NCBI GenBank assembly: GCA_902583345.1
Contig: CACHVT010000005.1
Coordinates: 1-52,482, forward strand
Direction of reading: 5' to 3'
DNA: 52,482 bases
From: an uncultured Pelagibacteraceae bacterium
Lineage (GTDB): Bacteria; Pseudomonadota; Alphaproteobacteria; Pelagibacterales; Pelagibacteraceae
The notes under the pieces are model-generated. The model was not told where the DNA came from, did no database searches, and saw only the letters and a program-made list of their open reading frames with translations. Of this stretch, positions 1-52,482 are shown piece by piece (within the stretch, counting starts at the first letter, position 1; every line of letters starts with the position of its first letter). The position numbers and the translations under genes are program-made.

Positions 1-888
1 AGTAAACCAGAAAATTTTGAACCTTTTATATTAATTTCAGTAATTATGTCATCTGCTTTAATACCAATATTATTAACAAAAAGAAAACCTCCAAATTTTA
101 AAAAATTAAAATCTATGTCTTTAAAAGAATTATATGAAGCATCTCCTTTAGGAATGGTAGGTTCTGTATTTTATGGTTTTACACAATCTGCATTATTTAC
201 TCTTTTAGCTGTATATGCGGCATCGATGAATTTTTCTATTTTTGAAATTTCTTTAGTAACATTTCTTCTTGCAATATCAGGAGCAGTTTCACAATATCCT
301 ATTGGAAATTTATCAGATAAATATGATCGAAGACTAGTAATTGTTTATTCAACTTTTGGTGCTGCTTTATTCGCACTATTTGCAATATTTTCATCATCTA
401 CTATGCACCTACCTGGTAGCCTAGGGAGTAAGTTTTGGTTTTATATCTTTTTAACATTATTTGCATTTTGCAGCTTACCAATGTTTTCGTTAATTTTAGC
501 CCATACAAATGATTATATTTCAAAAGAAAAATTTGTTGCTGCGGGTGCAGGTTTGCAGTTTTCATTCGGATTAGGTGCAATTAGTGGTCCATTTTTATGT
601 TCATTATTTATGGACTTTGTTGGAACAAATGGTTTTTTTGTTTTTTTAATTATTTTTCACTCGCTAATTGGATTTTTTGGCATTTATAGAATGAAAATAA
701 GACCTACAAAAGAAAATCCAGACTCTCAATTCGTCCCAATGCCTCAAACTATAACTCCAGTTGGTATGGAATTAAACCCAACAACTGAACATATTGAAGA
801 ACCGTATAGTGAAAAAGTAAAAAAAATGCTTGAAAGAAAAGGAGTGGATTTCAAAAAAAAATATCCATTAAATGAGGATGATATTTAA
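1..888 (+). CDS. MFS transporter, C-terminal half (cut by window edge)
   Basis: The reading frame is open from base 1, so the gene starts outside the window and about 295 residues are visible; the ATG at 46 is probably internal because the preceding codons encode a hydrophobic stretch that continues into it. The visible part has about seven hydrophobic segments, matching the end of TM6 through TM12 of a 12-helix major facilitator. The loop GNLSDKYDRR (residues 87-96 counted from the internal ATG) matches the MFS motif-A loop, and GAISGPFL resembles the conserved half-repeat signature. A cytoplasmic charged tail of roughly 60 residues closes the protein. The overall pattern recalls YcaD-type MFS carriers. 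Substrate cannot be told. Confidence 0.85.
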   Translation, partial: SKPENFEPFILISVIMSSALIPILLTKRKPPNFKKLKSMSLKELYEASPLGMVGSVFYGFTQSALFTLLAVYAASMNFSIFEISLVTFLLAISGAVSQYPIGNLSDKYDRRLVIVYSTFGAALFALFAIFSSSTMHLPGSLGSKFWFYIFLTLFAFCSLPMFSLILAHTNDYISKEKFVAAGAGLQFSFGLGAISGPFLCSLFMDFVGTNGFFVFLIIFHSLIGFFGIYRMKIRPTKENPDSQFVPMPQTITPVGMELNPTTEHIEEPYSEKVKKMLERKGVDFKKKYPLNEDDI

Positions 889-1017
889 AAAGTAATTGCA
901 ATTAGTGATATTTAGACTTAATTTAATCTACCCAAGGTTGAACTTGGTATTATCATAATACTTTAATCTTCACTTGTTAAAATTATAAAATTTTGCTGAA
1001 ATAGGTTTTTTAAAAAA
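889..1017. other. intergenic gap with a weak 5-bp hairpin
   Basis: AT-rich gap between the MFS gene and the heptad-repeat gene. The only structure I see is CCAAG (932-936) pairing with CTTGG (943-947) around a 6-base loop, followed by TATTATC rather than a U-run, so a terminator is possible but weak. No RNA gene or recognisable promoter. Confidence 0.3.
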
Positions 1018-1740
1018 ATGAAAAGAAAAAAAAAATTAAAAAGAGGAAGTAAAAAACTTGGTGGGTTAAGTAAACTAGCAAGTATAACCTCAGAGTCGAT
1101 TGGGTCAGCATATGAATCTTACAAAAAAAGACAGCATTTAAAAAAAATAGAGGAAATTAAACTTAAAAAATTAGAAGAGTCACATAAAATAAGAGAAGAA
1201 AAAAAAGAACTTAAATTAAGAGAGGAACAAATTAGAAAAGATCAGGAAAAATTTAAAATTAAAGAAGAAGAATTTAAATTAAGAGATAAAGATCTAAAAA
1301 TAAAAGAAGAGAAAATAAAAATGGAAAACGAGAGGTTAAATAAAAAAGATGAGGAACTTAGATTAATATCTCAAGATCAAAGAAAAAAAAGTAGAGAATT
1401 GAGTTTAAAAGAACAGGAGCAAGCAAGAAAAGATATTGATATAAAAGTTAGAGAAGAAGAACAACAAAATAAAGAACTAAAAGAGAGAAGACGAAAAAAA
1501 TTAGAGGAACAAAAATTAAGATACGAAGAACTAATACTTAAAGAACAAGAAGCACAGAAATTAAAAGAATGGGAATTAAAATTTGATGAAGAAAAAAGAA
1601 GAAAAGAAAATAAAGAAAGACTAAAAGATGAAGAAATAAGATTAAAAGATTTAGAAATACAAAAACTTAAAGATAAAGAAATGCAAAATTTTAAAGAGGA
1701 ATTAATTCAAGAACAAAGGAAAAAGGACGAATTAAATTAA
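1018..1740 (+). CDS. highly charged heptad-repeat (long helix) protein, unknown function
   Basis: I do not recognise a family. The 240 residues are mostly K, E, R, D, Q and L with almost no proline or glycine after residue 30. From residue 66 to 149 the sequence falls into twelve consecutive seven-residue units (KLREEQI, RKDQEKF, KIKEEEF, KLRDKDL, KIKEEKI, KMENERL and so on). Hydrophobic residues favour unit positions 2 and 7, spaced 5/2 and not the 3/4 of a classical a/d coiled coil, so a rigid single charged helix is as likely as a dimer. The N-terminus is very basic (residues 1-20), then a short Ser/Thr-rich stretch. No signal peptide or membrane segment. The next gene follows after 17 bases on the same strand. 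The start ATG has no clear Shine-Dalgarno. Confidence 0.75.
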   Translation: MKRKKKLKRGSKKLGGLSKLASITSESIGSAYESYKKRQHLKKIEEIKLKKLEESHKIREEKKELKLREEQIRKDQEKFKIKEEEFKLRDKDLKIKEEKIKMENERLNKKDEELRLISQDQRKKSRELSLKEQEQARKDIDIKVREEEQQNKELKERRRKKLEEQKLRYEELILKEQEAQKLKEWELKFDEEKRRKENKERLKDEEIRLKDLEIQKLKDKEMQNFKEELIQEQRKKDELN

Positions 1741-1757
1741 TTTTCTCCCTAAATTTA

Positions 1758-1985
1758 ATGAACAAAAAAAAGTCTGCTGAAATTTGGGGTAAAATTCAAG
1801 AAGCTGGTGATTTTTTAAAAAATAAACTTCCTGATCATCCTAATCATCCCAAAGGTAGAAATTCCTATGCTCACGTTGCTATTTGTATAAAAAACAAATT
1901 TAATGCAAGTTATAAAGATATTGAGGATAATAAGTTTGATGAAGTTGTAAGTTATATAGAATTTTTAAAAAAAAACCCTAGCTAA
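1758..1985 (+). CDS. small 75-residue protein, unknown function
   Basis: Soluble small protein, no signal peptide. It contains DHPNHPKGRNSYAHV (residues 25-39) and a C-terminal segment ASYKDIEDNKFDEVVSYIEF (residues 50-69). The pattern 'YKDI-x-x-x-x-F-D-E-x-x-x-Y-I' resembles the short helical C-terminal motif seen in some phage antirepressor-type proteins (ORF6C/Rha-like), but that similarity is from memory and does not set a function. It follows the heptad-repeat gene by 17 bases and probably shares its transcript. Its stop codon directly abuts the stop codon of the convergent amidinotransferase gene (no base between them). Confidence 0.65.
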   Translation: MNKKKSAEIWGKIQEAGDFLKNKLPDHPNHPKGRNSYAHVAICIKNKFNASYKDIEDNKFDEVVSYIEFLKKNPS

Positions 1986-3095
1986 TTATTGTTTTGGAAA
2001 ATAGTCTTCGCATTTACCTTCTCTATATACGTCGGTAGTACTGCAGTGAAGGCCACCCCCAAAAGCATATACATCCCTAAGGTCTATAGGTAAGACCTCC
2101 ATTCCTAGTTTATCTAATTGCTCTGCTTGGTAAATTTCTGTTTTTTCTACACATACTGTTTTTGGATCCAAAACCAGTACATTCATTGAGAGCCAAACAG
2201 ATGAATAACATAAAGGTGGCGGGGTATTGTGTGCAGGTTGAGCGGCATATACAATTTCCCATCCATTTTTCTCAAAAATTTTTCTCTGTTCTTTGGGAAG
2301 TTTTCTTTGAGGATTATTTAAAATAAGACCTGGTCTAATTGGTGTAAAAGTAGCATCAATATGAATAGGATAAGGGTCACCCGGGAAGTTAACAGTATGT
2401 ACCCGGTGGTTAGGAAAATGTCTTCTTAGCCAATCAATGCCTTTTAGATTTGTTGTAAATCCATGTTGAACAATTAAATCTTTTCCAAATCTTAAAATAT
2501 CAGCTGCATCGAATAAAGGTTCTTCCTCTGTCGTTACAAAAAATTTTTTTTCTGCCCATTCTAATCTCTGTTCATTAGTTACTGTATCAGAAAGATAATT
2601 TTTGTGATAATCTTTATTAGTTAGTCGTGGCTTTGGTGCAGATTCATGTTTCATATTTGGATCTTCCATAAAATATTTTTGAATTAAAGGTCTATAAGCA
2701 AGATATTCAAACCACCTTGATCTAAAACTCATAGTTGCTTCTAACATTTCATTCCCAACTGTTATTATAACATCTCTAGAAGGCATGCATCCAAACATGT
2801 TTTCAACTTTCCAATCTGGTGTCCCAATTTCGGTATCAAATTTTAAAGGTGTAGGTCTATCTACTTTCACCCCTCTTCCCTCAAGTGTTTTAACAAACTT
2901 ATCTAAAAGTTCGTTCCCTCTATCAATAGTTTCTTGAGTTCTTCTCCCATGTGTACCTTTCATATCAGAGTCGGCAGGAATTTTTACATCAACCGCAGGC
3001 TCAGGTGCTGGAATACAACAATTATCAGCTCTTCCTACTATCACATGCTTTAACGGATCCCATTCGTTCCAACTATTTACAATTGTTTTATTCAT
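1986..3095 (-). CDS. glycine amidinotransferase-family enzyme
   Basis: Family known to move an amidino group from arginine to glycine (guanidinoacetate plus ornithine) or to related amines. The 369 residues carry the catalytic triad regions: FDAAD (residues 195-199, Asp), PIHIDATF (His245) and GGGLHCSTTDV with the nucleophilic Cys351. The strings FDAAD, WLRRH, PIHIDATF, WLSMNVL and GGG-x-HC closely follow human AGAT. Length fits the bacterial members (about 370). Start ATG at 3095 gives a natural N-terminus that runs straight into the fold (NSWNEWDPLKHVIVGRAD). It lies 13 bases downstream of an EamA permease gene on the same strand, which might export or import its product; that link is inference. 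The acceptor amine (glycine or another) cannot be fixed from sequence. Confidence 0.88.
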   Translation of the reverse strand: MNKTIVNSWNEWDPLKHVIVGRADNCCIPAPEPAVDVKIPADSDMKGTHGRRTQETIDRGNELLDKFVKTLEGRGVKVDRPTPLKFDTEIGTPDWKVENMFGCMPSRDVIITVGNEMLEATMSFRSRWFEYLAYRPLIQKYFMEDPNMKHESAPKPRLTNKDYHKNYLSDTVTNEQRLEWAEKKFFVTTEEEPLFDAADILRFGKDLIVQHGFTTNLKGIDWLRRHFPNHRVHTVNFPGDPYPIHIDATFTPIRPGLILNNPQRKLPKEQRKIFEKNGWEIVYAAQPAHNTPPPLCYSSVWLSMNVLVLDPKTVCVEKTEIYQAEQLDKLGMEVLPIDLRDVYAFGGGLHCSTTDVYREGKCEDYFPKQ

Positions 3096-3108
3096 AAAAC
3101 TTATATAA

Positions 3109-4020
3109 CTAATTTAGAGCTATAAATCTCCTGTTAGTTTTTATTGTTAAGCTATAATAAATTATCGACATAAAAATTAAAAAACCTCCAATAATAGTAT
3201 TATTTGATGGTATTTCATTAATTCCAAGTATTGGAAGCCATACCCAAAAAATTCCACCAATAATCTCGGTCAAAGATAGTAAGGTTAATTCTGCAGCTGG
3301 AATTGCTTTAGAGCCTATTGAATACAAAATTAAACCTAAACAAACAATAGTTCCATGCATTGAAAATAGTCCATGATTATAACCCGAGGATAAAAAGCTT
3401 TGTTGACTTTCAACTATCATTATAGTTGAAACAATCACACATATTAGCCCTGCTATAGAAACTGTAGTAAATTTAGGTGTTTCTTTTCTCCACCTCAAAC
3501 TTACTGAAAATATAGAAAAACCCATTGCTGATACTAAACCAAAAACTAATCCCATTAGTGAGCCTATATTTGTATTTCCTAATGCGATGATTATTATTCC
3601 AATTACTGCAACGATTATTGCAATCCAAACATTTATTGAAATCTTCTCTTTAAGAAACAAAAAACCCAATAAAGCTGTCATAAATGGCATTGCCGCTAAA
3701 CAAAGTAAAGTAATAGCAGTGCTTGTATTTATTATTGAATAAATAAAGGTAATCATTGCTAGTCCTAGTCCACTTCCTCCTATCAGACCTGACAGGCCTG
3801 CTTTAAGGTAATTTTTATAAAAATTTTTGCCCTCTTCAAAAAATAAATAAATATTTAAAAGAATAAAAATCACAACTCCTCTTGTAAACAAATATTGCCA
3901 AGGAACTTGGTTTGGTTGATCCATGTAACGTACTAATAAAGGACCCAAAGACCAAAGAAGACCTGCAAATAGTACAATTGGAATTGCAATTTTTTCATTT
4001 TTAATTACAAACATTACCAA
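3109..4020 (-). CDS. EamA/DMT-family membrane transporter
   Basis: About ten hydrophobic segments in 303 residues, with two homologous halves typical of the EamA (DUF6) drug/metabolite transporter superfamily; the opening segment GLLWSLGPLLVRY and the mid-protein FLFLKEKISINVWIAIIVAVIGI (second-half hinge) are characteristic. It would sit in the inner membrane and move small organic metabolites. The ATG at 4020 is used; a Met two codons further in is an alternative. It is transcribed toward the amidinotransferase gene with a 13-base gap, so the two probably form an operon. Substrate unknown. Confidence 0.85.
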   Translation of the reverse strand: MVMFVIKNEKIAIPIVLFAGLLWSLGPLLVRYMDQPNQVPWQYLFTRGVVIFILLNIYLFFEEGKNFYKNYLKAGLSGLIGGSGLGLAMITFIYSIINTSTAITLLCLAAMPFMTALLGFLFLKEKISINVWIAIIVAVIGIIIIALGNTNIGSLMGLVFGLVSAMGFSIFSVSLRWRKETPKFTTVSIAGLICVIVSTIMIVESQQSFLSSGYNHGLFSMHGTIVCLGLILYSIGSKAIPAAELTLLSLTEIIGGIFWVWLPILGINEIPSNNTIIGGFLIFMSIIYYSLTIKTNRRFIALN

Positions 4021-4072
4021 TCTTTAATACCTAAAAATGTATTCCACAATAAAAATGATTGTTTTAAATTAT

Positions 4073-5329
4073 TTAATAAAAGATATTTTTGTTTGGAAAA
4101 ATTGGGCTAAAGCATTCAATTAATTGGCCCTTTTTAAAATAAGATTTACCAGAATTTAAATGAGCCCAAGCATTTGATTTAATAAATGACTTAATTCTAA
4201 AAGACTCTTGCCCACCTAAAATTTCAACTTGCAAGTTTCCATTTTTAGTTGAGTTTACTCTTGCTTTTAAGAATCTAGTGAAATTTTTGTTTTTTTTAAA
4301 TTTTTTTTTTAGTATCGCCTTAAAAGGGATCTCCTTTTTCATATTTAGTAAACTTGAAATATATGGGTATACGAAAAATCTAAAACACGCCGCTGAAGAA
4401 ATTGGGTTACCTGGTAACCCAAAAAAAGATTTTGATTTATTTTTAAATTTTGCAAATAAGATTGGTTTACCAGGTCTAATAGCAACTCCCTTAAAAAAAC
4501 CTTCTAAACTAAATTTATTTATGACAATCGGCACGAAATCAAACTTTCCTGCTGAAACAGCGCCTGAGGTTATAATTATATCAACTTTTGAAGTTAAAAT
4601 TTTTCTTAACCTTTTTTCAAAAAATTTTTGATTATTATCTCTTAAAATACCACCATCAATAAAATTAAATAAAAAACTTTTTGATAAAGATTTTATATAA
4701 TAACTATTTGAACTTCTTACTTGCCAATTTTCTATTTTATTTCTATTTGAAATTTCGTTCCCAGTAGAAAAAAATAATATATTAGGTTTAGACATTACCT
4801 TTATTTTTTTTATACCTAAACTTTTAAAAGCAAGAATATGAGCGGGTTTGATTAATTCCCCTTTAGAGATGATTAATTCTTTTTTTTGAAAATCTGAACC
4901 TTTAAACCTAATATTTTTATACTTAAGTATCTTTTCACTAATTAAAATATAGTTTCTTTTTTTATTATTAGGGTAAAATTTAATTTTTTCAATCGGAACA
5001 ACTGTATTTAAAGGCTTAGGAATTAAGGATCCTGTCATAACTTCAACTGTTTGAAATTTTCGTATATTTTTTATTTTAGGATTACTGCCGGCAGAAATAG
5101 TTTTAATTATTTTAAAAAGTTTTCTTTTTTTTTTGTTTAAGTAAAAAGTATCTTTATAATTTATAGCATATCCATCTAATGCAGTATTGTTTTCTGCTGG
5201 TAAATTTACATTTGAAAATACATTTTCAGCTGAAACTCTATTTAAAGATTTTTCAGTGCTTAACTTTTGTATACTAATATTAATTTTAGAATTTTGTAAT
5301 ATTTTTTTTGCTTTTTTGTATTGAATCAT
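4073..5329 (-). CDS. moeA: molybdopterin molybdenumtransferase MoeA
   Basis: MoeA inserts molybdate into adenylylated molybdopterin, the last step of basic molybdenum cofactor synthesis. The 418 residues match family length. Visible signatures are LPAENNTALDGYA (residues 43-55, corresponding to the usual P-x-x-x-x-S-A-M-D-G-Y-A), STGNEI, TSGAVSAGKFD (usual TSGGVSVGDYD) and GLPGNPISS, the molybdate/nucleotide binding loop. The Ser-to-Thr and Met-to-Leu change in the first motif and Asp-to-Lys in the TSG loop are mild divergences in a Lys-rich protein. Only 2 bases separate it from mobA upstream, so they are co-transcribed. Confidence 0.9.
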   Translation of the reverse strand: MIQYKKAKKILQNSKINISIQKLSTEKSLNRVSAENVFSNVNLPAENNTALDGYAINYKDTFYLNKKKRKLFKIIKTISAGSNPKIKNIRKFQTVEVMTGSLIPKPLNTVVPIEKIKFYPNNKKRNYILISEKILKYKNIRFKGSDFQKKELIISKGELIKPAHILAFKSLGIKKIKVMSKPNILFFSTGNEISNRNKIENWQVRSSNSYYIKSLSKSFLFNFIDGGILRDNNQKFFEKRLRKILTSKVDIIITSGAVSAGKFDFVPIVINKFSLEGFFKGVAIRPGKPILFAKFKNKSKSFFGLPGNPISSAACFRFFVYPYISSLLNMKKEIPFKAILKKKFKKNKNFTRFLKARVNSTKNGNLQVEILGGQESFRIKSFIKSNAWAHLNSGKSYFKKGQLIECFSPIFPNKNIFY

Positions 5330-5331
5330 TT

Positions 5332-5946
5332 TTAAAATTTTTTTAAAATTTTTTTTGCCTCGATTAAATCATCTTTAGTATTTATATTTAAAAAAGGATC
5401 AAATTTGTTAAATTTTGTATTGATAATTTTTACTCCAATTTTGTTTGACCAATCCTCAACTTTTCTAAAATTTTTTTTAGTTATATCTTCCTCTAATATA
5501 CCCATTAAATCCACTGACCATAAACCAAAAATATTATGTCTTTTTTGATTAGATTTAATAAAATAAAGCTGACTCTGATTATTTTTTACTTCCTCCAAAT
5601 ATTTATCAATAATTGAAGTATCAAAAAAAGGGGTATCTGATGGAAAAGTTGCTATCCATTTGTAGTTATTTTTTTTTTCATTTATCCATTTCATTGCAGA
5701 CAACGCGCCAACTAGAGGGCCTAAGTTTCCCTGAAAACAATCAGGAATAACACTAATATCCTTAGTGTTTTGAATTTTTATATTCTTGTTAGAAATTACC
5801 AAAATTTTTTTAAATTTCATCCTTACTCTATCGATGACGTGTTCTAATAAACTTTTTGATCCTAGTTTTACTTGATTTTTGTCTTTTCCAAATCTTTTTG
5901 ATTTTCCACCTGCTAGAATAACTGCTAAAATATTGTTATTATTCAT
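5332..5946 (-). CDS. mobA: molybdenum cofactor guanylyltransferase MobA
   Basis: MobA attaches GMP to Mo-molybdopterin to give the bis-MGD cofactor of DMSO-reductase-family enzymes. The N-terminal nucleotide-binding signature LAGGKSKRFGKDK spans residues 11-23; GPLVGALSAM is at 76-85 and the metal-binding Asp lies in FPSDTPFF (Asp104). Length 204 fits the family. It heads a two-gene operon with moeA. The divergent NifU-like gene starts 43 bases upstream, so both promoters must lie in or near that AT-rich gap. Presence of MobA implies that the cell has at least one bis-MGD enzyme, but none is in this window. Confidence 0.9.
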   Translation of the reverse strand: MNNNNILAVILAGGKSKRFGKDKNQVKLGSKSLLEHVIDRVRMKFKKILVISNKNIKIQNTKDISVIPDCFQGNLGPLVGALSAMKWINEKKNNYKWIATFPSDTPFFDTSIIDKYLEEVKNNQSQLYFIKSNQKRHNIFGLWSVDLMGILEEDITKKNFRKVEDWSNKIGVKIINTKFNKFDPFLNINTKDDLIEAKKILKKF

Positions 5947-5989
5947 ATAACAAAATATAAAACATAAATCTTTTAATAAAAGAAATATA

Positions 5990-6397
5990 ATGGATATAGA
6001 AATTTTAAAAATTGCATCTAATACCGAAAATCATAAAATTATTGCTAATCACACACATATCTCAAAACAAAAAAATCCTTTGTGTGGAGATGAGATGGAG
6101 ATTTCATTAAAAATAAAAAATGAAAAAATAGTAGATTTTGGTTATCAATCTAACTCTTGTATTTATTGTCAAGCTTCAGTAAGTATTTTATCAAGAAAAT
6201 CGATAAATAAATCTGTCAAAAATATTAAGGAAATTACTAATTTTGCTTTAGTTTTTTTTGATAAAAAAAAAAATTATTTTAAGAATGAGTGGTCAATTTT
6301 TAATAAATTATTTAATAAAAAAAATATTGCTAGAAAAGAATGTTTAATTTTACCCTTTAGAGCTCTGTCTAAAGCAATTAAGCAATTAAATGAATAG
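5990..6397 (+). CDS. NifU/SufU/IscU-like iron-sulfur scaffold protein
   Basis: Compact scaffold on which Fe-S clusters can be built before transfer. The three conserved cysteine regions are present: NPLCGDEMEI (Cys32 with Asp34), SCIYCQAS (Cys57 and an additional Cys60) and RKECLILPFRAL (Cys118). The spacing and the RKECLILPF segment look nearer to SufU/NifU-N than to IscU, which has LPPVK near the last Cys. No cysteine desulfurase is adjacent. It overlaps the HPP gene by 8 bases and diverges from mobA, so its products may serve the same molybdoenzyme assembly; that is inference. Confidence 0.8.
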   Translation: MDIEILKIASNTENHKIIANHTHISKQKNPLCGDEMEISLKIKNEKIVDFGYQSNSCIYCQASVSILSRKSINKSVKNIKEITNFALVFFDKKKNYFKNEWSIFNKLFNKKNIARKECLILPFRALSKAIKQLNE

Positions 6398-6854
6398 AGA
6401 AATATTTAAAAAATCATTTGTATCAGCGATATTTTCAATGATAACTATAGGTGCTTTAACCTTGCTTACCTATAAAACAGAATATGGAGTTTTTTTAATT
6501 GCTTCATTTGGTTCCTCGATGGTTTTATTGTATGGGTACCCAGAAAGTCCATTTGCTCAGCCCAAGAATATTTTTTTTGGTCATTTATTAACCTCATTAG
6601 TTGGAATTTTTGTTTTAAATATATTTGCTTTTCCACTATATATTACAATTCCTTTTGCAGTAGGAATAGGTGTTGGTCTAATGATTTTATTAAACGTTAC
6701 TCATCCTCCAGCTGGCGGTAATCCTATTATTGTTTTAATGGGCAGTGTTTCGTTAGATTATATAATTAACCCAATTATAATTGGTACATTAATAATACTG
6801 ACATTTGGTATAATTCTAAATAAGTTTATAATGAAAAAAAAATACCCAAATTAA
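6390..6854 (+). CDS. HPP-family integral membrane protein
   Basis: Four hydrophobic segments in 154 residues. The family hallmark His-Pro-Pro lies in VTHPPAGGNP (residues 103-112), and the family motif FGSSMVLLYGYPESPFAQP (residues 40-58) is intact. HPP proteins in plants and cyanobacteria have been linked to nitrite transport across plastid/cell membranes; whether that applies here is not shown by the sequence. The start overlaps the last 8 bases of the NifU-like gene, indicating translational coupling. Its place beside Moco synthesis genes would suit nitrate/nitrite metabolism, but no nitrate reductase is in view. Confidence 0.85.
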   Translation: MNREIFKKSFVSAIFSMITIGALTLLTYKTEYGVFLIASFGSSMVLLYGYPESPFAQPKNIFFGHLLTSLVGIFVLNIFAFPLYITIPFAVGIGVGLMILLNVTHPPAGGNPIIVLMGSVSLDYIINPIIIGTLIILTFGIILNKFIMKKKYPN

Positions 6855-6865
6855 ACACTATTTAT

Positions 6866-6895
6866 TTGCTACATCCTCTTAAATTATGCTAGAAT
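6866..6895 (+). promoter_or_regulatory. candidate sigma-70 promoter of formate dehydrogenase
   Basis: TTGCTA (6866-6871), 18-base spacer, TAGAAT (6890-6895), about 60 bases ahead of the formate dehydrogenase ATG. Matches the -35/-10 pattern fairly well, but such matches are common in AT-rich DNA. Confidence 0.35.
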
Positions 6896-6953
6896 TAAAA
6901 CTTAAAATTCAAGTAAATCATCTTTATTTGATAAATACTTAATAGGAGAAAAA

Positions 6954-8153
6954 ATGAAAATATTATGTGTATTGTACGATGATCCAAAAGGTGGAATGCC
7001 TAAATCATATCCATTATCTGATTTACCAAAATTAGAAAAGTATCCAGACGGGATGACTTTACCAAGTCCAAAAGGTAGAGATTTCACACCTGGTCAATTA
7101 TTAGGATGTGTATCTGGTGAGCTTGGATTAAGAAAATTTTTAGAAAGTAACGGTCATGAGTTTATAGTTACTAACAGCAAGGACGGAGATGGCTGTGATG
7201 CCGATAAACATATTGTAGATTCAGATATAGTAATATCTCAACCATTCTTTCCATATTATTTGACGAAAGAGAGAATTGCAAAAGCTAAAAACTTAAAAAT
7301 GGCTATAACAGCCGGTATTGGTTCCGACCATGTTGATTTACAGGCTGCAATGGATAACAAAATAGACGTCGTAGAAGTCACCTTCTGCAACTCAAGATCA
7401 GTTGCTGAACATATAGTAATGATGATTGTATCAATGGTAAGAGACTATCATAATCAACATAGAATAGTAAATGATGGTGGATGGAATATAGCAGACGCAG
7501 TTCAAAGAAGTTATGATGTTGAAGGAATGCATATTGGAACAGTAGCAGCGGGTAGAATAGGACTTGATGCATTGAGAAAAATGAAACCGTTTGATGTTCA
7601 TCTTCACTATTTTGATCGACATAAACTACCTGATAATGTTGAAAAAGAATTGAATTTAACTTTTCATGAGTCTGTGGAGTCAATGGTTAAAGTTTGTGAT
7701 GTCGTTACAATAAACTGTCCTTTACACCCTGAAACAGAAAATTTATTTGACAAACAAATGATTAATAAAATGAAAAAAGGCGCCTATATCGTAAATACCG
7801 CTAGAGGCAAAATTTGTAATAAAGATGATATAGCTGATGCTTTAGAATCGGGTCAACTTAGTGGTTATGCTGGCGATGTATGGTTTCCTCAGCCAGCACC
7901 AAATGATCATGTATGGAGAACAATGCCTAATCATGGTATGACACCACACACATCAGGAACATCTTTATCTGCTCAGGCCAGATATGCAGACGGAGTTAGA
8001 GAAATACTAGAATGTTTCTTTGATAAAAAACCAATAAGAGATCAATATTTAATTGTTAAAGATGGTCAACTTGCAGGCATGGGGGCACATTCTTACAGCA
8101 AAGGTTCGGCGACCAGTGGTTCTGAGGAGGCTGCAAAATATAAAAAAAAATAA
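6954..8153 (+). CDS. fdh: NAD-dependent formate dehydrogenase (metal-free)
   Basis: Oxidises formate to CO2 with reduction of NAD+, a soluble D-2-hydroxyacid-dehydrogenase-fold enzyme without Mo or Fe-S. At 399 residues it aligns without gaps to the well-known Pseudomonas sp. 101 enzyme as I remember it: Asn146 (FCNSRS), Asp221 (FDRH, NAD+ ribose binding and hence NAD rather than NADP), Arg284 (TARGK), Gln313 (FPQPAP) and His332 (MTPHTSG) fall at the same numbers. The Rossmann loop is AAGRIG (198-203). The tail GAHSYSKGSATSG is the family C-terminus. A Shine-Dalgarno AGGAG lies at 6944-6948, five bases before the ATG, one of the clearer ones in the window. Formate probably comes from C1 (methyl group) oxidation and the enzyme supplies NADH. 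Confidence 0.96.
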   Translation: MKILCVLYDDPKGGMPKSYPLSDLPKLEKYPDGMTLPSPKGRDFTPGQLLGCVSGELGLRKFLESNGHEFIVTNSKDGDGCDADKHIVDSDIVISQPFFPYYLTKERIAKAKNLKMAITAGIGSDHVDLQAAMDNKIDVVEVTFCNSRSVAEHIVMMIVSMVRDYHNQHRIVNDGGWNIADAVQRSYDVEGMHIGTVAAGRIGLDALRKMKPFDVHLHYFDRHKLPDNVEKELNLTFHESVESMVKVCDVVTINCPLHPETENLFDKQMINKMKKGAYIVNTARGKICNKDDIADALESGQLSGYAGDVWFPQPAPNDHVWRTMPNHGMTPHTSGTSLSAQARYADGVREILECFFDKKPIRDQYLIVKDGQLAGMGAHSYSKGSATSGSEEAAKYKKK

Positions 8154-8155
8154 TT

Positions 8156-8323
8156 TTGCAATTTAAGAAATTCATAGGACCATTTGTTTTAACTTATATT
8201 TTATTAAGTATAGGTATAAGTTTTTATCCTTCATTCAATTTTTATTCGATTGTAGGACAGCTAATAATTATTGGCGTTTCAACTACAAATGGCCTAATGG
8301 GAATTTTTATAAAAAGATACTAA
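8156..8323 (+). CDS. small membrane protein (55 residues, TTG start), hypothetical
   Basis: An uninterrupted frame fills almost the whole 175-base gap between formate dehydrogenase and the next gene. It starts with TTG two bases after the dehydrogenase stop and ends five bases before the next ATG. The product would have a basic N-terminus (MQFKKF), two hydrophobic segments (about residues 7-22 and 30-42), and end in FIKRY, the charge pattern of a small inner-membrane protein with both ends inside. No family recognised. The close fit to the gap and membrane-like composition support it; the non-ATG start and lack of a Shine-Dalgarno are against it. Confidence 0.45.
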   Translation: MQFKKFIGPFVLTYILLSIGISFYPSFNFYSIVGQLIIIGVSTTNGLMGIFIKRY

Positions 8324-8328
8324 ATCTT

Positions 8329-9066
8329 ATGGGTTTTTTAAAAATTATAATAATAGTTTTATTATTATTTTCCTCAGTGCAAGCAGATACTATTTATAAT
8401 CTTGTAAAAATACCAAATTTAGAAATACACAATATTAATACTTTGAACGGTGTAAAATATTTAAAACCCAAAAAACCTTTTCAAATTGGTTTAGGTAATA
8501 ATAATGTTACTTGTCTAAATTCTAATAAAGAAAATATTAATAATAAATTTAGTTTAGTAAAAAAAAATTTTAATAAATATGGAACAAAATTTTTAAAAGA
8601 AATCAATTTAAAATATGTTGTTCTATGTGAAAATTTAAGTGTAGCTGGAATTAACACCGCGGGTGTTCCAAATTATTTAATGAAAACTTTGATTTTAGAT
8701 ATAAATTTTAATCCAATATATTTTGAAAGAGTTCTTCACCATGAAATTTTTCACATAATAAATGATAGTCGAAAAGAATTATTCGATGAAAAAAAGTGGA
8801 TTAATTTTAATAAAAAACATTTTAAATATGCAGAATGTTCTACATGTTCCGATAAGCTAGATTTATCATTATTAAAAAATACAGATGGGTTTTTAACAGA
8901 ATATTCTATGACAACACCATCTGAAGACATGGCTGAAATATATTCTTATTTGATAACAGATAGTAAATTACTAAAAAATTTAACTGATAAAGATAAAATA
9001 TTAAAAAATAAGGTTTCTTATCTTAAAAATCAACTTTTGTTGATAGATAAAAGTTTAAAATTTTAA
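8329..9066 (+). CDS. putative exported zinc metallopeptidase
   Basis: A signal peptide is clear (residues 1-19, FLKIIIIVLLLFSSVQA, cleavage after Ala19). The zinc-binding HEIFH (residues 138-142) matches HExxH, and the downstream TPSEDMAEIY (residues 196-205) supplies acidic residues that could be the third zinc ligand, an arrangement like the putative zinc-binding metallopeptidase families found in periplasmic/lipoprotein enzymes. Two cysteines in AECSTCSD (170, 173) could form a disulfide. Function beyond predicted periplasmic proteolysis or remodelling is unknown. It precedes a membrane-anchored cyclophilin by one base, so both probably act in the periplasm. Confidence 0.6.
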   Translation: MGFLKIIIIVLLLFSSVQADTIYNLVKIPNLEIHNINTLNGVKYLKPKKPFQIGLGNNNVTCLNSNKENINNKFSLVKKNFNKYGTKFLKEINLKYVVLCENLSVAGINTAGVPNYLMKTLILDINFNPIYFERVLHHEIFHIINDSRKELFDEKKWINFNKKHFKYAECSTCSDKLDLSLLKNTDGFLTEYSMTTPSEDMAEIYSYLITDSKLLKNLTDKDKILKNKVSYLKNQLLLIDKSLKF

Positions 9067-9067
9067 A

Positions 9068-9718
9068 ATGAGAAGGAAAATTAAACAAACCTTTTCAGAA
9101 AAAATTCTACTTATTTTTGTTATTTTGTTAGGAATTATTTCTATAACATCATTTTTTTTGATTAAAAATAAATGTTTATTTGTAAAACAGTATAATATTC
9201 AGAAATTAAAGTTCGAAAATTCTGAAAATATTGCTGTATTAAATGCTCCATGTGGAAATGTAATAATTGAACTTTATCCTGACCTATCACCAAACTCTGT
9301 TCATAGATTTAAAATTTTAATTAAAAATGGAGAATATAATAATGTAGCTTTTCATAGAGTAATAAAAAATACACTTGTCCAAGCAGGAGATTTACAGTTT
9401 GGAAAAAAAAATAATTTAAATTATTCAAAGATTGGAACTGGAAAATCTGGTTATGGAACAATAGACTCTGAATTAGATAAGCCTTTTGACTTTAAAAAAG
9501 GTAGCGTCGCATTAGCAAGAGCGTACGAAAAAAATACCGAAGATAGTCAGTTTTTTATCTTACTAAAAGACGCACCTTTGTTTGAGGGTGAATATTCACC
9601 ACTTGGGAAAGTCATTTACGGCTTAGATGTTCTTGAGAAAATAAAATTTCATGAAAAAGTCGAATATGTTTTAAGACCTGATTTTATAAATACATTTAAA
9701 ATGCTAGAACAATATTAA
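9068..9718 (+). CDS. membrane-anchored cyclophilin-type peptidyl-prolyl isomerase
   Basis: Catalyses cis-trans isomerisation of peptidyl-prolyl bonds during folding. Residues 13-33 form an N-terminal membrane anchor; the cyclophilin domain follows from about residue 54. Active-site blocks are FHRV (95-98, catalytic Arg97), QAGD (105-108) and SQFFI (160-164), and LFEGEYSPLGKV replaces the typical 'LDGxHTVFGKV'. The usual active-site Trp/His of that last loop is absent, as in many bacterial cyclophilins. The domain would be in the periplasm. Its end overlaps the convergent DUF1330 gene by four bases. Confidence 0.9.
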   Translation: MRRKIKQTFSEKILLIFVILLGIISITSFFLIKNKCLFVKQYNIQKLKFENSENIAVLNAPCGNVIIELYPDLSPNSVHRFKILIKNGEYNNVAFHRVIKNTLVQAGDLQFGKKNNLNYSKIGTGKSGYGTIDSELDKPFDFKKGSVALARAYEKNTEDSQFFILLKDAPLFEGEYSPLGKVIYGLDVLEKIKFHEKVEYVLRPDFINTFKMLEQY

Positions 9719-10005
9719 GACCCTTCAACTATTTGATAGTTTCTCTTAATTGAATCACCAAAAATTTTTATAGCTGCTTGATATTCGTTTGAATAATAGA
9801 AATTTTTTGCAGATTTGACGTCAGTGAATTCAAGCACAACTGTTCTTGGGTATTTTTTACCCTCAAGTTTAATACTTTTCCCTCCTCTAACTAAAACATT
9901 TGGCTTATATTTTTTTATAGCCAAACTTCCTTTATCAGCATATTTTTTCATTAATTTGGCGTTTTTTATTTCTTCATAAACAACTACTATATATCCTTTT
10001 TTCAT
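9715..10005 (-). CDS. DUF1330-family protein
   Basis: Small ferredoxin-like fold (alpha/beta dimeric barrel) protein of 96 residues. Family signature features are GYIVVVYEEIKN at the start, a central VRGGKSIKLEGK and the segment PRTVVLEFTDVKSAKNFYYS followed by YQAAIKI. No biochemical role is established for most of the family. GGAGGT lies about ten bases upstream of the ATG (complement of 10017-10022). It is monocistronic, converging on the cyclophilin gene and diverging from the MarR-like regulator 186 bases away. Confidence 0.85.
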   Translation of the reverse strand: MKKGYIVVVYEEIKNAKLMKKYADKGSLAIKKYKPNVLVRGGKSIKLEGKKYPRTVVLEFTDVKSAKNFYYSNEYQAAIKIFGDSIKRNYQIVEGS

Positions 10006-10057
10006 ATAATTAATTGACCTCCTGATAACTCCTATAAATATAACAATTTAAAGAGAT

Positions 10058-10187
10058 AAGCACTTTTAATTTGATCCTTTATTAGAACAATTAAAAAATG
10101 ATTTTTTTGCATATCTAAAAATTGCTAAAAGCATTGGTTCAAAACACAAAAAAAAAATAATATCAAAAATAAGTACTTTAATTTGAT
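10058..10187. repeat. imperfect direct repeat ahead of MarR-like gene
   Basis: AAGCACTTTTAATTTGAT (10058-10075) and AAGTACTTTAATTTGAT (10171-10186) are near copies 113 bases apart in the gap between the DUF1330 gene and the regulator. The second copy ends just before the regulator ATG, so they could be binding sites; low complexity makes chance possible. Confidence 0.25.
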
Positions 10188-10191
10188 AGTA

Positions 10192-10524
10192 ATGAAAAAA
10201 AAATTTATAAGATTGGCATCTGATTTGGTTAGTTTTGCAAGTGAAAATGGTGAGTTGTCTTTTATTTTCAAAACAAAAATCCACGCAATAGTAATATTTA
10301 ATATTTATGGTCATGAAAAAATAACTTTTGAAAATTTATGCAAAATAACCAATTCAACAGTCAGTAGAACGACTATTCAGTCTATTTTAATTGAAGGAGT
10401 AAAATTAGGATATCTAAAAAAGTTTGTTGATGAAAAAGATAAAAGAAAAAAATATTACACTTGTGATTTTCTTAACCCAGTGCTTGAAAAATGGCATAAC
10501 CATCAACAAAAAATTTTTAATTAA
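10192..10524 (+). CDS. winged-helix MarR-like transcriptional regulator
   Basis: Small DNA-binding protein of 110 residues. The segment KITFENLCKITNSTVSRTTIQSILIEGVKLGYLKK has the helix-turn-helix pattern (LCKITNSTVSRTTIQSIL) followed by GYLKKFVDEKDKRKKYY, which matches a winged-helix beta hairpin as in MarR proteins (D-x-R-D-x-R-K-K-x-x-x-L-T). I chose the ATG at 10192; an in-frame TTG nine bases earlier is possible. It lies alone between the divergent DUF1330 gene and the convergent HAD-hydratase gene. Target and ligand unknown. Confidence 0.7.
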   Translation: MKKKFIRLASDLVSFASENGELSFIFKTKIHAIVIFNIYGHEKITFENLCKITNSTVSRTTIQSILIEGVKLGYLKKFVDEKDKRKKYYTCDFLNPVLEKWHNHQQKIFN

Positions 10525-10525
10525 T

Positions 10526-12748
10526 CTAATTTACTAAAGGTTTGCCAGTAGCAAGAGTATGTTTAATTCTGTCTTGGGTTTTTTTTGTTTCAATTAGTTT
10601 CATAAAAGAATCTAACTCTAATTTGTATAAATCATCCTCACTAAGGGTTTTTTCAATACTTGTATCACCACCACTCAAAACGGTTGCTAATTCTTTTCCT
10701 ACCTCCATACCATGGTCAAATATAACTTTTTCATTATACAATTTTTCTAAAGTTTTTATCATTTTTTCTTTTAAAGGTTTTCCAGATAAATTAAATTTGC
10801 ATTCTTCGGGTGGCTTAAAATTTTTATTTTCTTCAATTAATTTTTTTGATATTTCAAATAAACTATTTCTATTCATTACTTTTTTGTCCTTAGGTTTTAA
10901 AAATTTTAATGTTTCAGCTTCTACAGTTGATGTTGCCGTTGTAGCATAACCAATAATATTAAAAACTTTGAGTGGAGCGAAATCTGGATCGCTTTTTGCT
11001 TCTTCAGTTTGACACCATCTCCATAAAACTTCTTTACATCCTCCTCCAGCTGGCACAAGACCAACACCTGTTTCAACCAATCCCATTACAATATTAGTGT
11101 GCGCTACAACAAAGTTAGACTGAATTGCAACTTCTTCCCCACCGCCCAAAACTAAACCTGATGGCGCTGATATAACCGGATATTTTGAATATTTTAAATG
11201 TTTACATGTATCTTGAAAATATTTTATAAATTTTTCAATAGATTTAAAATCTCCCTTGTCTGCAAAATCCATTGTATAAGTTAAATTTACTCCTGCTGAA
11301 AACTGCATACTTTCATTAATAATTATCAGAGGTTTATCAGTTGCATTTTTTAAGGCATCCATCGAATCATAATCTAGAGCGCATGCTTTTGTTGTAAACT
11401 CAACAATATTGTAATCTTTAAATCTATAAATATCAGCTGATTTATTTTTATCTACTTTAATAGCTTTTGGTTTAATTTTTCCCAATGTTTCAATATCTGT
11501 ATACTTTTGTCTTTCACCATAAAAATTTTCATCTTTATTTTTTGATAACTTTTCTAAAAATTGATTGTTTTCAAAATTATCAATTCTGTCAAAAAATTTT
11601 TGAACCCCTATTGATTTTAGCATTTCAAAGGGTCCCATGGCCCAATTAAAGCCAAGCCTCATAGCTTCATCAATATCGTTAAATTTATCTGTAATTCCTG
11701 GAACTAATGAAGATGCATATTTAATTATTTTTGAAATTACAGACCAAGCATATTCACCATATTTGTCTTTCCTATCAATTAATAAATTTAGATTAACTGT
11801 CTCAATCCCTAGCTCAATTTTCTTTGTAGGTGAGTACTTTCCTGTTTCAAGATTGATTGCTTCTAATATTCTTTGATTATTTTGCTTGTTCATTCTATAA
11901 AAACCACCTTTTCCTTTTCTGCCCGTATAACCACTTTCGATTAACTTGGTAATTAAAGGAATTTCCTTAGCAACCTCCTGGAAAGGATCATTTTGTGAAA
12001 GTTCTTTTATAAAACTCTTTAAAACATCAGACATTAAATCTATACCAATTAAATCGTAAAGACCAAATACTCCTGTTTTTGGAATACCCATGGGTCTACC
12101 AAACACTGCATCGGCTTCTTCTATTGATAATTTCATTCTAAAGGCCTCAGTCATTGCAACTTGCATCGCGAAAACACCTATTCTATTTCCAAGAAAACCT
12201 GGGGTATCATTACAAACTATCGCACCTTTACCCAATTCATCTTCACAAAACTTTTTTAGAGAATTTATTTTATCTAAGTCATTATTCTCATTTTTAACAA
12301 TTTCTAGTAATCCCATATAACGAACAGGATTAAAAAAATGTGTTATACAAAAATCTTTTTTTTCATCTTCTGATAATTTTTCTGACAAAATTTTAATTGG
12401 AATAGAAGAAGTATTTGATGAAACTATTGCGCCAGCTTTCCTTGATTTAAAAATTTTTTCATAAATATTATGTTTAATATCTATTCTTTCAACAACAGCT
12501 TCTACCACCCAGTCAGCATCTTTAACTACATCAAAGTCATCGTTTATATTTCCCACTTTAATTTTATCAATTTTAGTTTTATCAATTAATAGCGGTGGTC
12601 TTGACTTGTGAATTCTTTCTCTCGCTTTTTCACTTATTTCTGTTGTTAAATCTAATAAAGTTACTGGTACATCAGCATTACAAAGATGAGCTGCAATACC
12701 GCTTCCCATTGTTCCTGATCCAATTACCACAACTTTTTTTATTTTCAT
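10526..12748 (-). CDS. 3-hydroxyacyl-CoA dehydrogenase / enoyl-CoA hydratase fusion (FadN-like order)
   Basis: Bifunctional beta-oxidation enzyme: hydrates enoyl-CoA and oxidises the 3-hydroxyacyl-CoA with NAD+. The dehydrogenase half comes first: Rossmann motif GSGTMGSGIAAH (10-21), SSNTSSIP and HFFNPVRYM with the catalytic His, then NDTPGFLGNRIG. The crotonase half is C-terminal, with GLVLGGGEEVAIQSN and GLVETGVGLVPAGGG carrying the two catalytic Glu residues. This order is the reverse of FadB/FadJ and like FadN. 740 residues is normal. It is the last gene of the EutA-like/DoeA-like/PotABCD operon, 23 bases after the last permease gene. No acyl-CoA dehydrogenase or thiolase is nearby, so a non-fatty-acid substrate is possible. 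Confidence 0.92.
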   Translation of the reverse strand: MKIKKVVVIGSGTMGSGIAAHLCNADVPVTLLDLTTEISEKARERIHKSRPPLLIDKTKIDKIKVGNINDDFDVVKDADWVVEAVVERIDIKHNIYEKIFKSRKAGAIVSSNTSSIPIKILSEKLSEDEKKDFCITHFFNPVRYMGLLEIVKNENNDLDKINSLKKFCEDELGKGAIVCNDTPGFLGNRIGVFAMQVAMTEAFRMKLSIEEADAVFGRPMGIPKTGVFGLYDLIGIDLMSDVLKSFIKELSQNDPFQEVAKEIPLITKLIESGYTGRKGKGGFYRMNKQNNQRILEAINLETGKYSPTKKIELGIETVNLNLLIDRKDKYGEYAWSVISKIIKYASSLVPGITDKFNDIDEAMRLGFNWAMGPFEMLKSIGVQKFFDRIDNFENNQFLEKLSKNKDENFYGERQKYTDIETLGKIKPKAIKVDKNKSADIYRFKDYNIVEFTTKACALDYDSMDALKNATDKPLIIINESMQFSAGVNLTYTMDFADKGDFKSIEKFIKYFQDTCKHLKYSKYPVISAPSGLVLGGGEEVAIQSNFVVAHTNIVMGLVETGVGLVPAGGGCKEVLWRWCQTEEAKSDPDFAPLKVFNIIGYATTATSTVEAETLKFLKPKDKKVMNRNSLFEISKKLIEENKNFKPPEECKFNLSGKPLKEKMIKTLEKLYNEKVIFDHGMEVGKELATVLSGGDTSIEKTLSEDDLYKLELDSFMKLIETKKTQDRIKHTLATGKPLVN

Positions 12749-12771
12749 AAATTTGAAACTTAATTGTAGAG

Positions 12772-13626
12772 TTATCTATTGATACCTCTTATTCTTTCAG
12801 ATCTTCTTCTTAAAAGTTCTGCAGTTACAAGTATTAACGTTGAAAGAACAATTAAGCAAGTAGCTACTGCAAGTATTGTGGGACTCAACTGTTCTCTTAA
12901 GCCAGTCCACATTTGAATTGGTATTGTAGTATTATCGAGACCAGCCAAAAATAAAACAACTACAACTTCATCAAACGATGTTACAAAAGCAAAAAGACCT
13001 CCTGAAATTACACCTGGCAAGATTAGAGGCAATGTTATTTTCATAAATGTATTAACTGGATCACTACCAAGACTAGCGGCCGCTCTTGTTACACTATGAT
13101 CAAATCCTGATAGTGTTGCTGTAACTGTAATTACAACAAATGGTGTCCCCAATACAATGTGAGCTAAAACGATACCTGTATGAGTAGCGGCTAAACCAAC
13201 TTTGGCCATAAAAAAGAAAATTGCAACACCTGAAATAATTAACGGAACTATCATAGGTGATATTAAAGCTGCCATAATTATTCCTTTGTAGGGCATATGT
13301 CTGCTGCTTAAACCCAAAGCTGCAACTGTACCTAATAAAACCGATCCAAGAGTTGCAAATAATGCAATTATAAAACTATTTTTAGCAGCAAGGCCCCATG
13401 GATTTTTAGTTCCATAAATCATATCTTCATACCATCTTAGTGAGAAAGCATCTGGATCAAGTCGCTTCATTCCGTCTGAAAAAACCAAGAATTCTTCAGC
13501 ATTGAAAGATAAGGGGAATATTACAAATAATGGTGCTATTAGAAAGAAAAATACACAACTACAAATAAATAAATAAAAATAGTGCCAAATTCTGTAATGT
13601 GGTTCTGTATATTTTGGTAAAGCCAT
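12772..13626 (-). CDS. PotC-type ABC transporter permease
   Basis: Inner-membrane permease subunit of a polyamine/Fe/thiamine-class ABC importer. Six hydrophobic segments in 284 residues; the EAA loop that docks with the ATPase reads AAASLGSDPVNTFMKITLPLILPG. It follows the partner permease by two bases and is upstream of the HAD-hydratase fusion. Homology to PotC indicates a compound with amino groups, but members of this class carry varied substrates (polyamines, opines, putrescine analogues), so the substrate is open. Confidence 0.9.
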   Translation of the reverse strand: MALPKYTEPHYRIWHYFYLFICSCVFFFLIAPLFVIFPLSFNAEEFLVFSDGMKRLDPDAFSLRWYEDMIYGTKNPWGLAAKNSFIIALFATLGSVLLGTVAALGLSSRHMPYKGIIMAALISPMIVPLIISGVAIFFFMAKVGLAATHTGIVLAHIVLGTPFVVITVTATLSGFDHSVTRAAASLGSDPVNTFMKITLPLILPGVISGGLFAFVTSFDEVVVVLFLAGLDNTTIPIQMWTGLREQLSPTILAVATCLIVLSTLILVTAELLRRRSERIRGINR

Positions 13627-13628
13627 AT

Positions 13629-14882
13629 TTATCCTAATTTTATATTATCAACTCCAACTAATTTATTATAAACCCAGTAAATAGCTAACACACCAGCTAA
13701 CAACATTAGCCCCATGGCTGAAGCAAAGCTCCAATCAAGTGTACTTTTCATATGAAAAGCAATTTGGTTGCTTATTAAGGTTCCAGACGCCCCTCCTACA
13801 AGCGCTGGTGTAATGTAATATCCAATTGCAAGTATAAATACTAAAAGGCATCCAGCTCCAATACCTGGAATAGTTAATGGAAAATATATTTTCCAAAAAG
13901 CTATAAAAGGGGTTCCTCCCAGTGATTTTCCTGCCCTCATTAAGCTAGGAGATATAGTCTTCATAACACTATACAAAGGAAGTACCATAAACGGCAATAG
14001 GATTTGTGTCATTGCCACATAAGTACCTGTTTTGTTATACATCATTTCGGGTCTATTATCGTCGCTGACTAAACCAATCCAGACAAAAAAATCATTAACA
14101 ATTCCTTGTTGTTGTAATAAAATCATCCAGCTAGCAGTTCTTACGAGTAAAGATGTCCAAAATGGCAGAAGGACGCAGATCATTAATAAATTACTATACT
14201 TCATTGGGAGCGTTGCTAACAAATGTGCAATTGGATAAGCCATTAAAAAACATAATACAGTTACAAAAAAAGCAACTTCAACAGTTCTTACCCACAATAT
14301 TTTATGTACCCTTCTATCCTCAGGAACTTGTACAATTTTTCCGTTTTCATCTTCATACATATCAATCCCTTTTAAATATTTTGAATAACTGTATGCAGGT
14401 GCTCTTCTTTTAAGTGCTCTCCAATACTCGACATTTGCCCACCTCTTATGAACACTCATAATTTGCTCTTTGTAATCACCCTCTTCAAATTTTTTCATTT
14501 TTCTCTTTAGTTTTTTAAGAATGCTTTTGAAACCGTTCTTTTCGTAATTTAGTTGGGTAGCTAGTTTTCCAAAAGTTTTTTCCTCAACCAATTTTTTATA
14601 GTCTAAATAAAAAGCTTCAAAAACATTTTCATCAGGTAAATCTTTTCCATCCCAATTTTCCATTGCTTTGTAAGTTTTAGGTAGCATGTTAGTAACCATT
14701 CGATCGTCAACACTTCTAAAGAGCATATCTCCGATTGGAAACACATATGTGATAATTAAAAAAAGTAATAATGGGCAAACTAGCAAAAAAGCTTTTAATT
14801 TATTTTTTTTTTCAGCTTTTCTTAGACTTTCCTCAAGAGGAATTCCATCTGTAGTTAAAATTTTTTGTATTTCGCTGCTCAT
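13629..14882 (-). CDS. PotB-type ABC transporter permease with large hydrophilic insertion
   Basis: The C-terminal part (from about residue 195) holds five TM segments and the EAA loop KSLGGTPFIAFWKIYFPLTI, typical of PotB. TM1 lies at about residues 31-50. Between them is a charged stretch of roughly 140 residues (KKLKRKMKKFEEGD and similar) that is absent from ordinary PotB proteins of about 280-300 residues, and topologically it should lie outside the cytoplasm. The frame is continuous, so this is a real extension. The start codon lies only seven bases downstream of a strong hairpin (14890-14915), which may limit its translation or transcription. Confidence 0.88.
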   Translation of the reverse strand: MSSEIQKILTTDGIPLEESLRKAEKKNKLKAFLLVCPLLLFLIITYVFPIGDMLFRSVDDRMVTNMLPKTYKAMENWDGKDLPDENVFEAFYLDYKKLVEEKTFGKLATQLNYEKNGFKSILKKLKRKMKKFEEGDYKEQIMSVHKRWANVEYWRALKRRAPAYSYSKYLKGIDMYEDENGKIVQVPEDRRVHKILWVRTVEVAFFVTVLCFLMAYPIAHLLATLPMKYSNLLMICVLLPFWTSLLVRTASWMILLQQQGIVNDFFVWIGLVSDDNRPEMMYNKTGTYVAMTQILLPFMVLPLYSVMKTISPSLMRAGKSLGGTPFIAFWKIYFPLTIPGIGAGCLLVFILAIGYYITPALVGGASGTLISNQIAFHMKSTLDWSFASAMGLMLLAGVLAIYWVYNKLVGVDNIKLG

Positions 14883-14889
14883 AAATAAA

Positions 14890-14915
14890 AAGGGCGGTTA
14901 TAAATAACCGCCCTT
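14890..14915 (-). terminator. strong hairpin with U-rich tail between binding-protein and permease genes
   Basis: A perfect 12-bp stem: AAGGGCGGTTAT (14890-14901) pairs with ATAACCGCCCTT (14904-14915) around a two-base spacer. Read on the minus strand it is followed by UUUAUUU and then directly the permease AUG. This is an intrinsic terminator or partial attenuator; the stem is unusually GC-rich for this DNA. Confidence 0.85.
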
Positions 14916-14951
14916 AAATATAATATATAATTTTAGTCTTTAAAACTTAAA

Positions 14952-16067
14952 TTATAGACCAGCTTTCATCGCTTCCCATTTTTCGCCTAGCTCTGTGCCA
15001 TTATCAGCCCAGAAAATTGGATCAACTAGGAAATAGTTTTTTGTGTTCTCGGGTGCAGTTGGCATATGAGGTACCATGTCAGTCTTGCCATCTTTATACC
15101 AAGGTTCACCTTTTTTCATGACTTCGATTGAAGATTTTCTCCAAGGAGCATAAGCAATATACTTAGCACTTCCTGCTAAACCTTCAGTACTTGTCATTTC
15201 AGCTAAAGCTTTTTTTGCATTTGCTTCATCTGGACCACCTTTAACCAATACGAAGTATTCGTAGTCAAGACCTTGTCCATCCCAAACTTGAACGATTGGA
15301 GCACCTTCACCAACTGTAGCGTTGAAGAATCTACCATTCCAACCTGTTGCCATAACAACTTCACCACTCATTAATAGTTCTGGTGGTTGAGCACCTGCTG
15401 ACCAAAATACACATCCACCTTTTGGATCTGTGCAAAGTTTTTTGATCTTATCCATTGCTCTTTTAACACCTTTTTCAGTTTCAAGAGCTTTGTAAATTTT
15501 AGCACCGCCTTTTCCTGGCTTAATTCCATCTGCAGCTAAAGCTATTTCTAAGTTTGTTAAAGCACTAGCGTAGATAGCTCTTTTTCCAGGGAATTTTTTT
15601 GTGTTAAAGAAATCTTTTATACTTTTTGGAGTACCTTTAACATTCTTACTGTTATAAGCGTAGTTCCAAGAATACAAAATATTTCCTACAGCACATTTAG
15701 AAGGCATGCTTGTAAAGAAATCTTTACTCGCTGGAGTTCCATCTGGAGCTGCTGGAAAGTCTTTGTCAAAATCAAATTCTACAAAGAGACCCTCGTCACA
15801 TCCAGTGATAGTATCCATAGCAAATACGTCGATTATATCCCATACAATCGCACCTGCTTCTTTTTGTGCTTTTATTTCTGACAATCCACCTGAATAGTCA
15901 ACCCAGTTAATATCAACACCAAGTTTTTTTGCAGTAGGATCACCATATCCTAACTTTTGAGACTCCGTATAAGCTCCACCCCAAGATGCAACAGTTACTG
16001 CAAATGCTGATGAAGTTAAAGAAAGAGCAAAAGATAGAGTAAGTAATAATTTACTTAATTTTTTCAT
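14952..16067 (-). CDS. PotD/PotF-type periplasmic substrate-binding protein
   Basis: A signal peptide spans residues 1-23 (LLLTLSFALSLTSSAFA). The mature start VTVASWGGAYTESQKLGY is typical of the spermidine/putrescine-type (SBP family 1) binding proteins, and length (371) fits. It would capture the substrate in the periplasm and hand it to the PotB/PotC-type permeases. GGAGGA at 16071-16076 (complement) is a strong Shine-Dalgarno just before the ATG. The gene is flanked downstream by the hairpin at 14890-14915, so a shorter, abundant mRNA ending here is expected. Polyamine ligand residues were not checked, so the substrate is open. Confidence 0.92.
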   Translation of the reverse strand: MKKLSKLLLTLSFALSLTSSAFAVTVASWGGAYTESQKLGYGDPTAKKLGVDINWVDYSGGLSEIKAQKEAGAIVWDIIDVFAMDTITGCDEGLFVEFDFDKDFPAAPDGTPASKDFFTSMPSKCAVGNILYSWNYAYNSKNVKGTPKSIKDFFNTKKFPGKRAIYASALTNLEIALAADGIKPGKGGAKIYKALETEKGVKRAMDKIKKLCTDPKGGCVFWSAGAQPPELLMSGEVVMATGWNGRFFNATVGEGAPIVQVWDGQGLDYEYFVLVKGGPDEANAKKALAEMTSTEGLAGSAKYIAYAPWRKSSIEVMKKGEPWYKDGKTDMVPHMPTAPENTKNYFLVDPIFWADNGTELGEKWEAMKAGL

Positions 16068-16146
16068 TTATCCTCCGTTTAAACGTTTTTTATAAAAACA
16101 GGATTACAGCAAGATATAATATAGGAGTCAACACGGCATTTAATGG

Positions 16147-16174
16147 AAATAGGCTTCATTTTAGCCACCTATTT
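16147..16174 (-). promoter_or_regulatory. 7-bp inverted repeat in leader of binding-protein gene
   Basis: AAATAGG (16147-16153) and CCTATTT (16168-16174) can pair around a 14-base loop, with a competing GGC/GCC pairing inside. It sits between the ATPase stop and the binding-protein Shine-Dalgarno. There is no U-run, so it is not a terminator; it might stabilise or regulate the leader. Function unknown. Confidence 0.35.
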
Positions 16175-16194
16175 TAAATTAGTTCATTATGAGT

Positions 16195-17283
16195 TTATTT
16201 TGGGTCTAATGCCCTAGCGTCAAAACTATTCCAACTAACATTTATTTGATTGCCTAATTTAATTTCCATATTAGCTGAGCTGTTAGGAACTTTTAATATA
16301 AAATCTTTATTACCTAAAAGATCTAATCTAACTCTTGTATGGTCTCCATGATATATAACTTCTTCTATTTTACCTTTAAAGTTATTCTCCATTTTTTCTT
16401 TTGAGTTTATTAATGCTCTCTCTGGTCTTAAAGATACAATAGTTTTTTCACCATTTGATTTTACTGTAATAGGATTTGCTAAAATTTCAGAGCCTTCATT
16501 TAGTTTTACTTTGCATTTATCTTTTGTAATTTCAGTTACTTGCCCAGCAAATCTATTATTCTCTCCAATAAATTCAGCTACAAAAGAGTTAACTGGTTCC
16601 TCATATAGTTTATCTGGTGAAGAAAGTTGTTGAACTTTACCATCATTAAAAACTGCGATCCTATTTGACATTGTTAATGCCTCACCTTGATCATGAGTAA
16701 CATAAACAACTGTAACTCCAATACTTTCATGAATGTGTTTAATTTCATATTGCATGCTCTCTCTTAAATTTTTATCTAGAGCTCCTAACGGTTCGTCCAT
16801 AAGAACCACCGCAGGATCAAATACTAATGCTCTTGCTACTGCTACCCTTTGTTGTTGGCCACCTGATAATTGGCCTGGCATTCTATTTTCAAAACCAGTT
16901 AGAGAAACCATTGAAAGGGCCTTATCAACTTTTTTATCGATGTCACCTTTAGAAACTTTTCTTACTCTTAAAGGAAAAGCTAAATTTTCATATACAGTCA
17001 TGTGTGGAAATAACGCATAGTTTTGAAAAACCATTCCTATACCTCTTTTATGAGGTGGTATGTTTGATATTGGATTATTATCCAAATAAATTTCTCCGTT
17101 AGTTGGAGTTTCAAATCCTGCTAACATCATTAAACAAGTGGTTTTACCAGATCCAGAAGGTCCAAGCATTGTGATAAACTCACCTTCAGAAATGTCTAAG
17201 TTTAAATCTTTAACAACAAGAACTTTTCCATCGTAACTTTTGTCGACTTTATCAAATCTTACAAATTGTGAGTTTTTTGACAT
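16195..17283 (-). CDS. PotA-type ABC transporter ATP-binding protein
   Basis: Cytoplasmic ATPase that powers the PotBCD-type importer. Walker A GPSGSGKT at residues 41-48, signature LSGGQQQRVAVARAL, Walker B VLMDEPLGALD, and switch His in VTHDQGEAL. After the nucleotide-binding domain (about 1-235) comes a C-terminal TOBE/OB-like domain (about 280-360), as in PotA/MalK/UgpC-type subunits. 362 residues fits. It lies between the M24 hydrolase gene (42 bases upstream) and the binding-protein gene (127 bases downstream) on the same strand. Confidence 0.93.
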   Translation of the reverse strand: MSKNSQFVRFDKVDKSYDGKVLVVKDLNLDISEGEFITMLGPSGSGKTTCLMMLAGFETPTNGEIYLDNNPISNIPPHKRGIGMVFQNYALFPHMTVYENLAFPLRVRKVSKGDIDKKVDKALSMVSLTGFENRMPGQLSGGQQQRVAVARALVFDPAVVLMDEPLGALDKNLRESMQYEIKHIHESIGVTVVYVTHDQGEALTMSNRIAVFNDGKVQQLSSPDKLYEEPVNSFVAEFIGENNRFAGQVTEITKDKCKVKLNEGSEILANPITVKSNGEKTIVSLRPERALINSKEKMENNFKGKIEEVIYHGDHTRVRLDLLGNKDFILKVPNSSANMEIKLGNQINVSWNSFDARALDPK

Positions 17284-17325
17284 AAAAGGAGTTTTAAAAC
17301 ATGTGTAGAGATGTATTTCAAGTTC

Positions 17326-18492
17326 TTATTTTATGTGCAATTCTCTGGAAAATTTGCAAAATAACTCACTACCCGTCTCGGTTACACGAACCGACTCGGA
17401 AGCTTCCACGCCCCATTCACCAAATTGCATAACAGCAATCATATGAAAACAAACATTTGGTTTAAGCACAGTCATATCTCCCTTATAAATATTTAATGTA
17501 TGTTCTCCCCAATCAGGAGGATAACCGATTCCAATGGAATAACCAGTTCTGGATTCTTTTTTAATATTATACTTGTCTAAAACACCCCAAAACTTTTGAG
17601 CAACATCATCTGCTGTATTTCCAGGTTTAGTAGCCGCAATACCTGCATCAAGGGCTTCATTTGTTGCATTCATTGCATCTATTTTCTTTTGCTCGGGTTT
17701 TCCAAGCTGGACTGTTCTAGCCATAGGAGAATGGTACCTTTTATTAACTCCTGATAATTCAATAATAGTTGCTTCTCCCTCAACAAATTTTTTATCAGTA
17801 GCAGTTAAATGTGAGGCAGAAGTTCCTTTTCCAGTTGGTAACAATGTTGCAATACTTGCATACTCACCTCCGATTTCTGGTGTTCCTTTAAAAAGAGCTT
17901 TTTGAATTTCAGCAACAGCATCGCACTGTCTTACTCCAGGATTTATACTTTCCATTGCTATCTTCATTGCATTTTCAGATATGATAGCCGCACCTTTCAT
18001 AAAATTTATTTCAGCGTCAGATTTGATTAATCTTACCCAATTAACTAATCTCTCTGAGTCTTTAATTTTTGCGTTTGGTAAACCTTTTTTTAATTTTTCG
18101 TAACAATAAGCAGTGAAATAATGACTGTCCATTTCAACACCAATATTCAACTTACCCCATTTATTTTTTATAATTAAATCAATTAAAGCGTCATACGGGT
18201 GAGTTGGCCACGTATGAATATATTTTTCATCATAAACAGTTACATTTTCCTTTTTTAAGTAGGTCGTTATATAAGCACCTCCTGCATCTTGTGCTCTAAC
18301 GAAACACAATGGCTCTTCTGCATCTACGTGAACTATGACGCATTGAGCATAGTAAAATGACCAAGCATCATATCCTGTAAGATAATTCATATTATTAGTA
18401 TCTTGAGAGATTAAGAGCTCAATGCCTTTTTCTTGCATCGATTTTTGTACTTTATTTAGTCTGTTTTTATATTCTTCTCTTGTGAACAGCAT
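17326..18492 (-). CDS. DoeA/EutD-like M24-family hydrolase (ectoine hydrolase type)
   Basis: M24 'pita-bread' fold with an N-terminal creatinase-like domain (about 1-150) and a catalytic domain. The metal ligands of true aminopeptidases are replaced: where methionine aminopeptidase has Asp and Asp, this has ELSGVNKRYHSPMARTVQLG, and the end reads TGYSIGIGYPPDWGEHTLN and WGVEASESVRVTETG. This metal-free pattern recalls creatinase and especially ectoine hydrolase DoeA/EutD as I remember it. DoeA opens ectoine to N-acetyl-diaminobutyrate. Two bases separate it from a EutA-like gene upstream, the same pairing as in rhizobial eut clusters. Other eut/doe genes are not in the window, so a different cyclic or amidine substrate remains possible. 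Confidence 0.65.
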   Translation of the reverse strand: MLFTREEYKNRLNKVQKSMQEKGIELLISQDTNNMNYLTGYDAWSFYYAQCVIVHVDAEEPLCFVRAQDAGGAYITTYLKKENVTVYDEKYIHTWPTHPYDALIDLIIKNKWGKLNIGVEMDSHYFTAYCYEKLKKGLPNAKIKDSERLVNWVRLIKSDAEINFMKGAAIISENAMKIAMESINPGVRQCDAVAEIQKALFKGTPEIGGEYASIATLLPTGKGTSASHLTATDKKFVEGEATIIELSGVNKRYHSPMARTVQLGKPEQKKIDAMNATNEALDAGIAATKPGNTADDVAQKFWGVLDKYNIKKESRTGYSIGIGYPPDWGEHTLNIYKGDMTVLKPNVCFHMIAVMQFGEWGVEASESVRVTETGSELFCKFSRELHIK

Positions 18493-18494
18493 TT

Positions 18495-19247
18495 CTAATT
18501 TTCTAAAAATAGCTTTCCGAAACCAGTTATAGAATCATTTTCACCAATCTTTTCTAAAGTATCCCAAATTAAAGCTTGATTACTTGATAATACAATTTTA
18601 CCTATTTTTTTTTCAAGTTTATCAATAATAGATAATGCAGGTAAAGCAGTACATGAAATAAATAAAGCATCTGCTCCCTTTAGATCCATATTTGATAAAA
18701 CATTAAATAAATAATCAGAATCTACTTTTCCTATATCTATATCGGATGGAATATCAAAATAAGAATTAGATGTTACTTCAAAGTTTTCATCCTTAAAAAA
18801 ATTTACAACTTCATCATTTAATTTTTTAGGATAAGGAGTAAAAATTGCAATTTTATTTAAATTCATTTTCTTTAATGCTTTAATTGAAGCTGTACTTGGG
18901 GTTGTTACTTCCGCTTCAGGTTTTGCTTTTTTTATTCTTTTTACAATTGAATCATAACCGGCAGCGATTGTTCCAGAAGTACAACCATAAGCAACACAAT
19001 CAATCTTTTCATCTGGCAAAATATCTTTTGTAACATCTGTGACTTTTTCTGACATTTTTATAAGATTCTCTGCTGTTAATGGATTAAAACATTCAATTCT
19101 ATTAACAAAAAAATCTACTTTTTTATCTTTTATTACGCTTATAAAATCTTTTTCAATCATATAATCACTTGCAAGTGCAATTAAACCTATTTTCGGATTT
19201 TGATTAATATTGAATTTTGGATCTATTTTTGTTGAATACATTTTCAA
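18495..19247 (-). CDS. EutA-like / maleate-isomerase-family (Asp/Glu racemase fold) protein
   Basis: Two-cysteine racemase-superfamily protein. The catalytic cysteines are in YGCTSGTIAAG (Cys89) and ISCTALPA (Cys199), as in maleate cis-trans isomerase, arylmalonate decarboxylase and the EutA protein of ectoine catabolism. The N-terminal GLIALASDYMIEKDF resembles the family GxxxPs region. 250 residues is normal. It is the first gene of the operon that continues with the M24 hydrolase and PotABCD-type importer. The divergent dehydrogenase gene begins 52 bases away, so that gap must hold the operon promoter. Exact reaction unknown. Confidence 0.8.
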   Translation of the reverse strand: MKMYSTKIDPKFNINQNPKIGLIALASDYMIEKDFISVIKDKKVDFFVNRIECFNPLTAENLIKMSEKVTDVTKDILPDEKIDCVAYGCTSGTIAAGYDSIVKRIKKAKPEAEVTTPSTASIKALKKMNLNKIAIFTPYPKKLNDEVVNFFKDENFEVTSNSYFDIPSDIDIGKVDSDYLFNVLSNMDLKGADALFISCTALPALSIIDKLEKKIGKIVLSSNQALIWDTLEKIGENDSITGFGKLFLEN

Positions 19248-19299
19248 AAAAAAAATATATCATAAAGTATTTAATATTCACTAAAATTAAAAGGAAGTT

Positions 19300-20241
19300 A
19301 TGAAAATTGGATTTATAGGACTTGGAAATGTTGGTGGCAAATTGGCGGGAAGTTTGTTGAGAAATAAGTTTGATTTAACTGTAAGAGATATAGATAAAAA
19401 ATTAACAAACGATTTCAAGAAAAAAGGCGCTAAAGTTGCAAATAGTGGTAGGGAATTAACCGAACAAACAGATTTGATTATAACTTGTTTACCATCAATC
19501 GAAATATGTGCAAAAGTAATGGAGTCTGATGATGGTGTAATTGCTGGTCTTACGAAAAATAAAATTTGGTTAGAAATGAGCACAACAGACGATTCTGAAG
19601 TTAAAAGAATAGGCAAAAAAATTATCGATAAAAAGGCATTTCCTTTGGATGCTCCTGTTAGCGGAGGATGTCATAGAGCAGCAACAGGCAATATAGCAAT
19701 TTTTGTTGGCGGAAATAGACGAGCTTTTGAAAAAGTATTACCAGTTTTGAGAGTAATGGGAAAACAAGTTCTTCATACAGGAGATCTTGGAACAGCCTCA
19801 ATACTTAAAGTAATCACTAACTATTTAGCATCAGTGCATTTAGCTGCACTTGGAGAAGCATGGACAGTAGCAAAGAAATCTAAATTGGATCTTAAGAAAA
19901 CATTTAAAGGGATAAGTGTTTCATCAGGTAATTCTTTTGTACATCAGACTGAAAGTCAGGTAATTTTAAATGGTTCTTATAATATTAATTTTACAATGGA
20001 TCTGGTTAAAAAAGACATTAATCTTTTTAATGAACTTTCAAAAAAATTAAATACTCCATTAGAAATATCTCCATTAGTTTTGCGAATATTTAAAGAGGCA
20101 CAAGAAAAATATGGTTCAAGAGCATGGTCCTCAATGGTAGTAAAAAGACTTGAAGATAAATTTAATTTAGATTTTAGGACCTCGGGATTTCCTGATAAAT
20201 TAATTGACGATGAAAAAGAGGAGATGGGATATGAAATATAA
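19300..20241 (+). CDS. NAD(P)-dependent beta-hydroxyacid dehydrogenase (3-hydroxyisobutyrate dehydrogenase-like)
   Basis: Oxidises a beta-hydroxyacid (3-hydroxyisobutyrate, tartronate, or related) using NAD(P). The Rossmann motif GFIGLGNVGGKLA begins at residue 4; the substrate-binding loop DAPVSGGCHRAATG is at 117-130; the catalytic Lys170 with Asn174 lies in ILKVITNYL. 313 residues is slightly longer than the usual 290-300 because of a charged tail. Upstream AAGGAAG serves as Shine-Dalgarno. It is followed 20 bases later by a phosphodiesterase gene. The substrate cannot be set by sequence. Confidence 0.88.
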   Translation: MKIGFIGLGNVGGKLAGSLLRNKFDLTVRDIDKKLTNDFKKKGAKVANSGRELTEQTDLIITCLPSIEICAKVMESDDGVIAGLTKNKIWLEMSTTDDSEVKRIGKKIIDKKAFPLDAPVSGGCHRAATGNIAIFVGGNRRAFEKVLPVLRVMGKQVLHTGDLGTASILKVITNYLASVHLAALGEAWTVAKKSKLDLKKTFKGISVSSGNSFVHQTESQVILNGSYNINFTMDLVKKDINLFNELSKKLNTPLEISPLVLRIFKEAQEKYGSRAWSSMVVKRLEDKFNLDFRTSGFPDKLIDDEKEEMGYEI

Positions 20242-20261
20242 AGTATTTAAATAAATATTAA

Positions 20262-20906
20262 ATGCCTCATTTATTGATTCATAGAGGATTAGCAAAAAAG
20301 GGATTTAAAGAAAATACTATTCCTGCTTTTAAATATTGTTTCAAAAATAAATTTGGTATTGAAACAGATCTCCATGTTACAAAAGATAAAAAAATAATAT
20401 GTTTTCACGATTTCAGTTTAAAAGGAAAATTTAAAGTTAATAAACAGATAAAAAATACCAATTTTAAAGACATTAATAAAATTGCAAAAAGATTTAAATA
20501 TCGCATTCCAGAATTAAAAGAAGTACTCCATATATCAAAAAATAGAAATTATCTTATGCTTGAAATTAAATCGTTATTTTCTAGAGATAATTTAGTTGAA
20601 TTAATAAAACAAACTAGAAATTTAAAATCATTTTCAATAACCTCTTTTAAAGAAAAAAACATAAAGAATATTTATAAAATAAAAAAAAATCTTAAATTAG
20701 GACTTTGTTTTTCATCTACAACACCTATTAAAAAAATCTTAAAAAAAAGCAAGTTGAATTATATTAAAATTCTTATAATGGAAAAAAAATTTTTATATGA
20801 AAAAAAATTAAATATAATAAAAAAACCTATCTATTACTATACTGCAAAAAATAAATTAATAAGAAAAAAGTATTTAAAAAAAAATCTTATTATAGAAAAT
20901 TTATAA
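20262..20906 (+). CDS. glycerophosphodiester phosphodiesterase
   Basis: Hydrolyses glycerophosphodiesters such as glycerophosphocholine to glycerol-3-phosphate and the head-group alcohol. Catalytic and metal residues of the GDPD family are all present: His7-Arg8 (IHRGL), Glu17-Asn18 (KENT), Glu34 and Asp36 (IETDLHV) and His49-Asp50 (CFHDF). At 214 residues it is at the short end of the family and very Lys-rich in the second half. No signal peptide, so it acts in the cytoplasm, in contrast to GlpQ. Release of choline would suit the neighbouring quaternary-amine genes, though that is inference. Confidence 0.85.
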   Translation: MPHLLIHRGLAKKGFKENTIPAFKYCFKNKFGIETDLHVTKDKKIICFHDFSLKGKFKVNKQIKNTNFKDINKIAKRFKYRIPELKEVLHISKNRNYLMLEIKSLFSRDNLVELIKQTRNLKSFSITSFKEKNIKNIYKIKKNLKLGLCFSSTTPIKKILKKSKLNYIKILIMEKKFLYEKKLNIIKKPIYYYTAKNKLIRKKYLKKNLIIENL

Positions 20907-20908
20907 AG

Positions 20909-22033
20909 TTATTTCTTTAAAAAATTAAGTCTTCCAATTATCTCATCCCTATCAATATAATATCCTTGTAAATGTCTTTTTCCAGAATTTGGATCAAATT
21001 CTGTTCTACCGTGTAGAACTCTACGATTGTTAAAAGAATAAATATCTCCTGGTTCTAATCTAAATTTTATTTGAAATTTGTCGTCATGTAAAAGATTTCC
21101 AAACTCATGATGAGCAATATAAACTTTTTCCATAATATCTGGGTGGCAATCTAAAGTATCCATAGTGGCAACACTAAATCTTACATCATGAAAATCTCCG
21201 TCTTTTGTCAAACTTATTGCTGGTGCGTGAAAATCTCTATGGGATTGCTGAGTATAATCTTTATCTCTAAATTTTAAAGGAACCTTAACTAATATATCAA
21301 ATATTTCTTTTTTATTTTTTTTTAAATAGTTGGCCACAGCAAAAGCATCTACAGCTGATGAATTTCCTCCTTTGGCTGTATTTATTAAACAGTGCAAGAA
21401 CTGATACCCTGGAGGATTCTCAAACCATGGTAAATCCATATGATTTTTTAGTGAATGAGCTGTATAGGCTGAATTATTTGGTTTTGGTATATTAATCACC
21501 TCAAAAGGAGTTTTAAAAAATGTTTCTCTTGTATGACTTATTCTGTTTAAAACAGGAAATGCGGACTCTTTTTTTACAGGACTATTTTTAACTATAGCAA
21601 TACCTTTGTGATGCAAAAGTTCTAGCCATTTAATAAGACCTTCATTGGATGAAATTATTTCATCATGTTCAATACTTATGCTATTCATGTTTTCTTGAAG
21701 TTTGCAGTCCCATAGCTCATATGGTGAAATATATTTTTTTTTGCTTTTGATTGTATAGCAGTTTTTTCTAAGCCATTTTGTATCATAATAACTTGTGTGA
21801 TTTCCTTCACTCCATTCTATTTCTAATTTTCCATTTTCATTAACAATATATCTTTTTGGATTTATGTTTTTTGATACATTTAAAATGTTGAACATTCTAT
21901 GATTTGAATCTTTATCATGAGCAGATGGGCAATTATCTCTAAGCCACATATAGTTAAACATACTTTCCTCTCCATCATCCCAAAGTATTTTAAGGAACGT
22001 ACTATTTTTCTCTACCTTTGAAATTTCACTCAT
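20909..22033 (-). CDS. gamma-butyrobetaine-hydroxylase-like 2-oxoglutarate oxygenase (BBOX or TmpA type)
   Basis: 2-oxoglutarate/Fe(II) oxygenase with an N-terminal DUF971-like domain (about 1-95) and a TauD-type catalytic domain. Iron ligands are His198 and Asp200 (NHMDLPW) and His341 (VLHGRTEF), with Arg353 for oxoglutarate (GKRHLQGYY). BBOX makes carnitine from gamma-butyrobetaine; the related TmpA hydroxylates 2-(trimethylamino)ethylphosphonate. The zinc-binding C-x-C-x-x-C of human BBOX is reduced here to one Cys in WLRDNCPSAHD (Cys35), with a possible fourth ligand His79 retained. 374 residues fits. Monocistronic, divergent from the orphan proV, 69 bases apart. A PhnZ/TmpB-like oxygenase lies 5 kb away, which makes TmpA a live alternative. 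Confidence 0.85.
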   Translation of the reverse strand: MSEISKVEKNSTFLKILWDDGEESMFNYMWLRDNCPSAHDKDSNHRMFNILNVSKNINPKRYIVNENGKLEIEWSEGNHTSYYDTKWLRKNCYTIKSKKKYISPYELWDCKLQENMNSISIEHDEIISSNEGLIKWLELLHHKGIAIVKNSPVKKESAFPVLNRISHTRETFFKTPFEVINIPKPNNSAYTAHSLKNHMDLPWFENPPGYQFLHCLINTAKGGNSSAVDAFAVANYLKKNKKEIFDILVKVPLKFRDKDYTQQSHRDFHAPAISLTKDGDFHDVRFSVATMDTLDCHPDIMEKVYIAHHEFGNLLHDDKFQIKFRLEPGDIYSFNNRRVLHGRTEFDPNSGKRHLQGYYIDRDEIIGRLNFLKK

Positions 22034-22102
22034 AATTAGATATTTATTTAAAATAGATTAATTTGCAAGAACTACCATCTCCTGCTAAAAATATTGATAA
22101 AA

Positions 22103-23128
22103 ATGTCTAAAATAGAAATAAAAAACGTTTATAAAATTTTTGGACCTCAGCCTAATAAAGTTCTTTCAATGGTTAAAGAGGGCGCTAAAAAAGATGAAGT
22201 ATTAGAAAAAACTGGACACACAGTTGGTCTTGATAATGTATCGTTGACTATTCAAGAAGGTGAAACTTTTGTTTGCATGGGGCTATCTGGTTCAGGTAAA
22301 TCTACACTTATTCGCCATATAAACAGATTAATAGATCCAACATCAGGGGTAGTTTCTGTGGAAGGAACAAACGTTATGGATTTGGATCAAAAACAATTAA
22401 TTGAATTTAGAAGACATAAAATGAGTATGGTGTTCCAAAGATTTGGTTTGTTTCCACATAAAACAGTTTTAGAAAATGTTGGATATGGTCTTGAGGTCCA
22501 AGGTCAAAAACCAGATGAAAGAAATAAAACTGCAATGGAAAAAATTGAAGCAGTAGGTTTAAATGGTTTTGAACATCAATATCCAAATCAATTATCTGGA
22601 GGAATGCAACAACGAGTAGGTTTGGCAAGAGCATTGGCTACAAATACAGACATTATGTTAATGGATGAAGCATTCTCTGCACTAGACCCTTTAATACGAA
22701 GTGATATGCAAAAACAATTAATAGATTTACAAAGTGAATTAAAAAAAACAATAGTCTTTATAACTCATGATTTAGACGAGTCTTTAAGATTAGGCGATCA
22801 TATAGGTATATTAAATGGGGGTAGATTGGTTCAAGTTGGTACTCCTGTTGATATAATAATGAATCCAGCTGATGAATATGTTGCTGCCTTTGTAAAAGAT
22901 GTTAATAGAGCAAAAGTTATAAAAGCAAAAATAATTATGAAACCTATGAATGAGGTAAACGGTATTGACAAAAATAACGTTGTGAAAGTACAAGAAGACC
23001 AATTTATTGAAGAGTTTTTACCCAAAGTTGTTTGTAACAATGCCAACTGCGAAGTAATAGACAAGCAAGGTAATGTTAAAGGATACATAACGAATAAAGA
23101 ATTACAAAAATCTTTAACAAAGTCATAA
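22103..23128 (+). CDS. proV: glycine betaine/proline-type ABC ATPase (ProV/OpuAA), orphan
   Basis: The ATPase of a betaine-class importer. The ProV-specific N-terminal segment (VYKIFGPQPNKVLSMVKEG) precedes the core; Walker A is GLSGSGKST, signature LSGGMQQRVGLARAL, Walker B IMLMDEAFSALD, and the switch His in ITHDLDES. The C-terminal 75 residues form at most one degraded CBS domain (VIDKQGNVKGYITNKELQKSL), where full ProV has two. I choose ATG 22103; an in-frame TTG nine bases earlier is the alternative. No ProW permease or ProX binding protein is adjacent; an SDR gene follows 3 bases after its stop. The partner permease must be elsewhere in the genome. Confidence 0.9.
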   Translation: MSKIEIKNVYKIFGPQPNKVLSMVKEGAKKDEVLEKTGHTVGLDNVSLTIQEGETFVCMGLSGSGKSTLIRHINRLIDPTSGVVSVEGTNVMDLDQKQLIEFRRHKMSMVFQRFGLFPHKTVLENVGYGLEVQGQKPDERNKTAMEKIEAVGLNGFEHQYPNQLSGGMQQRVGLARALATNTDIMLMDEAFSALDPLIRSDMQKQLIDLQSELKKTIVFITHDLDESLRLGDHIGILNGGRLVQVGTPVDIIMNPADEYVAAFVKDVNRAKVIKAKIIMKPMNEVNGIDKNNVVKVQEDQFIEEFLPKVVCNNANCEVIDKQGNVKGYITNKELQKSLTKS

Positions 23129-23131
23129 TGA

Positions 23132-23920
23132 ATGACTATTCAGTCTTTAAAGAATAAAAAAATAATTATATCAGCCGGAGCATCAGGAATAGGATTAGCA
23201 ACTGCAAGAATTTGTCTATATCGGGGAGCTATTGTTTACCTTTGTGATATAAATAAAAAATTCTTAAATAAATTAAAAAAACATCCACTTAATAATAAAA
23301 GATTATTTATTTATGAGTGTGATACCTCAAATGAATATGATGTGTTAAATTTGTTTAATAGTATTAAAAAAAAAACAAAAAAGATTGACGCTTTAATAAA
23401 TAATGTAGGCGTAGCAGGCCCCACTTTAACTATCGAAAAAATTAAGTCAAAGGATTGGGAAAGAACAATTAAAATAAATGTTACAAGTCATTTTTATTTT
23501 ACAAAATTTGCGATACCAATGTTAAAAAAAAATAAGGGTGGCAGTATTATTAATCTTTCTTCAGGCGCGGGTATCATGGGTTTTCCCTTAAGATCTCCTT
23601 ACGCCGCTAGTAAATGGGCAGTGATCGGTATGACAAAAACTTTAGCTATGGAACTTGGTAAATTTAAAATTCGAGTTAATGCTATATGTCCTGGAACAAT
23701 TAAAGGAGATAGAATGATAAGAGTGATTAGAGATAAAGCAAATTTTTTGAATATTTCAAAAAAAAAAGTGGAAAAAGAATTTGTTTCTATGGCCTCTATG
23801 AATTGTTGGATTTATGAAGATGATATTGGAAAAACATGTTGCTTCTTAATTTCTCAAGATGGTGAAAGAATTTCTGGACAAACGATAGCAGTTGATGGAA
23901 ACGCTATTAGATTAGATTAA
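23132..23920 (+). CDS. SDR-family oxidoreductase (candidate carnitine-type dehydrogenase)
   Basis: Classical short-chain dehydrogenase with the NAD-binding GASGIGLATA motif near the N-terminus, NNVGVAG, the catalytic Ser in NLSSGAG and YAASK for Tyr and Lys, then CPGTIKGDRM. 262 residues is normal. It starts 3 bases after proV and converges with the BKACE gene 3 bases from its stop. Because the BKACE product is of dehydrocarnitine type and no HAD-type carnitine dehydrogenase (CdhA) is in the window, this SDR is a candidate for the 3-hydroxy oxidation step, perhaps for D-carnitine. That role is inference only. Confidence 0.85.
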   Translation: MTIQSLKNKKIIISAGASGIGLATARICLYRGAIVYLCDINKKFLNKLKKHPLNNKRLFIYECDTSNEYDVLNLFNSIKKKTKKIDALINNVGVAGPTLTIEKIKSKDWERTIKINVTSHFYFTKFAIPMLKKNKGGSIINLSSGAGIMGFPLRSPYAASKWAVIGMTKTLAMELGKFKIRVNAICPGTIKGDRMIRVIRDKANFLNISKKKVEKEFVSMASMNCWIYEDDIGKTCCFLISQDGERISGQTIAVDGNAIRLD

Positions 23921-23923
23921 TTT

Positions 23924-24811
23924 TTATTTATAATTTTTTAATTTAAGCTTTTCTCTTGTTTCTGCTGGAGTCATTATTGTAACACCAAGATCATTTACAA
24001 TTCTAATAGCTTTTTCTACTAATTGGGGATTTGTTGCTAACTTTCCTTTTTCTAAATATAAATTATCTTCTAGACCAACTCTTGGATTTCCTCCCATAAT
24101 TACTGTCTGTGCAACAAATGGCATCTCGTTTTTTGATATTGCAAAGCCAGACCATATTCCTTCTTTGGGCATTATATCTTTCATAGCTTGCATAGCTAAT
24201 GGTGTAGCAGGAGCCCCCCAAGGAATTCCTAAACACATTTGAAACATAGGTGGATCACTTAGTAATCCTTCTTTATATAATTGAGCACCAAACCACATAT
24301 TTCCTAGATCAAAAGCCTCTATCTCGGGCTTCACATTTATTTCTTGTAATCTTTTTGCAGCTTTCCTTAAATCATTTGGTGTATTAACAGTAATCACAGA
24401 ACTATCTCCAAAATTTAAAGTTCCACAATCTAAAGTGCAAATTTCTGGAAGAAACTGTTCGGCGTTTGCTATTCTCTCCATAACGTTTGCCATATCAGTC
24501 ATCGGTCCAAATTCTAAAGGGTTTTTTCCTTGTCCTATATCTAGGTCTCCCCCCATACCAGTTGTTAAGTTTAAAACTACGTCAGTATCACTTGATCTTA
24601 TACGATCTACCACCTCTTTATATAATTCCAATCTTCTGCTAGGTGTTCCGTCTTCCTCTCTAACATGAATATGTGCTATTGCTGCGCCAGCTTTAGCAGA
24701 TTCTATAGCAGCATTAGCAATTTGTTCAGGAGTCTTTGGTAAATCTGGATGTTTTCCCGCAGTATCACCTGAACCTGTTACCGCACAAGATATAAATACC
24801 TTATTGTTCAT
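23924..24811 (-). CDS. BKACE-family beta-keto acid cleavage enzyme (dehydrocarnitine type)
   Basis: Zinc enzyme of the DUF849 family: a beta-keto acid plus acetyl-CoA gives acetoacetate and a new acyl-CoA. Metal-binding His47 and His49 (AHIHVREEDG) and Glu248 (RVGLEDN) are present. The blocks GTDVVLNLTTGMGGDLDIG-type, LPEICTLDCGTLNFGD (121-136) and LGIPWGAPA (194-202) match the Pseudomonas CdhC dehydrocarnitine-cleaving enzyme as I remember it, in which 3-dehydrocarnitine yields betainyl-CoA. A CdhB-like thioesterase gene lies close by on the opposite strand, supporting carnitine breakdown to glycine betaine. The start is 35 bases from the divergent aldolase gene. Confidence 0.88.
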   Translation of the reverse strand: MNNKVFISCAVTGSGDTAGKHPDLPKTPEQIANAAIESAKAGAAIAHIHVREEDGTPSRRLELYKEVVDRIRSSDTDVVLNLTTGMGGDLDIGQGKNPLEFGPMTDMANVMERIANAEQFLPEICTLDCGTLNFGDSSVITVNTPNDLRKAAKRLQEINVKPEIEAFDLGNMWFGAQLYKEGLLSDPPMFQMCLGIPWGAPATPLAMQAMKDIMPKEGIWSGFAISKNEMPFVAQTVIMGGNPRVGLEDNLYLEKGKLATNPQLVEKAIRIVNDLGVTIMTPAETREKLKLKNYK

Positions 24812-24818
24812 ATTTTAT

Positions 24819-24838
24819 AATTGAAATATAATTCAATT
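24819..24838. promoter_or_regulatory. inverted repeat in 35-bp divergent gap (possible operator)
   Basis: AATTGAA (24819-24825) and TTCAATT (24832-24838) form a perfect 7-bp inverted repeat around six bases. It fills most of the 35-base gap between the BKACE and aldolase start codons, so a dimeric regulator there would control both directions. AT-rich, so chance is possible. Confidence 0.4.
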
Positions 24839-24846
24839 TATAAAAA

Positions 24847-25575
24847 ATGGAAATAACTGATTTACAAAAAGATCTAGCAGCTACTTTTAGATGGACAGCC
24901 AGATTAAATATGAATGAGGCTGTTGCTAATCATTTTAGCGCATGTATTCCAGGTTCTAGTACAAATTTTTACGTTAATAAATCTGGAATACATTTTAGCC
25001 AAATGAAAGCTAGTGATTTAATTTTAGTAACAAAAGATAATATTGATGAATTAAAAAAGAAGCCTGAAATTGTTGATTCTACGGCAATAAATATACACGG
25101 AAATATTCATAAAAAAGTTCCTCACGCAAAATGTATATTTCATGTTCATTCAAAATACGCAACAGCACTTTCTACTTTAAAAGACCCAACTCTTCCACCA
25201 ATAGACCAAAATACAATGCGGTTTTACAATAGAGTCTCTCTGTATAACGAATATGGTGGCATGGGTTTTGAGGAAGAGTCATTAAAAATGGCAACAGCAT
25301 TAGGAAATAAACAAAATTTGTTAATGGCAAACCATGGAATTTTAACAACTGGTGAAACAGTATCAGATGGCTTTGATGCTTTATACTATTTTGAAAAATC
25401 TGCCGAAACTTATATAACAGCCCTTTCAACTGGTAAGGAATTAAATATAGCTTCTCACGAAGTGGCAGAAAAAACAGCTCAAGAATGGGCAAACTATCCC
25501 TCAGATCTTGGAAGAGCTCATTTAGATCAAATAAGATTAATTTTAGACAAAGAAGAACCGGAATACAAAAGTTAA
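24847..25575 (+). CDS. class II aldolase/adducin-family protein
   Basis: Zn-dependent aldolase fold (fuculose-phosphate aldolase class; includes lyases and decarboxylases). The zinc histidines are visible in CIFHVHSKYATALS (HVH) and MANHGILTTG, and the N-terminal NHFSACIPG replaces the usual 'GNxSxR' phosphate-binding loop, hinting that the substrate is not a simple sugar phosphate. 242 residues fits. First gene of a tight five-gene operon, one base before the thioesterase gene. Its role with thioesterase and oxygenase genes is unknown. Confidence 0.85.
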   Translation: MEITDLQKDLAATFRWTARLNMNEAVANHFSACIPGSSTNFYVNKSGIHFSQMKASDLILVTKDNIDELKKKPEIVDSTAINIHGNIHKKVPHAKCIFHVHSKYATALSTLKDPTLPPIDQNTMRFYNRVSLYNEYGGMGFEEESLKMATALGNKQNLLMANHGILTTGETVSDGFDALYYFEKSAETYITALSTGKELNIASHEVAEKTAQEWANYPSDLGRAHLDQIRLILDKEEPEYKS

Positions 25576-25576
25576 A

Positions 25577-26047
25577 ATGAGTATTTTTTTATCAAAGCAA
25601 AAAGTTATTAAAGATTGGACCGATTATAACGGTCACATGAATGTTGCTTATTATGTACTAATTTTTGATATTTATGGAGCAGAAATTTTAATGAATAAAT
25701 TTAATATGGGTGAGCAATCAGCAAAAACTACAAAAAAAAGTACTATGGTAGTAGAATCTCATATTACATATAATCAAGAAGTTACTGAGGGTGAAGAAGT
25801 GGATGTTAATTTAGTGTACTTCGACCACGATAAAAAAAGACTTTTATACAAAATGGAAATGGTACACAAAGAAAAAAAATATGTAGCATCAACTATAGAA
25901 GTTCTTTCATTATATGTAGATTTGGGACAAAGAAAGGTTTCTGAATTTGAAAATGAAAAAGTAAAGATCATGGAAGAATTTATAATGAAAAATAAGTCTA
26001 CTTTTAATTCTGAGGATTTAAAATTTTATAATAAACTTAAAAAATAA
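25577..26047 (+). CDS. 4HBT hot-dog thioesterase, betainyl-CoA thioesterase (CdhB)-like
   Basis: Hot-dog-fold acyl-CoA thioesterase. The catalytic motif DWTDYNGHMNVAYYV (residues 13-27, Asp16) matches the D-x-x-G-H-x-N of the 4HBT family, and the segment KKRLLYKMEMVHKEKKYVAST fits the remainder. The same N-terminal W-x-D-Y-N-G-H-M-N-x-x-Y-Y form occurs in CdhB, which hydrolyses betainyl-CoA to glycine betaine in carnitine degradation. With the BKACE gene about 0.8 kb away, the same reaction is the best guess. It sits one base after the aldolase gene and three before the TauD gene. Confidence 0.82.
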   Translation: MSIFLSKQKVIKDWTDYNGHMNVAYYVLIFDIYGAEILMNKFNMGEQSAKTTKKSTMVVESHITYNQEVTEGEEVDVNLVYFDHDKKRLLYKMEMVHKEKKYVASTIEVLSLYVDLGQRKVSEFENEKVKIMEEFIMKNKSTFNSEDLKFYNKLKK

Positions 26048-26050
26048 ATT

Positions 26051-26878
26051 ATGCAAATAAAATTATTATCTGGAGCCCTTGGAGCTGAGGTAAATGGAAT
26101 AGATCTTAAAAACTCATCAAATGAAAATTGTTTAAAGATAAATAAATTATTACTTGAAAACAAAGTTTTATTTTTTAGAGATCAGAATATTTCGCCAGAG
26201 GAGCAAATTAATTTAGCTAAATTTTTTGGGCCATTAGAAAGACATATTTACGTAAAAGGTAGAGATAAATACCCTGAAATTGTAAGAATTATAAAGGGAC
26301 CAAATGAAAAACACCAATGGGGAGAAACATGGCACACAGATGTGAGTTACAATATTAAACCAACTAAAGTTATAATTTTAAGATCAGTAAAAATACCTCC
26401 TGTTGGAGGAGATACAATGTTTTCAAATATGGAAGTTGCTTATGAGACCCTAGATAAAAAAATAAAGGAAAAAATAAAAAATAAAAAAGCAATTCATAGT
26501 TCATTGGGTGCAGCTGCATTTGTCGAAAAATACGAAGAAATGGAGGGAAATGGAAATCTTGATGAATATTCAAATGAACATCCTGTTGTAAGAACTCATC
26601 CTGAAACAGGAAAAAAAATCTTGTATGTAAATTCAATGTATACAAAAAAAATTTTAGATATGGATAAAAATGAAAGTGAAGATATTTTAAAAGAAATTTT
26701 TCTTCATCAAGAAAGATTAGATTTTACATGTAGATTTAAATGGACAGAGAATGCTGTAGCTATATGGGACAACAGAAGCACACAACATCAAGGCTTAACT
26801 GATTTTTTTCCTGGAAGAGGATTAGGTTTTGAGAGGATAATGGACCGGGTTGCTATTGAAGGGGACAAGCCTAATTAA
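26051..26878 (+). CDS. TauD/TfdA-family 2-oxoglutarate dioxygenase
   Basis: Fe(II)/2-oxoglutarate oxygenase. Iron ligands His95 and Asp97 (TWHTDVSY) and His246 (STQHQGL), oxoglutarate-binding Arg262/Arg266 (FERIMDR). 275 residues equals TauD. Members hydroxylate sulfonates, herbicides, trimethylamine compounds and others, so the substrate is open. It is six bases upstream of a PhnZ/TmpB-like HD oxygenase, the arrangement of a two-step 'hydroxylate next to the heteroatom, then oxidatively cleave' pathway, as in PhnY-PhnZ, although PhnY itself belongs to another oxygenase family (PhyH). Confidence 0.9.
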   Translation: MQIKLLSGALGAEVNGIDLKNSSNENCLKINKLLLENKVLFFRDQNISPEEQINLAKFFGPLERHIYVKGRDKYPEIVRIIKGPNEKHQWGETWHTDVSYNIKPTKVIILRSVKIPPVGGDTMFSNMEVAYETLDKKIKEKIKNKKAIHSSLGAAAFVEKYEEMEGNGNLDEYSNEHPVVRTHPETGKKILYVNSMYTKKILDMDKNESEDILKEIFLHQERLDFTCRFKWTENAVAIWDNRSTQHQGLTDFFPGRGLGFERIMDRVAIEGDKPN

Positions 26879-26884
26879 AAATTA

Positions 26885-27421
26885 ATGAACGTAATATATA
26901 AAATTATTTCTAATTTTATAAACAATAAATCATTATATATGGGAGAAAAAGTAACAATGTCGGAGCACATGATTCAATCTGCTATGCTGGCTGAAAAAGC
27001 AAAATCAAATAAGAGCTTAGTTTGTGCTTGTTTACTTCATGATTATGGTCATTTTATTTTAGATGAGCCAAATGATTTAGTCATAAAAAAACTAGACGGT
27101 AAACATGAAGAAATTGGTTATCAATATTTACAAAAATTTTTTAAAAAAGAAGTAGTTGAACCAATAAAACATCATGTAAAAGCAAAAAGATATCTTGTAA
27201 GAGATAAAAAATATTATAGTCAGCTTTCTAAAGCATCCATTTTAAGTCTTAAACTCCAAGGTGGTATATTAAGTAGCAAAGAATCAAGAGTATTTGAAAA
27301 AGAAGAGTTTTTTAAAGATGCTATAAAACTAAGAAAGTTTGACGATGCTGCAAAAAATATAGGCGTCAAAATAAAAGATATCATTCGGTATAAAGATTTA
27401 TTAAAAGTATTTTTAAAATGA
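26885..27421 (+). CDS. PhnZ/TmpB-like HD-domain mixed-valence diiron oxygenase
   Basis: HD-fold oxygenase that in PhnZ cleaves the C-P bond of an alpha-hydroxyphosphonate with O2. Every active-site residue known in PhnZ has a counterpart at matching spacing: Tyr18 and Glu21 (LYMGE, PhnZ Tyr24/Glu27), iron ligands His28, His52-Asp53 (LLHDYGHF), His74 (KHEEIG), His97 (KHHVKAKRYL) and Asp153 (KFDD). The C-terminal block SKASILSLKLQGG and RVFEKEEFFKDAIKLR is also PhnZ-like. 178 residues versus about 190. TmpB, acting on (R)-1-hydroxy-2-(trimethylammonio)ethylphosphonate to give glycine betaine and phosphate, is the relative that best fits this neighbourhood. It overlaps the GMC gene by four bases (ATGA). 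Confidence 0.85.
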   Translation: MNVIYKIISNFINNKSLYMGEKVTMSEHMIQSAMLAEKAKSNKSLVCACLLHDYGHFILDEPNDLVIKKLDGKHEEIGYQYLQKFFKKEVVEPIKHHVKAKRYLVRDKKYYSQLSKASILSLKLQGGILSSKESRVFEKEEFFKDAIKLRKFDDAAKNIGVKIKDIIRYKDLLKVFLK

Positions 27422-28998
27422 ATTATGATTATTTAATTGTTGGCGCTGGATCAGCAGGTTGCGTTCTTGGAAATAGACTATCTGAAAATAGTAATCATAA
27501 AGTTGCAATTTTCGAAGCTGGTGGAACAAGTGATATTTGGAAAGTTAAAATGCCTCTTGCTCTTCTCTACACGATGCATGATCCAAAATATAATTGGAAG
27601 TATTATTCAGAACCTGAGCCATACTTAAATAATAGACGAATATTCTGCCCAAGAGGAAAAATGATTGGTGGATGTTCATCTCATAATGGAATGGTTTTTG
27701 TAAGGGGAAATAGAGATGATTATACTAGGTGGGAAAGATTTGGACTTAAAAATTGGTCCTATGAAAAAGTATTACCTTATTTTAAAAAAATTGAAACTTG
27801 GTCAGAAGGAGAAAATCAATTTAGAGGTTCTTTGGGTCCTCTTCCAATTAGTTTGTCAAAAAATTCTAATCCATTGTTTAAAGCTTTTATTAATGCTGCT
27901 GGTGAGGCTGGACATAGAATTAACATTGATATGAATGGTGAAGAACAAGAGGGATTTGGAATGTTTGATACAACTATGCATAAAGGAGAAAGAGCAGGAG
28001 TTTCAAAATATTATCTAGATCCAATTAAAAATAGAAAAAATCTTGATATTTTAAAAAACTCATATGTGGAAAAAATTTTATTCGATGGAAAAAAAGCAGT
28101 AGGTCTTCAGGTTAAAATCAAAAATAAAACTGAAAAAATTTATGCAAATAAAGAAGTCATTTTAAGTGGTGGTTCAATAAATTCACCACAATTATTGATG
28201 CTATCAGGGATTGGAGATTCAAATCATTTGAAAGATAAAGGAATAAATGTTGTTAATGATGTTAAAGGTGTAGGTAAAAATTTGCAAGATCACTTAGAGA
28301 TATATATCCAACAAGAATGCAAAACTCCTAATACTTTATATACTTACACAAAACTTGTTCCTAAAGTTTTAGCAGGAATACAATGGTTTATGTTTAAATC
28401 TGGACCATGCTCTAAATCTTTTTTAGAAGCAGGTGGATTTGCAAAATCCTCACCTGAAAGAGAAATCTCAAATATTCAATTTCATTTCTTTCCATCATTT
28501 GTAATTAATCATGGTTTAGAGCAACCAAAAACCCACGGTTATCAATTGCATGCTAGCCCAAATCATCCAAGAAGCAGGGGAAATATTACTCTCAGTTCGT
28601 CTGATCCTTATGAATATCCAAAAATATTATTTAATTATCTGCAAGATGAAGAAGATCTAAAGCAAACAAGAGAATGTATTCACGTTGCGAGAAAAATTTT
28701 ATCTCAACCAGCTTTAAATGAGCATGCTGGAAAAGAAATTGGACCTGGAATGGACTCTCAATCAGATGAAGAATTAAATGAATATATTAAATCAAAAGCT
28801 GATACCGCTTATCATCCATGTGGTACTTGTAAGATGGGAGTAGATCATATGGCAGTAGTCGATGAAAATTTAAAAGTAAAAGGAATTCAAAACTTAAGAG
28901 TTATTGATGCTTCAGTAATACCCGAAATACCAAGTGCAAATTTAAATGCTCCAACTTTAATGATTGCTGAAAAAGGTGCTGACTTAATATTAAATTAA
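27418..28998 (+). CDS. GMC-family FAD oxidoreductase (choline-dehydrogenase-like)
   Basis: Flavoprotein alcohol dehydrogenase of the glucose-methanol-choline family. FAD-binding GAGSAGCVLG at residues 9-18, GMC signature RGKMIGGCSSHNGMVFVRG in the first hundred residues, second signature GSINSPQLLMLSGIG, and the catalytic His in YHPCGTCKMG near the end. 526 residues fits BetA-like enzymes. The second catalytic His/Asn near the C-terminus lies in SANLNAPTLM. Substrate is an alcohol; choline is possible but many SAR11-type GMC proteins are uncharacterised. Last gene of the five-gene operon; it overlaps the convergent ATPase gene by four bases. Confidence 0.9.
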   Translation: MNYDYLIVGAGSAGCVLGNRLSENSNHKVAIFEAGGTSDIWKVKMPLALLYTMHDPKYNWKYYSEPEPYLNNRRIFCPRGKMIGGCSSHNGMVFVRGNRDDYTRWERFGLKNWSYEKVLPYFKKIETWSEGENQFRGSLGPLPISLSKNSNPLFKAFINAAGEAGHRINIDMNGEEQEGFGMFDTTMHKGERAGVSKYYLDPIKNRKNLDILKNSYVEKILFDGKKAVGLQVKIKNKTEKIYANKEVILSGGSINSPQLLMLSGIGDSNHLKDKGINVVNDVKGVGKNLQDHLEIYIQQECKTPNTLYTYTKLVPKVLAGIQWFMFKSGPCSKSFLEAGGFAKSSPEREISNIQFHFFPSFVINHGLEQPKTHGYQLHASPNHPRSRGNITLSSSDPYEYPKILFNYLQDEEDLKQTRECIHVARKILSQPALNEHAGKEIGPGMDSQSDEELNEYIKSKADTAYHPCGTCKMGVDHMAVVDENLKVKGIQNLRVIDASVIPEIPSANLNAPTLMIAEKGADLILN

Positions 28999-29786
28999 TT
29001 AGCATCAAGAACAGCATGTAAAAATTGTTTTGTTCTTTCATTTTGTGGATCTCCAAATAATTTTTCGGGCGGACCTTGCTCAAAAATTTTACCATCATTA
29101 AAAAAACAAACTCTATCAGATATTTCTCTAGCAAAACCCATTTGATGAGTAACCATTATCATAGTTAAATTATGTTCTTTGTTAAGTGATCTAATTACAT
29201 TTAAAACTTCACCAACTACCTCAGGATCCAATGCTGATGTAATTTCGTCTAAAAGCATAACCTTAGGTCTCATTGCTAGGGCTCTTGCAATCGCTACTCT
29301 TTGTTGTTGTCCTCCAGACAATCTTGATGGATGTTGATCTTTTTTATCTGTTAAACCAACTAATTCTAACAATTCAAGCGCTCTTTGTTCTGCTTCTTCC
29401 TTTTTCATACCTAACACTTCTATAGGTGCCTCGATGCAATTTTGAAGTGCTGTCATATGAGGAAATAGATTAAATTGTTGAAAGACCATTCCTATTTTTG
29501 AACGTCTTTCTCTTAAATATTTTTCGCTTGCTTCAACTAATTTTCCATCAGAGCTCATATGAGTTAATGACTCGCCATCTAAATGGATAACACCTCCATT
29601 AATTTTCTCTAAAGTCATTAAAACTCTTAATACAGTAGTTTTTCCTGATCCCGATGGACCAATGATTGATACCATCTCATTTTTTTTAATATCTAAATTA
29701 AGTTTATCTAAAACTACAAGGTCGCCGTATTGTTTTGTTACTTCCTCAAATTTTACTATTGTTTCTTCAGATTTTTTATTTTCCAT
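28995..29786 (-). CDS. polar-amino-acid/ectoine-type ABC ATPase (EhuA/GlnQ-like)
   Basis: Cytoplasmic ATPase of a polar-amino-acid importer. Walker A GPSGSGKTT, LSGGQQQRVAIARAL, Walker B VMLLDEITSALDPE and the switch VTHQMGFARE; the DEITSALDPE and THQMGFAR strings are typical of GlnQ/HisP-class ATPases. It is the last gene of the four-gene minus-strand operon, 12 bases after the permease gene. Substrate is set by the Ehu-like binding protein upstream. Confidence 0.93.
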   Translation of the reverse strand: MENKKSEETIVKFEEVTKQYGDLVVLDKLNLDIKKNEMVSIIGPSGSGKTTVLRVLMTLEKINGGVIHLDGESLTHMSSDGKLVEASEKYLRERRSKIGMVFQQFNLFPHMTALQNCIEAPIEVLGMKKEEAEQRALELLELVGLTDKKDQHPSRLSGGQQQRVAIARALAMRPKVMLLDEITSALDPEVVGEVLNVIRSLNKEHNLTMIMVTHQMGFAREISDRVCFFNDGKIFEQGPPEKLFGDPQNERTKQFLHAVLDAN

Positions 29787-29798
29787 AATTTAAATTCT

Positions 29799-30476
29799 TT
29801 ATTGTTTCATTTTTCCTTGAGCAACATTAACTTTTCTCTCTAACTTTCTAACCCACATAGCTGCTGGAACAGAAAGAATTAAGAATATTATACCAACCAT
29901 TGTGTAGGGTTCCAAATATCTATAATTATATCCCCCAACTGCTGTTGCTGCGTGAAATAACTCAGCCACACCTATTGTTGACAAAAGTGGAGTATCTTTA
30001 AAAATACCAACTAAATAATTTCCCATACCTGGAATCGCTATGGGAAAAGCCTGAGGTAAAACTATTCTTCTATAAGTATAAACTGTGGAAAAATTTAGAG
30101 CTCTACATGCTTCCCATTGAGTTTTTGAAACCCCTTCTAAAGCTCCTCTATAAACTTCTGAAAGATAAGTTCCAAAATGTAAACCAATTGTTATCATTCC
30201 ACAAACCCATGCTGATAATTTTATGCCAAACTGAGGCAAAACAAAATATACAAAAAATAACTGTATCAATAATGGTGTTGAGCGAATAAATTCTACGATT
30301 TCTCTATTAATTCCATTTATAATTTTTGACGGAGTTCTTTGACCTAATAAAAAAAAGAGTCCAACAATAAGTGCTATTGCATACCCTACTCCCGCTGCAA
30401 TAATAGTATTTAAAGTTGCCCATAACATTTGAGGTAAAATTTCATAAGCAAAATCCCATCTAAATCCCATTTCCAT
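29799..30476 (-). CDS. polar-amino-acid/ectoine-type ABC permease (EhuD-like)
   Basis: Inner-membrane permease of the His/Glu/Gln class, 225 residues with about five TM segments. The segment STPLLIQLFFVYFVLPQFGIKLSA and the docking loop KTQWEACRALNFSTVYTYRRIVLPQAFPI are family hallmarks. The opening WDFAYEILPQMLWATLNT recalls EhuD. It pairs with the EhuC-like permease upstream (four bases between). Confidence 0.9.
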   Translation of the reverse strand: MEMGFRWDFAYEILPQMLWATLNTIIAAGVGYAIALIVGLFFLLGQRTPSKIINGINREIVEFIRSTPLLIQLFFVYFVLPQFGIKLSAWVCGMITIGLHFGTYLSEVYRGALEGVSKTQWEACRALNFSTVYTYRRIVLPQAFPIAIPGMGNYLVGIFKDTPLLSTIGVAELFHAATAVGGYNYRYLEPYTMVGIIFLILSVPAAMWVRKLERKVNVAQGKMKQ

Positions 30477-30480
30477 AATA

Positions 30481-31152
30481 TTAAACGTTTCCTCTCCCGA
30501 CCTTTTTGGCAGCTAAAACTTCCAACCATCTTAAAAATGGAACAAGCGCTAACCTAGCCATGATATAATAAATTAATAAAGCTGTTCCAAAACATTGCGC
30601 GGAAAGCCAAGTAATAGAATTAATTTGTTTTGCTTCAAAAGTTAAATCAACAACTGTTACAAGGGCTACTAAAGCAGTTGCTTTTAAAAGTTCTACGGTC
30701 AAATTTGCTGCTGGAGGCAAAATTATAGGAAATATTTGTGGAATTATTATTCTTTTAATTCTTTTTGCAGGACTAAAATTAAGTGCATGAGCAGCTTCCC
30801 ATTGGCCCTTAGGTACTGCTAATATTCCACCTCTTACAATCTCTGCACCATATGCACCAAAGTTCAAACCTAAGGCAACTACTCCTGCAACAAATGCTTC
30901 TAATGAAATTCCGAAAAATGGTAGTACGTAATATACCCAAAAAAGTTGAACTAATAATGAGGTACCTCTAAAAAATTCTATATATACAGTTGCAATTCCT
31001 TGAATAATTAGATTTTTAGATAAACGCATCAAACCGAAAATCATTGAAATAATTACATACAAAACCATAGAACATATCAAAACTTTTACAGTAGTGACCG
31101 TTCCTAGAAGCAATGTCATTCCATGTTCAGCTAAAAATGCAAAGTAGCTCAA
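30481..31152 (-). CDS. polar-amino-acid/ectoine-type ABC permease (EhuC-like)
   Basis: Partner permease of 223 residues. FRGTSLLVQLFWVYYVLPFFGI and the docking loop KGQWEAAHALNFSPAKRIKRIIIPQ follow the pattern of EhuC, where the 'GTS-x-LVQLFW' segment is common. It is separated from the binding-protein gene by a 78-base gap containing a strong terminator-like hairpin, so it would be transcribed only by read-through. Confidence 0.88.
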   Translation of the reverse strand: MSYFAFLAEHGMTLLLGTVTTVKVLICSMVLYVIISMIFGLMRLSKNLIIQGIATVYIEFFRGTSLLVQLFWVYYVLPFFGISLEAFVAGVVALGLNFGAYGAEIVRGGILAVPKGQWEAAHALNFSPAKRIKRIIIPQIFPIILPPAANLTVELLKATALVALVTVVDLTFEAKQINSITWLSAQCFGTALLIYYIMARLALVPFLRWLEVLAAKKVGRGNV

Positions 31153-31179
31153 TGTATTACCATAAATTAAGTTAAAAAA

Positions 31180-31212
31180 AATCAGGCGACTTTATTATTT
31201 GGTCGCCTGATT
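31180..31212 (-). terminator. terminator-like hairpin between binding-protein and permease genes
   Basis: AATCAGGCGAC (31180-31190) pairs with GTCGCCTGATT (31202-31212), an 11-bp perfect stem with an 11-base loop. On the minus strand it is followed by seven U. Same architecture as the hairpin at 14890-14915. Confidence 0.88.
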
Positions 31213-31230
31213 AATAATTAAATTTTAATA

Positions 31231-32076
31231 CTACTTAGTTGAGCAAGCCCACTCTGTAGTCATGTCTGCGGGTGGAAGTTGAGCTTTGTCATAACCATAC
31301 TCACCAGCTCTTTCCAACATTTTTTCAGGATTAGCTAAAACTTTAGCTAAAGCAGCATTGAATGCTTCTCTAAATTCATTATCGCTTTTTCTAAAACCAA
31401 TTCCAACAACATTTACAGTTTCTTTTGGCATAAGCTTAGGATCGGTTACTTCAAATGCACCGCCAGTTTTTTCTTCATGCTCTTTTGCACCAAAAAACGT
31501 TTGAACTGCCGCATCAGCTCTTCCTGCTTTCATAGCAGCAAGTATTCCTACTTCACCTTCTACTAATAACATTTGGCTATCAGGTACACCAAATTTTTTA
31601 GCAGCTTCTACAGTATTGAAACCTGTACCAGTTACAAGTGTCGCTCCTGTTCTGATAACGTCAGCATAGTTATTAATTCCTTTAGGATTCCCTTTAGGAA
31701 CTAACATTGCATCACCAAAAACTCCTATTGGATCTGAAAAGTTAATGTTTTCACATCTGCTTTTCAAGATATACATGCCTCCTGTTATCATATCAGAACG
31801 ATCTGCATTTATTCCTGGAATTAGTCCAGACCATTCGAAAACTTTAGTTTCATGCTCTGTAATTCCCATTTCTTCTAAAACTGTTAAAGCAATCATGTTA
31901 ACAAAACCTAATGCTTCACCATTATCTCCGGCGTAAGCCCATGGCACCGCTGTACCAAAACCTAATCTTAATTTATGTCCGTCAGCTAGTCTTTGTGTTA
32001 GTGTCGCTGCACTTACAGAAGATACACTAAAAAGAATAACAAGAAGTACTGTTATTGATTTAATATACTTTCTCAT
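31231..32076 (-). CDS. periplasmic binding protein, EhuB-like (ectoine/hydroxyectoine or polar amino acid)
   Basis: Signal peptide residues 1-23 (SITVLLVILFSVSSVSA). The mature protein is an SBP family 3 fold: LRLGFGTAVPWAYAG, SGLIPGINADRSDMITGGMYILKSRCENINFSDP, and GRADAAVQTFF. The 'GMYIL-x-x-R-C' and 'GLIPG-x' patterns are those I associate with EhuB, the ectoine binding protein, more than with HisJ/GlnH. The DoeA/EutD- and EutA-like genes elsewhere in the window would fit ectoine, but they travel with a different importer. AGGGGGA (complement of 32082-32088) is a strong Shine-Dalgarno. Confidence 0.88.
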   Translation of the reverse strand: MRKYIKSITVLLVILFSVSSVSAATLTQRLADGHKLRLGFGTAVPWAYAGDNGEALGFVNMIALTVLEEMGITEHETKVFEWSGLIPGINADRSDMITGGMYILKSRCENINFSDPIGVFGDAMLVPKGNPKGINNYADVIRTGATLVTGTGFNTVEAAKKFGVPDSQMLLVEGEVGILAAMKAGRADAAVQTFFGAKEHEEKTGGAFEVTDPKLMPKETVNVVGIGFRKSDNEFREAFNAALAKVLANPEKMLERAGEYGYDKAQLPPADMTTEWACSTK

Positions 32077-32183
32077 AATTTCCCCCTATTTAAGTTTATT
32101 TGAAAAATAATTTAACTAAAAAAAAAGGTGTTTGTATATAAAAAATATTTCAATCTGAAGTTGTTAAAAAAAAATTTTTCTTT

Positions 32184-32960
32184 TTAAATCAATTCCAACT
32201 TGTCTCCAACATTGACTTCTCCATTGCTTAATGCAGTTAAATATAAACCCATATCAAAATGATTGTATGTTTTTTTTAATGAATTAAGTAAGTTAAGTGA
32301 ATTATCTTCTGTTTTAGGTTTTAAATTTATAGCAACACAACGAGGAATATTTTTTTCAACTTTAAATAAAGTATTATTAATTTTAATTGTTTTATTGATC
32401 CAATTTCTTTCCTCCCATGCAGAAATTCCATCGATATAAAGATTTCCTCTAAATCTTTGAAATTCTATGTCTTCACCTATTTTATTTTCAAAATCTTTTA
32501 TACTATTAATATTTATTAATGAGATAGAGTTAAAAACATTATTTGAATGGGAAGTATCATAAAAAGGATACTCGGTATTTTTTAAAAGAATGATAGGATT
32601 TGCTAGTGTATTTTCTAATTCAAACAATTTTTTAGAAAGTAAAGATTTTTCATTCTGATCATCAGCTGAAATAGAAATTATTTCTTCGCTGTTTGATATA
32701 AGTGTAAGTTTATTCCCATCATAACTAAAATTGTATTTATTCAAAACAGGTGAATTTTTTAAAGTTAAAAAGTTGTTTAATTTTCTTTCTTTAGGGTTTT
32801 TTTCAATTGTTTTAGCTTTTTCAGACTCTATACCTCTAGAAAATGCAAAAATTCTATCATTTGGCATACCAAGATTTTTTTTAATTTGACACGAGTTGAT
32901 GCTCTGAAACGATAAAGATTTAACTGGGCAGAAGTTTATTAACTTTATTGTGCAGATCAT
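32184..32960 (-). CDS. MOSC-domain protein
   Basis: The MOSC domain (the C-terminal domain of molybdenum cofactor sulfurase) binds Moco/sulfur carriers and occurs in mARC-type and YiiM-type enzymes. Here an N-terminal beta-barrel (about 1-110) opens with FCPVKSLSFQSINSCQI; the MOSC part contains RFRGNLYIDG, WEERNWINKTIKI and the conserved Cys in PRCVAINLKPKT; GVG-like ending NVGDKLELI. 258 residues fits. It needs Moco, linking it to mobA-moeA 27 kb away, but mARC-like proteins use the Mo-molybdopterin form rather than bis-MGD. It lies 107 bases ahead of the Ehu-like binding-protein gene. Confidence 0.85.
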   Translation of the reverse strand: MICTIKLINFCPVKSLSFQSINSCQIKKNLGMPNDRIFAFSRGIESEKAKTIEKNPKERKLNNFLTLKNSPVLNKYNFSYDGNKLTLISNSEEIISISADDQNEKSLLSKKLFELENTLANPIILLKNTEYPFYDTSHSNNVFNSISLININSIKDFENKIGEDIEFQRFRGNLYIDGISAWEERNWINKTIKINNTLFKVEKNIPRCVAINLKPKTEDNSLNLLNSLKKTYNHFDMGLYLTALSNGEVNVGDKLELI

Positions 32961-33022
32961 AAAATTAATATTACATAATTAATAAAAATATAAAGAAGAA
33001 AGATTCTGTGGTATATGGGCTT

Positions 33023-33979
33023 ATGTCTTCAAAAAATAATAATCCTAAAGGAATTATCTTTATATTATTGGCTATGATGGTTTTTTCTGTTCAAGACAGT
33101 ATTATGAAATATATTTTTAATTTTGCCTCCTTATACGAGGTTTATTTAGTAAGAACTTTAGTTAGTTTTACTCTTATTTTATTATTTTTAAAATTTACAA
33201 AAAAACCTGTGGTGTTTAAAAGTAAATATCCTCTATTAACCTTTGCCCGAGTGATACTTTTCTTTTTTGGTTTTAGCTTTTTTTATGTTTCATTAACAGT
33301 TTTACCTTTGGCTACAGCTACAGCATTATTTTTTGTTACTCCTTTTTTAATTACAATATTTGCAAGTATTTTTTTAAAAGAAGAGGTTGGTATAAGAAGA
33401 TGGTCTGCTGTAATAATTGGGTTTATTGGTGTGTATGTAATTTTAAATCCCGACTTCAATAACTTTGATTTTATGACCCTTACTCCAATCTTTTGTGCAA
33501 TTTGTTATTCATTGTCTATGATAATAATTAAAAAAACTTCAGACAAAGATAATGTTTATACGATAACTTTTACCTTTTATATTGGAGCTATAATAATCAG
33601 TTCAATTTTTTATTTATTTATGGGCGATGGTCAATTCTATAAGTCAGGTAATCCGGCTTATGAATATATATTTAGAGAATGGTTTCAAAACCTTGAAACT
33701 TCAATGTTATTAATGATTATCACAGGTTTTACAGCTTCTGCAGCATTTCTTTTATTGTTTACTGCATATAGTGTTGCTTCACCTTCGGTTATCTCACCTT
33801 TTGAGTATTCAATTTTATTTTGGTCTTCTTTGAGTGGCTGGATATTTTTTAATGAGGTGCCAAATTTAAATACAATTGTAGGAACTTTAATAATTGTAAC
33901 CTGTGGAGTTTATATTTTTATTCGAGAAAAAGTAAAAAAACAATCTCAGTCTATAGTGACTGAAAAGCCTCTAAGATAA
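33023..33979 (+). CDS. EamA/DMT-family membrane transporter
   Basis: About ten TM segments in two EamA repeats: MMVFSVQDSIMKYIF in helix 1, and ATALFFVTPFLITIFASIFLKEEVG at the end of the first half, with the typical KEEVG turn. I choose ATG 33023; an in-frame GTG 15 bases upstream is the other option. It directly abuts the downstream IPNS-like oxygenase gene (no intervening base), so they are co-transcribed and may act on the same metabolite. Substrate unknown. Confidence 0.85.
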   Translation: MSSKNNNPKGIIFILLAMMVFSVQDSIMKYIFNFASLYEVYLVRTLVSFTLILLFLKFTKKPVVFKSKYPLLTFARVILFFFGFSFFYVSLTVLPLATATALFFVTPFLITIFASIFLKEEVGIRRWSAVIIGFIGVYVILNPDFNNFDFMTLTPIFCAICYSLSMIIIKKTSDKDNVYTITFTFYIGAIIISSIFYLFMGDGQFYKSGNPAYEYIFREWFQNLETSMLLMIITGFTASAAFLLLFTAYSVASPSVISPFEYSILFWSSLSGWIFFNEVPNLNTIVGTLIIVTCGVYIFIREKVKKQSQSIVTEKPLR

Positions 33980-34948
33980 ATGAAAAAAAATTTTATTCCT
34001 ACCATTAATATTTCTTCAATTTTAAAAAAAGATTTTGATTCTAAAAAATCAAACAATGCTATTAATCAGATTAATAGGGCCTGTATTGATATTGGTTTTT
34101 TTCAGGTTATAGGGCACAGTCTTAATTTTAAAGATATTAAAAAGATATGCGAAGTAGGTAGTAAATTTTTTAACTCATCAAAAGATAATAAAAGAAAATT
34201 ATCTCCAAAAAAATGGAATAGTAAAAATAAAAATCTTTACAGAGGGTACTTTCCAAATGATGTGAACGGAAAGGAAGGTTTAGATATAGGTGATTTAAAA
34301 GTTTCTAAAAATTATTCCTTAAAACTTAATAATCAATATATTGAGTATCTAAATTTAAATAAAAGCTTTGATAAAAAATCTATTAAAATACTAGAAAAAT
34401 ACTTTGACAGTATTTTTTATTTAAGTGAAATTTTGTTTAAATGTATAATTAAAATATATAAAAAAAATCCTAAAATTTCATATAAAGCATTTTCAAGACT
34501 CAAAACTTTGAGCACATTAAGATTTAATTATTATCCGAATCAAGCAAAACCAGTTGAAATATCCAAGCATGATGGAGTGGCTTTAGGATGTGAGACTCAT
34601 GTAGATAGTGGAATATTTACTGTGCTTTATCAAGATAAAAAAGGTGGATTACAAGTACAAAATAGAAAAACAAAAAAGTGGCATGACGTACCTTTTAATA
34701 AAAAAGCTTTAGTTGTTAATACTGGAAGAGCTTTAGAGTTTTTGAGTAAAGGCAAATTTAAAGCAACAAATCATAGAGTGCTATGGAACAAGAGTAAAAG
34801 ACTTTCTATTCCTTTTTTCTTCGAACCCTCTTATGATTTCAAAATGGACCAATCATATTTAACAGGTCATAAATTCAAAAATAATGGTCAAATTTACGAG
34901 AAATTTTTAAATAAATCTTTGAAGAAATTTATTGAATATCAGCGTTAG
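33980..34948 (+). CDS. isopenicillin-N-synthase-like 2-oxoglutarate/Fe(II) oxygenase
   Basis: Non-heme iron oxygenase of the IPNS/DIOX family. The N-terminal DIOX_N part is recognisable (ACIDIGFFQVIGHSL), then the jelly-roll with iron ligands in CETHVDSGIFTVLYQ (His, Asp) and ATNHRVLW (His) and the oxoglutarate-binding RLSIPFFFEP (Arg-x-Ser). 322 residues is normal. Many members hydroxylate amino acids or nucleobases; the substrate here cannot be inferred. It forms an operon with the EamA gene immediately upstream. Confidence 0.88.
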   Translation: MKKNFIPTINISSILKKDFDSKKSNNAINQINRACIDIGFFQVIGHSLNFKDIKKICEVGSKFFNSSKDNKRKLSPKKWNSKNKNLYRGYFPNDVNGKEGLDIGDLKVSKNYSLKLNNQYIEYLNLNKSFDKKSIKILEKYFDSIFYLSEILFKCIIKIYKKNPKISYKAFSRLKTLSTLRFNYYPNQAKPVEISKHDGVALGCETHVDSGIFTVLYQDKKGGLQVQNRKTKKWHDVPFNKKALVVNTGRALEFLSKGKFKATNHRVLWNKSKRLSIPFFFEPSYDFKMDQSYLTGHKFKNNGQIYEKFLNKSLKKFIEYQR

Positions 34949-35049
34949 TAATAATAAGGTAAGAATAAAGCGATACATAACTCGTCGTTAAATTCATAAT
35001 TTACGAAAGTGGGATCGGTCGTCTTTAAATTAAATTTTAAAGGGGCTTT
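34949..35049. other. intergenic gap with imperfect hairpin
   Basis: Contains TCGTTAAATT (34985-34994) and AATTTACGA (34998-35006), a stem with one bulged T and a three-base loop, and the strong Shine-Dalgarno AAAGGGG ahead of the next gene. No U-run follows the stem. No gene seen. Confidence 0.3.
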
Positions 35050-36216
35050 ATGAACTTTGGATACTTTTGTAATACTACTAATTGGAATAAAAAACCTTAT
35101 ACACAAATAATAGAAGAGGCTAGAGAGATCACAGAATATTGTGATAAAAATAATTGGAATTCTATTTGGTATACTGAACATCATTTTAATTATGAGGGAA
35201 TGGAATCTTGTACCAATCCATTAATGATGTGTGCAGATGCTGCAGCGAGAACTAAAAATATTCGATTAGGGCAAGCTTGTAACGTAATTACATTTCACAA
35301 CCCTATAAGACTTGCTGAAGATATTGCTACACTTGATCAATTATCAAAAGGAAGAGTTGAAGTAGGAATCGGAAGAGGTGTTTACGGAAGAGAAGCTATT
35401 AATATGAATAAAGAAGCTGACTTAAAAGATCAGGCAAAAAATTTTAGACTATTCTCAGAAACTTTAGAAATAATGAAAAAAGCGTGGTCAAAAGATTTCT
35501 TTTCTCACCAAGGAGAATTTTATACATACCCATCTCCCAATTTTATTTGGCAACATGATATGAGTCCCCCAAAAGAAAATATAGTTGATTTAAAAACAAA
35601 CGAATTAAAACAAATATCTGTTTTGCCAAAACCTTATCAAAAACCTTTTCCACCTATTTCTCAAGTCGTTGATGGAGAAAGATCAATTCAGTGGGCTGCT
35701 GAAAATGGACTAAACACAATTATGTGGATACCAACAGTAAAGGCTTTGAAAAAAAGATTTGAAATTTTTAAAGAGGCAAAATCTAAAGCAGAAAATAGAG
35801 ATGTTCCATTAGGTGAAGGTATTAGTTTAGTTAGAGACATGTTTATTGCAGAAACTATGGATGAAGCAGAAAAGATGGCCGGGGAACATATTGTAAATTA
35901 TATGCGATGGGTCTGTCATTGGAGAGGGTTAGGAAACCATATGGATCCAGATGAAAAGTTACCAGAGACAAAAAATAAATTAGATTTATTAAATTATGAA
36001 TTTCTTCATAAAAGAAATCTTTTATTTGGAACACCTGAATTTGTAATTGAAAAAATTAAAGAACTACAACAAGAACTAAATCTTCAAAACTTACAAGTGT
36101 GGTCTAATTTTCCTGGTATTAAACATGAAGATTGTATGAGAAGTATCAAATTATTCACCGAAGAAGTAATTCCAAATATAAAATCTGTAAATACAAACAT
36201 TCAAAGAGCAAGCTAG
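35050..36216 (+). CDS. luciferase-like (LLM) flavin-dependent monooxygenase
   Basis: Flavin-dependent monooxygenase of the bacterial luciferase superfamily, which uses reduced FMN from a separate reductase. Typical blocks are MNFGYFCNTTNW at the start, the SIWYTEHHF region, AARTKNIRLGQACNVITFHNPIRLAEDIATLDQLSKGRVEVGIGRG and later LPKPYQKPFPPI. 388 residues fits the long-chain-alkane/Baeyer-Villiger-like LLM group. Well-placed Shine-Dalgarno at 35039-35045. It leads a four-gene operon that continues with a PF06684 protein 3 bases on. Substrate unknown. Confidence 0.9.
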   Translation: MNFGYFCNTTNWNKKPYTQIIEEAREITEYCDKNNWNSIWYTEHHFNYEGMESCTNPLMMCADAAARTKNIRLGQACNVITFHNPIRLAEDIATLDQLSKGRVEVGIGRGVYGREAINMNKEADLKDQAKNFRLFSETLEIMKKAWSKDFFSHQGEFYTYPSPNFIWQHDMSPPKENIVDLKTNELKQISVLPKPYQKPFPPISQVVDGERSIQWAAENGLNTIMWIPTVKALKKRFEIFKEAKSKAENRDVPLGEGISLVRDMFIAETMDEAEKMAGEHIVNYMRWVCHWRGLGNHMDPDEKLPETKNKLDLLNYEFLHKRNLLFGTPEFVIEKIKELQQELNLQNLQVWSNFPGIKHEDCMRSIKLFTEEVIPNIKSVNTNIQRAS

Positions 36217-36219
36217 TTA

Positions 36220-36807
36220 ATGGATTTAAAACTCAGAAAATTTGCTAAATTTGTAGATAAAACTTTTATTGAAGGTGGAAAAAAAGCAAAGGAACCAGTA
36301 TTGCTAGTTTCTGTTGCAGCTGTTATTGAAAATCCTTGGGCTGGCAAAGGTTTTGTGGAAGATTTAAAACCTGAAATATTAGATCTTGCACCTAAGCTAG
36401 GAGACCTTTTAGTTCCGGAATTAACTAAAGAAATTGGTTCTGGAGATAAAATTTTAGCCTATGGAAAAGCTGCCATGGTTGGTTTGAATGGTGAAATAGA
36501 GCATGCCTCAGCTTTCATTCATACACTAAGATTTGGAAATAAATTTAGAGATGCTGTTGGTGGAACTTCTTATTTAAGCTTTACAAATACAAGAGGATCA
36601 GCAGGAGCAAAAATTTCTATTCCGATGATGCATAAAACTGATGCAGGTTTAAGGCCTTTTTATTTAACTCATGAATTTACAATACACGATGCTCCAAACG
36701 AGAATGAAATTGTAGTAGCGATTGGTGGAGCTCCAAATGGAAGAGCTCACGCTAGAACAGGTGATAGATATCAAGATATGAAAGAGATGGGTATTGAACC
36801 TAAATAA
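36220..36807 (+). CDS. PF06684 ('amino acid synthesis', DUF1185) family protein
   Basis: 195-residue soluble protein. Recognised from the long conserved run VLLVSVAAVIENPWAGKGF, LAYGKAAMVGLNGEIEHAS and GAPNGRAHARTGDRYQDM. The family name 'amino acid synthesis' is not backed by firm biochemistry; members occur next to flavin monooxygenases and dehydrogenases in proteobacterial catabolic clusters. A role as a hydrolase, isomerase or decarboxylase in the pathway is open. It overlaps the alpha/beta-hydrolase gene by 14 bases. Confidence 0.85.
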   Translation: MDLKLRKFAKFVDKTFIEGGKKAKEPVLLVSVAAVIENPWAGKGFVEDLKPEILDLAPKLGDLLVPELTKEIGSGDKILAYGKAAMVGLNGEIEHASAFIHTLRFGNKFRDAVGGTSYLSFTNTRGSAGAKISIPMMHKTDAGLRPFYLTHEFTIHDAPNENEIVVAIGGAPNGRAHARTGDRYQDMKEMGIEPK

Positions 36808-37570
36808 TCAAAATTATTACACTTTCATCGATCATAAAACTCTCCCAATAGTTTTTATACATGGAGTTGGTTTAGATCGAAATATGTGGAAACCACAAAT
36901 TGATTTTTTTAAAAAGAATTCTACATTAACTTACGATCTTCTAGGGCATGGTAAATCTTCTTTTACAGGAGAAAAAATAAATATAGAGGATTATGTAAAA
37001 CAATTAGATACTTTAACTAAAAATCTAAAAATTGATAAGTTTCATCTTGTTGGGTTTTCAATTGGATCGTTAATAGCTTTAAATTTTGTATCTGAATTTG
37101 AAAAAAAAATTAACTCATTAACTTTGATTTCGACTACATACAAAAGAAATAAAAAACAAAGACAAGAAGTTGTAGATAGAGTTAATTTAGCAAAATTAAA
37201 CAAACCTATTTCTAACCTTGCGCTAAAGAGATGGTTTTCAGATGATTATCTTGTAAAAAATCCAAGCATACGTACTGATTTTATGAAAATCCTAAATAAA
37301 AGTTCCGATGATCAAAAAAACTTTATTAAAGCTTATGAGTTATTCGCATACTATGAAGATAAAATTGAAAAAATTAAAAAAATAAATACCAGAACCCTTA
37401 TTATGACTGGATCTAATGATCCAGGATCTACTCCAGAAATGTCAAAAAATCTGTCAAAAGATATTAGAAATTCGACATACAAAGAAATAAATAATGGTAA
37501 GCATTTGTGTAGTATTGAATGTGCAGATGATGTTAATATTAGTATCAAAAAATTTATAGAAAATGTCTAA
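36794..37570 (+). CDS. alpha/beta-hydrolase
   Basis: Ester/lactone or C-C hydrolase of the alpha/beta fold. Oxyanion region FIHGVGLDRNMW, nucleophile elbow GFSIGS (Ser), acidic residue in MTGSNDPGSTPE, and His in NNGKHLCSIE. Length 258 is typical of the enol-lactone/3-oxoadipate-enol-lactonase group. The TTG at 36794 is the only sensible start: it overlaps the upstream gene by 14 bases and no ATG occurs before the Met in the conserved core. It overlaps the dehydrogenase gene downstream by 8 bases. Confidence 0.85.
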   Translation: MNLNNQNYYTFIDHKTLPIVFIHGVGLDRNMWKPQIDFFKKNSTLTYDLLGHGKSSFTGEKINIEDYVKQLDTLTKNLKIDKFHLVGFSIGSLIALNFVSEFEKKINSLTLISTTYKRNKKQRQEVVDRVNLAKLNKPISNLALKRWFSDDYLVKNPSIRTDFMKILNKSSDDQKNFIKAYELFAYYEDKIEKIKKINTRTLIMTGSNDPGSTPEMSKNLSKDIRNSTYKEINNGKHLCSIECADDVNISIKKFIENV

Positions 37571-39044
37571 ATTAAAAAAATATAAAATGTATATTGACGG
37601 AGAATGGGTAGACTCCGAAAGCAAAAAAACTTTTAAAACGTTAAATCCTGAAACTAACGAACCGTGGGCAGAGGTGCCAGAGGCAAATGAAAAAGATATT
37701 GATAAGGCTGTAAAAGCAGCACAAAAAGCATTTGAAGGTAGTTGGCCAAGTTTATTTCCTAGAGAAAGAGCTTCTTATTTAAGAGCAATAGCAAATGAAT
37801 TAAGAGAAAATGCAGAACTGTTAGGAAAAGTTGAAACAATTGATACTGGCAAATTGTTTAAGGAAACAAAAAATCAGGCTAACTATATAGCTGAATATTA
37901 TGATTACTATGCAGGACTAGCTGACAAAGTTGAGGGAACAGTTTTGCCAATAGATAAAGCTAATATGCAAGTTATTACAACAAGGGTTCCTATTGGTGTT
38001 GTAGCTGCAATTATTCCGTGGAATTCTCAAATGTTATTAACTGCTGTAAAATTAGCTCCAGCACTTGCAATGGGTAATACAGTTGTAATTAAATCATCAG
38101 AACTTGCTCCAGCAACTTTATTTGAATTTGGAAAACTTATTGAAAAAACAAAAATTCCTAAAGGAGTTATAAATATTGTATCAGGATATGGAGAACCTTG
38201 TGGAAAATCACTAACTTCTCATGATTTGGTTGAAAGAATTGCTTTTACTGGTGGGCCTGAAACAGCAAGACATATTATAAAAAATTCAGCAGAAAATTTA
38301 TCTCAAGTAAGCCTCGAACTTGGTGGCAAAAGTCCTGTAGCTGTTTTTGAAGATGCAGATCAAGAAAACGCATTAAATGGGATCACAGCTGGAATTTTTG
38401 GTGCTAGCGGTCAAAGTTGTATTGCAGGATCGAGATTATATATACAGAAAAATATTTATGAAAATTTTTTAGATAAAATTGTAAATAAAGCAAAAAAAAT
38501 TAAACTAGGCTCCCCTATGGATAATGCTACACAAATGGGACCATTAAATAGTTTAAAACAGTTAGAGATTATTGAAAAAAACATTAAACTTACATTGGAT
38601 CAAGGTGGTAAACTGAGATGTGGAGGAAAAAGACACAACATGTCAAATAAAGGATACTATTTTCCTCCAACTGTAATTGAATGCAATAACCATAATTTAC
38701 CAACTGCAGAAAATGAATTATTTGGTCCTGTTTTATCAGTAATGAAATTTGATACTGAAGAGGAGGTAATTAATAAAATGAATGATAATCAATATGGATT
38801 ATCGTCGGGAGTTTATACGAAAAATATTAATAGAGCTTTAAGAGTATCTAAGGAAATACGCGCAGGTATCACTTTTGTAAATACATACCGTTTAATTTCA
38901 CCATCTGCTCCTTTTGGAGGAATTAAAGATAGTGGTTATGGTAAAGAGGCGGGAATTGAGTCAATTAAAGATTATACCAGAATTAAAACAACTTGGTTTA
39001 ACACATCTGATAAACCAATGGATGACCCCTTCACAATGGGTTAA
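37563..39044 (+). CDS. NAD(P)-dependent aldehyde dehydrogenase
   Basis: Aldehyde dehydrogenase of 493 residues. Catalytic Glu in SLELGGKSP and Cys in GASGQSCIAGS, the cofactor segment IPWNSQM and AFTGGPETA, and the C-terminal APFGGIKDSGYGKEAG block are all present. It would oxidise the aldehyde made by the monooxygenase-hydrolase steps to an acid. Last gene of the operon, followed by a 124-base gap before a binding-protein gene, which may belong to the same substrate system. Confidence 0.93.
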   Translation: MSKLKKYKMYIDGEWVDSESKKTFKTLNPETNEPWAEVPEANEKDIDKAVKAAQKAFEGSWPSLFPRERASYLRAIANELRENAELLGKVETIDTGKLFKETKNQANYIAEYYDYYAGLADKVEGTVLPIDKANMQVITTRVPIGVVAAIIPWNSQMLLTAVKLAPALAMGNTVVIKSSELAPATLFEFGKLIEKTKIPKGVINIVSGYGEPCGKSLTSHDLVERIAFTGGPETARHIIKNSAENLSQVSLELGGKSPVAVFEDADQENALNGITAGIFGASGQSCIAGSRLYIQKNIYENFLDKIVNKAKKIKLGSPMDNATQMGPLNSLKQLEIIEKNIKLTLDQGGKLRCGGKRHNMSNKGYYFPPTVIECNNHNLPTAENELFGPVLSVMKFDTEEEVINKMNDNQYGLSSGVYTKNINRALRVSKEIRAGITFVNTYRLISPSAPFGGIKDSGYGKEAGIESIKDYTRIKTTWFNTSDKPMDDPFTMG

Positions 39045-39143
39045 ATTTAGTAAAATTTCTACAAATTTAAGTTTTTTTCCCTAAAAAAAACCAAAATTAC
39101 TTATTGAAAATTTAAACTAATAAGATTTAATTTGATCTTTATA

Positions 39144-39157
39144 AATTGTTAACAATT
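39144..39157 (+). promoter_or_regulatory. 14-bp perfect palindrome upstream of binding-protein gene
   Basis: AATTGTTAACAATT (39144-39157) reads the same on both strands and immediately precedes the Shine-Dalgarno AAGGA (39158-39162). A repressor bound there would block transcription or, as an RNA stem, translation. Candidate operator only. Confidence 0.45.
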
Positions 39158-39168
39158 AAGGAATAATT

Positions 39169-40359
39169 ATGAGAAAATTAATCTTAGCTGTATTTTTATT
39201 TGTTTCTACAATGACAACAAATTCTAATGCAGATGGACATGGAATTAAAATGGGAATTATTTTAGGTTTCACTGGTCCAATAGAATCTCTTACGCCAGCA
39301 ATGGCTGCGTCTGCTGAACTTGCATTTAAGGAAGCTTCGGACTCAGGATCTTTGTTGGGAGGTAAAAAAATATCAGTAGAAAGAGCTGACTCAACTTGTG
39401 TTGATTCTGCTGCTGCTACTGCAGCTGCTGAAGGTTTAGTTTCAAATGGTGTTGTAGCTATTATGGGAGCTGACTGTTCTGGAGTAACAGGTGCTATTGC
39501 AACAAATGTTGCAGTACCAAATGGTGTTGTTATGATTTCACCATCTGCAACATCTCCTGGATTAACTGATCTAAAAGATAATGGTTATTTTTTTAGAACA
39601 GCTCCATCAGATGCTAGAGGTGGTCAAATTTTAGCTAATATTACTAAAGATAGAAAAATTAAGAGTGTAGCAATAACTTATACAAACAATGACTACGGAA
39701 AAGGTTTAGCAGATGTTTATGCTGCTGCCGTTAAAGCTCACGGTATAAAAGTTACAACTTCAGCGGCTCACGAAGATGGCAAAGCTGATTACTCTGCAGA
39801 AGTAGCAACATTGGCATCGGCTGGCGGTGATGCAGTTGCTGTTATTGGTTACTTAGACCAAGGTGGAAAAGGAATCATTCAAGGGTCTTTAGACTCTGGA
39901 GCATTTGATACTTTTATTCTATCAGATGGTATGATTGGTGACTCGTTAACAGATACTTTTGGAAAATCTTTAAATAAATCTTTTGGTTCTTTGCCAGGAT
40001 CAACAGGAAAAGGTGCTGGTGTATTTACTAAAGTGGCTAAAGCAGCTGGAATTGACTCGTCTGGTCCTTATACTGGAGAGTCTTATGATGCGGCAGCTTT
40101 AATTACTCTTGCAATGCAAGCTGGCGGTAAAGCAGATAGAGCTACTATTCAAAAGAATGTAATGTCTGTTGCAAACGCTCCTGGTAAGAAGATATATCCA
40201 GGTGAGCTAAAAAAAGCACTAGACTTACTAGCAAAAGGTAAAGACATTAATTACGAAGGTGCAACTGGTGTTGAGTTTACAGAAGTTGGAGAAGCTTTTG
40301 GTTCTTTCTTAGAAAAAGAAATAAAAGGTGGTAAATTTAAGACTAAAAAGCAAAGATAA
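39169..40359 (+). CDS. LivK-type periplasmic binding protein
   Basis: Leucine/isoleucine/valine-binding-protein fold (peripheral binding family 5/6), 396 residues. Signal peptide residues 1-21 (LILAVFLFVSTMTTNSNA). Mature blocks KMGIILGFTGPIESLTP, SVERADSTC, GVVAIMGADCSGVTGAIATNVAVPNGVVMISPSATSPGL, and VAITYTNNDYGKGLA are typical. It is on the opposite strand from livGFHM-like genes, three kb apart, and follows the LLM-ALDH operon in the same direction, so its ligand may be that pathway's substrate and not an amino acid. A terminator hairpin follows its stop at 40376. Confidence 0.92.
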   Translation: MRKLILAVFLFVSTMTTNSNADGHGIKMGIILGFTGPIESLTPAMAASAELAFKEASDSGSLLGGKKISVERADSTCVDSAAATAAAEGLVSNGVVAIMGADCSGVTGAIATNVAVPNGVVMISPSATSPGLTDLKDNGYFFRTAPSDARGGQILANITKDRKIKSVAITYTNNDYGKGLADVYAAAVKAHGIKVTTSAAHEDGKADYSAEVATLASAGGDAVAVIGYLDQGGKGIIQGSLDSGAFDTFILSDGMIGDSLTDTFGKSLNKSFGSLPGSTGKGAGVFTKVAKAAGIDSSGPYTGESYDAAALITLAMQAGGKADRATIQKNVMSVANAPGKKIYPGELKKALDLLAKGKDINYEGATGVEFTEVGEAFGSFLEKEIKGGKFKTKKQR

Positions 40360-40375
40360 TATTTAATATTATAAG

Positions 40376-40408
40376 CCTCAGCGGAGAAATCTGCTGAGGT
40401 TTTTTTTT
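40376..40408 (+). terminator. intrinsic terminator after LivK-like gene
   Basis: CCTCAGCGGA (40376-40385), GAAA tetraloop, TCTGCTGAGG (40390-40399): ten pairs with one G-U wobble, then nine T. Textbook rho-independent terminator for the binding-protein transcript. Confidence 0.93.
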
Positions 40409-41570
40409 ATTTTTTACCTAATACATCTGCCCTAATTGTAACTAAAATAATTATAATCATAAAAGGTACACACATTATGTTCATTATTTTCCAATTAGTT
40501 AATGTTAGAAAAATACCAGCAGATAAACTTCCTAAAGCGTGAACAGAATAAACTATAAAATCATTTAATCCTTGTGCTTTAAATTTTTCTTCCTCTCTAT
40601 AGGTGAGAGTAAGTAAGCTAGTACCTGAAATAAATAAAAAATTCCATCCTATTCCTAAAAATATTAATGCAAACATATAATTAAAAAAAGTTTGTTCAAA
40701 AAAACTTGCGATTATAGTTATGCTATAAAGGACTAAACCTACATATATTATATTGCTGTGACCAAACTTTTTAATTAGATATCCAGTTATAAGCGAAGGT
40801 AAAAACATAGAAGCAACATGAAATTGAATAACAAAACTTGTTTTACTCAAACTGAAATTTTCCATTACATGCATACTTATTGGAGTTGCAGTCATAAGAA
40901 AAGTCATTATTGCATATCCAAACGCAGATGCTATTAAAGCTTGAAGAAATTTTGGCTGTGAGAGTAATTCTATATAACCTCTACCAACATATTCTAAACT
41001 CGTTTCAGTTTTTGATTTACTTTCATAAAATAAAAAAAGTATTGAAGGAATAAAAGTTAGAAATGCAAGTGAGAGATACGAGCCAACGTATAAATTTTCG
41101 CTGATTAAGTCTTTTGTATAATTTGCTAAACTTGGTCCTAAAAAAGCTGAAATAATTCCACCAAACAATAATATTGAAATAGCTTTAGGAGCGATACTTT
41201 TATCAACACTTTCGGCGGCTGCAAAACGATACTGATGGGTAAATGCCATTCCAATACCAATTAAAAGATTTGCAAAACAAAATAAAAAAAAATTTTGTAT
41301 GAATATAGAATAAGCTGCTAATATTGAAAAAATTGAATTACCAATTGAAGCTATTATGAAACCATTTTTTCTTCCGATTAAGCTCATTAGTTTTGAGGCA
41401 ATTATAGAACCTATAGCGATTCCAATGATGGAAATAGACATAGGTAAAGTTGCTAAGGATTTTATTGGACTTATTTGAGATCCGATAATTCCACTCAAAA
41501 AAACTGTTACAGGTGCTGCAGTAAAACTAAAAACTTGACTAATTAATAAAACAAAAAGATTTTTATTCAT
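40407..41570 (-). CDS. MFS transporter
   Basis: About twelve TM segments in 387 residues. The motif-A-like loop SKLMSLIGRKNGF follows TM2, and the second half has a matching SLITGYLIKKFGHSN. It resembles proton-driven carriers/effluxers; the substrate cannot be told. It sits between the LivK-like gene on the opposite strand and a thioredoxin-like gene upstream, with 126 bases of AT-rich sequence ahead of its start and no clear promoter seen. Its stop lies within the T-run of the plus-strand terminator. Confidence 0.85.
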   Translation of the reverse strand: MNKNLFVLLISQVFSFTAAPVTVFLSGIIGSQISPIKSLATLPMSISIIGIAIGSIIASKLMSLIGRKNGFIIASIGNSIFSILAAYSIFIQNFFLFCFANLLIGIGMAFTHQYRFAAAESVDKSIAPKAISILLFGGIISAFLGPSLANYTKDLISENLYVGSYLSLAFLTFIPSILFLFYESKSKTETSLEYVGRGYIELLSQPKFLQALIASAFGYAIMTFLMTATPISMHVMENFSLSKTSFVIQFHVASMFLPSLITGYLIKKFGHSNIIYVGLVLYSITIIASFFEQTFFNYMFALIFLGIGWNFLFISGTSLLTLTYREEEKFKAQGLNDFIVYSVHALGSLSAGIFLTLTNWKIMNIMCVPFMIIIILVTIRADVLGKK

Positions 41571-41696
41571 TCAAAAATGAATATCTACATTAACATTTAT
41601 TATGCTATATGCTAGACTTTATAATTCAACAAAATTTATCTTTTTAAAGCTCTTAGGATCTAATTAATTTTTATATTAGTGATTTAATGAGAAATC

Positions 41697-42068
41697 TTAA
41701 ATAAATTTTTTTATTACTTTATAAATTTCTTTTTTACTTGTTTCACCTATACTTCTATAAACTTCTTTATTATCTTTAAAAATCAGAATTGTACTTTGAT
41801 ACTCAACATTAAATAAATTTGAAATTTCTTTATTTGTAACATCAAATGCAAAATATTCTACATTATCAAATTCTTTGTTTGCTTTATTTAGAACTTTCAT
41901 TTGACTTGCACACGATGAGCAATATTTAACCCACGAACTAACAACTACAACCTTTCCCTCTAGTTGGGCATTTTTAAAAAGTTTTTCATTGAATGTTGTC
42001 TTTTTATCCAAAGCAAAAGAATTTAAAGGTAAAAATATGAATAATAAAATTAATGTCTTTTTAAACAT
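41697..42068 (-). CDS. exported thioredoxin-like protein (CxxC)
   Basis: Short periplasmic thioredoxin-fold protein of 123 residues with a signal peptide (residues 1-19, LILLFIFLPLNSFA). The redox motif is CSSC (Cys50, Cys53) in SWVKYCSSCASQMKVL. The cis-proline that normally lies opposite the active site is absent: the segment reads VEYQSTILIF where thioredoxins have a Pro before the Thr. It resembles DsbD C-terminal/TlpA-like folds. It is one base downstream of the livM stop and probably in the liv operon, though a periplasmic redox protein there is unexpected. Confidence 0.78.
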   Translation of the reverse strand: MFKKTLILLFIFLPLNSFALDKKTTFNEKLFKNAQLEGKVVVVSSWVKYCSSCASQMKVLNKANKEFDNVEYFAFDVTNKEISNLFNVEYQSTILIFKDNKEVYRSIGETSKKEIYKVIKKFI

Positions 42069-42069
42069 A

Positions 42070-43440
42070 CTATTGTTTTATTATTTTTTCTGGCAGAATA
42101 CCCTGCGGTCTATAGCGCATTATTACCAATAAACCTGTACCAATCATTAAAAATCTAAAATATGGTGCACTTTCAATTAAATGAATTTTTATCACATTTG
42201 TCTCAGGCAAATGAGCTGTAAAAAAATTAATCAAAAATAGTGCAATTGGACCAGCTTGAACCCATAAAAACCAAACTACAAAACCACCTAATATTGCTCC
42301 AAAATTATTTCCAGTTCCACCCACTATAACCATAACCCAAATAACAAAAGTATATCTCATAGGTCTATAACTTCCTGGTGTAAATAATCCATCATTTGTT
42401 ACCATCATTGCGCCTGCAATTCCGACAACTGCCGAACCTAAAATAAAAATTAATAAATGTTCTTTAACAATATTTTTTCCCATGGCGCTTGCTGCCGCTT
42501 CATTATCTCTTATTGCTCTCATTTTTCTTCCCCATGGAGAATAAAGAGCTTTTTGCGTTATGATTAATAAAATAATTACAACTGATAAAAATAATCCAGC
42601 CATACAAAGTTTCACATAAACTGAAGACGCATCAATTACTAATTGGTTTAATAAATCCTGTTTTTCTGAAACTGTAGAAATTAAATTTAATTTAGTAGAA
42701 TTAAATTTTTCAACTAAATTAATAAACCATTGTGAATTTTGCAAATCTACTTCATATGGCACAGGTCTTTTTAAACCAATTACATTTTTAACTCCTCTTG
42801 CAAGCCAATCTTCATGTTTAATTACTGAAACAACAATTTCTGCAATTAATAAAGTAGCGATAGCTAAATAATCTGCTCTTAATCCTAAAGCAATTTTACC
42901 AACCACATATGCAAGACCTCCTGCAAAAATTCCTCCTACAATCCATGAGAACATCACAGGCATTCCTAAGCCACCTAAAAATCCTGTTTTAGCTGGTTCG
43001 ACTGCCTCTATGCCTTCTATAGCAGGTCCAGAAATAAATCTTAGTAAAATTATACCCACTACGATTATCGCTGAAATAAAATAATTTTTATATTTACTTT
43101 GTTTAAATTTATTTAGAACATACTTGATAGCAAAAACCATTCCGACGATTAATAATAAGCAGATCATCATATTAAAGCCACCTACCGCCCATGCTTCTGG
43201 AACTGGTGCGACTGAAACAAGCACAACCGCAAGACCTCCAAGAGCTGTATATCCCATTATTCCAAAATTAATTAATCCTGCATATCCCCACTGAATATTA
43301 GCTCCCATTGTCATAACAGCAGATATCATACAATAATTAAAAATTGTTAGAGCAATTGACCACGACTGAAATATTCCAACTAAAATAATTAGCACAAACA
43401 TAATTAAATATGCAGTTATTACGTTTAAATAATTCTTCAT
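42070..43440 (-). CDS. LivM-type branched-chain-amino-acid-class ABC permease
   Basis: Permease of the LIV family (LivM), 456 residues, longer than usual (about 300-420). The hallmark YAGLINFGIMGYTALGGLAV in the first 75 residues and LGLRADYLAIATLLIAEI, then the ATPase-contact loop SPWGRKMRAIRDNEAAASAMGKN are clear. About nine TM segments. A non-membrane stretch (about residues 210-270, 'RPVPYEVDLQNSQWF') lies inside. Overlaps livH by four bases (ATGA). Ligand of this importer is set by an unlinked or opposite-strand binding protein. Confidence 0.9.
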   Translation of the reverse strand: MKNYLNVITAYLIMFVLIILVGIFQSWSIALTIFNYCMISAVMTMGANIQWGYAGLINFGIMGYTALGGLAVVLVSVAPVPEAWAVGGFNMMICLLLIVGMVFAIKYVLNKFKQSKYKNYFISAIIVVGIILLRFISGPAIEGIEAVEPAKTGFLGGLGMPVMFSWIVGGIFAGGLAYVVGKIALGLRADYLAIATLLIAEIVVSVIKHEDWLARGVKNVIGLKRPVPYEVDLQNSQWFINLVEKFNSTKLNLISTVSEKQDLLNQLVIDASSVYVKLCMAGLFLSVVIILLIITQKALYSPWGRKMRAIRDNEAAASAMGKNIVKEHLLIFILGSAVVGIAGAMMVTNDGLFTPGSYRPMRYTFVIWVMVIVGGTGNNFGAILGGFVVWFLWVQAGPIALFLINFFTAHLPETNVIKIHLIESAPYFRFLMIGTGLLVIMRYRPQGILPEKIIKQ

Positions 43441-44447
43441 AAAACCTTTCCTTTAAAAATCCCTGAAGGTCTGAATAATAAAACTATAACTAAAATTGAA
43501 AAAGAGACTGCGAATTTGTAATCAGTTGATAATAATTGCATTAATGAATCTGGCTCCAGGCTTTCAGGTAAAATATAGATAAAAAATTTCTTGTAAGCGT
43601 AAGTTATAAATATTTCCCCAAATGCAACTACATATCCACCAAGAAAAGCTCCAAATGGATTTCCTATTCCCCCAACAATTGCTGCAGCAAATATAGGAAG
43701 CATATTGTTAAAATATACAAATGGTTTATAACTTTTATCAAGCCCATACAAAACACCCCCTACCGTAGCTAAAACCCCAGCTATAACCCAAGTCAACAAA
43801 ACAACACGTTTTGGATCAATACCTGATAATAAAGCTAAGTCTTCATTGTCAGAATATGCACGCATACTTGTTCCAGTTTTTGTTTTATTTAAAAACCAAA
43901 ACATCAAAGAAACTACAATAATCGTAATTATAATTGTGATTAATTGTGTTGATTTAAAAGCTAAACCTTCATTTAATCCTGTCATTTCTTTAAATTCATT
44001 TGCCTTTAAGATGAATTTTTCTCCATCTAAAAATCTCCGGTCGTAAGGTCCAATTATTATTCTTATGATTGCCTGTGTAACAAACATCACACCTACACTG
44101 ACCATTGCAAGTTGAACGGGTGGACTTTTTTTAATTCTGTAGTAACTAAAAACAAATTTATCAATTAAAAGCATATAAAGTATCATCATTAATATTGCGA
44201 AAGGCAAAGTAAGGAGTGCGGTTGGTAAGAAACCAAAATTGATACCTTTAGATTGGAAATAAAACGTTAATAATACTGCAAACATTGTTCCAAAAGACAT
44301 CATGTCTCCAGTTGCAAAATTTGCAAATCTTAAAACACCATAAATAAGTGTTACAAAAATTGCTCCCAGTGCTAACTGAGATCCATACGCTAAAGCTGGT
44401 ATTATTGTGTAATTTAAAAGTAAAATAAATGCATTTAAAAAGTCCAT
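43437..44447 (-). CDS. LivH-type ABC permease
   Basis: Partner permease, 336 residues. I choose the ATG at 44447 (MDFLNAFILLLNY), one base downstream of the livF-like stop; a longer frame to 44513 would overlap the ATPase gene by 65 bases and add 22 hydrophilic residues without family support. Hallmarks are GAIFVTLIYGVLRFANFATGDMMSFGT and the ATPase-contact segment MRAYSDNEDLALLSGIDPKRV and AAAIVGGIGNPFGA. About eight TM segments. Confidence 0.88.
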   Translation of the reverse strand: MDFLNAFILLLNYTIIPALAYGSQLALGAIFVTLIYGVLRFANFATGDMMSFGTMFAVLLTFYFQSKGINFGFLPTALLTLPFAILMMILYMLLIDKFVFSYYRIKKSPPVQLAMVSVGVMFVTQAIIRIIIGPYDRRFLDGEKFILKANEFKEMTGLNEGLAFKSTQLITIIITIIVVSLMFWFLNKTKTGTSMRAYSDNEDLALLSGIDPKRVVLLTWVIAGVLATVGGVLYGLDKSYKPFVYFNNMLPIFAAAIVGGIGNPFGAFLGGYVVAFGEIFITYAYKKFFIYILPESLEPDSLMQLLSTDYKFAVSFSILVIVLLFRPSGIFKGKVL

Positions 44448-44448
44448 A

Positions 44449-45156
44449 TTATGCTCCAAGAAAAGATCTTCTAACTTCAGGATCTTGAAGTAACTCTTTG
44501 CCAGATCCCTCAAATTTATTTTTGCCTGTAACTAATACATAGCCCCTGTCTGAAATACTTAATGCCTGCTTAGCATTTTGTTCTACCATTATAATTGCAA
44601 CGTTAGTTGCTTTTACTTTTATAATATGATCAAATAATTCATCCATTACCATTGGAGATACTCCAGCTGTAGGCTCATCTAACATAAGCACTGACGGTCT
44701 AATCATTAGAGCTCTTCCTAGGGCAACCTGTTGTCTTTGTCCGCCAGAAAGTTCACCTACCATTTGAGAACTTTTTTCTTTAAGTATCGGAAAAAGAGAA
44801 AAAATTTCTTCTATTATTTTATTTAAGTCCTCATTTCTTAAAAAAGCTCCAATTTCCAAATTTTCTTTTACAGTCAAACCTGGAAAAACATTTTTAGTTT
44901 GTGGTACAAATGATATTCCACTTTTTACTCTATCTTGAGGAGATAGACTTGATATATCTTTTCCATCAATAATGACAGATCCAGATTTTAGTTTTAAAAG
45001 CCCGAGCATCGCTTTCATAGCAGTTGATTTGCCGGCGCCATTAGGACCTAAGATAGCAACAATTTCTCCTTTGTTAACATTTATGGAACAGGAATTAATT
45101 ATATCTGGTCCACTTCCATAACCAGCGGTCATACTGTTGCCTTCAAAAAAAGCCAT
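44449..45156 (-). CDS. LivF-type ABC ATPase
   Basis: Second ATPase of the LIV importer, 235 residues. Walker A GPNGAGKSTAMKA, LSGGQRQQVALGRAL, Walker B VLMLDEPTAGVSP, and VEQNAKQALSISDRGYVL typical of LivF (GxVEQNxxxAL). Immediately follows the livG-like gene (no gap). Confidence 0.93.
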   Translation of the reverse strand: MAFFEGNSMTAGYGSGPDIINSCSINVNKGEIVAILGPNGAGKSTAMKAMLGLLKLKSGSVIIDGKDISSLSPQDRVKSGISFVPQTKNVFPGLTVKENLEIGAFLRNEDLNKIIEEIFSLFPILKEKSSQMVGELSGGQRQQVALGRALMIRPSVLMLDEPTAGVSPMVMDELFDHIIKVKATNVAIIMVEQNAKQALSISDRGYVLVTGKNKFEGSGKELLQDPEVRRSFLGA

Positions 45157-45936
45157 TTATTTTTTTGCCCTTCCTAGATAGCTCTCTATTACTTTATCAT
45201 TATTTTTAACCTGTTCTGAGGTACCCTCGAACAATACCGAACCTTCAGACATTACAATTACTGGATCGCACATTCTACTTATAAAATCCATATCATGTTC
45301 AATCATACAAAAGGTATAACCCTTTTCTTTATTTAGTTTCAAAATTGCCGTGCCTAAATCTTTAAGCAAAGTTCTATTCACGCCTGCTCCAACCTCATCA
45401 AGTAAAACTAATTTTGAATCAACCATCATTGTTCTTCCTAATTCTAGAAGTTTTTTTTGACCACCAGACAGATTTCCAGCAATTTCATTAGAAAGATGTT
45501 TGAGATTTAAAAAATCAATTACCTCATAGGCTTTAGATCTAATTTTTGCTTCCTCCTCTCTTACTATTTTGGGTTTCAATAGTGCGGTCATTAAATTTTC
45601 ACCTGATTGATTTCCTGGAACCATCATTAAATTTTCTAAAACTGTTAAATTTGTGAATTCGTGGGCAATTTGGAAAGTTCTCAGGATACCCTTTGAAAAC
45701 AACTCATATGATGGAACAGAGGTAATATCTTCCTCATAAAATAAAACTTTTCCTTTATCTGGTTTCAAATTCCCAGCAATTAAATTGAATAATGTAGTTT
45801 TTCCAGATCCATTAGGACCAATTATACCAGTAATCGTTCCTTTTTTTATTTTTAGTGAGCAATCTGCAACAGCGGCAAGGCCCCCAAAATATTTTGAAAG
45901 ATTATCTATTTGCAGAATATTTGTATCTAACTGCAT
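45157..45936 (-). CDS. LivG-type ABC ATPase
   Basis: First ATPase of the LIV importer, 259 residues. Walker A GPNGSGKTTLFNLIAG, signature LSGGQKKLLELGRTMM, Walker B LVLLDEVGAGVN, and IEHDMDFISRMCDPVIVM which is the LivG pattern. Six bases separate it from the ProC-like gene upstream. Confidence 0.93.
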   Translation of the reverse strand: MQLDTNILQIDNLSKYFGGLAAVADCSLKIKKGTITGIIGPNGSGKTTLFNLIAGNLKPDKGKVLFYEEDITSVPSYELFSKGILRTFQIAHEFTNLTVLENLMMVPGNQSGENLMTALLKPKIVREEEAKIRSKAYEVIDFLNLKHLSNEIAGNLSGGQKKLLELGRTMMVDSKLVLLDEVGAGVNRTLLKDLGTAILKLNKEKGYTFCMIEHDMDFISRMCDPVIVMSEGSVLFEGTSEQVKNNDKVIESYLGRAKK

Positions 45937-45942
45937 AGAAAA

Positions 45943-46713
45943 TTATACTTTGTTTAATCTTTTAAGAATACTATTTAATGTTTTTTCAATTGATTTATAG
46001 ATTCCTGCTTTTTTAAGTTCTTTAACACCTTGCTCGTTTAAACCCTTAGGTGTTTGTGATTCTTTAACCAAATTTTTAAGATCTCTATTAGATTTTATTA
46101 CAGCATCTTGAGATAATGCAACAAAGAGTGACGTTATATATTTTTGAGCATCATCTTTTTTAATTCCTCTTTTGATTAGCCAATTGGACATGCAATTTAG
46201 CAACTCATAGAATGGTGCCATAATTCCTGAGGTAGACCAAAAATTCAGCGATAAATTTTCTTTTTTTATTTCTACTGCAGTACCAAGATGATTAAAAAAA
46301 TTTTTTACTTTTGTATTTGGTGGAAACATAGGAACTGGTCCCTTTCTTAAAGAAATTGGTGGCAGAGGAATAGCTCTTATTATTTTTGCTTTAACTTTAA
46401 TAATTTTTTTTAGCTGTTTCATTTTTATTGTTGAAATAAAACTAACTATTATCTGGTTAGATTTATAAGTATAGTTAGATAAAATTTTTCTTCCTATTTT
46501 AGGTGTAACTGCTAAAAAAACCCAATTGGATTTGTCAATTATTTCTTGGTTATTTTTAATTATTATTATTTTCTTACTTATTGATCTTAGGTTTCTTGAT
46601 ATTTTTTTATTTCTTTCAGATATATAAATTTTATTTATTTTTAATTTTGAGCCAATTATCCCAATGACAACAGCTTTAGTAATTTGTCCAGTCCCAATAA
46701 ATCCGATTTTCAT
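45943..46713 (-). CDS. ProC-like pyrroline-5-carboxylate reductase-family protein (divergent)
   Basis: NAD(P)-dependent imine reductase fold. The Rossmann N-terminus MKIGFIGTGQITKAVVIGI and IRAIPLPPISLRKGPVPMFP match ProC. The C-terminal dimerisation domain is atypical: SGIMAPFYELL stands in place of the SGSGPAY block, and ESQTPKGLNEQGV for the SPGGTT loop. 256 residues is a little short (about 270). It may therefore act on something other than pyrroline-5-carboxylate. It is the first gene of the livGFHM operon, which suggests the imported ligand is a substrate. Confidence 0.75.
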   Translation of the reverse strand: MKIGFIGTGQITKAVVIGIIGSKLKINKIYISERNKKISRNLRSISKKIIIIKNNQEIIDKSNWVFLAVTPKIGRKILSNYTYKSNQIIVSFISTIKMKQLKKIIKVKAKIIRAIPLPPISLRKGPVPMFPPNTKVKNFFNHLGTAVEIKKENLSLNFWSTSGIMAPFYELLNCMSNWLIKRGIKKDDAQKYITSLFVALSQDAVIKSNRDLKNLVKESQTPKGLNEQGVKELKKAGIYKSIEKTLNSILKRLNKV

Positions 46714-46792
46714 AAATAACTCTTAAATACTATTATCACTAAATTTGTTTAATTTGTAAAAAAAGGAATTATGCTATTTGAAGCTTTTTTGG

Positions 46793-46838
46793 GATAGTCC
46801 TAAAAACCGGGAGCTAAAGATGGTTTGATAGGACTATC
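46793..46838. ncRNA. candidate structured RNA in 266-base divergent gap
   Basis: GATAGTCCTA (46793-46802) pairs exactly with TAGGACTATC (46829-46838). Inside, AAACC (46804-46808) pairs with GGTTT (46822-46826), leaving a 13-base apical loop that includes GGGAGC. No U-run follows on either strand, so it is not a simple terminator. Upstream is a -10-like TATGCT (46770-46775), placing a possible start 10-15 bases before the stem on the plus strand. GACCC (46855-46859) can also pair with GGGTC (46928-46932). It could be a small RNA, or part of a long leader of the glutaredoxin gene. No known RNA family recognised. Confidence 0.45.
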
Positions 46839-46979
46839 TAAAATCATAATATCAGACCCTTCAATTTTTAACATTAAAAATTTTTTCAAAATTCATTGAA
46901 TTTTTAAAAAAATTAAATGATCAATTTGGGTCATATTGTCTTTGGTGGAAAAAGTTGAAAAAATGATTATATATAAATA

Positions 46980-47234
46980 ATGAAAAATATCATCATGTAC
47001 ACAGGTCCATTATGTAACTTCTGTGATGCTGCAAAAAGATTATTTTCTAGAAATAATATTAAATATCAAGAAATAGATATTTCATCAGAAGAGGGTCTAA
47101 TGGAAGAAATGATAAAAAAATCAAATGGAAGAAGAACAATTCCCCAAATATTTTTTGATGATCTTCATATAGGCGGATATCAAGAGTTAAGAGCCTTAGA
47201 AAAAGAAAAAAAATTAGAAGATCTATTAAAATAA
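46980..47234 (+). CDS. grxC: glutaredoxin (Grx3/GrxC-like)
   Basis: Small thiol-disulfide oxidoreductase dependent on glutathione, 84 residues. Active site CNFC (Cys12, Cys15) where the standard sequence is CPYC; the glutathione-binding RRTIPQIFFDDLHIGGYQEL (TVPQIFI-x-x-x-x-IGG) is intact. It is divergent from the ProC-like gene across 266 bases that hold a candidate structured RNA. A terminator-like hairpin follows. Confidence 0.92.
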   Translation: MKNIIMYTGPLCNFCDAAKRLFSRNNIKYQEIDISSEEGLMEEMIKKSNGRRTIPQIFFDDLHIGGYQELRALEKEKKLEDLLK

Positions 47235-47248
47235 ATTATTCAAAAGAT

Positions 47249-47282
47249 AAACTTACTGTAGATTCTCCTGCACTAAGTTTTT
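47249..47282. terminator. hairpin between convergent grxC and msrB
   Basis: AAACTTA (47249-47255) pairs with TAAGTTT (47274-47280); inside, after one mismatch, TGTAG (47257-47261) pairs with CTGCA (47268-47272) with one wobble. On the plus strand the stem runs into a TTTTT run (47278-47282), so it suits termination of grxC and possibly, in reverse, of msrB. Confidence 0.6.
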
Positions 47283-47283
47283 A

Positions 47284-47643
47284 CTACTTTGGCTTGAAAA
47301 CTAAACAAACTCCATTATTACAATATCTTTTTCCAGTAGGATTTGGTCCATCGTCAAAAATATGTCCATGATGACCACCACAATCTTTACAATGATACTC
47401 TGTTCTTCCATACCCCAAATGATAATCAGTTTTTGTTTCAAAAACATTTGGCAAGGACTCAAAAAATGAAGGCCATCCAGAACCACTTTCATATTTTGTG
47501 TTTGACTCAAAAAGTTTTTTATCACAATTAACACAATGATATGAACCTTCTCTCTTCTCATTATTTAGCACGCTAGATCCAGACATTTCTGTTCCTTCTT
47601 CAAATAGAATTATTTTTTGTTCCGATGTTAATTTTTTATTCAT
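47284..47643 (-). CDS. msrB: peptide-methionine (R)-S-oxide reductase MsrB
   Basis: Repairs the R-sulfoxide of methionine. Zinc Cys37-x-x-Cys40 and Cys85-x-x-Cys88 (YHCVNC, YHCKDC), GSGWPSF (54-60), HHGHIFDDGP (91-100) and catalytic Cys108 in RYCNNG, where the common sequence is RYCINSAS; 119 residues. The extra Cys113 (GVCLVF) might be a resolving thiol. It overlaps the upstream EamA gene by eight bases and shares a gap with the glutaredoxin gene, grouping two redox-repair functions. Confidence 0.95.
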   Translation of the reverse strand: MNKKLTSEQKIILFEEGTEMSGSSVLNNEKREGSYHCVNCDKKLFESNTKYESGSGWPSFFESLPNVFETKTDYHLGYGRTEYHCKDCGGHHGHIFDDGPNPTGKRYCNNGVCLVFKPK

Positions 47644-48538
47644 TATTTATTTTTTTTTTATTTGAAAGAGTTATGCCCGCAATAATAAAAATTGCACCAA
47701 AAATATGGTAAAACATAAATCTCTCATTGAAAATTAGCATTGCCATTATCGCTCCAAAAATTGGCATGAGATGTAAAAAAACACCTGCCCTATTGGCTCC
47801 AATTATAGATATACCTTTTATCCAAAAGAAAAATGAAGCAAGCCCGGGAAAAAAAACTACATAAGTTAGGGTTAAAACGAATGGAATTCCCAATACAATT
47901 ATATTTCCCATATACATTTCAATAAAATATATTGGTGTAAGAAATATTAAACCAGTTATAATTACTACTTGTAGCAACGTAACTTGAGAAATTTCGTACT
48001 TTTTTCTTTTAAGCAAAGCTGAATAAACTGCCCACGAAAACATTGCTACAATCATTGATAAATCACCTTTGTTAAAATCTAAATTTTTAATTATCTCTAA
48101 ATCTGCTTTTGTAATAATAAAAATAACTCCTAAGAGAGAGAAAACAACACCTATAATTTGAAAAATATTAGTTTTTTCAATATTTAAAATCGATGAAATA
48201 AAAATAATCCAAACAGGTATGGTTGATATCATTAGTATTCCGCTGATTACTTGTGTGAAATATAAAGAATAATAAACTATTGAATTAAAAATTGTTATGC
48301 TTGTAATGCCAAGTATCGTAAAAAAACCAATATTTTCTAAAATATATTTTTTTTTAGCAATCAATTCTTTAATAGTAAATGGAAATAATATTAATCCTGC
48401 AAAAAACCAACGATAAAAATTTAAAGAAAATGGAGGTATATCATATGTGCTTGCTGCTTTTCCGACAATAAAATTTCCTGACCAAAAAATTGTTGTTAAT
48501 ATTAAAATTAAATAGGCTAAATTATTTTTATTTTGCAC
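47636..48538 (-). CDS. EamA/DMT-family membrane transporter
   Basis: Ten TM segments in 300 residues; the starting helix AYLILILTTIFWSGNFIVGKAAS (N/G-rich, with an FW-x-x-NF motif) and the end of the first half with the INF-like NIFQIIGVVFSLLGVIFI are EamA features. It is sandwiched between dadA-like (3 bases upstream) and msrB (8-base overlap downstream) and so is probably in one operon. Substrate unknown; co-transcription with a D-amino-acid dehydrogenase suggests an amino acid or keto acid, which is inference. Confidence 0.87.
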   Translation of the reverse strand: MQNKNNLAYLILILTTIFWSGNFIVGKAASTYDIPPFSLNFYRWFFAGLILFPFTIKELIAKKKYILENIGFFTILGITSITIFNSIVYYSLYFTQVISGILMISTIPVWIIFISSILNIEKTNIFQIIGVVFSLLGVIFIITKADLEIIKNLDFNKGDLSMIVAMFSWAVYSALLKRKKYEISQVTLLQVVIITGLIFLTPIYFIEMYMGNIIVLGIPFVLTLTYVVFFPGLASFFFWIKGISIIGANRAGVFLHLMPIFGAIMAMLIFNERFMFYHIFGAIFIIAGITLSNKKKINNE

Positions 48539-48541
48539 AAG

Positions 48542-49786
48542 TTATGAAAACCTTAAAGAGCTATAAGGTTGTAAATCCAAATTTGTTTTTTCATTATTAA
48601 TCATTTTCGAGATGATTTTTCCAGATATTGCTCCTAAAGTCCATCCTAAATGGTGGTGACCGAAAGAATAAAAAACATTTTTATATTTTTTTGAAGGTCC
48701 TATTACTGGTAAAAAATCTGGTAATGTAGGTCTAAAACCTAACCATTCATCATGATGTTCGGGTAATCCATCGAGCATATATTTTGCATTGTTAATTAAA
48801 TTACTAATTCTTGATTTTGATAAAGGGTTTTTAAGCCCACCAAATTCTACTGTTCCCACAACTCTTAAACCTTGTTCCATTGGCGTGATACCAAATCCTC
48901 TATTTGCAAATACAACTGGTCTTGATAATAAATGGTCAAATCCTTTAAAATGGATGTGATAACCTCTTTCTGTATCTAAAGGAATTTTCTCATCAAGTTT
49001 GTCGGTCAATCTTTTGGAAAAGGCTCCACATGCTATCACAACCTTATCAAATATAAAATTTTGTGTTTCAGATTTCAAAACTGGTTTCTCAGTATCGAAA
49101 GAAATATCCTTTATATTTAATTTTGTAAATTTGCCCCCTTTTCCAATGAAGTGATCAAAAATCTTTAATAGAATTTTTTTTGGATTTCTTGCGTGTCGTG
49201 CTTGTGCATAAAATACTCCACCATGATAAATAGGTTTAATATTTGGTTCTAGATCATGAATTTCTTTAGCTGTTAAAATTTTTTGATCTATTCCTAGTTC
49301 ATCTCTTATTTTAATTTCTAATTCTCTACTCGGTAAGTCTTTTTTATTCCAAATATACATTATACCTTTTTTTTCAACTAAACCTGACATGTCAACTTCA
49401 TCAAATATTTCATCATAAGCTGGGATCGCTAAATCAAGAATTTGATGCATATACTTTGCTGTATGCATCATTTTCTTTTTAGAACAGTTCATAATAAACC
49501 TTAGAAACCATGGAATCATTTTTGGAACATAGTTCCATTTAAGTGCGAGAGGGCCAGTGGAGCTCATAAGCATCGCTGGTACTTCAGCGAGAATATCGGT
49601 TCTGTTTAATTGCAAAGATGCATATGGAGAAAAGTGACCTGCATTACCGTAAGATGCAGAGGACACAGCAGGATCATCTTTGTCAAAAATAGTTACTTGG
49701 TAACCTTTTTTTTGAAGAAATACTGCATTACAAACTCCTTGTATTCCTGCTCCTACAATTCCAATTTTTAAATTTTTATTATCCAT
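48542..49786 (-). CDS. DadA-like FAD-dependent D-amino-acid dehydrogenase
   Basis: Oxidative deamination of D-amino acids with electron transfer to the membrane chain. The FAD-binding Rossmann motif GIVGAGIQGVCNAVFL is at the start, and FDKDDPAVSSASYGNAGHFSPYA (about residues 35-58) is the DadA hallmark 'ASyaNaG'. The end of the protein (GLRVVGTVEFGG, WLGFRPTLPDFLPVIGPS and HHHLGWTLGAISGKII) is typical. I choose ATG 49786; an in-frame TTG 12 bases upstream is possible. The 100-base gap upstream contains two inverted repeats that could regulate it. Confidence 0.9.
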   Translation of the reverse strand: MDNKNLKIGIVGAGIQGVCNAVFLQKKGYQVTIFDKDDPAVSSASYGNAGHFSPYASLQLNRTDILAEVPAMLMSSTGPLALKWNYVPKMIPWFLRFIMNCSKKKMMHTAKYMHQILDLAIPAYDEIFDEVDMSGLVEKKGIMYIWNKKDLPSRELEIKIRDELGIDQKILTAKEIHDLEPNIKPIYHGGVFYAQARHARNPKKILLKIFDHFIGKGGKFTKLNIKDISFDTEKPVLKSETQNFIFDKVVIACGAFSKRLTDKLDEKIPLDTERGYHIHFKGFDHLLSRPVVFANRGFGITPMEQGLRVVGTVEFGGLKNPLSKSRISNLINNAKYMLDGLPEHHDEWLGFRPTLPDFLPVIGPSKKYKNVFYSFGHHHLGWTLGAISGKIISKMINNEKTNLDLQPYSSLRFS

Positions 49787-49814
49787 ATTTATAAGCAAAT
49801 AAATAAATCATCTA

Positions 49815-49834
49815 TGTTTATACTTCCATAAACA
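49815..49834. promoter_or_regulatory. inverted repeat upstream of dadA-like gene
   Basis: TGTTTAT (49815-49821) and ATAAACA (49828-49834) form a perfect 7-bp inverted repeat around six bases. It sits about 30 bases ahead of the DadA-like start, where an operator could lie. Confidence 0.4.
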
Positions 49835-49846
49835 AGTTAAGCGCAC

Positions 49847-49861
49847 TCAATTTTAAATTGA
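49847..49861. promoter_or_regulatory. second inverted repeat upstream of dadA-like gene
   Basis: TCAATTT (49847-49853), one central base, AAATTGA (49855-49861): another perfect short dyad, 13 bases beyond the first. Two dyads within 50 bases suggest a regulatory region, although AT-rich dyads arise by chance. Confidence 0.35.
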
Positions 49862-49886
49862 ATTTACTTATATTATTCTGTTTTTT

Positions 49887-50222
49887 TTATTTAAGGATGC
49901 TAAATGGGTCTTTATAACAGTCAATTTCATCTAAAGTTCGGAAGAAAATTTCACTAAGTGATGAACTGTGGAATGTTTCACATTCTCTACCCTGTTCAAC
50001 TAAAAGAGATTCTAATTTATCATTTTTAGCAAAAGACAAAGCATACTCCCCTGGAGTTTGACCAGTTAAAGTTTGAAAACCGTAAGAGGAAGCAAACGAA
50101 CTTCCAGTTTGTAAAATACTTCCTGATTTAGCCATTGTAAAGGTAGGACCTACAAATGAAGTTGACTGCGCACAACCATTTAGGATTACAAGTGTAAAAA
50201 ATAATAAAAGTATTTTTCTCAT
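49887..50222 (-). CDS. small lipoprotein, unknown function
   Basis: Signal peptide with lipobox ILNGC (Cys17) at residues 13-17, so a lipid-anchored envelope protein of about 95 mature residues. The mature start CAQSTSFVGPTFTMAKSGSILQTGSSFASSYG is low in charge and rich in Ser/Gly, and the middle contains a TGQTPGEYALSF motif. The C-terminal part has two Cys (CETFH and EIDCYKD). No catalytic motif recognised. Monocistronic or read through from the phosphatase gene, with a terminator-like stem in between. Confidence 0.8.
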   Translation of the reverse strand: MRKILLLFFTLVILNGCAQSTSFVGPTFTMAKSGSILQTGSSFASSYGFQTLTGQTPGEYALSFAKNDKLESLLVEQGRECETFHSSSLSEIFFRTLDEIDCYKDPFSILK

Positions 50223-50280
50223 ATCTCTCTAAAGTGATTTTATATAAATTTATTAAAAAGTAATAAAGGAAATAAAGAAA

Positions 50281-50294
50281 GGCTATTAGTAGCC
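50281..50294 (-). terminator. short hairpin after CHASE2-SpoIIE gene
   Basis: GGCTA and TAGCC (50281-50285 with 50290-50294) form a five-bp stem with a four-base loop. On the minus strand it lies just after the phosphatase stop and is followed by UUUCUUUAUUU, a modest intrinsic terminator. Confidence 0.5.
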
Positions 50295-50297
50295 ATT

Positions 50298-52385
50298 TTA
50301 GGGTTTTTTTTCGCCTTCTTCTTTCTTTTTTCTTTCAGTTTTTATCAATTCTGTGTTTTTAATATTTATTGCCAAACAAGTTATATCATCTCTTAATTTT
50401 TCTGCACCCCAATCAAGTTCTTTAGCAATAGTATCTACAATATTTTTTGGAGTTAATGATTCTAAGCTTTTGATAATTTTTTGCACACCTTCAGCTCCAA
50501 GTTCTTGACCATTTTTTAAATAACCCTCTGTTACTCCATCAGTATAGACCACAAAAGTCTTATCTTTAAGACTCATTGAATTGGATTTTACCATTGAATC
50601 TGTAAAATATTTTATAATTCCTATAGGAGGCATTTCAGATTTTATAAATTGAAAATTCTTATTTTTATCAAAAACCATAATACTTTCATGTCCTGCATTA
50701 ACAAAATTTACCTCACCAGTTTCTATATTTATTTTTCCAAAAACTGCAGTGACAAACATTCCTTTAAATTTCGCTTCTACAAGTTCATTGTTCACACCAA
50801 AAACAACTTTTTCTAATGGATAAGATAAGTTTGAAAGTGTTCTAAATATTGAAGATGCCTTAGCCATATACATGCCAGCCTTAATACCTTTTCCGGATAC
50901 GTCGGCTAGAGTAAAAAAATATTCACTGTTACCTACTTTAACAACATCATAATAATCTCCAGATACATCTCTTGCGGGAACGTTTTTAGCATAAATAAAA
51001 TTCTCAAATCTTGAAATGTCAGGAAATAAACTTTTTTGAACTCCTCCTGCAAGCTCTCTTTCTTTTAATAATTTTGCCTCTTTTTGTAAATTTGCTAATG
51101 CAATTTTGTTCTCTTCAACGAATCTAAAATAAAGTCCAGTTAGAAAAGTGACTGTAAGCATAAATATAGGATAACTAATATCTACAAGTTCAGATCTTAA
51201 TAGAAAAAAACTAAAACCAATTACTATAACTGTAACCAAACTACCAAAAAAGATTGACAAACTATATTTTGGCTTAATTTTTTGAGATAGAAAAAAAGTA
51301 ATAAGCGCTACTAAAATTGAAAATAAAAGTTCAAATAAATATGTGTTAGGATTTCGAACTAAATAAGATTGATCTAAAATATTTTCAATTACATTCCCAT
51401 GAACCTCAACGCCAGGAATTGTAACGCCCAATGGAGTCTTTACTAAATCGAATAAACCTTGAGCAGAAGCTCCAATCAATACATATTTATTTTTAAATCT
51501 CGCACTGTCAAACTTTCCATCAAATACTGAACTTGCGGATATATATTGGCTCTTTAAAGATTTTTTATACCTAATCCAAATTATTCCGTTAGGATCTGAA
51601 TAAATCTTGTGTGGTCTAGAACTTATTCTATGAATTCCTATTTCGTTCATTTCTATGTAAAGATTTTTTTGGTTTGAACCAACACGTATCATTTCAAGGC
51701 CCATTGTTGGGTAAAGTTTATTTTCAAAACGTACAAGTAATGGCAATGATCGAATAATACCATCTGTCTGATCTAAGAAAGAAATAGAACCTAAGCCCTT
51801 GGCGCTCTTTTCCAATTTCTCAAGTGAGCCTATTGAATAGGGATATGCATATGTAAAATTTTTAGGGTCCCCACCCTTAGACAAAAATCTTGCTTTAGCA
51901 GACCTATCATGTGTTGCATGAGATGGAACACTACTACCAAGAACGGCTATAACAGAATTGGATTCTTCTAATTGTTCCCTGAAAATCTCATCGTGTCCTT
52001 TAAGATTTTGAAGCTCACTAATGTCTGTGGGGATTAAGTTGTAAGCTTTTATTATTTCCTCAGGAGATTGTTTATCTTTTTCAGTGAAAAATATATCAAA
52101 ACCAATTGCTCTAGGATCTGTAACTTTAACATTCTCAATTATTTTAGCAAAAACAGACCTGCTCCAAGGAAATTGCCCAAACTTGCCGAGACTTTTTTCG
52201 TCAATATCTATAATAATCACTTCCGTTTCTATTTTCTCTAATGGAAATACCTTTTGGTATAAATCAAAACTTATAAATGAAATTGACTTTATGAAGCTAG
52301 GATTTGCAAATTTTAAAACTATCAAAAAAATTAATAAAACTAAAAAAATTAAATAGTTTTTATATTTTAAAAATAAAGACCTCAC
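50298..52385 (-). CDS. CHASE2-sensor SpoIIE/PP2C phosphatase
   Basis: Transmembrane phosphatase of 695 residues. TM1 at about residues 12-28, then an extracytoplasmic CHASE2 domain (about 45-345; IDIDEKSLGKFGQFPWSRS and GFDIFFTEKDKQSP are hallmarks), three further TM segments (about 350-430), a short helical linker and a PP2C-type SpoIIE domain (about 455-680). Its metal-binding Asp motifs RDVSGDYYD, LADVSGKG, YTDGVTEG and LRDDITCLAI are intact. Such proteins usually act on anti-anti-sigma factors (RsbU-type stress response); no such partner is in the window. The signal sensed by CHASE2 is unknown. It is transcribed from the right edge leftwards and its start is complete. Confidence 0.92.
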   Translation of the reverse strand: MRSLFLKYKNYLIFLVLLIFLIVLKFANPSFIKSISFISFDLYQKVFPLEKIETEVIIIDIDEKSLGKFGQFPWSRSVFAKIIENVKVTDPRAIGFDIFFTEKDKQSPEEIIKAYNLIPTDISELQNLKGHDEIFREQLEESNSVIAVLGSSVPSHATHDRSAKARFLSKGGDPKNFTYAYPYSIGSLEKLEKSAKGLGSISFLDQTDGIIRSLPLLVRFENKLYPTMGLEMIRVGSNQKNLYIEMNEIGIHRISSRPHKIYSDPNGIIWIRYKKSLKSQYISASSVFDGKFDSARFKNKYVLIGASAQGLFDLVKTPLGVTIPGVEVHGNVIENILDQSYLVRNPNTYLFELLFSILVALITFFLSQKIKPKYSLSIFFGSLVTVIVIGFSFFLLRSELVDISYPIFMLTVTFLTGLYFRFVEENKIALANLQKEAKLLKERELAGGVQKSLFPDISRFENFIYAKNVPARDVSGDYYDVVKVGNSEYFFTLADVSGKGIKAGMYMAKASSIFRTLSNLSYPLEKVVFGVNNELVEAKFKGMFVTAVFGKINIETGEVNFVNAGHESIMVFDKNKNFQFIKSEMPPIGIIKYFTDSMVKSNSMSLKDKTFVVYTDGVTEGYLKNGQELGAEGVQKIIKSLESLTPKNIVDTIAKELDWGAEKLRDDITCLAINIKNTELIKTERKKKEEGEKKP

Positions 52386-52482
52386 ACTAGGAACTTAACC
52401 AGATTATAATTAAAGTAAATAAAACTTGAATAAGTTTTTATAGGTTATTTCTTATTAACCCTTTTGTTTCGTCTCTTTTTCT
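52386..52482. other. upstream gap at window edge with two weak hairpins
   Basis: Holds the likely promoter of the phosphatase gene. AAAACTT (52421-52427) pairs with AAGTTTT (52432-52438) around GAAT, and GGTTA (52443-52447) pairs with TAACC (52456-52460) followed by CTTTTGTTTC. Either may end a transcript from outside the window. No gene seen. Confidence 0.3.

Follow-up and report, generated by a model that had tools for sequence, protein, structure and literature searches.

Gene content of the locus

The window, a 52,482-nucleotide stretch of DNA from a Pelagibacteraceae (SAR11) relative, carries five consecutive forward-strand genes encoding a class II aldolase/adducin-family protein (ALDO; positions 24847 to 25575; PF00596; PRK07490, 312 bits against a cutoff of 260), a 4HBT_2 thioesterase (THIO; 25577 to 26047; PF13279), a TauD-type Fe/2-oxoglutarate (2OG) oxygenase that is a candidate alpha-hydroxylase (26051 to 26878; PF02668, 189 bits), an HD-domain oxygenase of the PhnZ/TmpB type (HD; 26885 to 27421; PF01966), which is the core of the finding and belongs to a clade designated HD-A, and a GMC oxidoreductase of the choline dehydrogenase subfamily (27418 to 28998; PRK02106, 725.7 bits against a cutoff of 605). 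The GMC protein scores 659.9 bits on the betA equivalog model, below its cutoff of 732.1. A reading made from the sequence alone (the sequence-only reading) had described these genes as one five-gene unit. Their positions, shared strand, and gaps of 1, 3, 6, and -4 bases are borne out by the coordinates, but ALDO is sporadic, being found in 9 of 101 loci, and was rejected as a core operon member; the truly fixed pair is HD and GMC. THIO is present in 90 of the 101 loci, with other genes at its place in 7 and a contig edge in 4. Promoter-like sites in the sequence are no commoner than in shuffled versions of it.

Four further genes of the island lie upstream. BKACE (23924 to 24811, reverse strand; PF05853, 309 bits) is a frequent neighbor across loci, and its context suggests that its product may cleave dehydrocarnitine. 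An SDR dehydrogenase gene (23132 to 23920, forward strand; PF13561/PF00106) recurs in this position across loci, and it is preceded by the gene for a betaine/choline-type ABC transporter ATPase of the ProV/ChoV family (22094 to 23128, forward strand; TIGR01186, 367 bits against a cutoff of 326.6). A gamma-butyrobetaine hydroxylase-like 2OG oxygenase (BBH; 20909 to 22033, reverse strand; TIGR02409, 313 bits against a cutoff of 415), the second hydroxylase candidate after TauD, is encoded about 5 kb from HD. BBH was rejected as a TmpA, since it lacks equivalents of TmpA Asn287 and Arg288; it also falls below the TmpA model cutoff (265 bits versus 400). The sole NCBIfam match of THIO at an E value of 0.001 is to the C-terminal part of carnitine 3-dehydrogenase (PRK07531 residues 345 to 473, 54.8 bits; the cutoff of 592 applies to the whole fused enzyme), and this similarity, together with the adjacency of BKACE, makes THIO a candidate betainyl-CoA thioesterase.

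These surroundings agree with the earlier view of the region as an island leading from quaternary amines to glycine betaine, and such an island has been published for Arctic SAR11 (PMC12421898). The Arctic island is described with genes for BBOX, an ABC transporter, ADH, carnitine dehydrogenase, BKACE, a class II aldolase, a thioesterase, a second "BBOX," a choline dehydrogenase, and DMT, the whole series being given in a matching order; HD is absent from the gene listing given there. The claim that no operon with this gene set had been described was therefore not quite right, as most of the set, minus HD, is in that island. The words "phosphonate" and "TauD" occur zero times in the main text of that paper, and its second "BBOX" probably occupies the place that TauD has here.

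The HD protein and its relatives

By its predicted fold, YxxE loop, and iron ligands, HD is a PhnZ/TmpB-type oxygenase, and the sequence, structure model, and tree all uphold the family assignment made earlier. TmpB (6npa, 106 bits) was the best match in a PDB sequence search, followed by PhnZ (92 to 93 bits), and these two were the sole matches up to an E value of 1. The structure model (pLDDT 89) gave Z scores of 25.0 with TmpB, 24.6 with PhnZ, and 10.4 with MIOX. MIOX-like C-C cleavage was rejected as the first choice because both the active-site residues and the fold point to PhnZ/TmpB. Tyr18, Glu21, His28, His52-Asp53, His74, His97, and Asp153, which had been noted as retained, are invariant in an 11-row alignment and align with the YxxE loop and the H...HD...H...H...D ligands of PhnZ and TmpB, a motif taken from the part of PMC8177086 that describes it. 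The HD alignments and trees were built with 13 HD-A rows plus a selection of proteins from the other groups. In all 13 HD-A rows, Y18, E21, the metal ligands, A100, K101, R102, Y103, S115, S118, Q125, G126, G127, R150, and K157 are invariant, and these residues are common to PhnZ and TmpB. Adjoining the YxxE loop and the metal ligands, M25 (Ile in 5 of the 13 rows), M29, and F57 agree with the TmpB clade, while PhnZ, clade B, and most other groups differ there. T24 also agrees with the TmpB clade, though less specifically. Position 99, where both PhnZ and TmpB have Ala, is occupied in HD-A by Leu, Lys, or Ile.

Profile scores suggest that HD-A leans to TmpB over PhnZ1, although HD reaches only about half the curated cutoff of the TmpB model (NF049941, 155.3 bits against 300) and is also below cutoff on the PhnZ1 model (129 bits) and on TIGR03276 (170.2 bits against 214.6). 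The TIGR03276 cutoff is not decisive, because a TmpB that exceeds the cutoff of its own model can miss it: a Phyllobacterium plasmid TmpAB pair, used as the positive control, exceeds the cutoffs of both Tmp models (357.6 for TmpB and 596.4 for the other), yet its TmpB scores 197.3 on TIGR03276, below the cutoff. The opposite lean is shown by the one clade B protein scored (TmpB model, 137; PhnZ1 model, 160), two clade C proteins (152 versus 188 and 133 versus 147), and a Dietzia protein (142 versus 203).

Compared with TmpB of Leisingera caerulea, which acts with TmpA, HD has the same YxxE loop, diiron ligands, M25/M29/F57, and quaternary-amine setting, with glycine betaine as a likely product. 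It differs in being 39% identical over the TmpB fragment and in having TauD rather than TmpA next door and a GMC gene behind. PhnZ, which acts with PhnY* (uncultured bacterium HF130_AEPn_1; 4mlm, 4mln, 4n6w, and 4n71), ties with TmpB in fold score and shares the ligands and YxxE, but it has N, Q, S, and Y at positions 24, 25, 29, and 57, where HD has T, M, M, and F. Clade B HD proteins of the same family and genus are 43 to 46% identical to HD, but their genes lie in SAR11 C-P lyase clusters (e.g., L281), flanked by phnCDE-, phnG-N-, and PhnX-like genes (labeled by eye, with PhnJ assigned by Pfam).

HD-A forms its own clade (100/100) and is present in 31 of 297 genomes sampled of the order. 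Rather than clustering outside PhnZ/TmpB, the outcome that had been named as counting against the assignment, HD-A joined PhnZ plus TmpB at 83/84 (67 under a simpler model), a moderate support that comes with a warning from the tree tool that long branches meet. HD-A sits on a long branch (1.68 changes per column), and AU tests rejected none of the placements as sister of TmpB (P = 0.30), with PhnZ (P = 0.137), or with clade B (P = 0.235). No HD relative was found among the viral contigs scanned with HD.

Linkage of HD, TauD, and GMC

In every one of 102 loci, a set that was collected by searching for HD and in which some contigs occur twice (e.g., L051 and L074), HD overlaps GMC by 4 bases, an arrangement far beyond chance. 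The gene upstream of HD is TauD in 99 of these loci and THIO in 2, with a contig edge in 1; the TauD-HD gap is 0 to 9 bases in 98 of the 99 and -50 in 1. The proposed pathway from TauD to HD, taken as a dedicated pair, is weakened by the genome counts. Both genes are present in 25 of 31 HD-A genomes, which is 25 of the 56 TauD genomes of the family; 31 of the 56 have TauD but no HD-A, and 10 of these 31 carry a clade B HD elsewhere; 6 of the 31 HD-A genomes lack TauD, all with the order THIO-HD-GMC. Within the 79 GMC-bearing genomes, Fisher's test gives no significant association (P = 0.139). TauD precedes GMC without HD in 13 of the 20 HD-less loci fetched, which come from 20 of the family's 48 genomes with GMC but no HD-A, and in seven further loci (L208 to L210 and L216 to L219) that were chosen for having TauD and stand outside this count. 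HD presence switches at least six times on the TauD tree, a minimum for the sample because the tree is a quick one and its sequences were gathered mainly via HD. HD is an optional member of the island, and a fixed TauD-HD pair was rejected on the basis of the HD-less TauD-GMC loci, the TauD-less HD genomes, and the switches.

Elsewhere, about half of the HD relatives (14 of 29 loci in genomes and 4 of 8 on plasmids) lie right behind a TmpA-type oxygenase gene, often with a 4-base overlap, and hydroxylase-HD pairing is therefore common. From the genome-contig scan, the best 80 of 225 relatives were retained. No TauD-HD neighbor pair was found outside Pelagibacterales in the phylum sample (TauD matches with E values of 1e-45 or better), where the TauD matches lie, by coordinates only, on other contigs or far from HD.

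The 275-amino-acid TauD, which is encoded directly upstream of HD in place of TmpA, is 33% identical to E. coli TauD and keeps its metal-, 2OG-, and sulfonate-binding residues (H70, H99, D101, T126, H255, R266, and R270), but Asp94, Asn95, and Tyr73 are replaced by Trp, Gly, and Val, with W90 at the place of the taurine amine pocket residue D94; its PRK09553 score (216.6 bits) is below the cutoff of 313. The Fe/2OG ligands and the sulfonate residues H70 and R270 are all kept in 23 of 23 TauD orthologues, that of the window included. H70 and R270 were dropped as evidence of a phosphonate substrate; they do not single out a substrate because the majority of 29 more remote relatives have them as well (H70 in 22 and R270 in 28). 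Each of 86 HD-linked and 13 HD-less TauD rows has Trp at the taurine amine position, and the HD-less rows show only two active-site signatures, both present among HD-linked TauDs; this comparison shows 9 of 14 extra Pelagibacterales TauD rows. The TauD structure model (pLDDT 58) was too poor for use.

Candidate substrates and phosphorus context

We give an even chance to the explanation that HD is an optional C-P-cleaving, TmpB-like module in a SAR11 island that converts a trimethylammonium phosphonate to glycine betaine and phosphate. HD would be a mixed-valent diiron oxygenase like TmpB, cutting the C-P bond of an alpha-hydroxyphosphonate, with (R)-1-hydroxy-2-(trimethylammonio)ethylphosphonate as the likeliest substrate. 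The alpha-hydroxyl group may be supplied by the adjacent TauD, which is the likeliest hydroxylase, though not exclusively so, because the carbon that TauD hydroxylates is the one adjoining a sulfonate, a position equivalent to the alpha carbon of a phosphonate. TauD would also need an HD-independent job, for which a quaternary sulfonate (taurine betaine, for example) may be the substrate. The rest of the island is predicted to produce glycine betaine from gamma-butyrobetaine or carnitine, via BBH, carnitine dehydrogenase, BKACE, and the thioesterase, and from choline via GMC.

A stricter form, in which TauD and HD are a dedicated tandem for 2-(trimethylammonio)ethylphosphonate, analogous to TmpAB with TauD replacing TmpA, would account for the close spacing of the two genes, the hydroxylase-HD pairing seen elsewhere, and the change from Asp to Trp in the amine pocket, but it is unlikely in view of the HD-less TauD-GMC loci, the six TauD-less genomes, the repeated switches, and the pocket signatures shared by HD-less and HD-linked TauDs; the loci showing the adjacency were themselves gathered via HD searches. 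That HD and TauD come and go independently of each other, and that 30 of 31 HD-A genomes, all 6 without TauD among them, have BBH, would be explained if the enzymes act on different compounds and are neighbors only because both feed glycine betaine, with TauD desulfonating a quaternary sulfonate (e.g., taurine betaine) and HD taking an alpha-hydroxyphosphonate that is ready-made or made by BBH. This is somewhat doubtful: BBH is no rarer in GMC genomes that lack HD (46 of 48; Fisher P = 1.0), and this frequency, together with the missing Asn287/Arg288 equivalents, makes it a poor candidate for a phosphonate hydroxylase. Furthermore, a limited literature search found no paper on taurine betaine with TauD.

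Rather improbable is an HD-A that acts on another alpha-hydroxyphosphonate, such as 1-hydroxy-2-aminoethylphosphonate (like PhnZ) or hydroxymethylphosphonate (like PhnZ1), its place in the island being incidental. The AU test tolerates HD-A with the PhnZ clade, the YxxE loop also serves the free amine of the PhnZ substrate according to the passage on that loop in PMC8177086, and PhnZ is described in part of PMC10574752 as somewhat substrate tolerant; however, the profile scores and near-loop residues favor TmpB, and the same genus has the separate clade B HD within its C-P lyase cluster. A departure of HD-A from C-P chemistry, to cut another C-X bond of a hydroxylated quaternary amine made in the island, would suit the long branch, the altered position 99, and the lack of a phosphonate transporter and C-P lyase in most HD-A genomes, but is very improbable given that the other tabulated active-site residues common to PhnZ and TmpB are invariant in HD-A.

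The operon contains no phosphonate transporter gene; PhnJ (C-P lyase) is present in 1 of 31 HD-A genomes, and a PhnD-type match above 100 bits is present in 4 of 31. A Pho-box pattern based on the E. coli consensus gave two weak matches versus 3.4 expected by chance, none of them in or near the operon.

SAR11 bacteria rank among the most numerous cells of the ocean. The island may hold a new SAR11 oxidative phosphonate pathway, a proposal that we put forward tentatively and at somewhat less than an even chance. In it, a TauD-family hydroxylase, not of the TmpA/PhnY type, would act beside the acid group of quaternary-amine phosphonates and perhaps sulfonates, and the optional TmpB-like partner would release phosphate and glycine betaine, making the island a switchable phosphorus source that phosphonate surveys miscount or miss. 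Pelagibacterales account for 45% of marine phnZ sequences in the survey data of PMC9381506, where phnZ is read as 2-aminoethylphosphonate use, and phnZ subclades differ in substrate, as outlined in PMC8316502. If HD-A acts on a trimethylammonium phosphonate and is among those counts, some of the phnZ tally may reflect another substrate and another product. According to PMC12478193, glycine betaine relieves the glycine auxotrophy of SAR11; it would then come with phosphate, and HD-A, with its putative C-P cleavage, would link nitrogen-rich osmolytes to phosphorus supply in many ocean SAR11. A direct test is feasible with two small proteins and a few substrates. The genome also carries two S-methyl_trans genes (PF02574, Bhmt-type family), the products of which could use betaine.

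Gene order around the HD gene and the SAR11 glycine betaine island

The window corresponds to contig C5 in a genome of 1.13 Mb (47 contigs, 87% complete, 30% G+C). The operon at 24847-28998 on the plus strand encodes a class II aldolase, a 4HBT_2 thioesterase (THIO), a TauD-family oxygenase, an HD-domain oxygenase (HD), and a choline-dehydrogenase-like GMC protein, and its five genes and their gaps were reproduced exactly as the sequence-only reading gave them. Upstream lie genes for a gamma-butyrobetaine hydroxylase (BBH)-like 2OG oxygenase, a ProV/ChoV-type ATPase, an SDR, and a divergent BKACE, and downstream, on the opposite strand, are an EhuA-type ATPase gene, which scores above its model cut-off, and ehuD-, ehuC-, and ehuB-like genes, all three named by eye. 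This ectoine-type transporter region (28995-32076) is convergent to the operon and overlaps GMC by 4 bases. Both at 20909-23128 and in the closest relative, a Pelagibacteraceae locus (L072) whose HD protein is 93% identical to that of the window, the ChoV-type ATPase stands without the ChoX and ChoW genes, which precede it in most relatives. The 93% identity to this Pelagibacteraceae record marks the host as a SAR11 relative.

The best-supported reading of this gene set is that an optional TmpB-like C-P oxygenase has been added to the SAR11 glycine betaine island. Most of the HD neighbourhood resembles a genomic island reported for Arctic SAR11 (half of 16 genomes), for which the available text lists BBOX(1), an ABC transporter, ADH, CDH, BKACE, a class II aldolase, a thioesterase, SMR, BBOX(2), choline dehydrogenase, and DMT (PMC12421898). 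The HD protein is absent from that list, and neither "phosphonate" nor "TauD" occurs in the main text of the report. According to its authors, 18 earlier single-contig SAR11 genomes showed nothing of the kind; in the present analysis, the arrangement turned up repeatedly in single-cell and metagenome-assembled genomes with Pelagibacteraceae names. The literature consulted, mostly without subscription journals, yielded no paper on SAR11 with TmpB or PhnZ, SAR11 with TauD and carnitine, or TmpB with TauD that shows the present combination. Among 102 loci (the best 80 of 225 relatives, 21 further ones, and the window, with some duplicates), GMC follows HD with a 4-base overlap in every case. As the nearest same-strand gene 5' of HD, 99 loci have TauD and 2 have THIO, while 1 reaches a contig edge there. 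THIO and BKACE are sometimes missing, as a TauD-HD-GMC trio stands behind formate-dehydrogenase-like genes in six loci (names by eye). The same trio lies behind unrelated genes in another locus (L110), and in some loci a ParA-like gene is followed by THIO-TauD-HD-GMC (names by eye).

The HD protein and its clades

The only PDB matches of HD found by phmmer are TmpB (106 bits) and PhnZ (92-93 bits). Its AlphaFold2 model is good (pLDDT 89) and matches TmpB and PhnZ equally well, with Z scores of 25.0 and 24.6, and MIOX with 10.4. All the diiron ligands are present, as is the YxxE loop, a feature described as separating PhnZ/TmpB from MIOX in the part of the source available (PMC8177086), and both are invariant in 13/13 members of the window's HD clade (clade A). 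Also invariant in these 13 are A100, K101, R102, Y103, S115, S118, Q125, G126, G127, R150, and K157, which are common to PhnZ and TmpB; position 99 is the exception, being Ala in the PhnZ and TmpB references and Leu, Lys, or Ile in clade A. The matches, fold, ligands, and loop bear out the earlier assignment of HD to the PhnZ/TmpB type. HD does not reach the curated cut-offs of TmpB (155 of 300 bits), TIGR03276 (170 of 214.6), or PhnZ1 (129 of 300); the positive control, a Phyllobacterium plasmid HD protein encoded behind a TmpA gene, passes the TmpB model at 357.6, and its partner passes the TmpA model at 596.4. The TmpB:PhnZ1 score ratio favours TmpB for HD and is reversed in four tested proteins from clade B, clade C, and Dietzia. 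Clade A residues M25, M29, and F57 lean to TmpB, T24 being less specific, and judging from their positions these residues may line the amine pocket.

HD relatives (E value of 1e-10 or better) occur in 64 of the 297 genomes of the order, with clade A in 31, including that of the window, clade B in 14, and clade C in 20; one genome, G221, holds both A and B. Identity to the window's HD is 43-46% for clade B, from the same genus, and 36-43% for clade C, from a second family. Among the 60 HD proteins of the tree, clade A forms one starred clade (100/100). Its joint node with PhnZ and TmpB has support of 83/84, or 67 with a simpler model, in a tree with long branches flagged by the tool, and topology tests rejected none of TmpB (P = 0.302), PhnZ (P = 0.137), and clade B (P = 0.235) as the partner of clade A. 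Clade B adjoins PhnC/D/E-like genes (by eye in L031, with the same gene sizes in all 10 clade B loci fetched), and PhnJ, carried by 5 of 56 genomes tested, is found only together with clade B. In G221, the clade B gene (L281:3551-4102) has a full C-P lyase neighbourhood around it, with PhnX-like and PhyH-like genes nearby (labels except PhnJ by eye), and loci L031-L039 are similar. The single clade B protein tested favours the PhnZ1 (hydroxymethylphosphonate) model. By eye, three clade C loci show PhnX- and PhnC/D/E-like genes (L045), PhnX- and PhnW-like genes (L048), or neither (L040). Farther afield, an HD oxygenase gene on a Nostoc plasmid (L225:4989-5549) is flanked by phnM-like and phnJ genes in the middle of a C-P lyase operon, and in Asticcacaulis (L227:4968-5549) and L197-L200, the HD relative has as its partner a TIGR03364-type FAD oxidoreductase (so annotated in L227 and recognised from similarity elsewhere) rather than a 2OG oxygenase.

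TauD and the BBH-like protein as candidate hydroxylases

In the proposed scheme, TauD would probably feed HD, which would make glycine betaine and phosphate. Adjacency and residues speak for TauD as the partner of HD. E. coli TauD residues H70, H99, D101, T126, H255, R266, and R270 are kept in all 23 orthologues, including the window's, and D94 and N95, which bind the taurine amine according to the accessible part of PMC9304159, are replaced by W and G in all 23. The W is found in 86/86 HD-linked and 13/13 HD-less sequences, and in all 9 listed of 14 further Pelagibacterales rows; of the 29 more distant relatives, L267 alone has it. Since H70 and R270 are also present in most of these distant relatives (22 and 28 of 29, respectively), they prove little about the substrate. 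Of the 29 loci L172-L200, 14 have a TmpA-type gene immediately 5' of HD, as do 4 of 8 plasmid loci, so that pairing HD with a hydroxylase is a common design and TauD in that place is unusual.

Speaking against TauD as the partner, the two genes also occur apart. Among 20 genomes taken from the 48 that bear GMC but no clade A HD, the gene directly 5' of GMC is TauD in 13, THIO in 3, DMT in 1, and unrelated in 3, and all six clade A genomes without TauD have the order CitE-like-THIO-HD-GMC. Across 79 GMC-bearing genomes of the family, 25 have both genes, 6 HD only, 31 TauD only, and 17 neither (Fisher P = 0.139); among the 31, clade B is present elsewhere in 10 and neither HD in 21. Mapped onto the TauD tree (113 rows), HD presence must have changed at least 6 times, and in family f2, TauD is separate from HD in all six loci read. 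The HD-less TauD loci and TauD-less HD loci indicate that TauD functions without HD and that HD can work without TauD. The sequence-only reading stands in its observation and enzyme family; a dedicated TauD-HD pathway and the exact substrate stay hypothetical. In the six TauD-less loci (L068, L070, and L211-L214), the lyase is CitE/RipC-like, with a carnitine-dehydrogenase-like gene near in five; in the sixth, L211, the sequence begins past the place where it would lie. In one genome (L052:8382-9210 and L076), a frame break splits TauD in two, with HD and GMC intact.

The BBH-like gene, present in 30/31 clade A genomes, is the other candidate hydroxylase and is likewise present in 46/48 HD-less GMC genomes. 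TmpA contacts the phosphonate through Asn187, Asn287, and Arg288, as given in the portion of PMC9296572 available. The RFNNR motif of the plasmid TmpA proteins is RFSVA in the window's BBH-like protein, which thus looks BBOX-type rather than like TmpA.

Phosphonate uptake

Uptake, given the scarcity of PhnJ and binding proteins, is where the phosphonate reading is weakest. Of the 31 clade A genomes, 1 carries PhnJ, and it holds clade B as well; PhnJ is also found in 4/25 other genomes tested. Phosphonate-binding-protein matches above 100 bits are found in 4/31 and 4/25, respectively. Uptake would thus need the quaternary-amine transporter or some other one. One such match belongs to the window's genome and lies in a region of cell-surface genes. 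Inspection by eye of the adjoining 19.5 kb, from the first 70 residues per ORF, revealed no PepM. Within the region itself, on contig C1 (L280:5190-8840), a PhnDCE-like transporter adjoins an HTH and nucleotidyltransferase protein among cell-surface sugar genes, and it possibly serves phosphonate or phosphocholine decoration.
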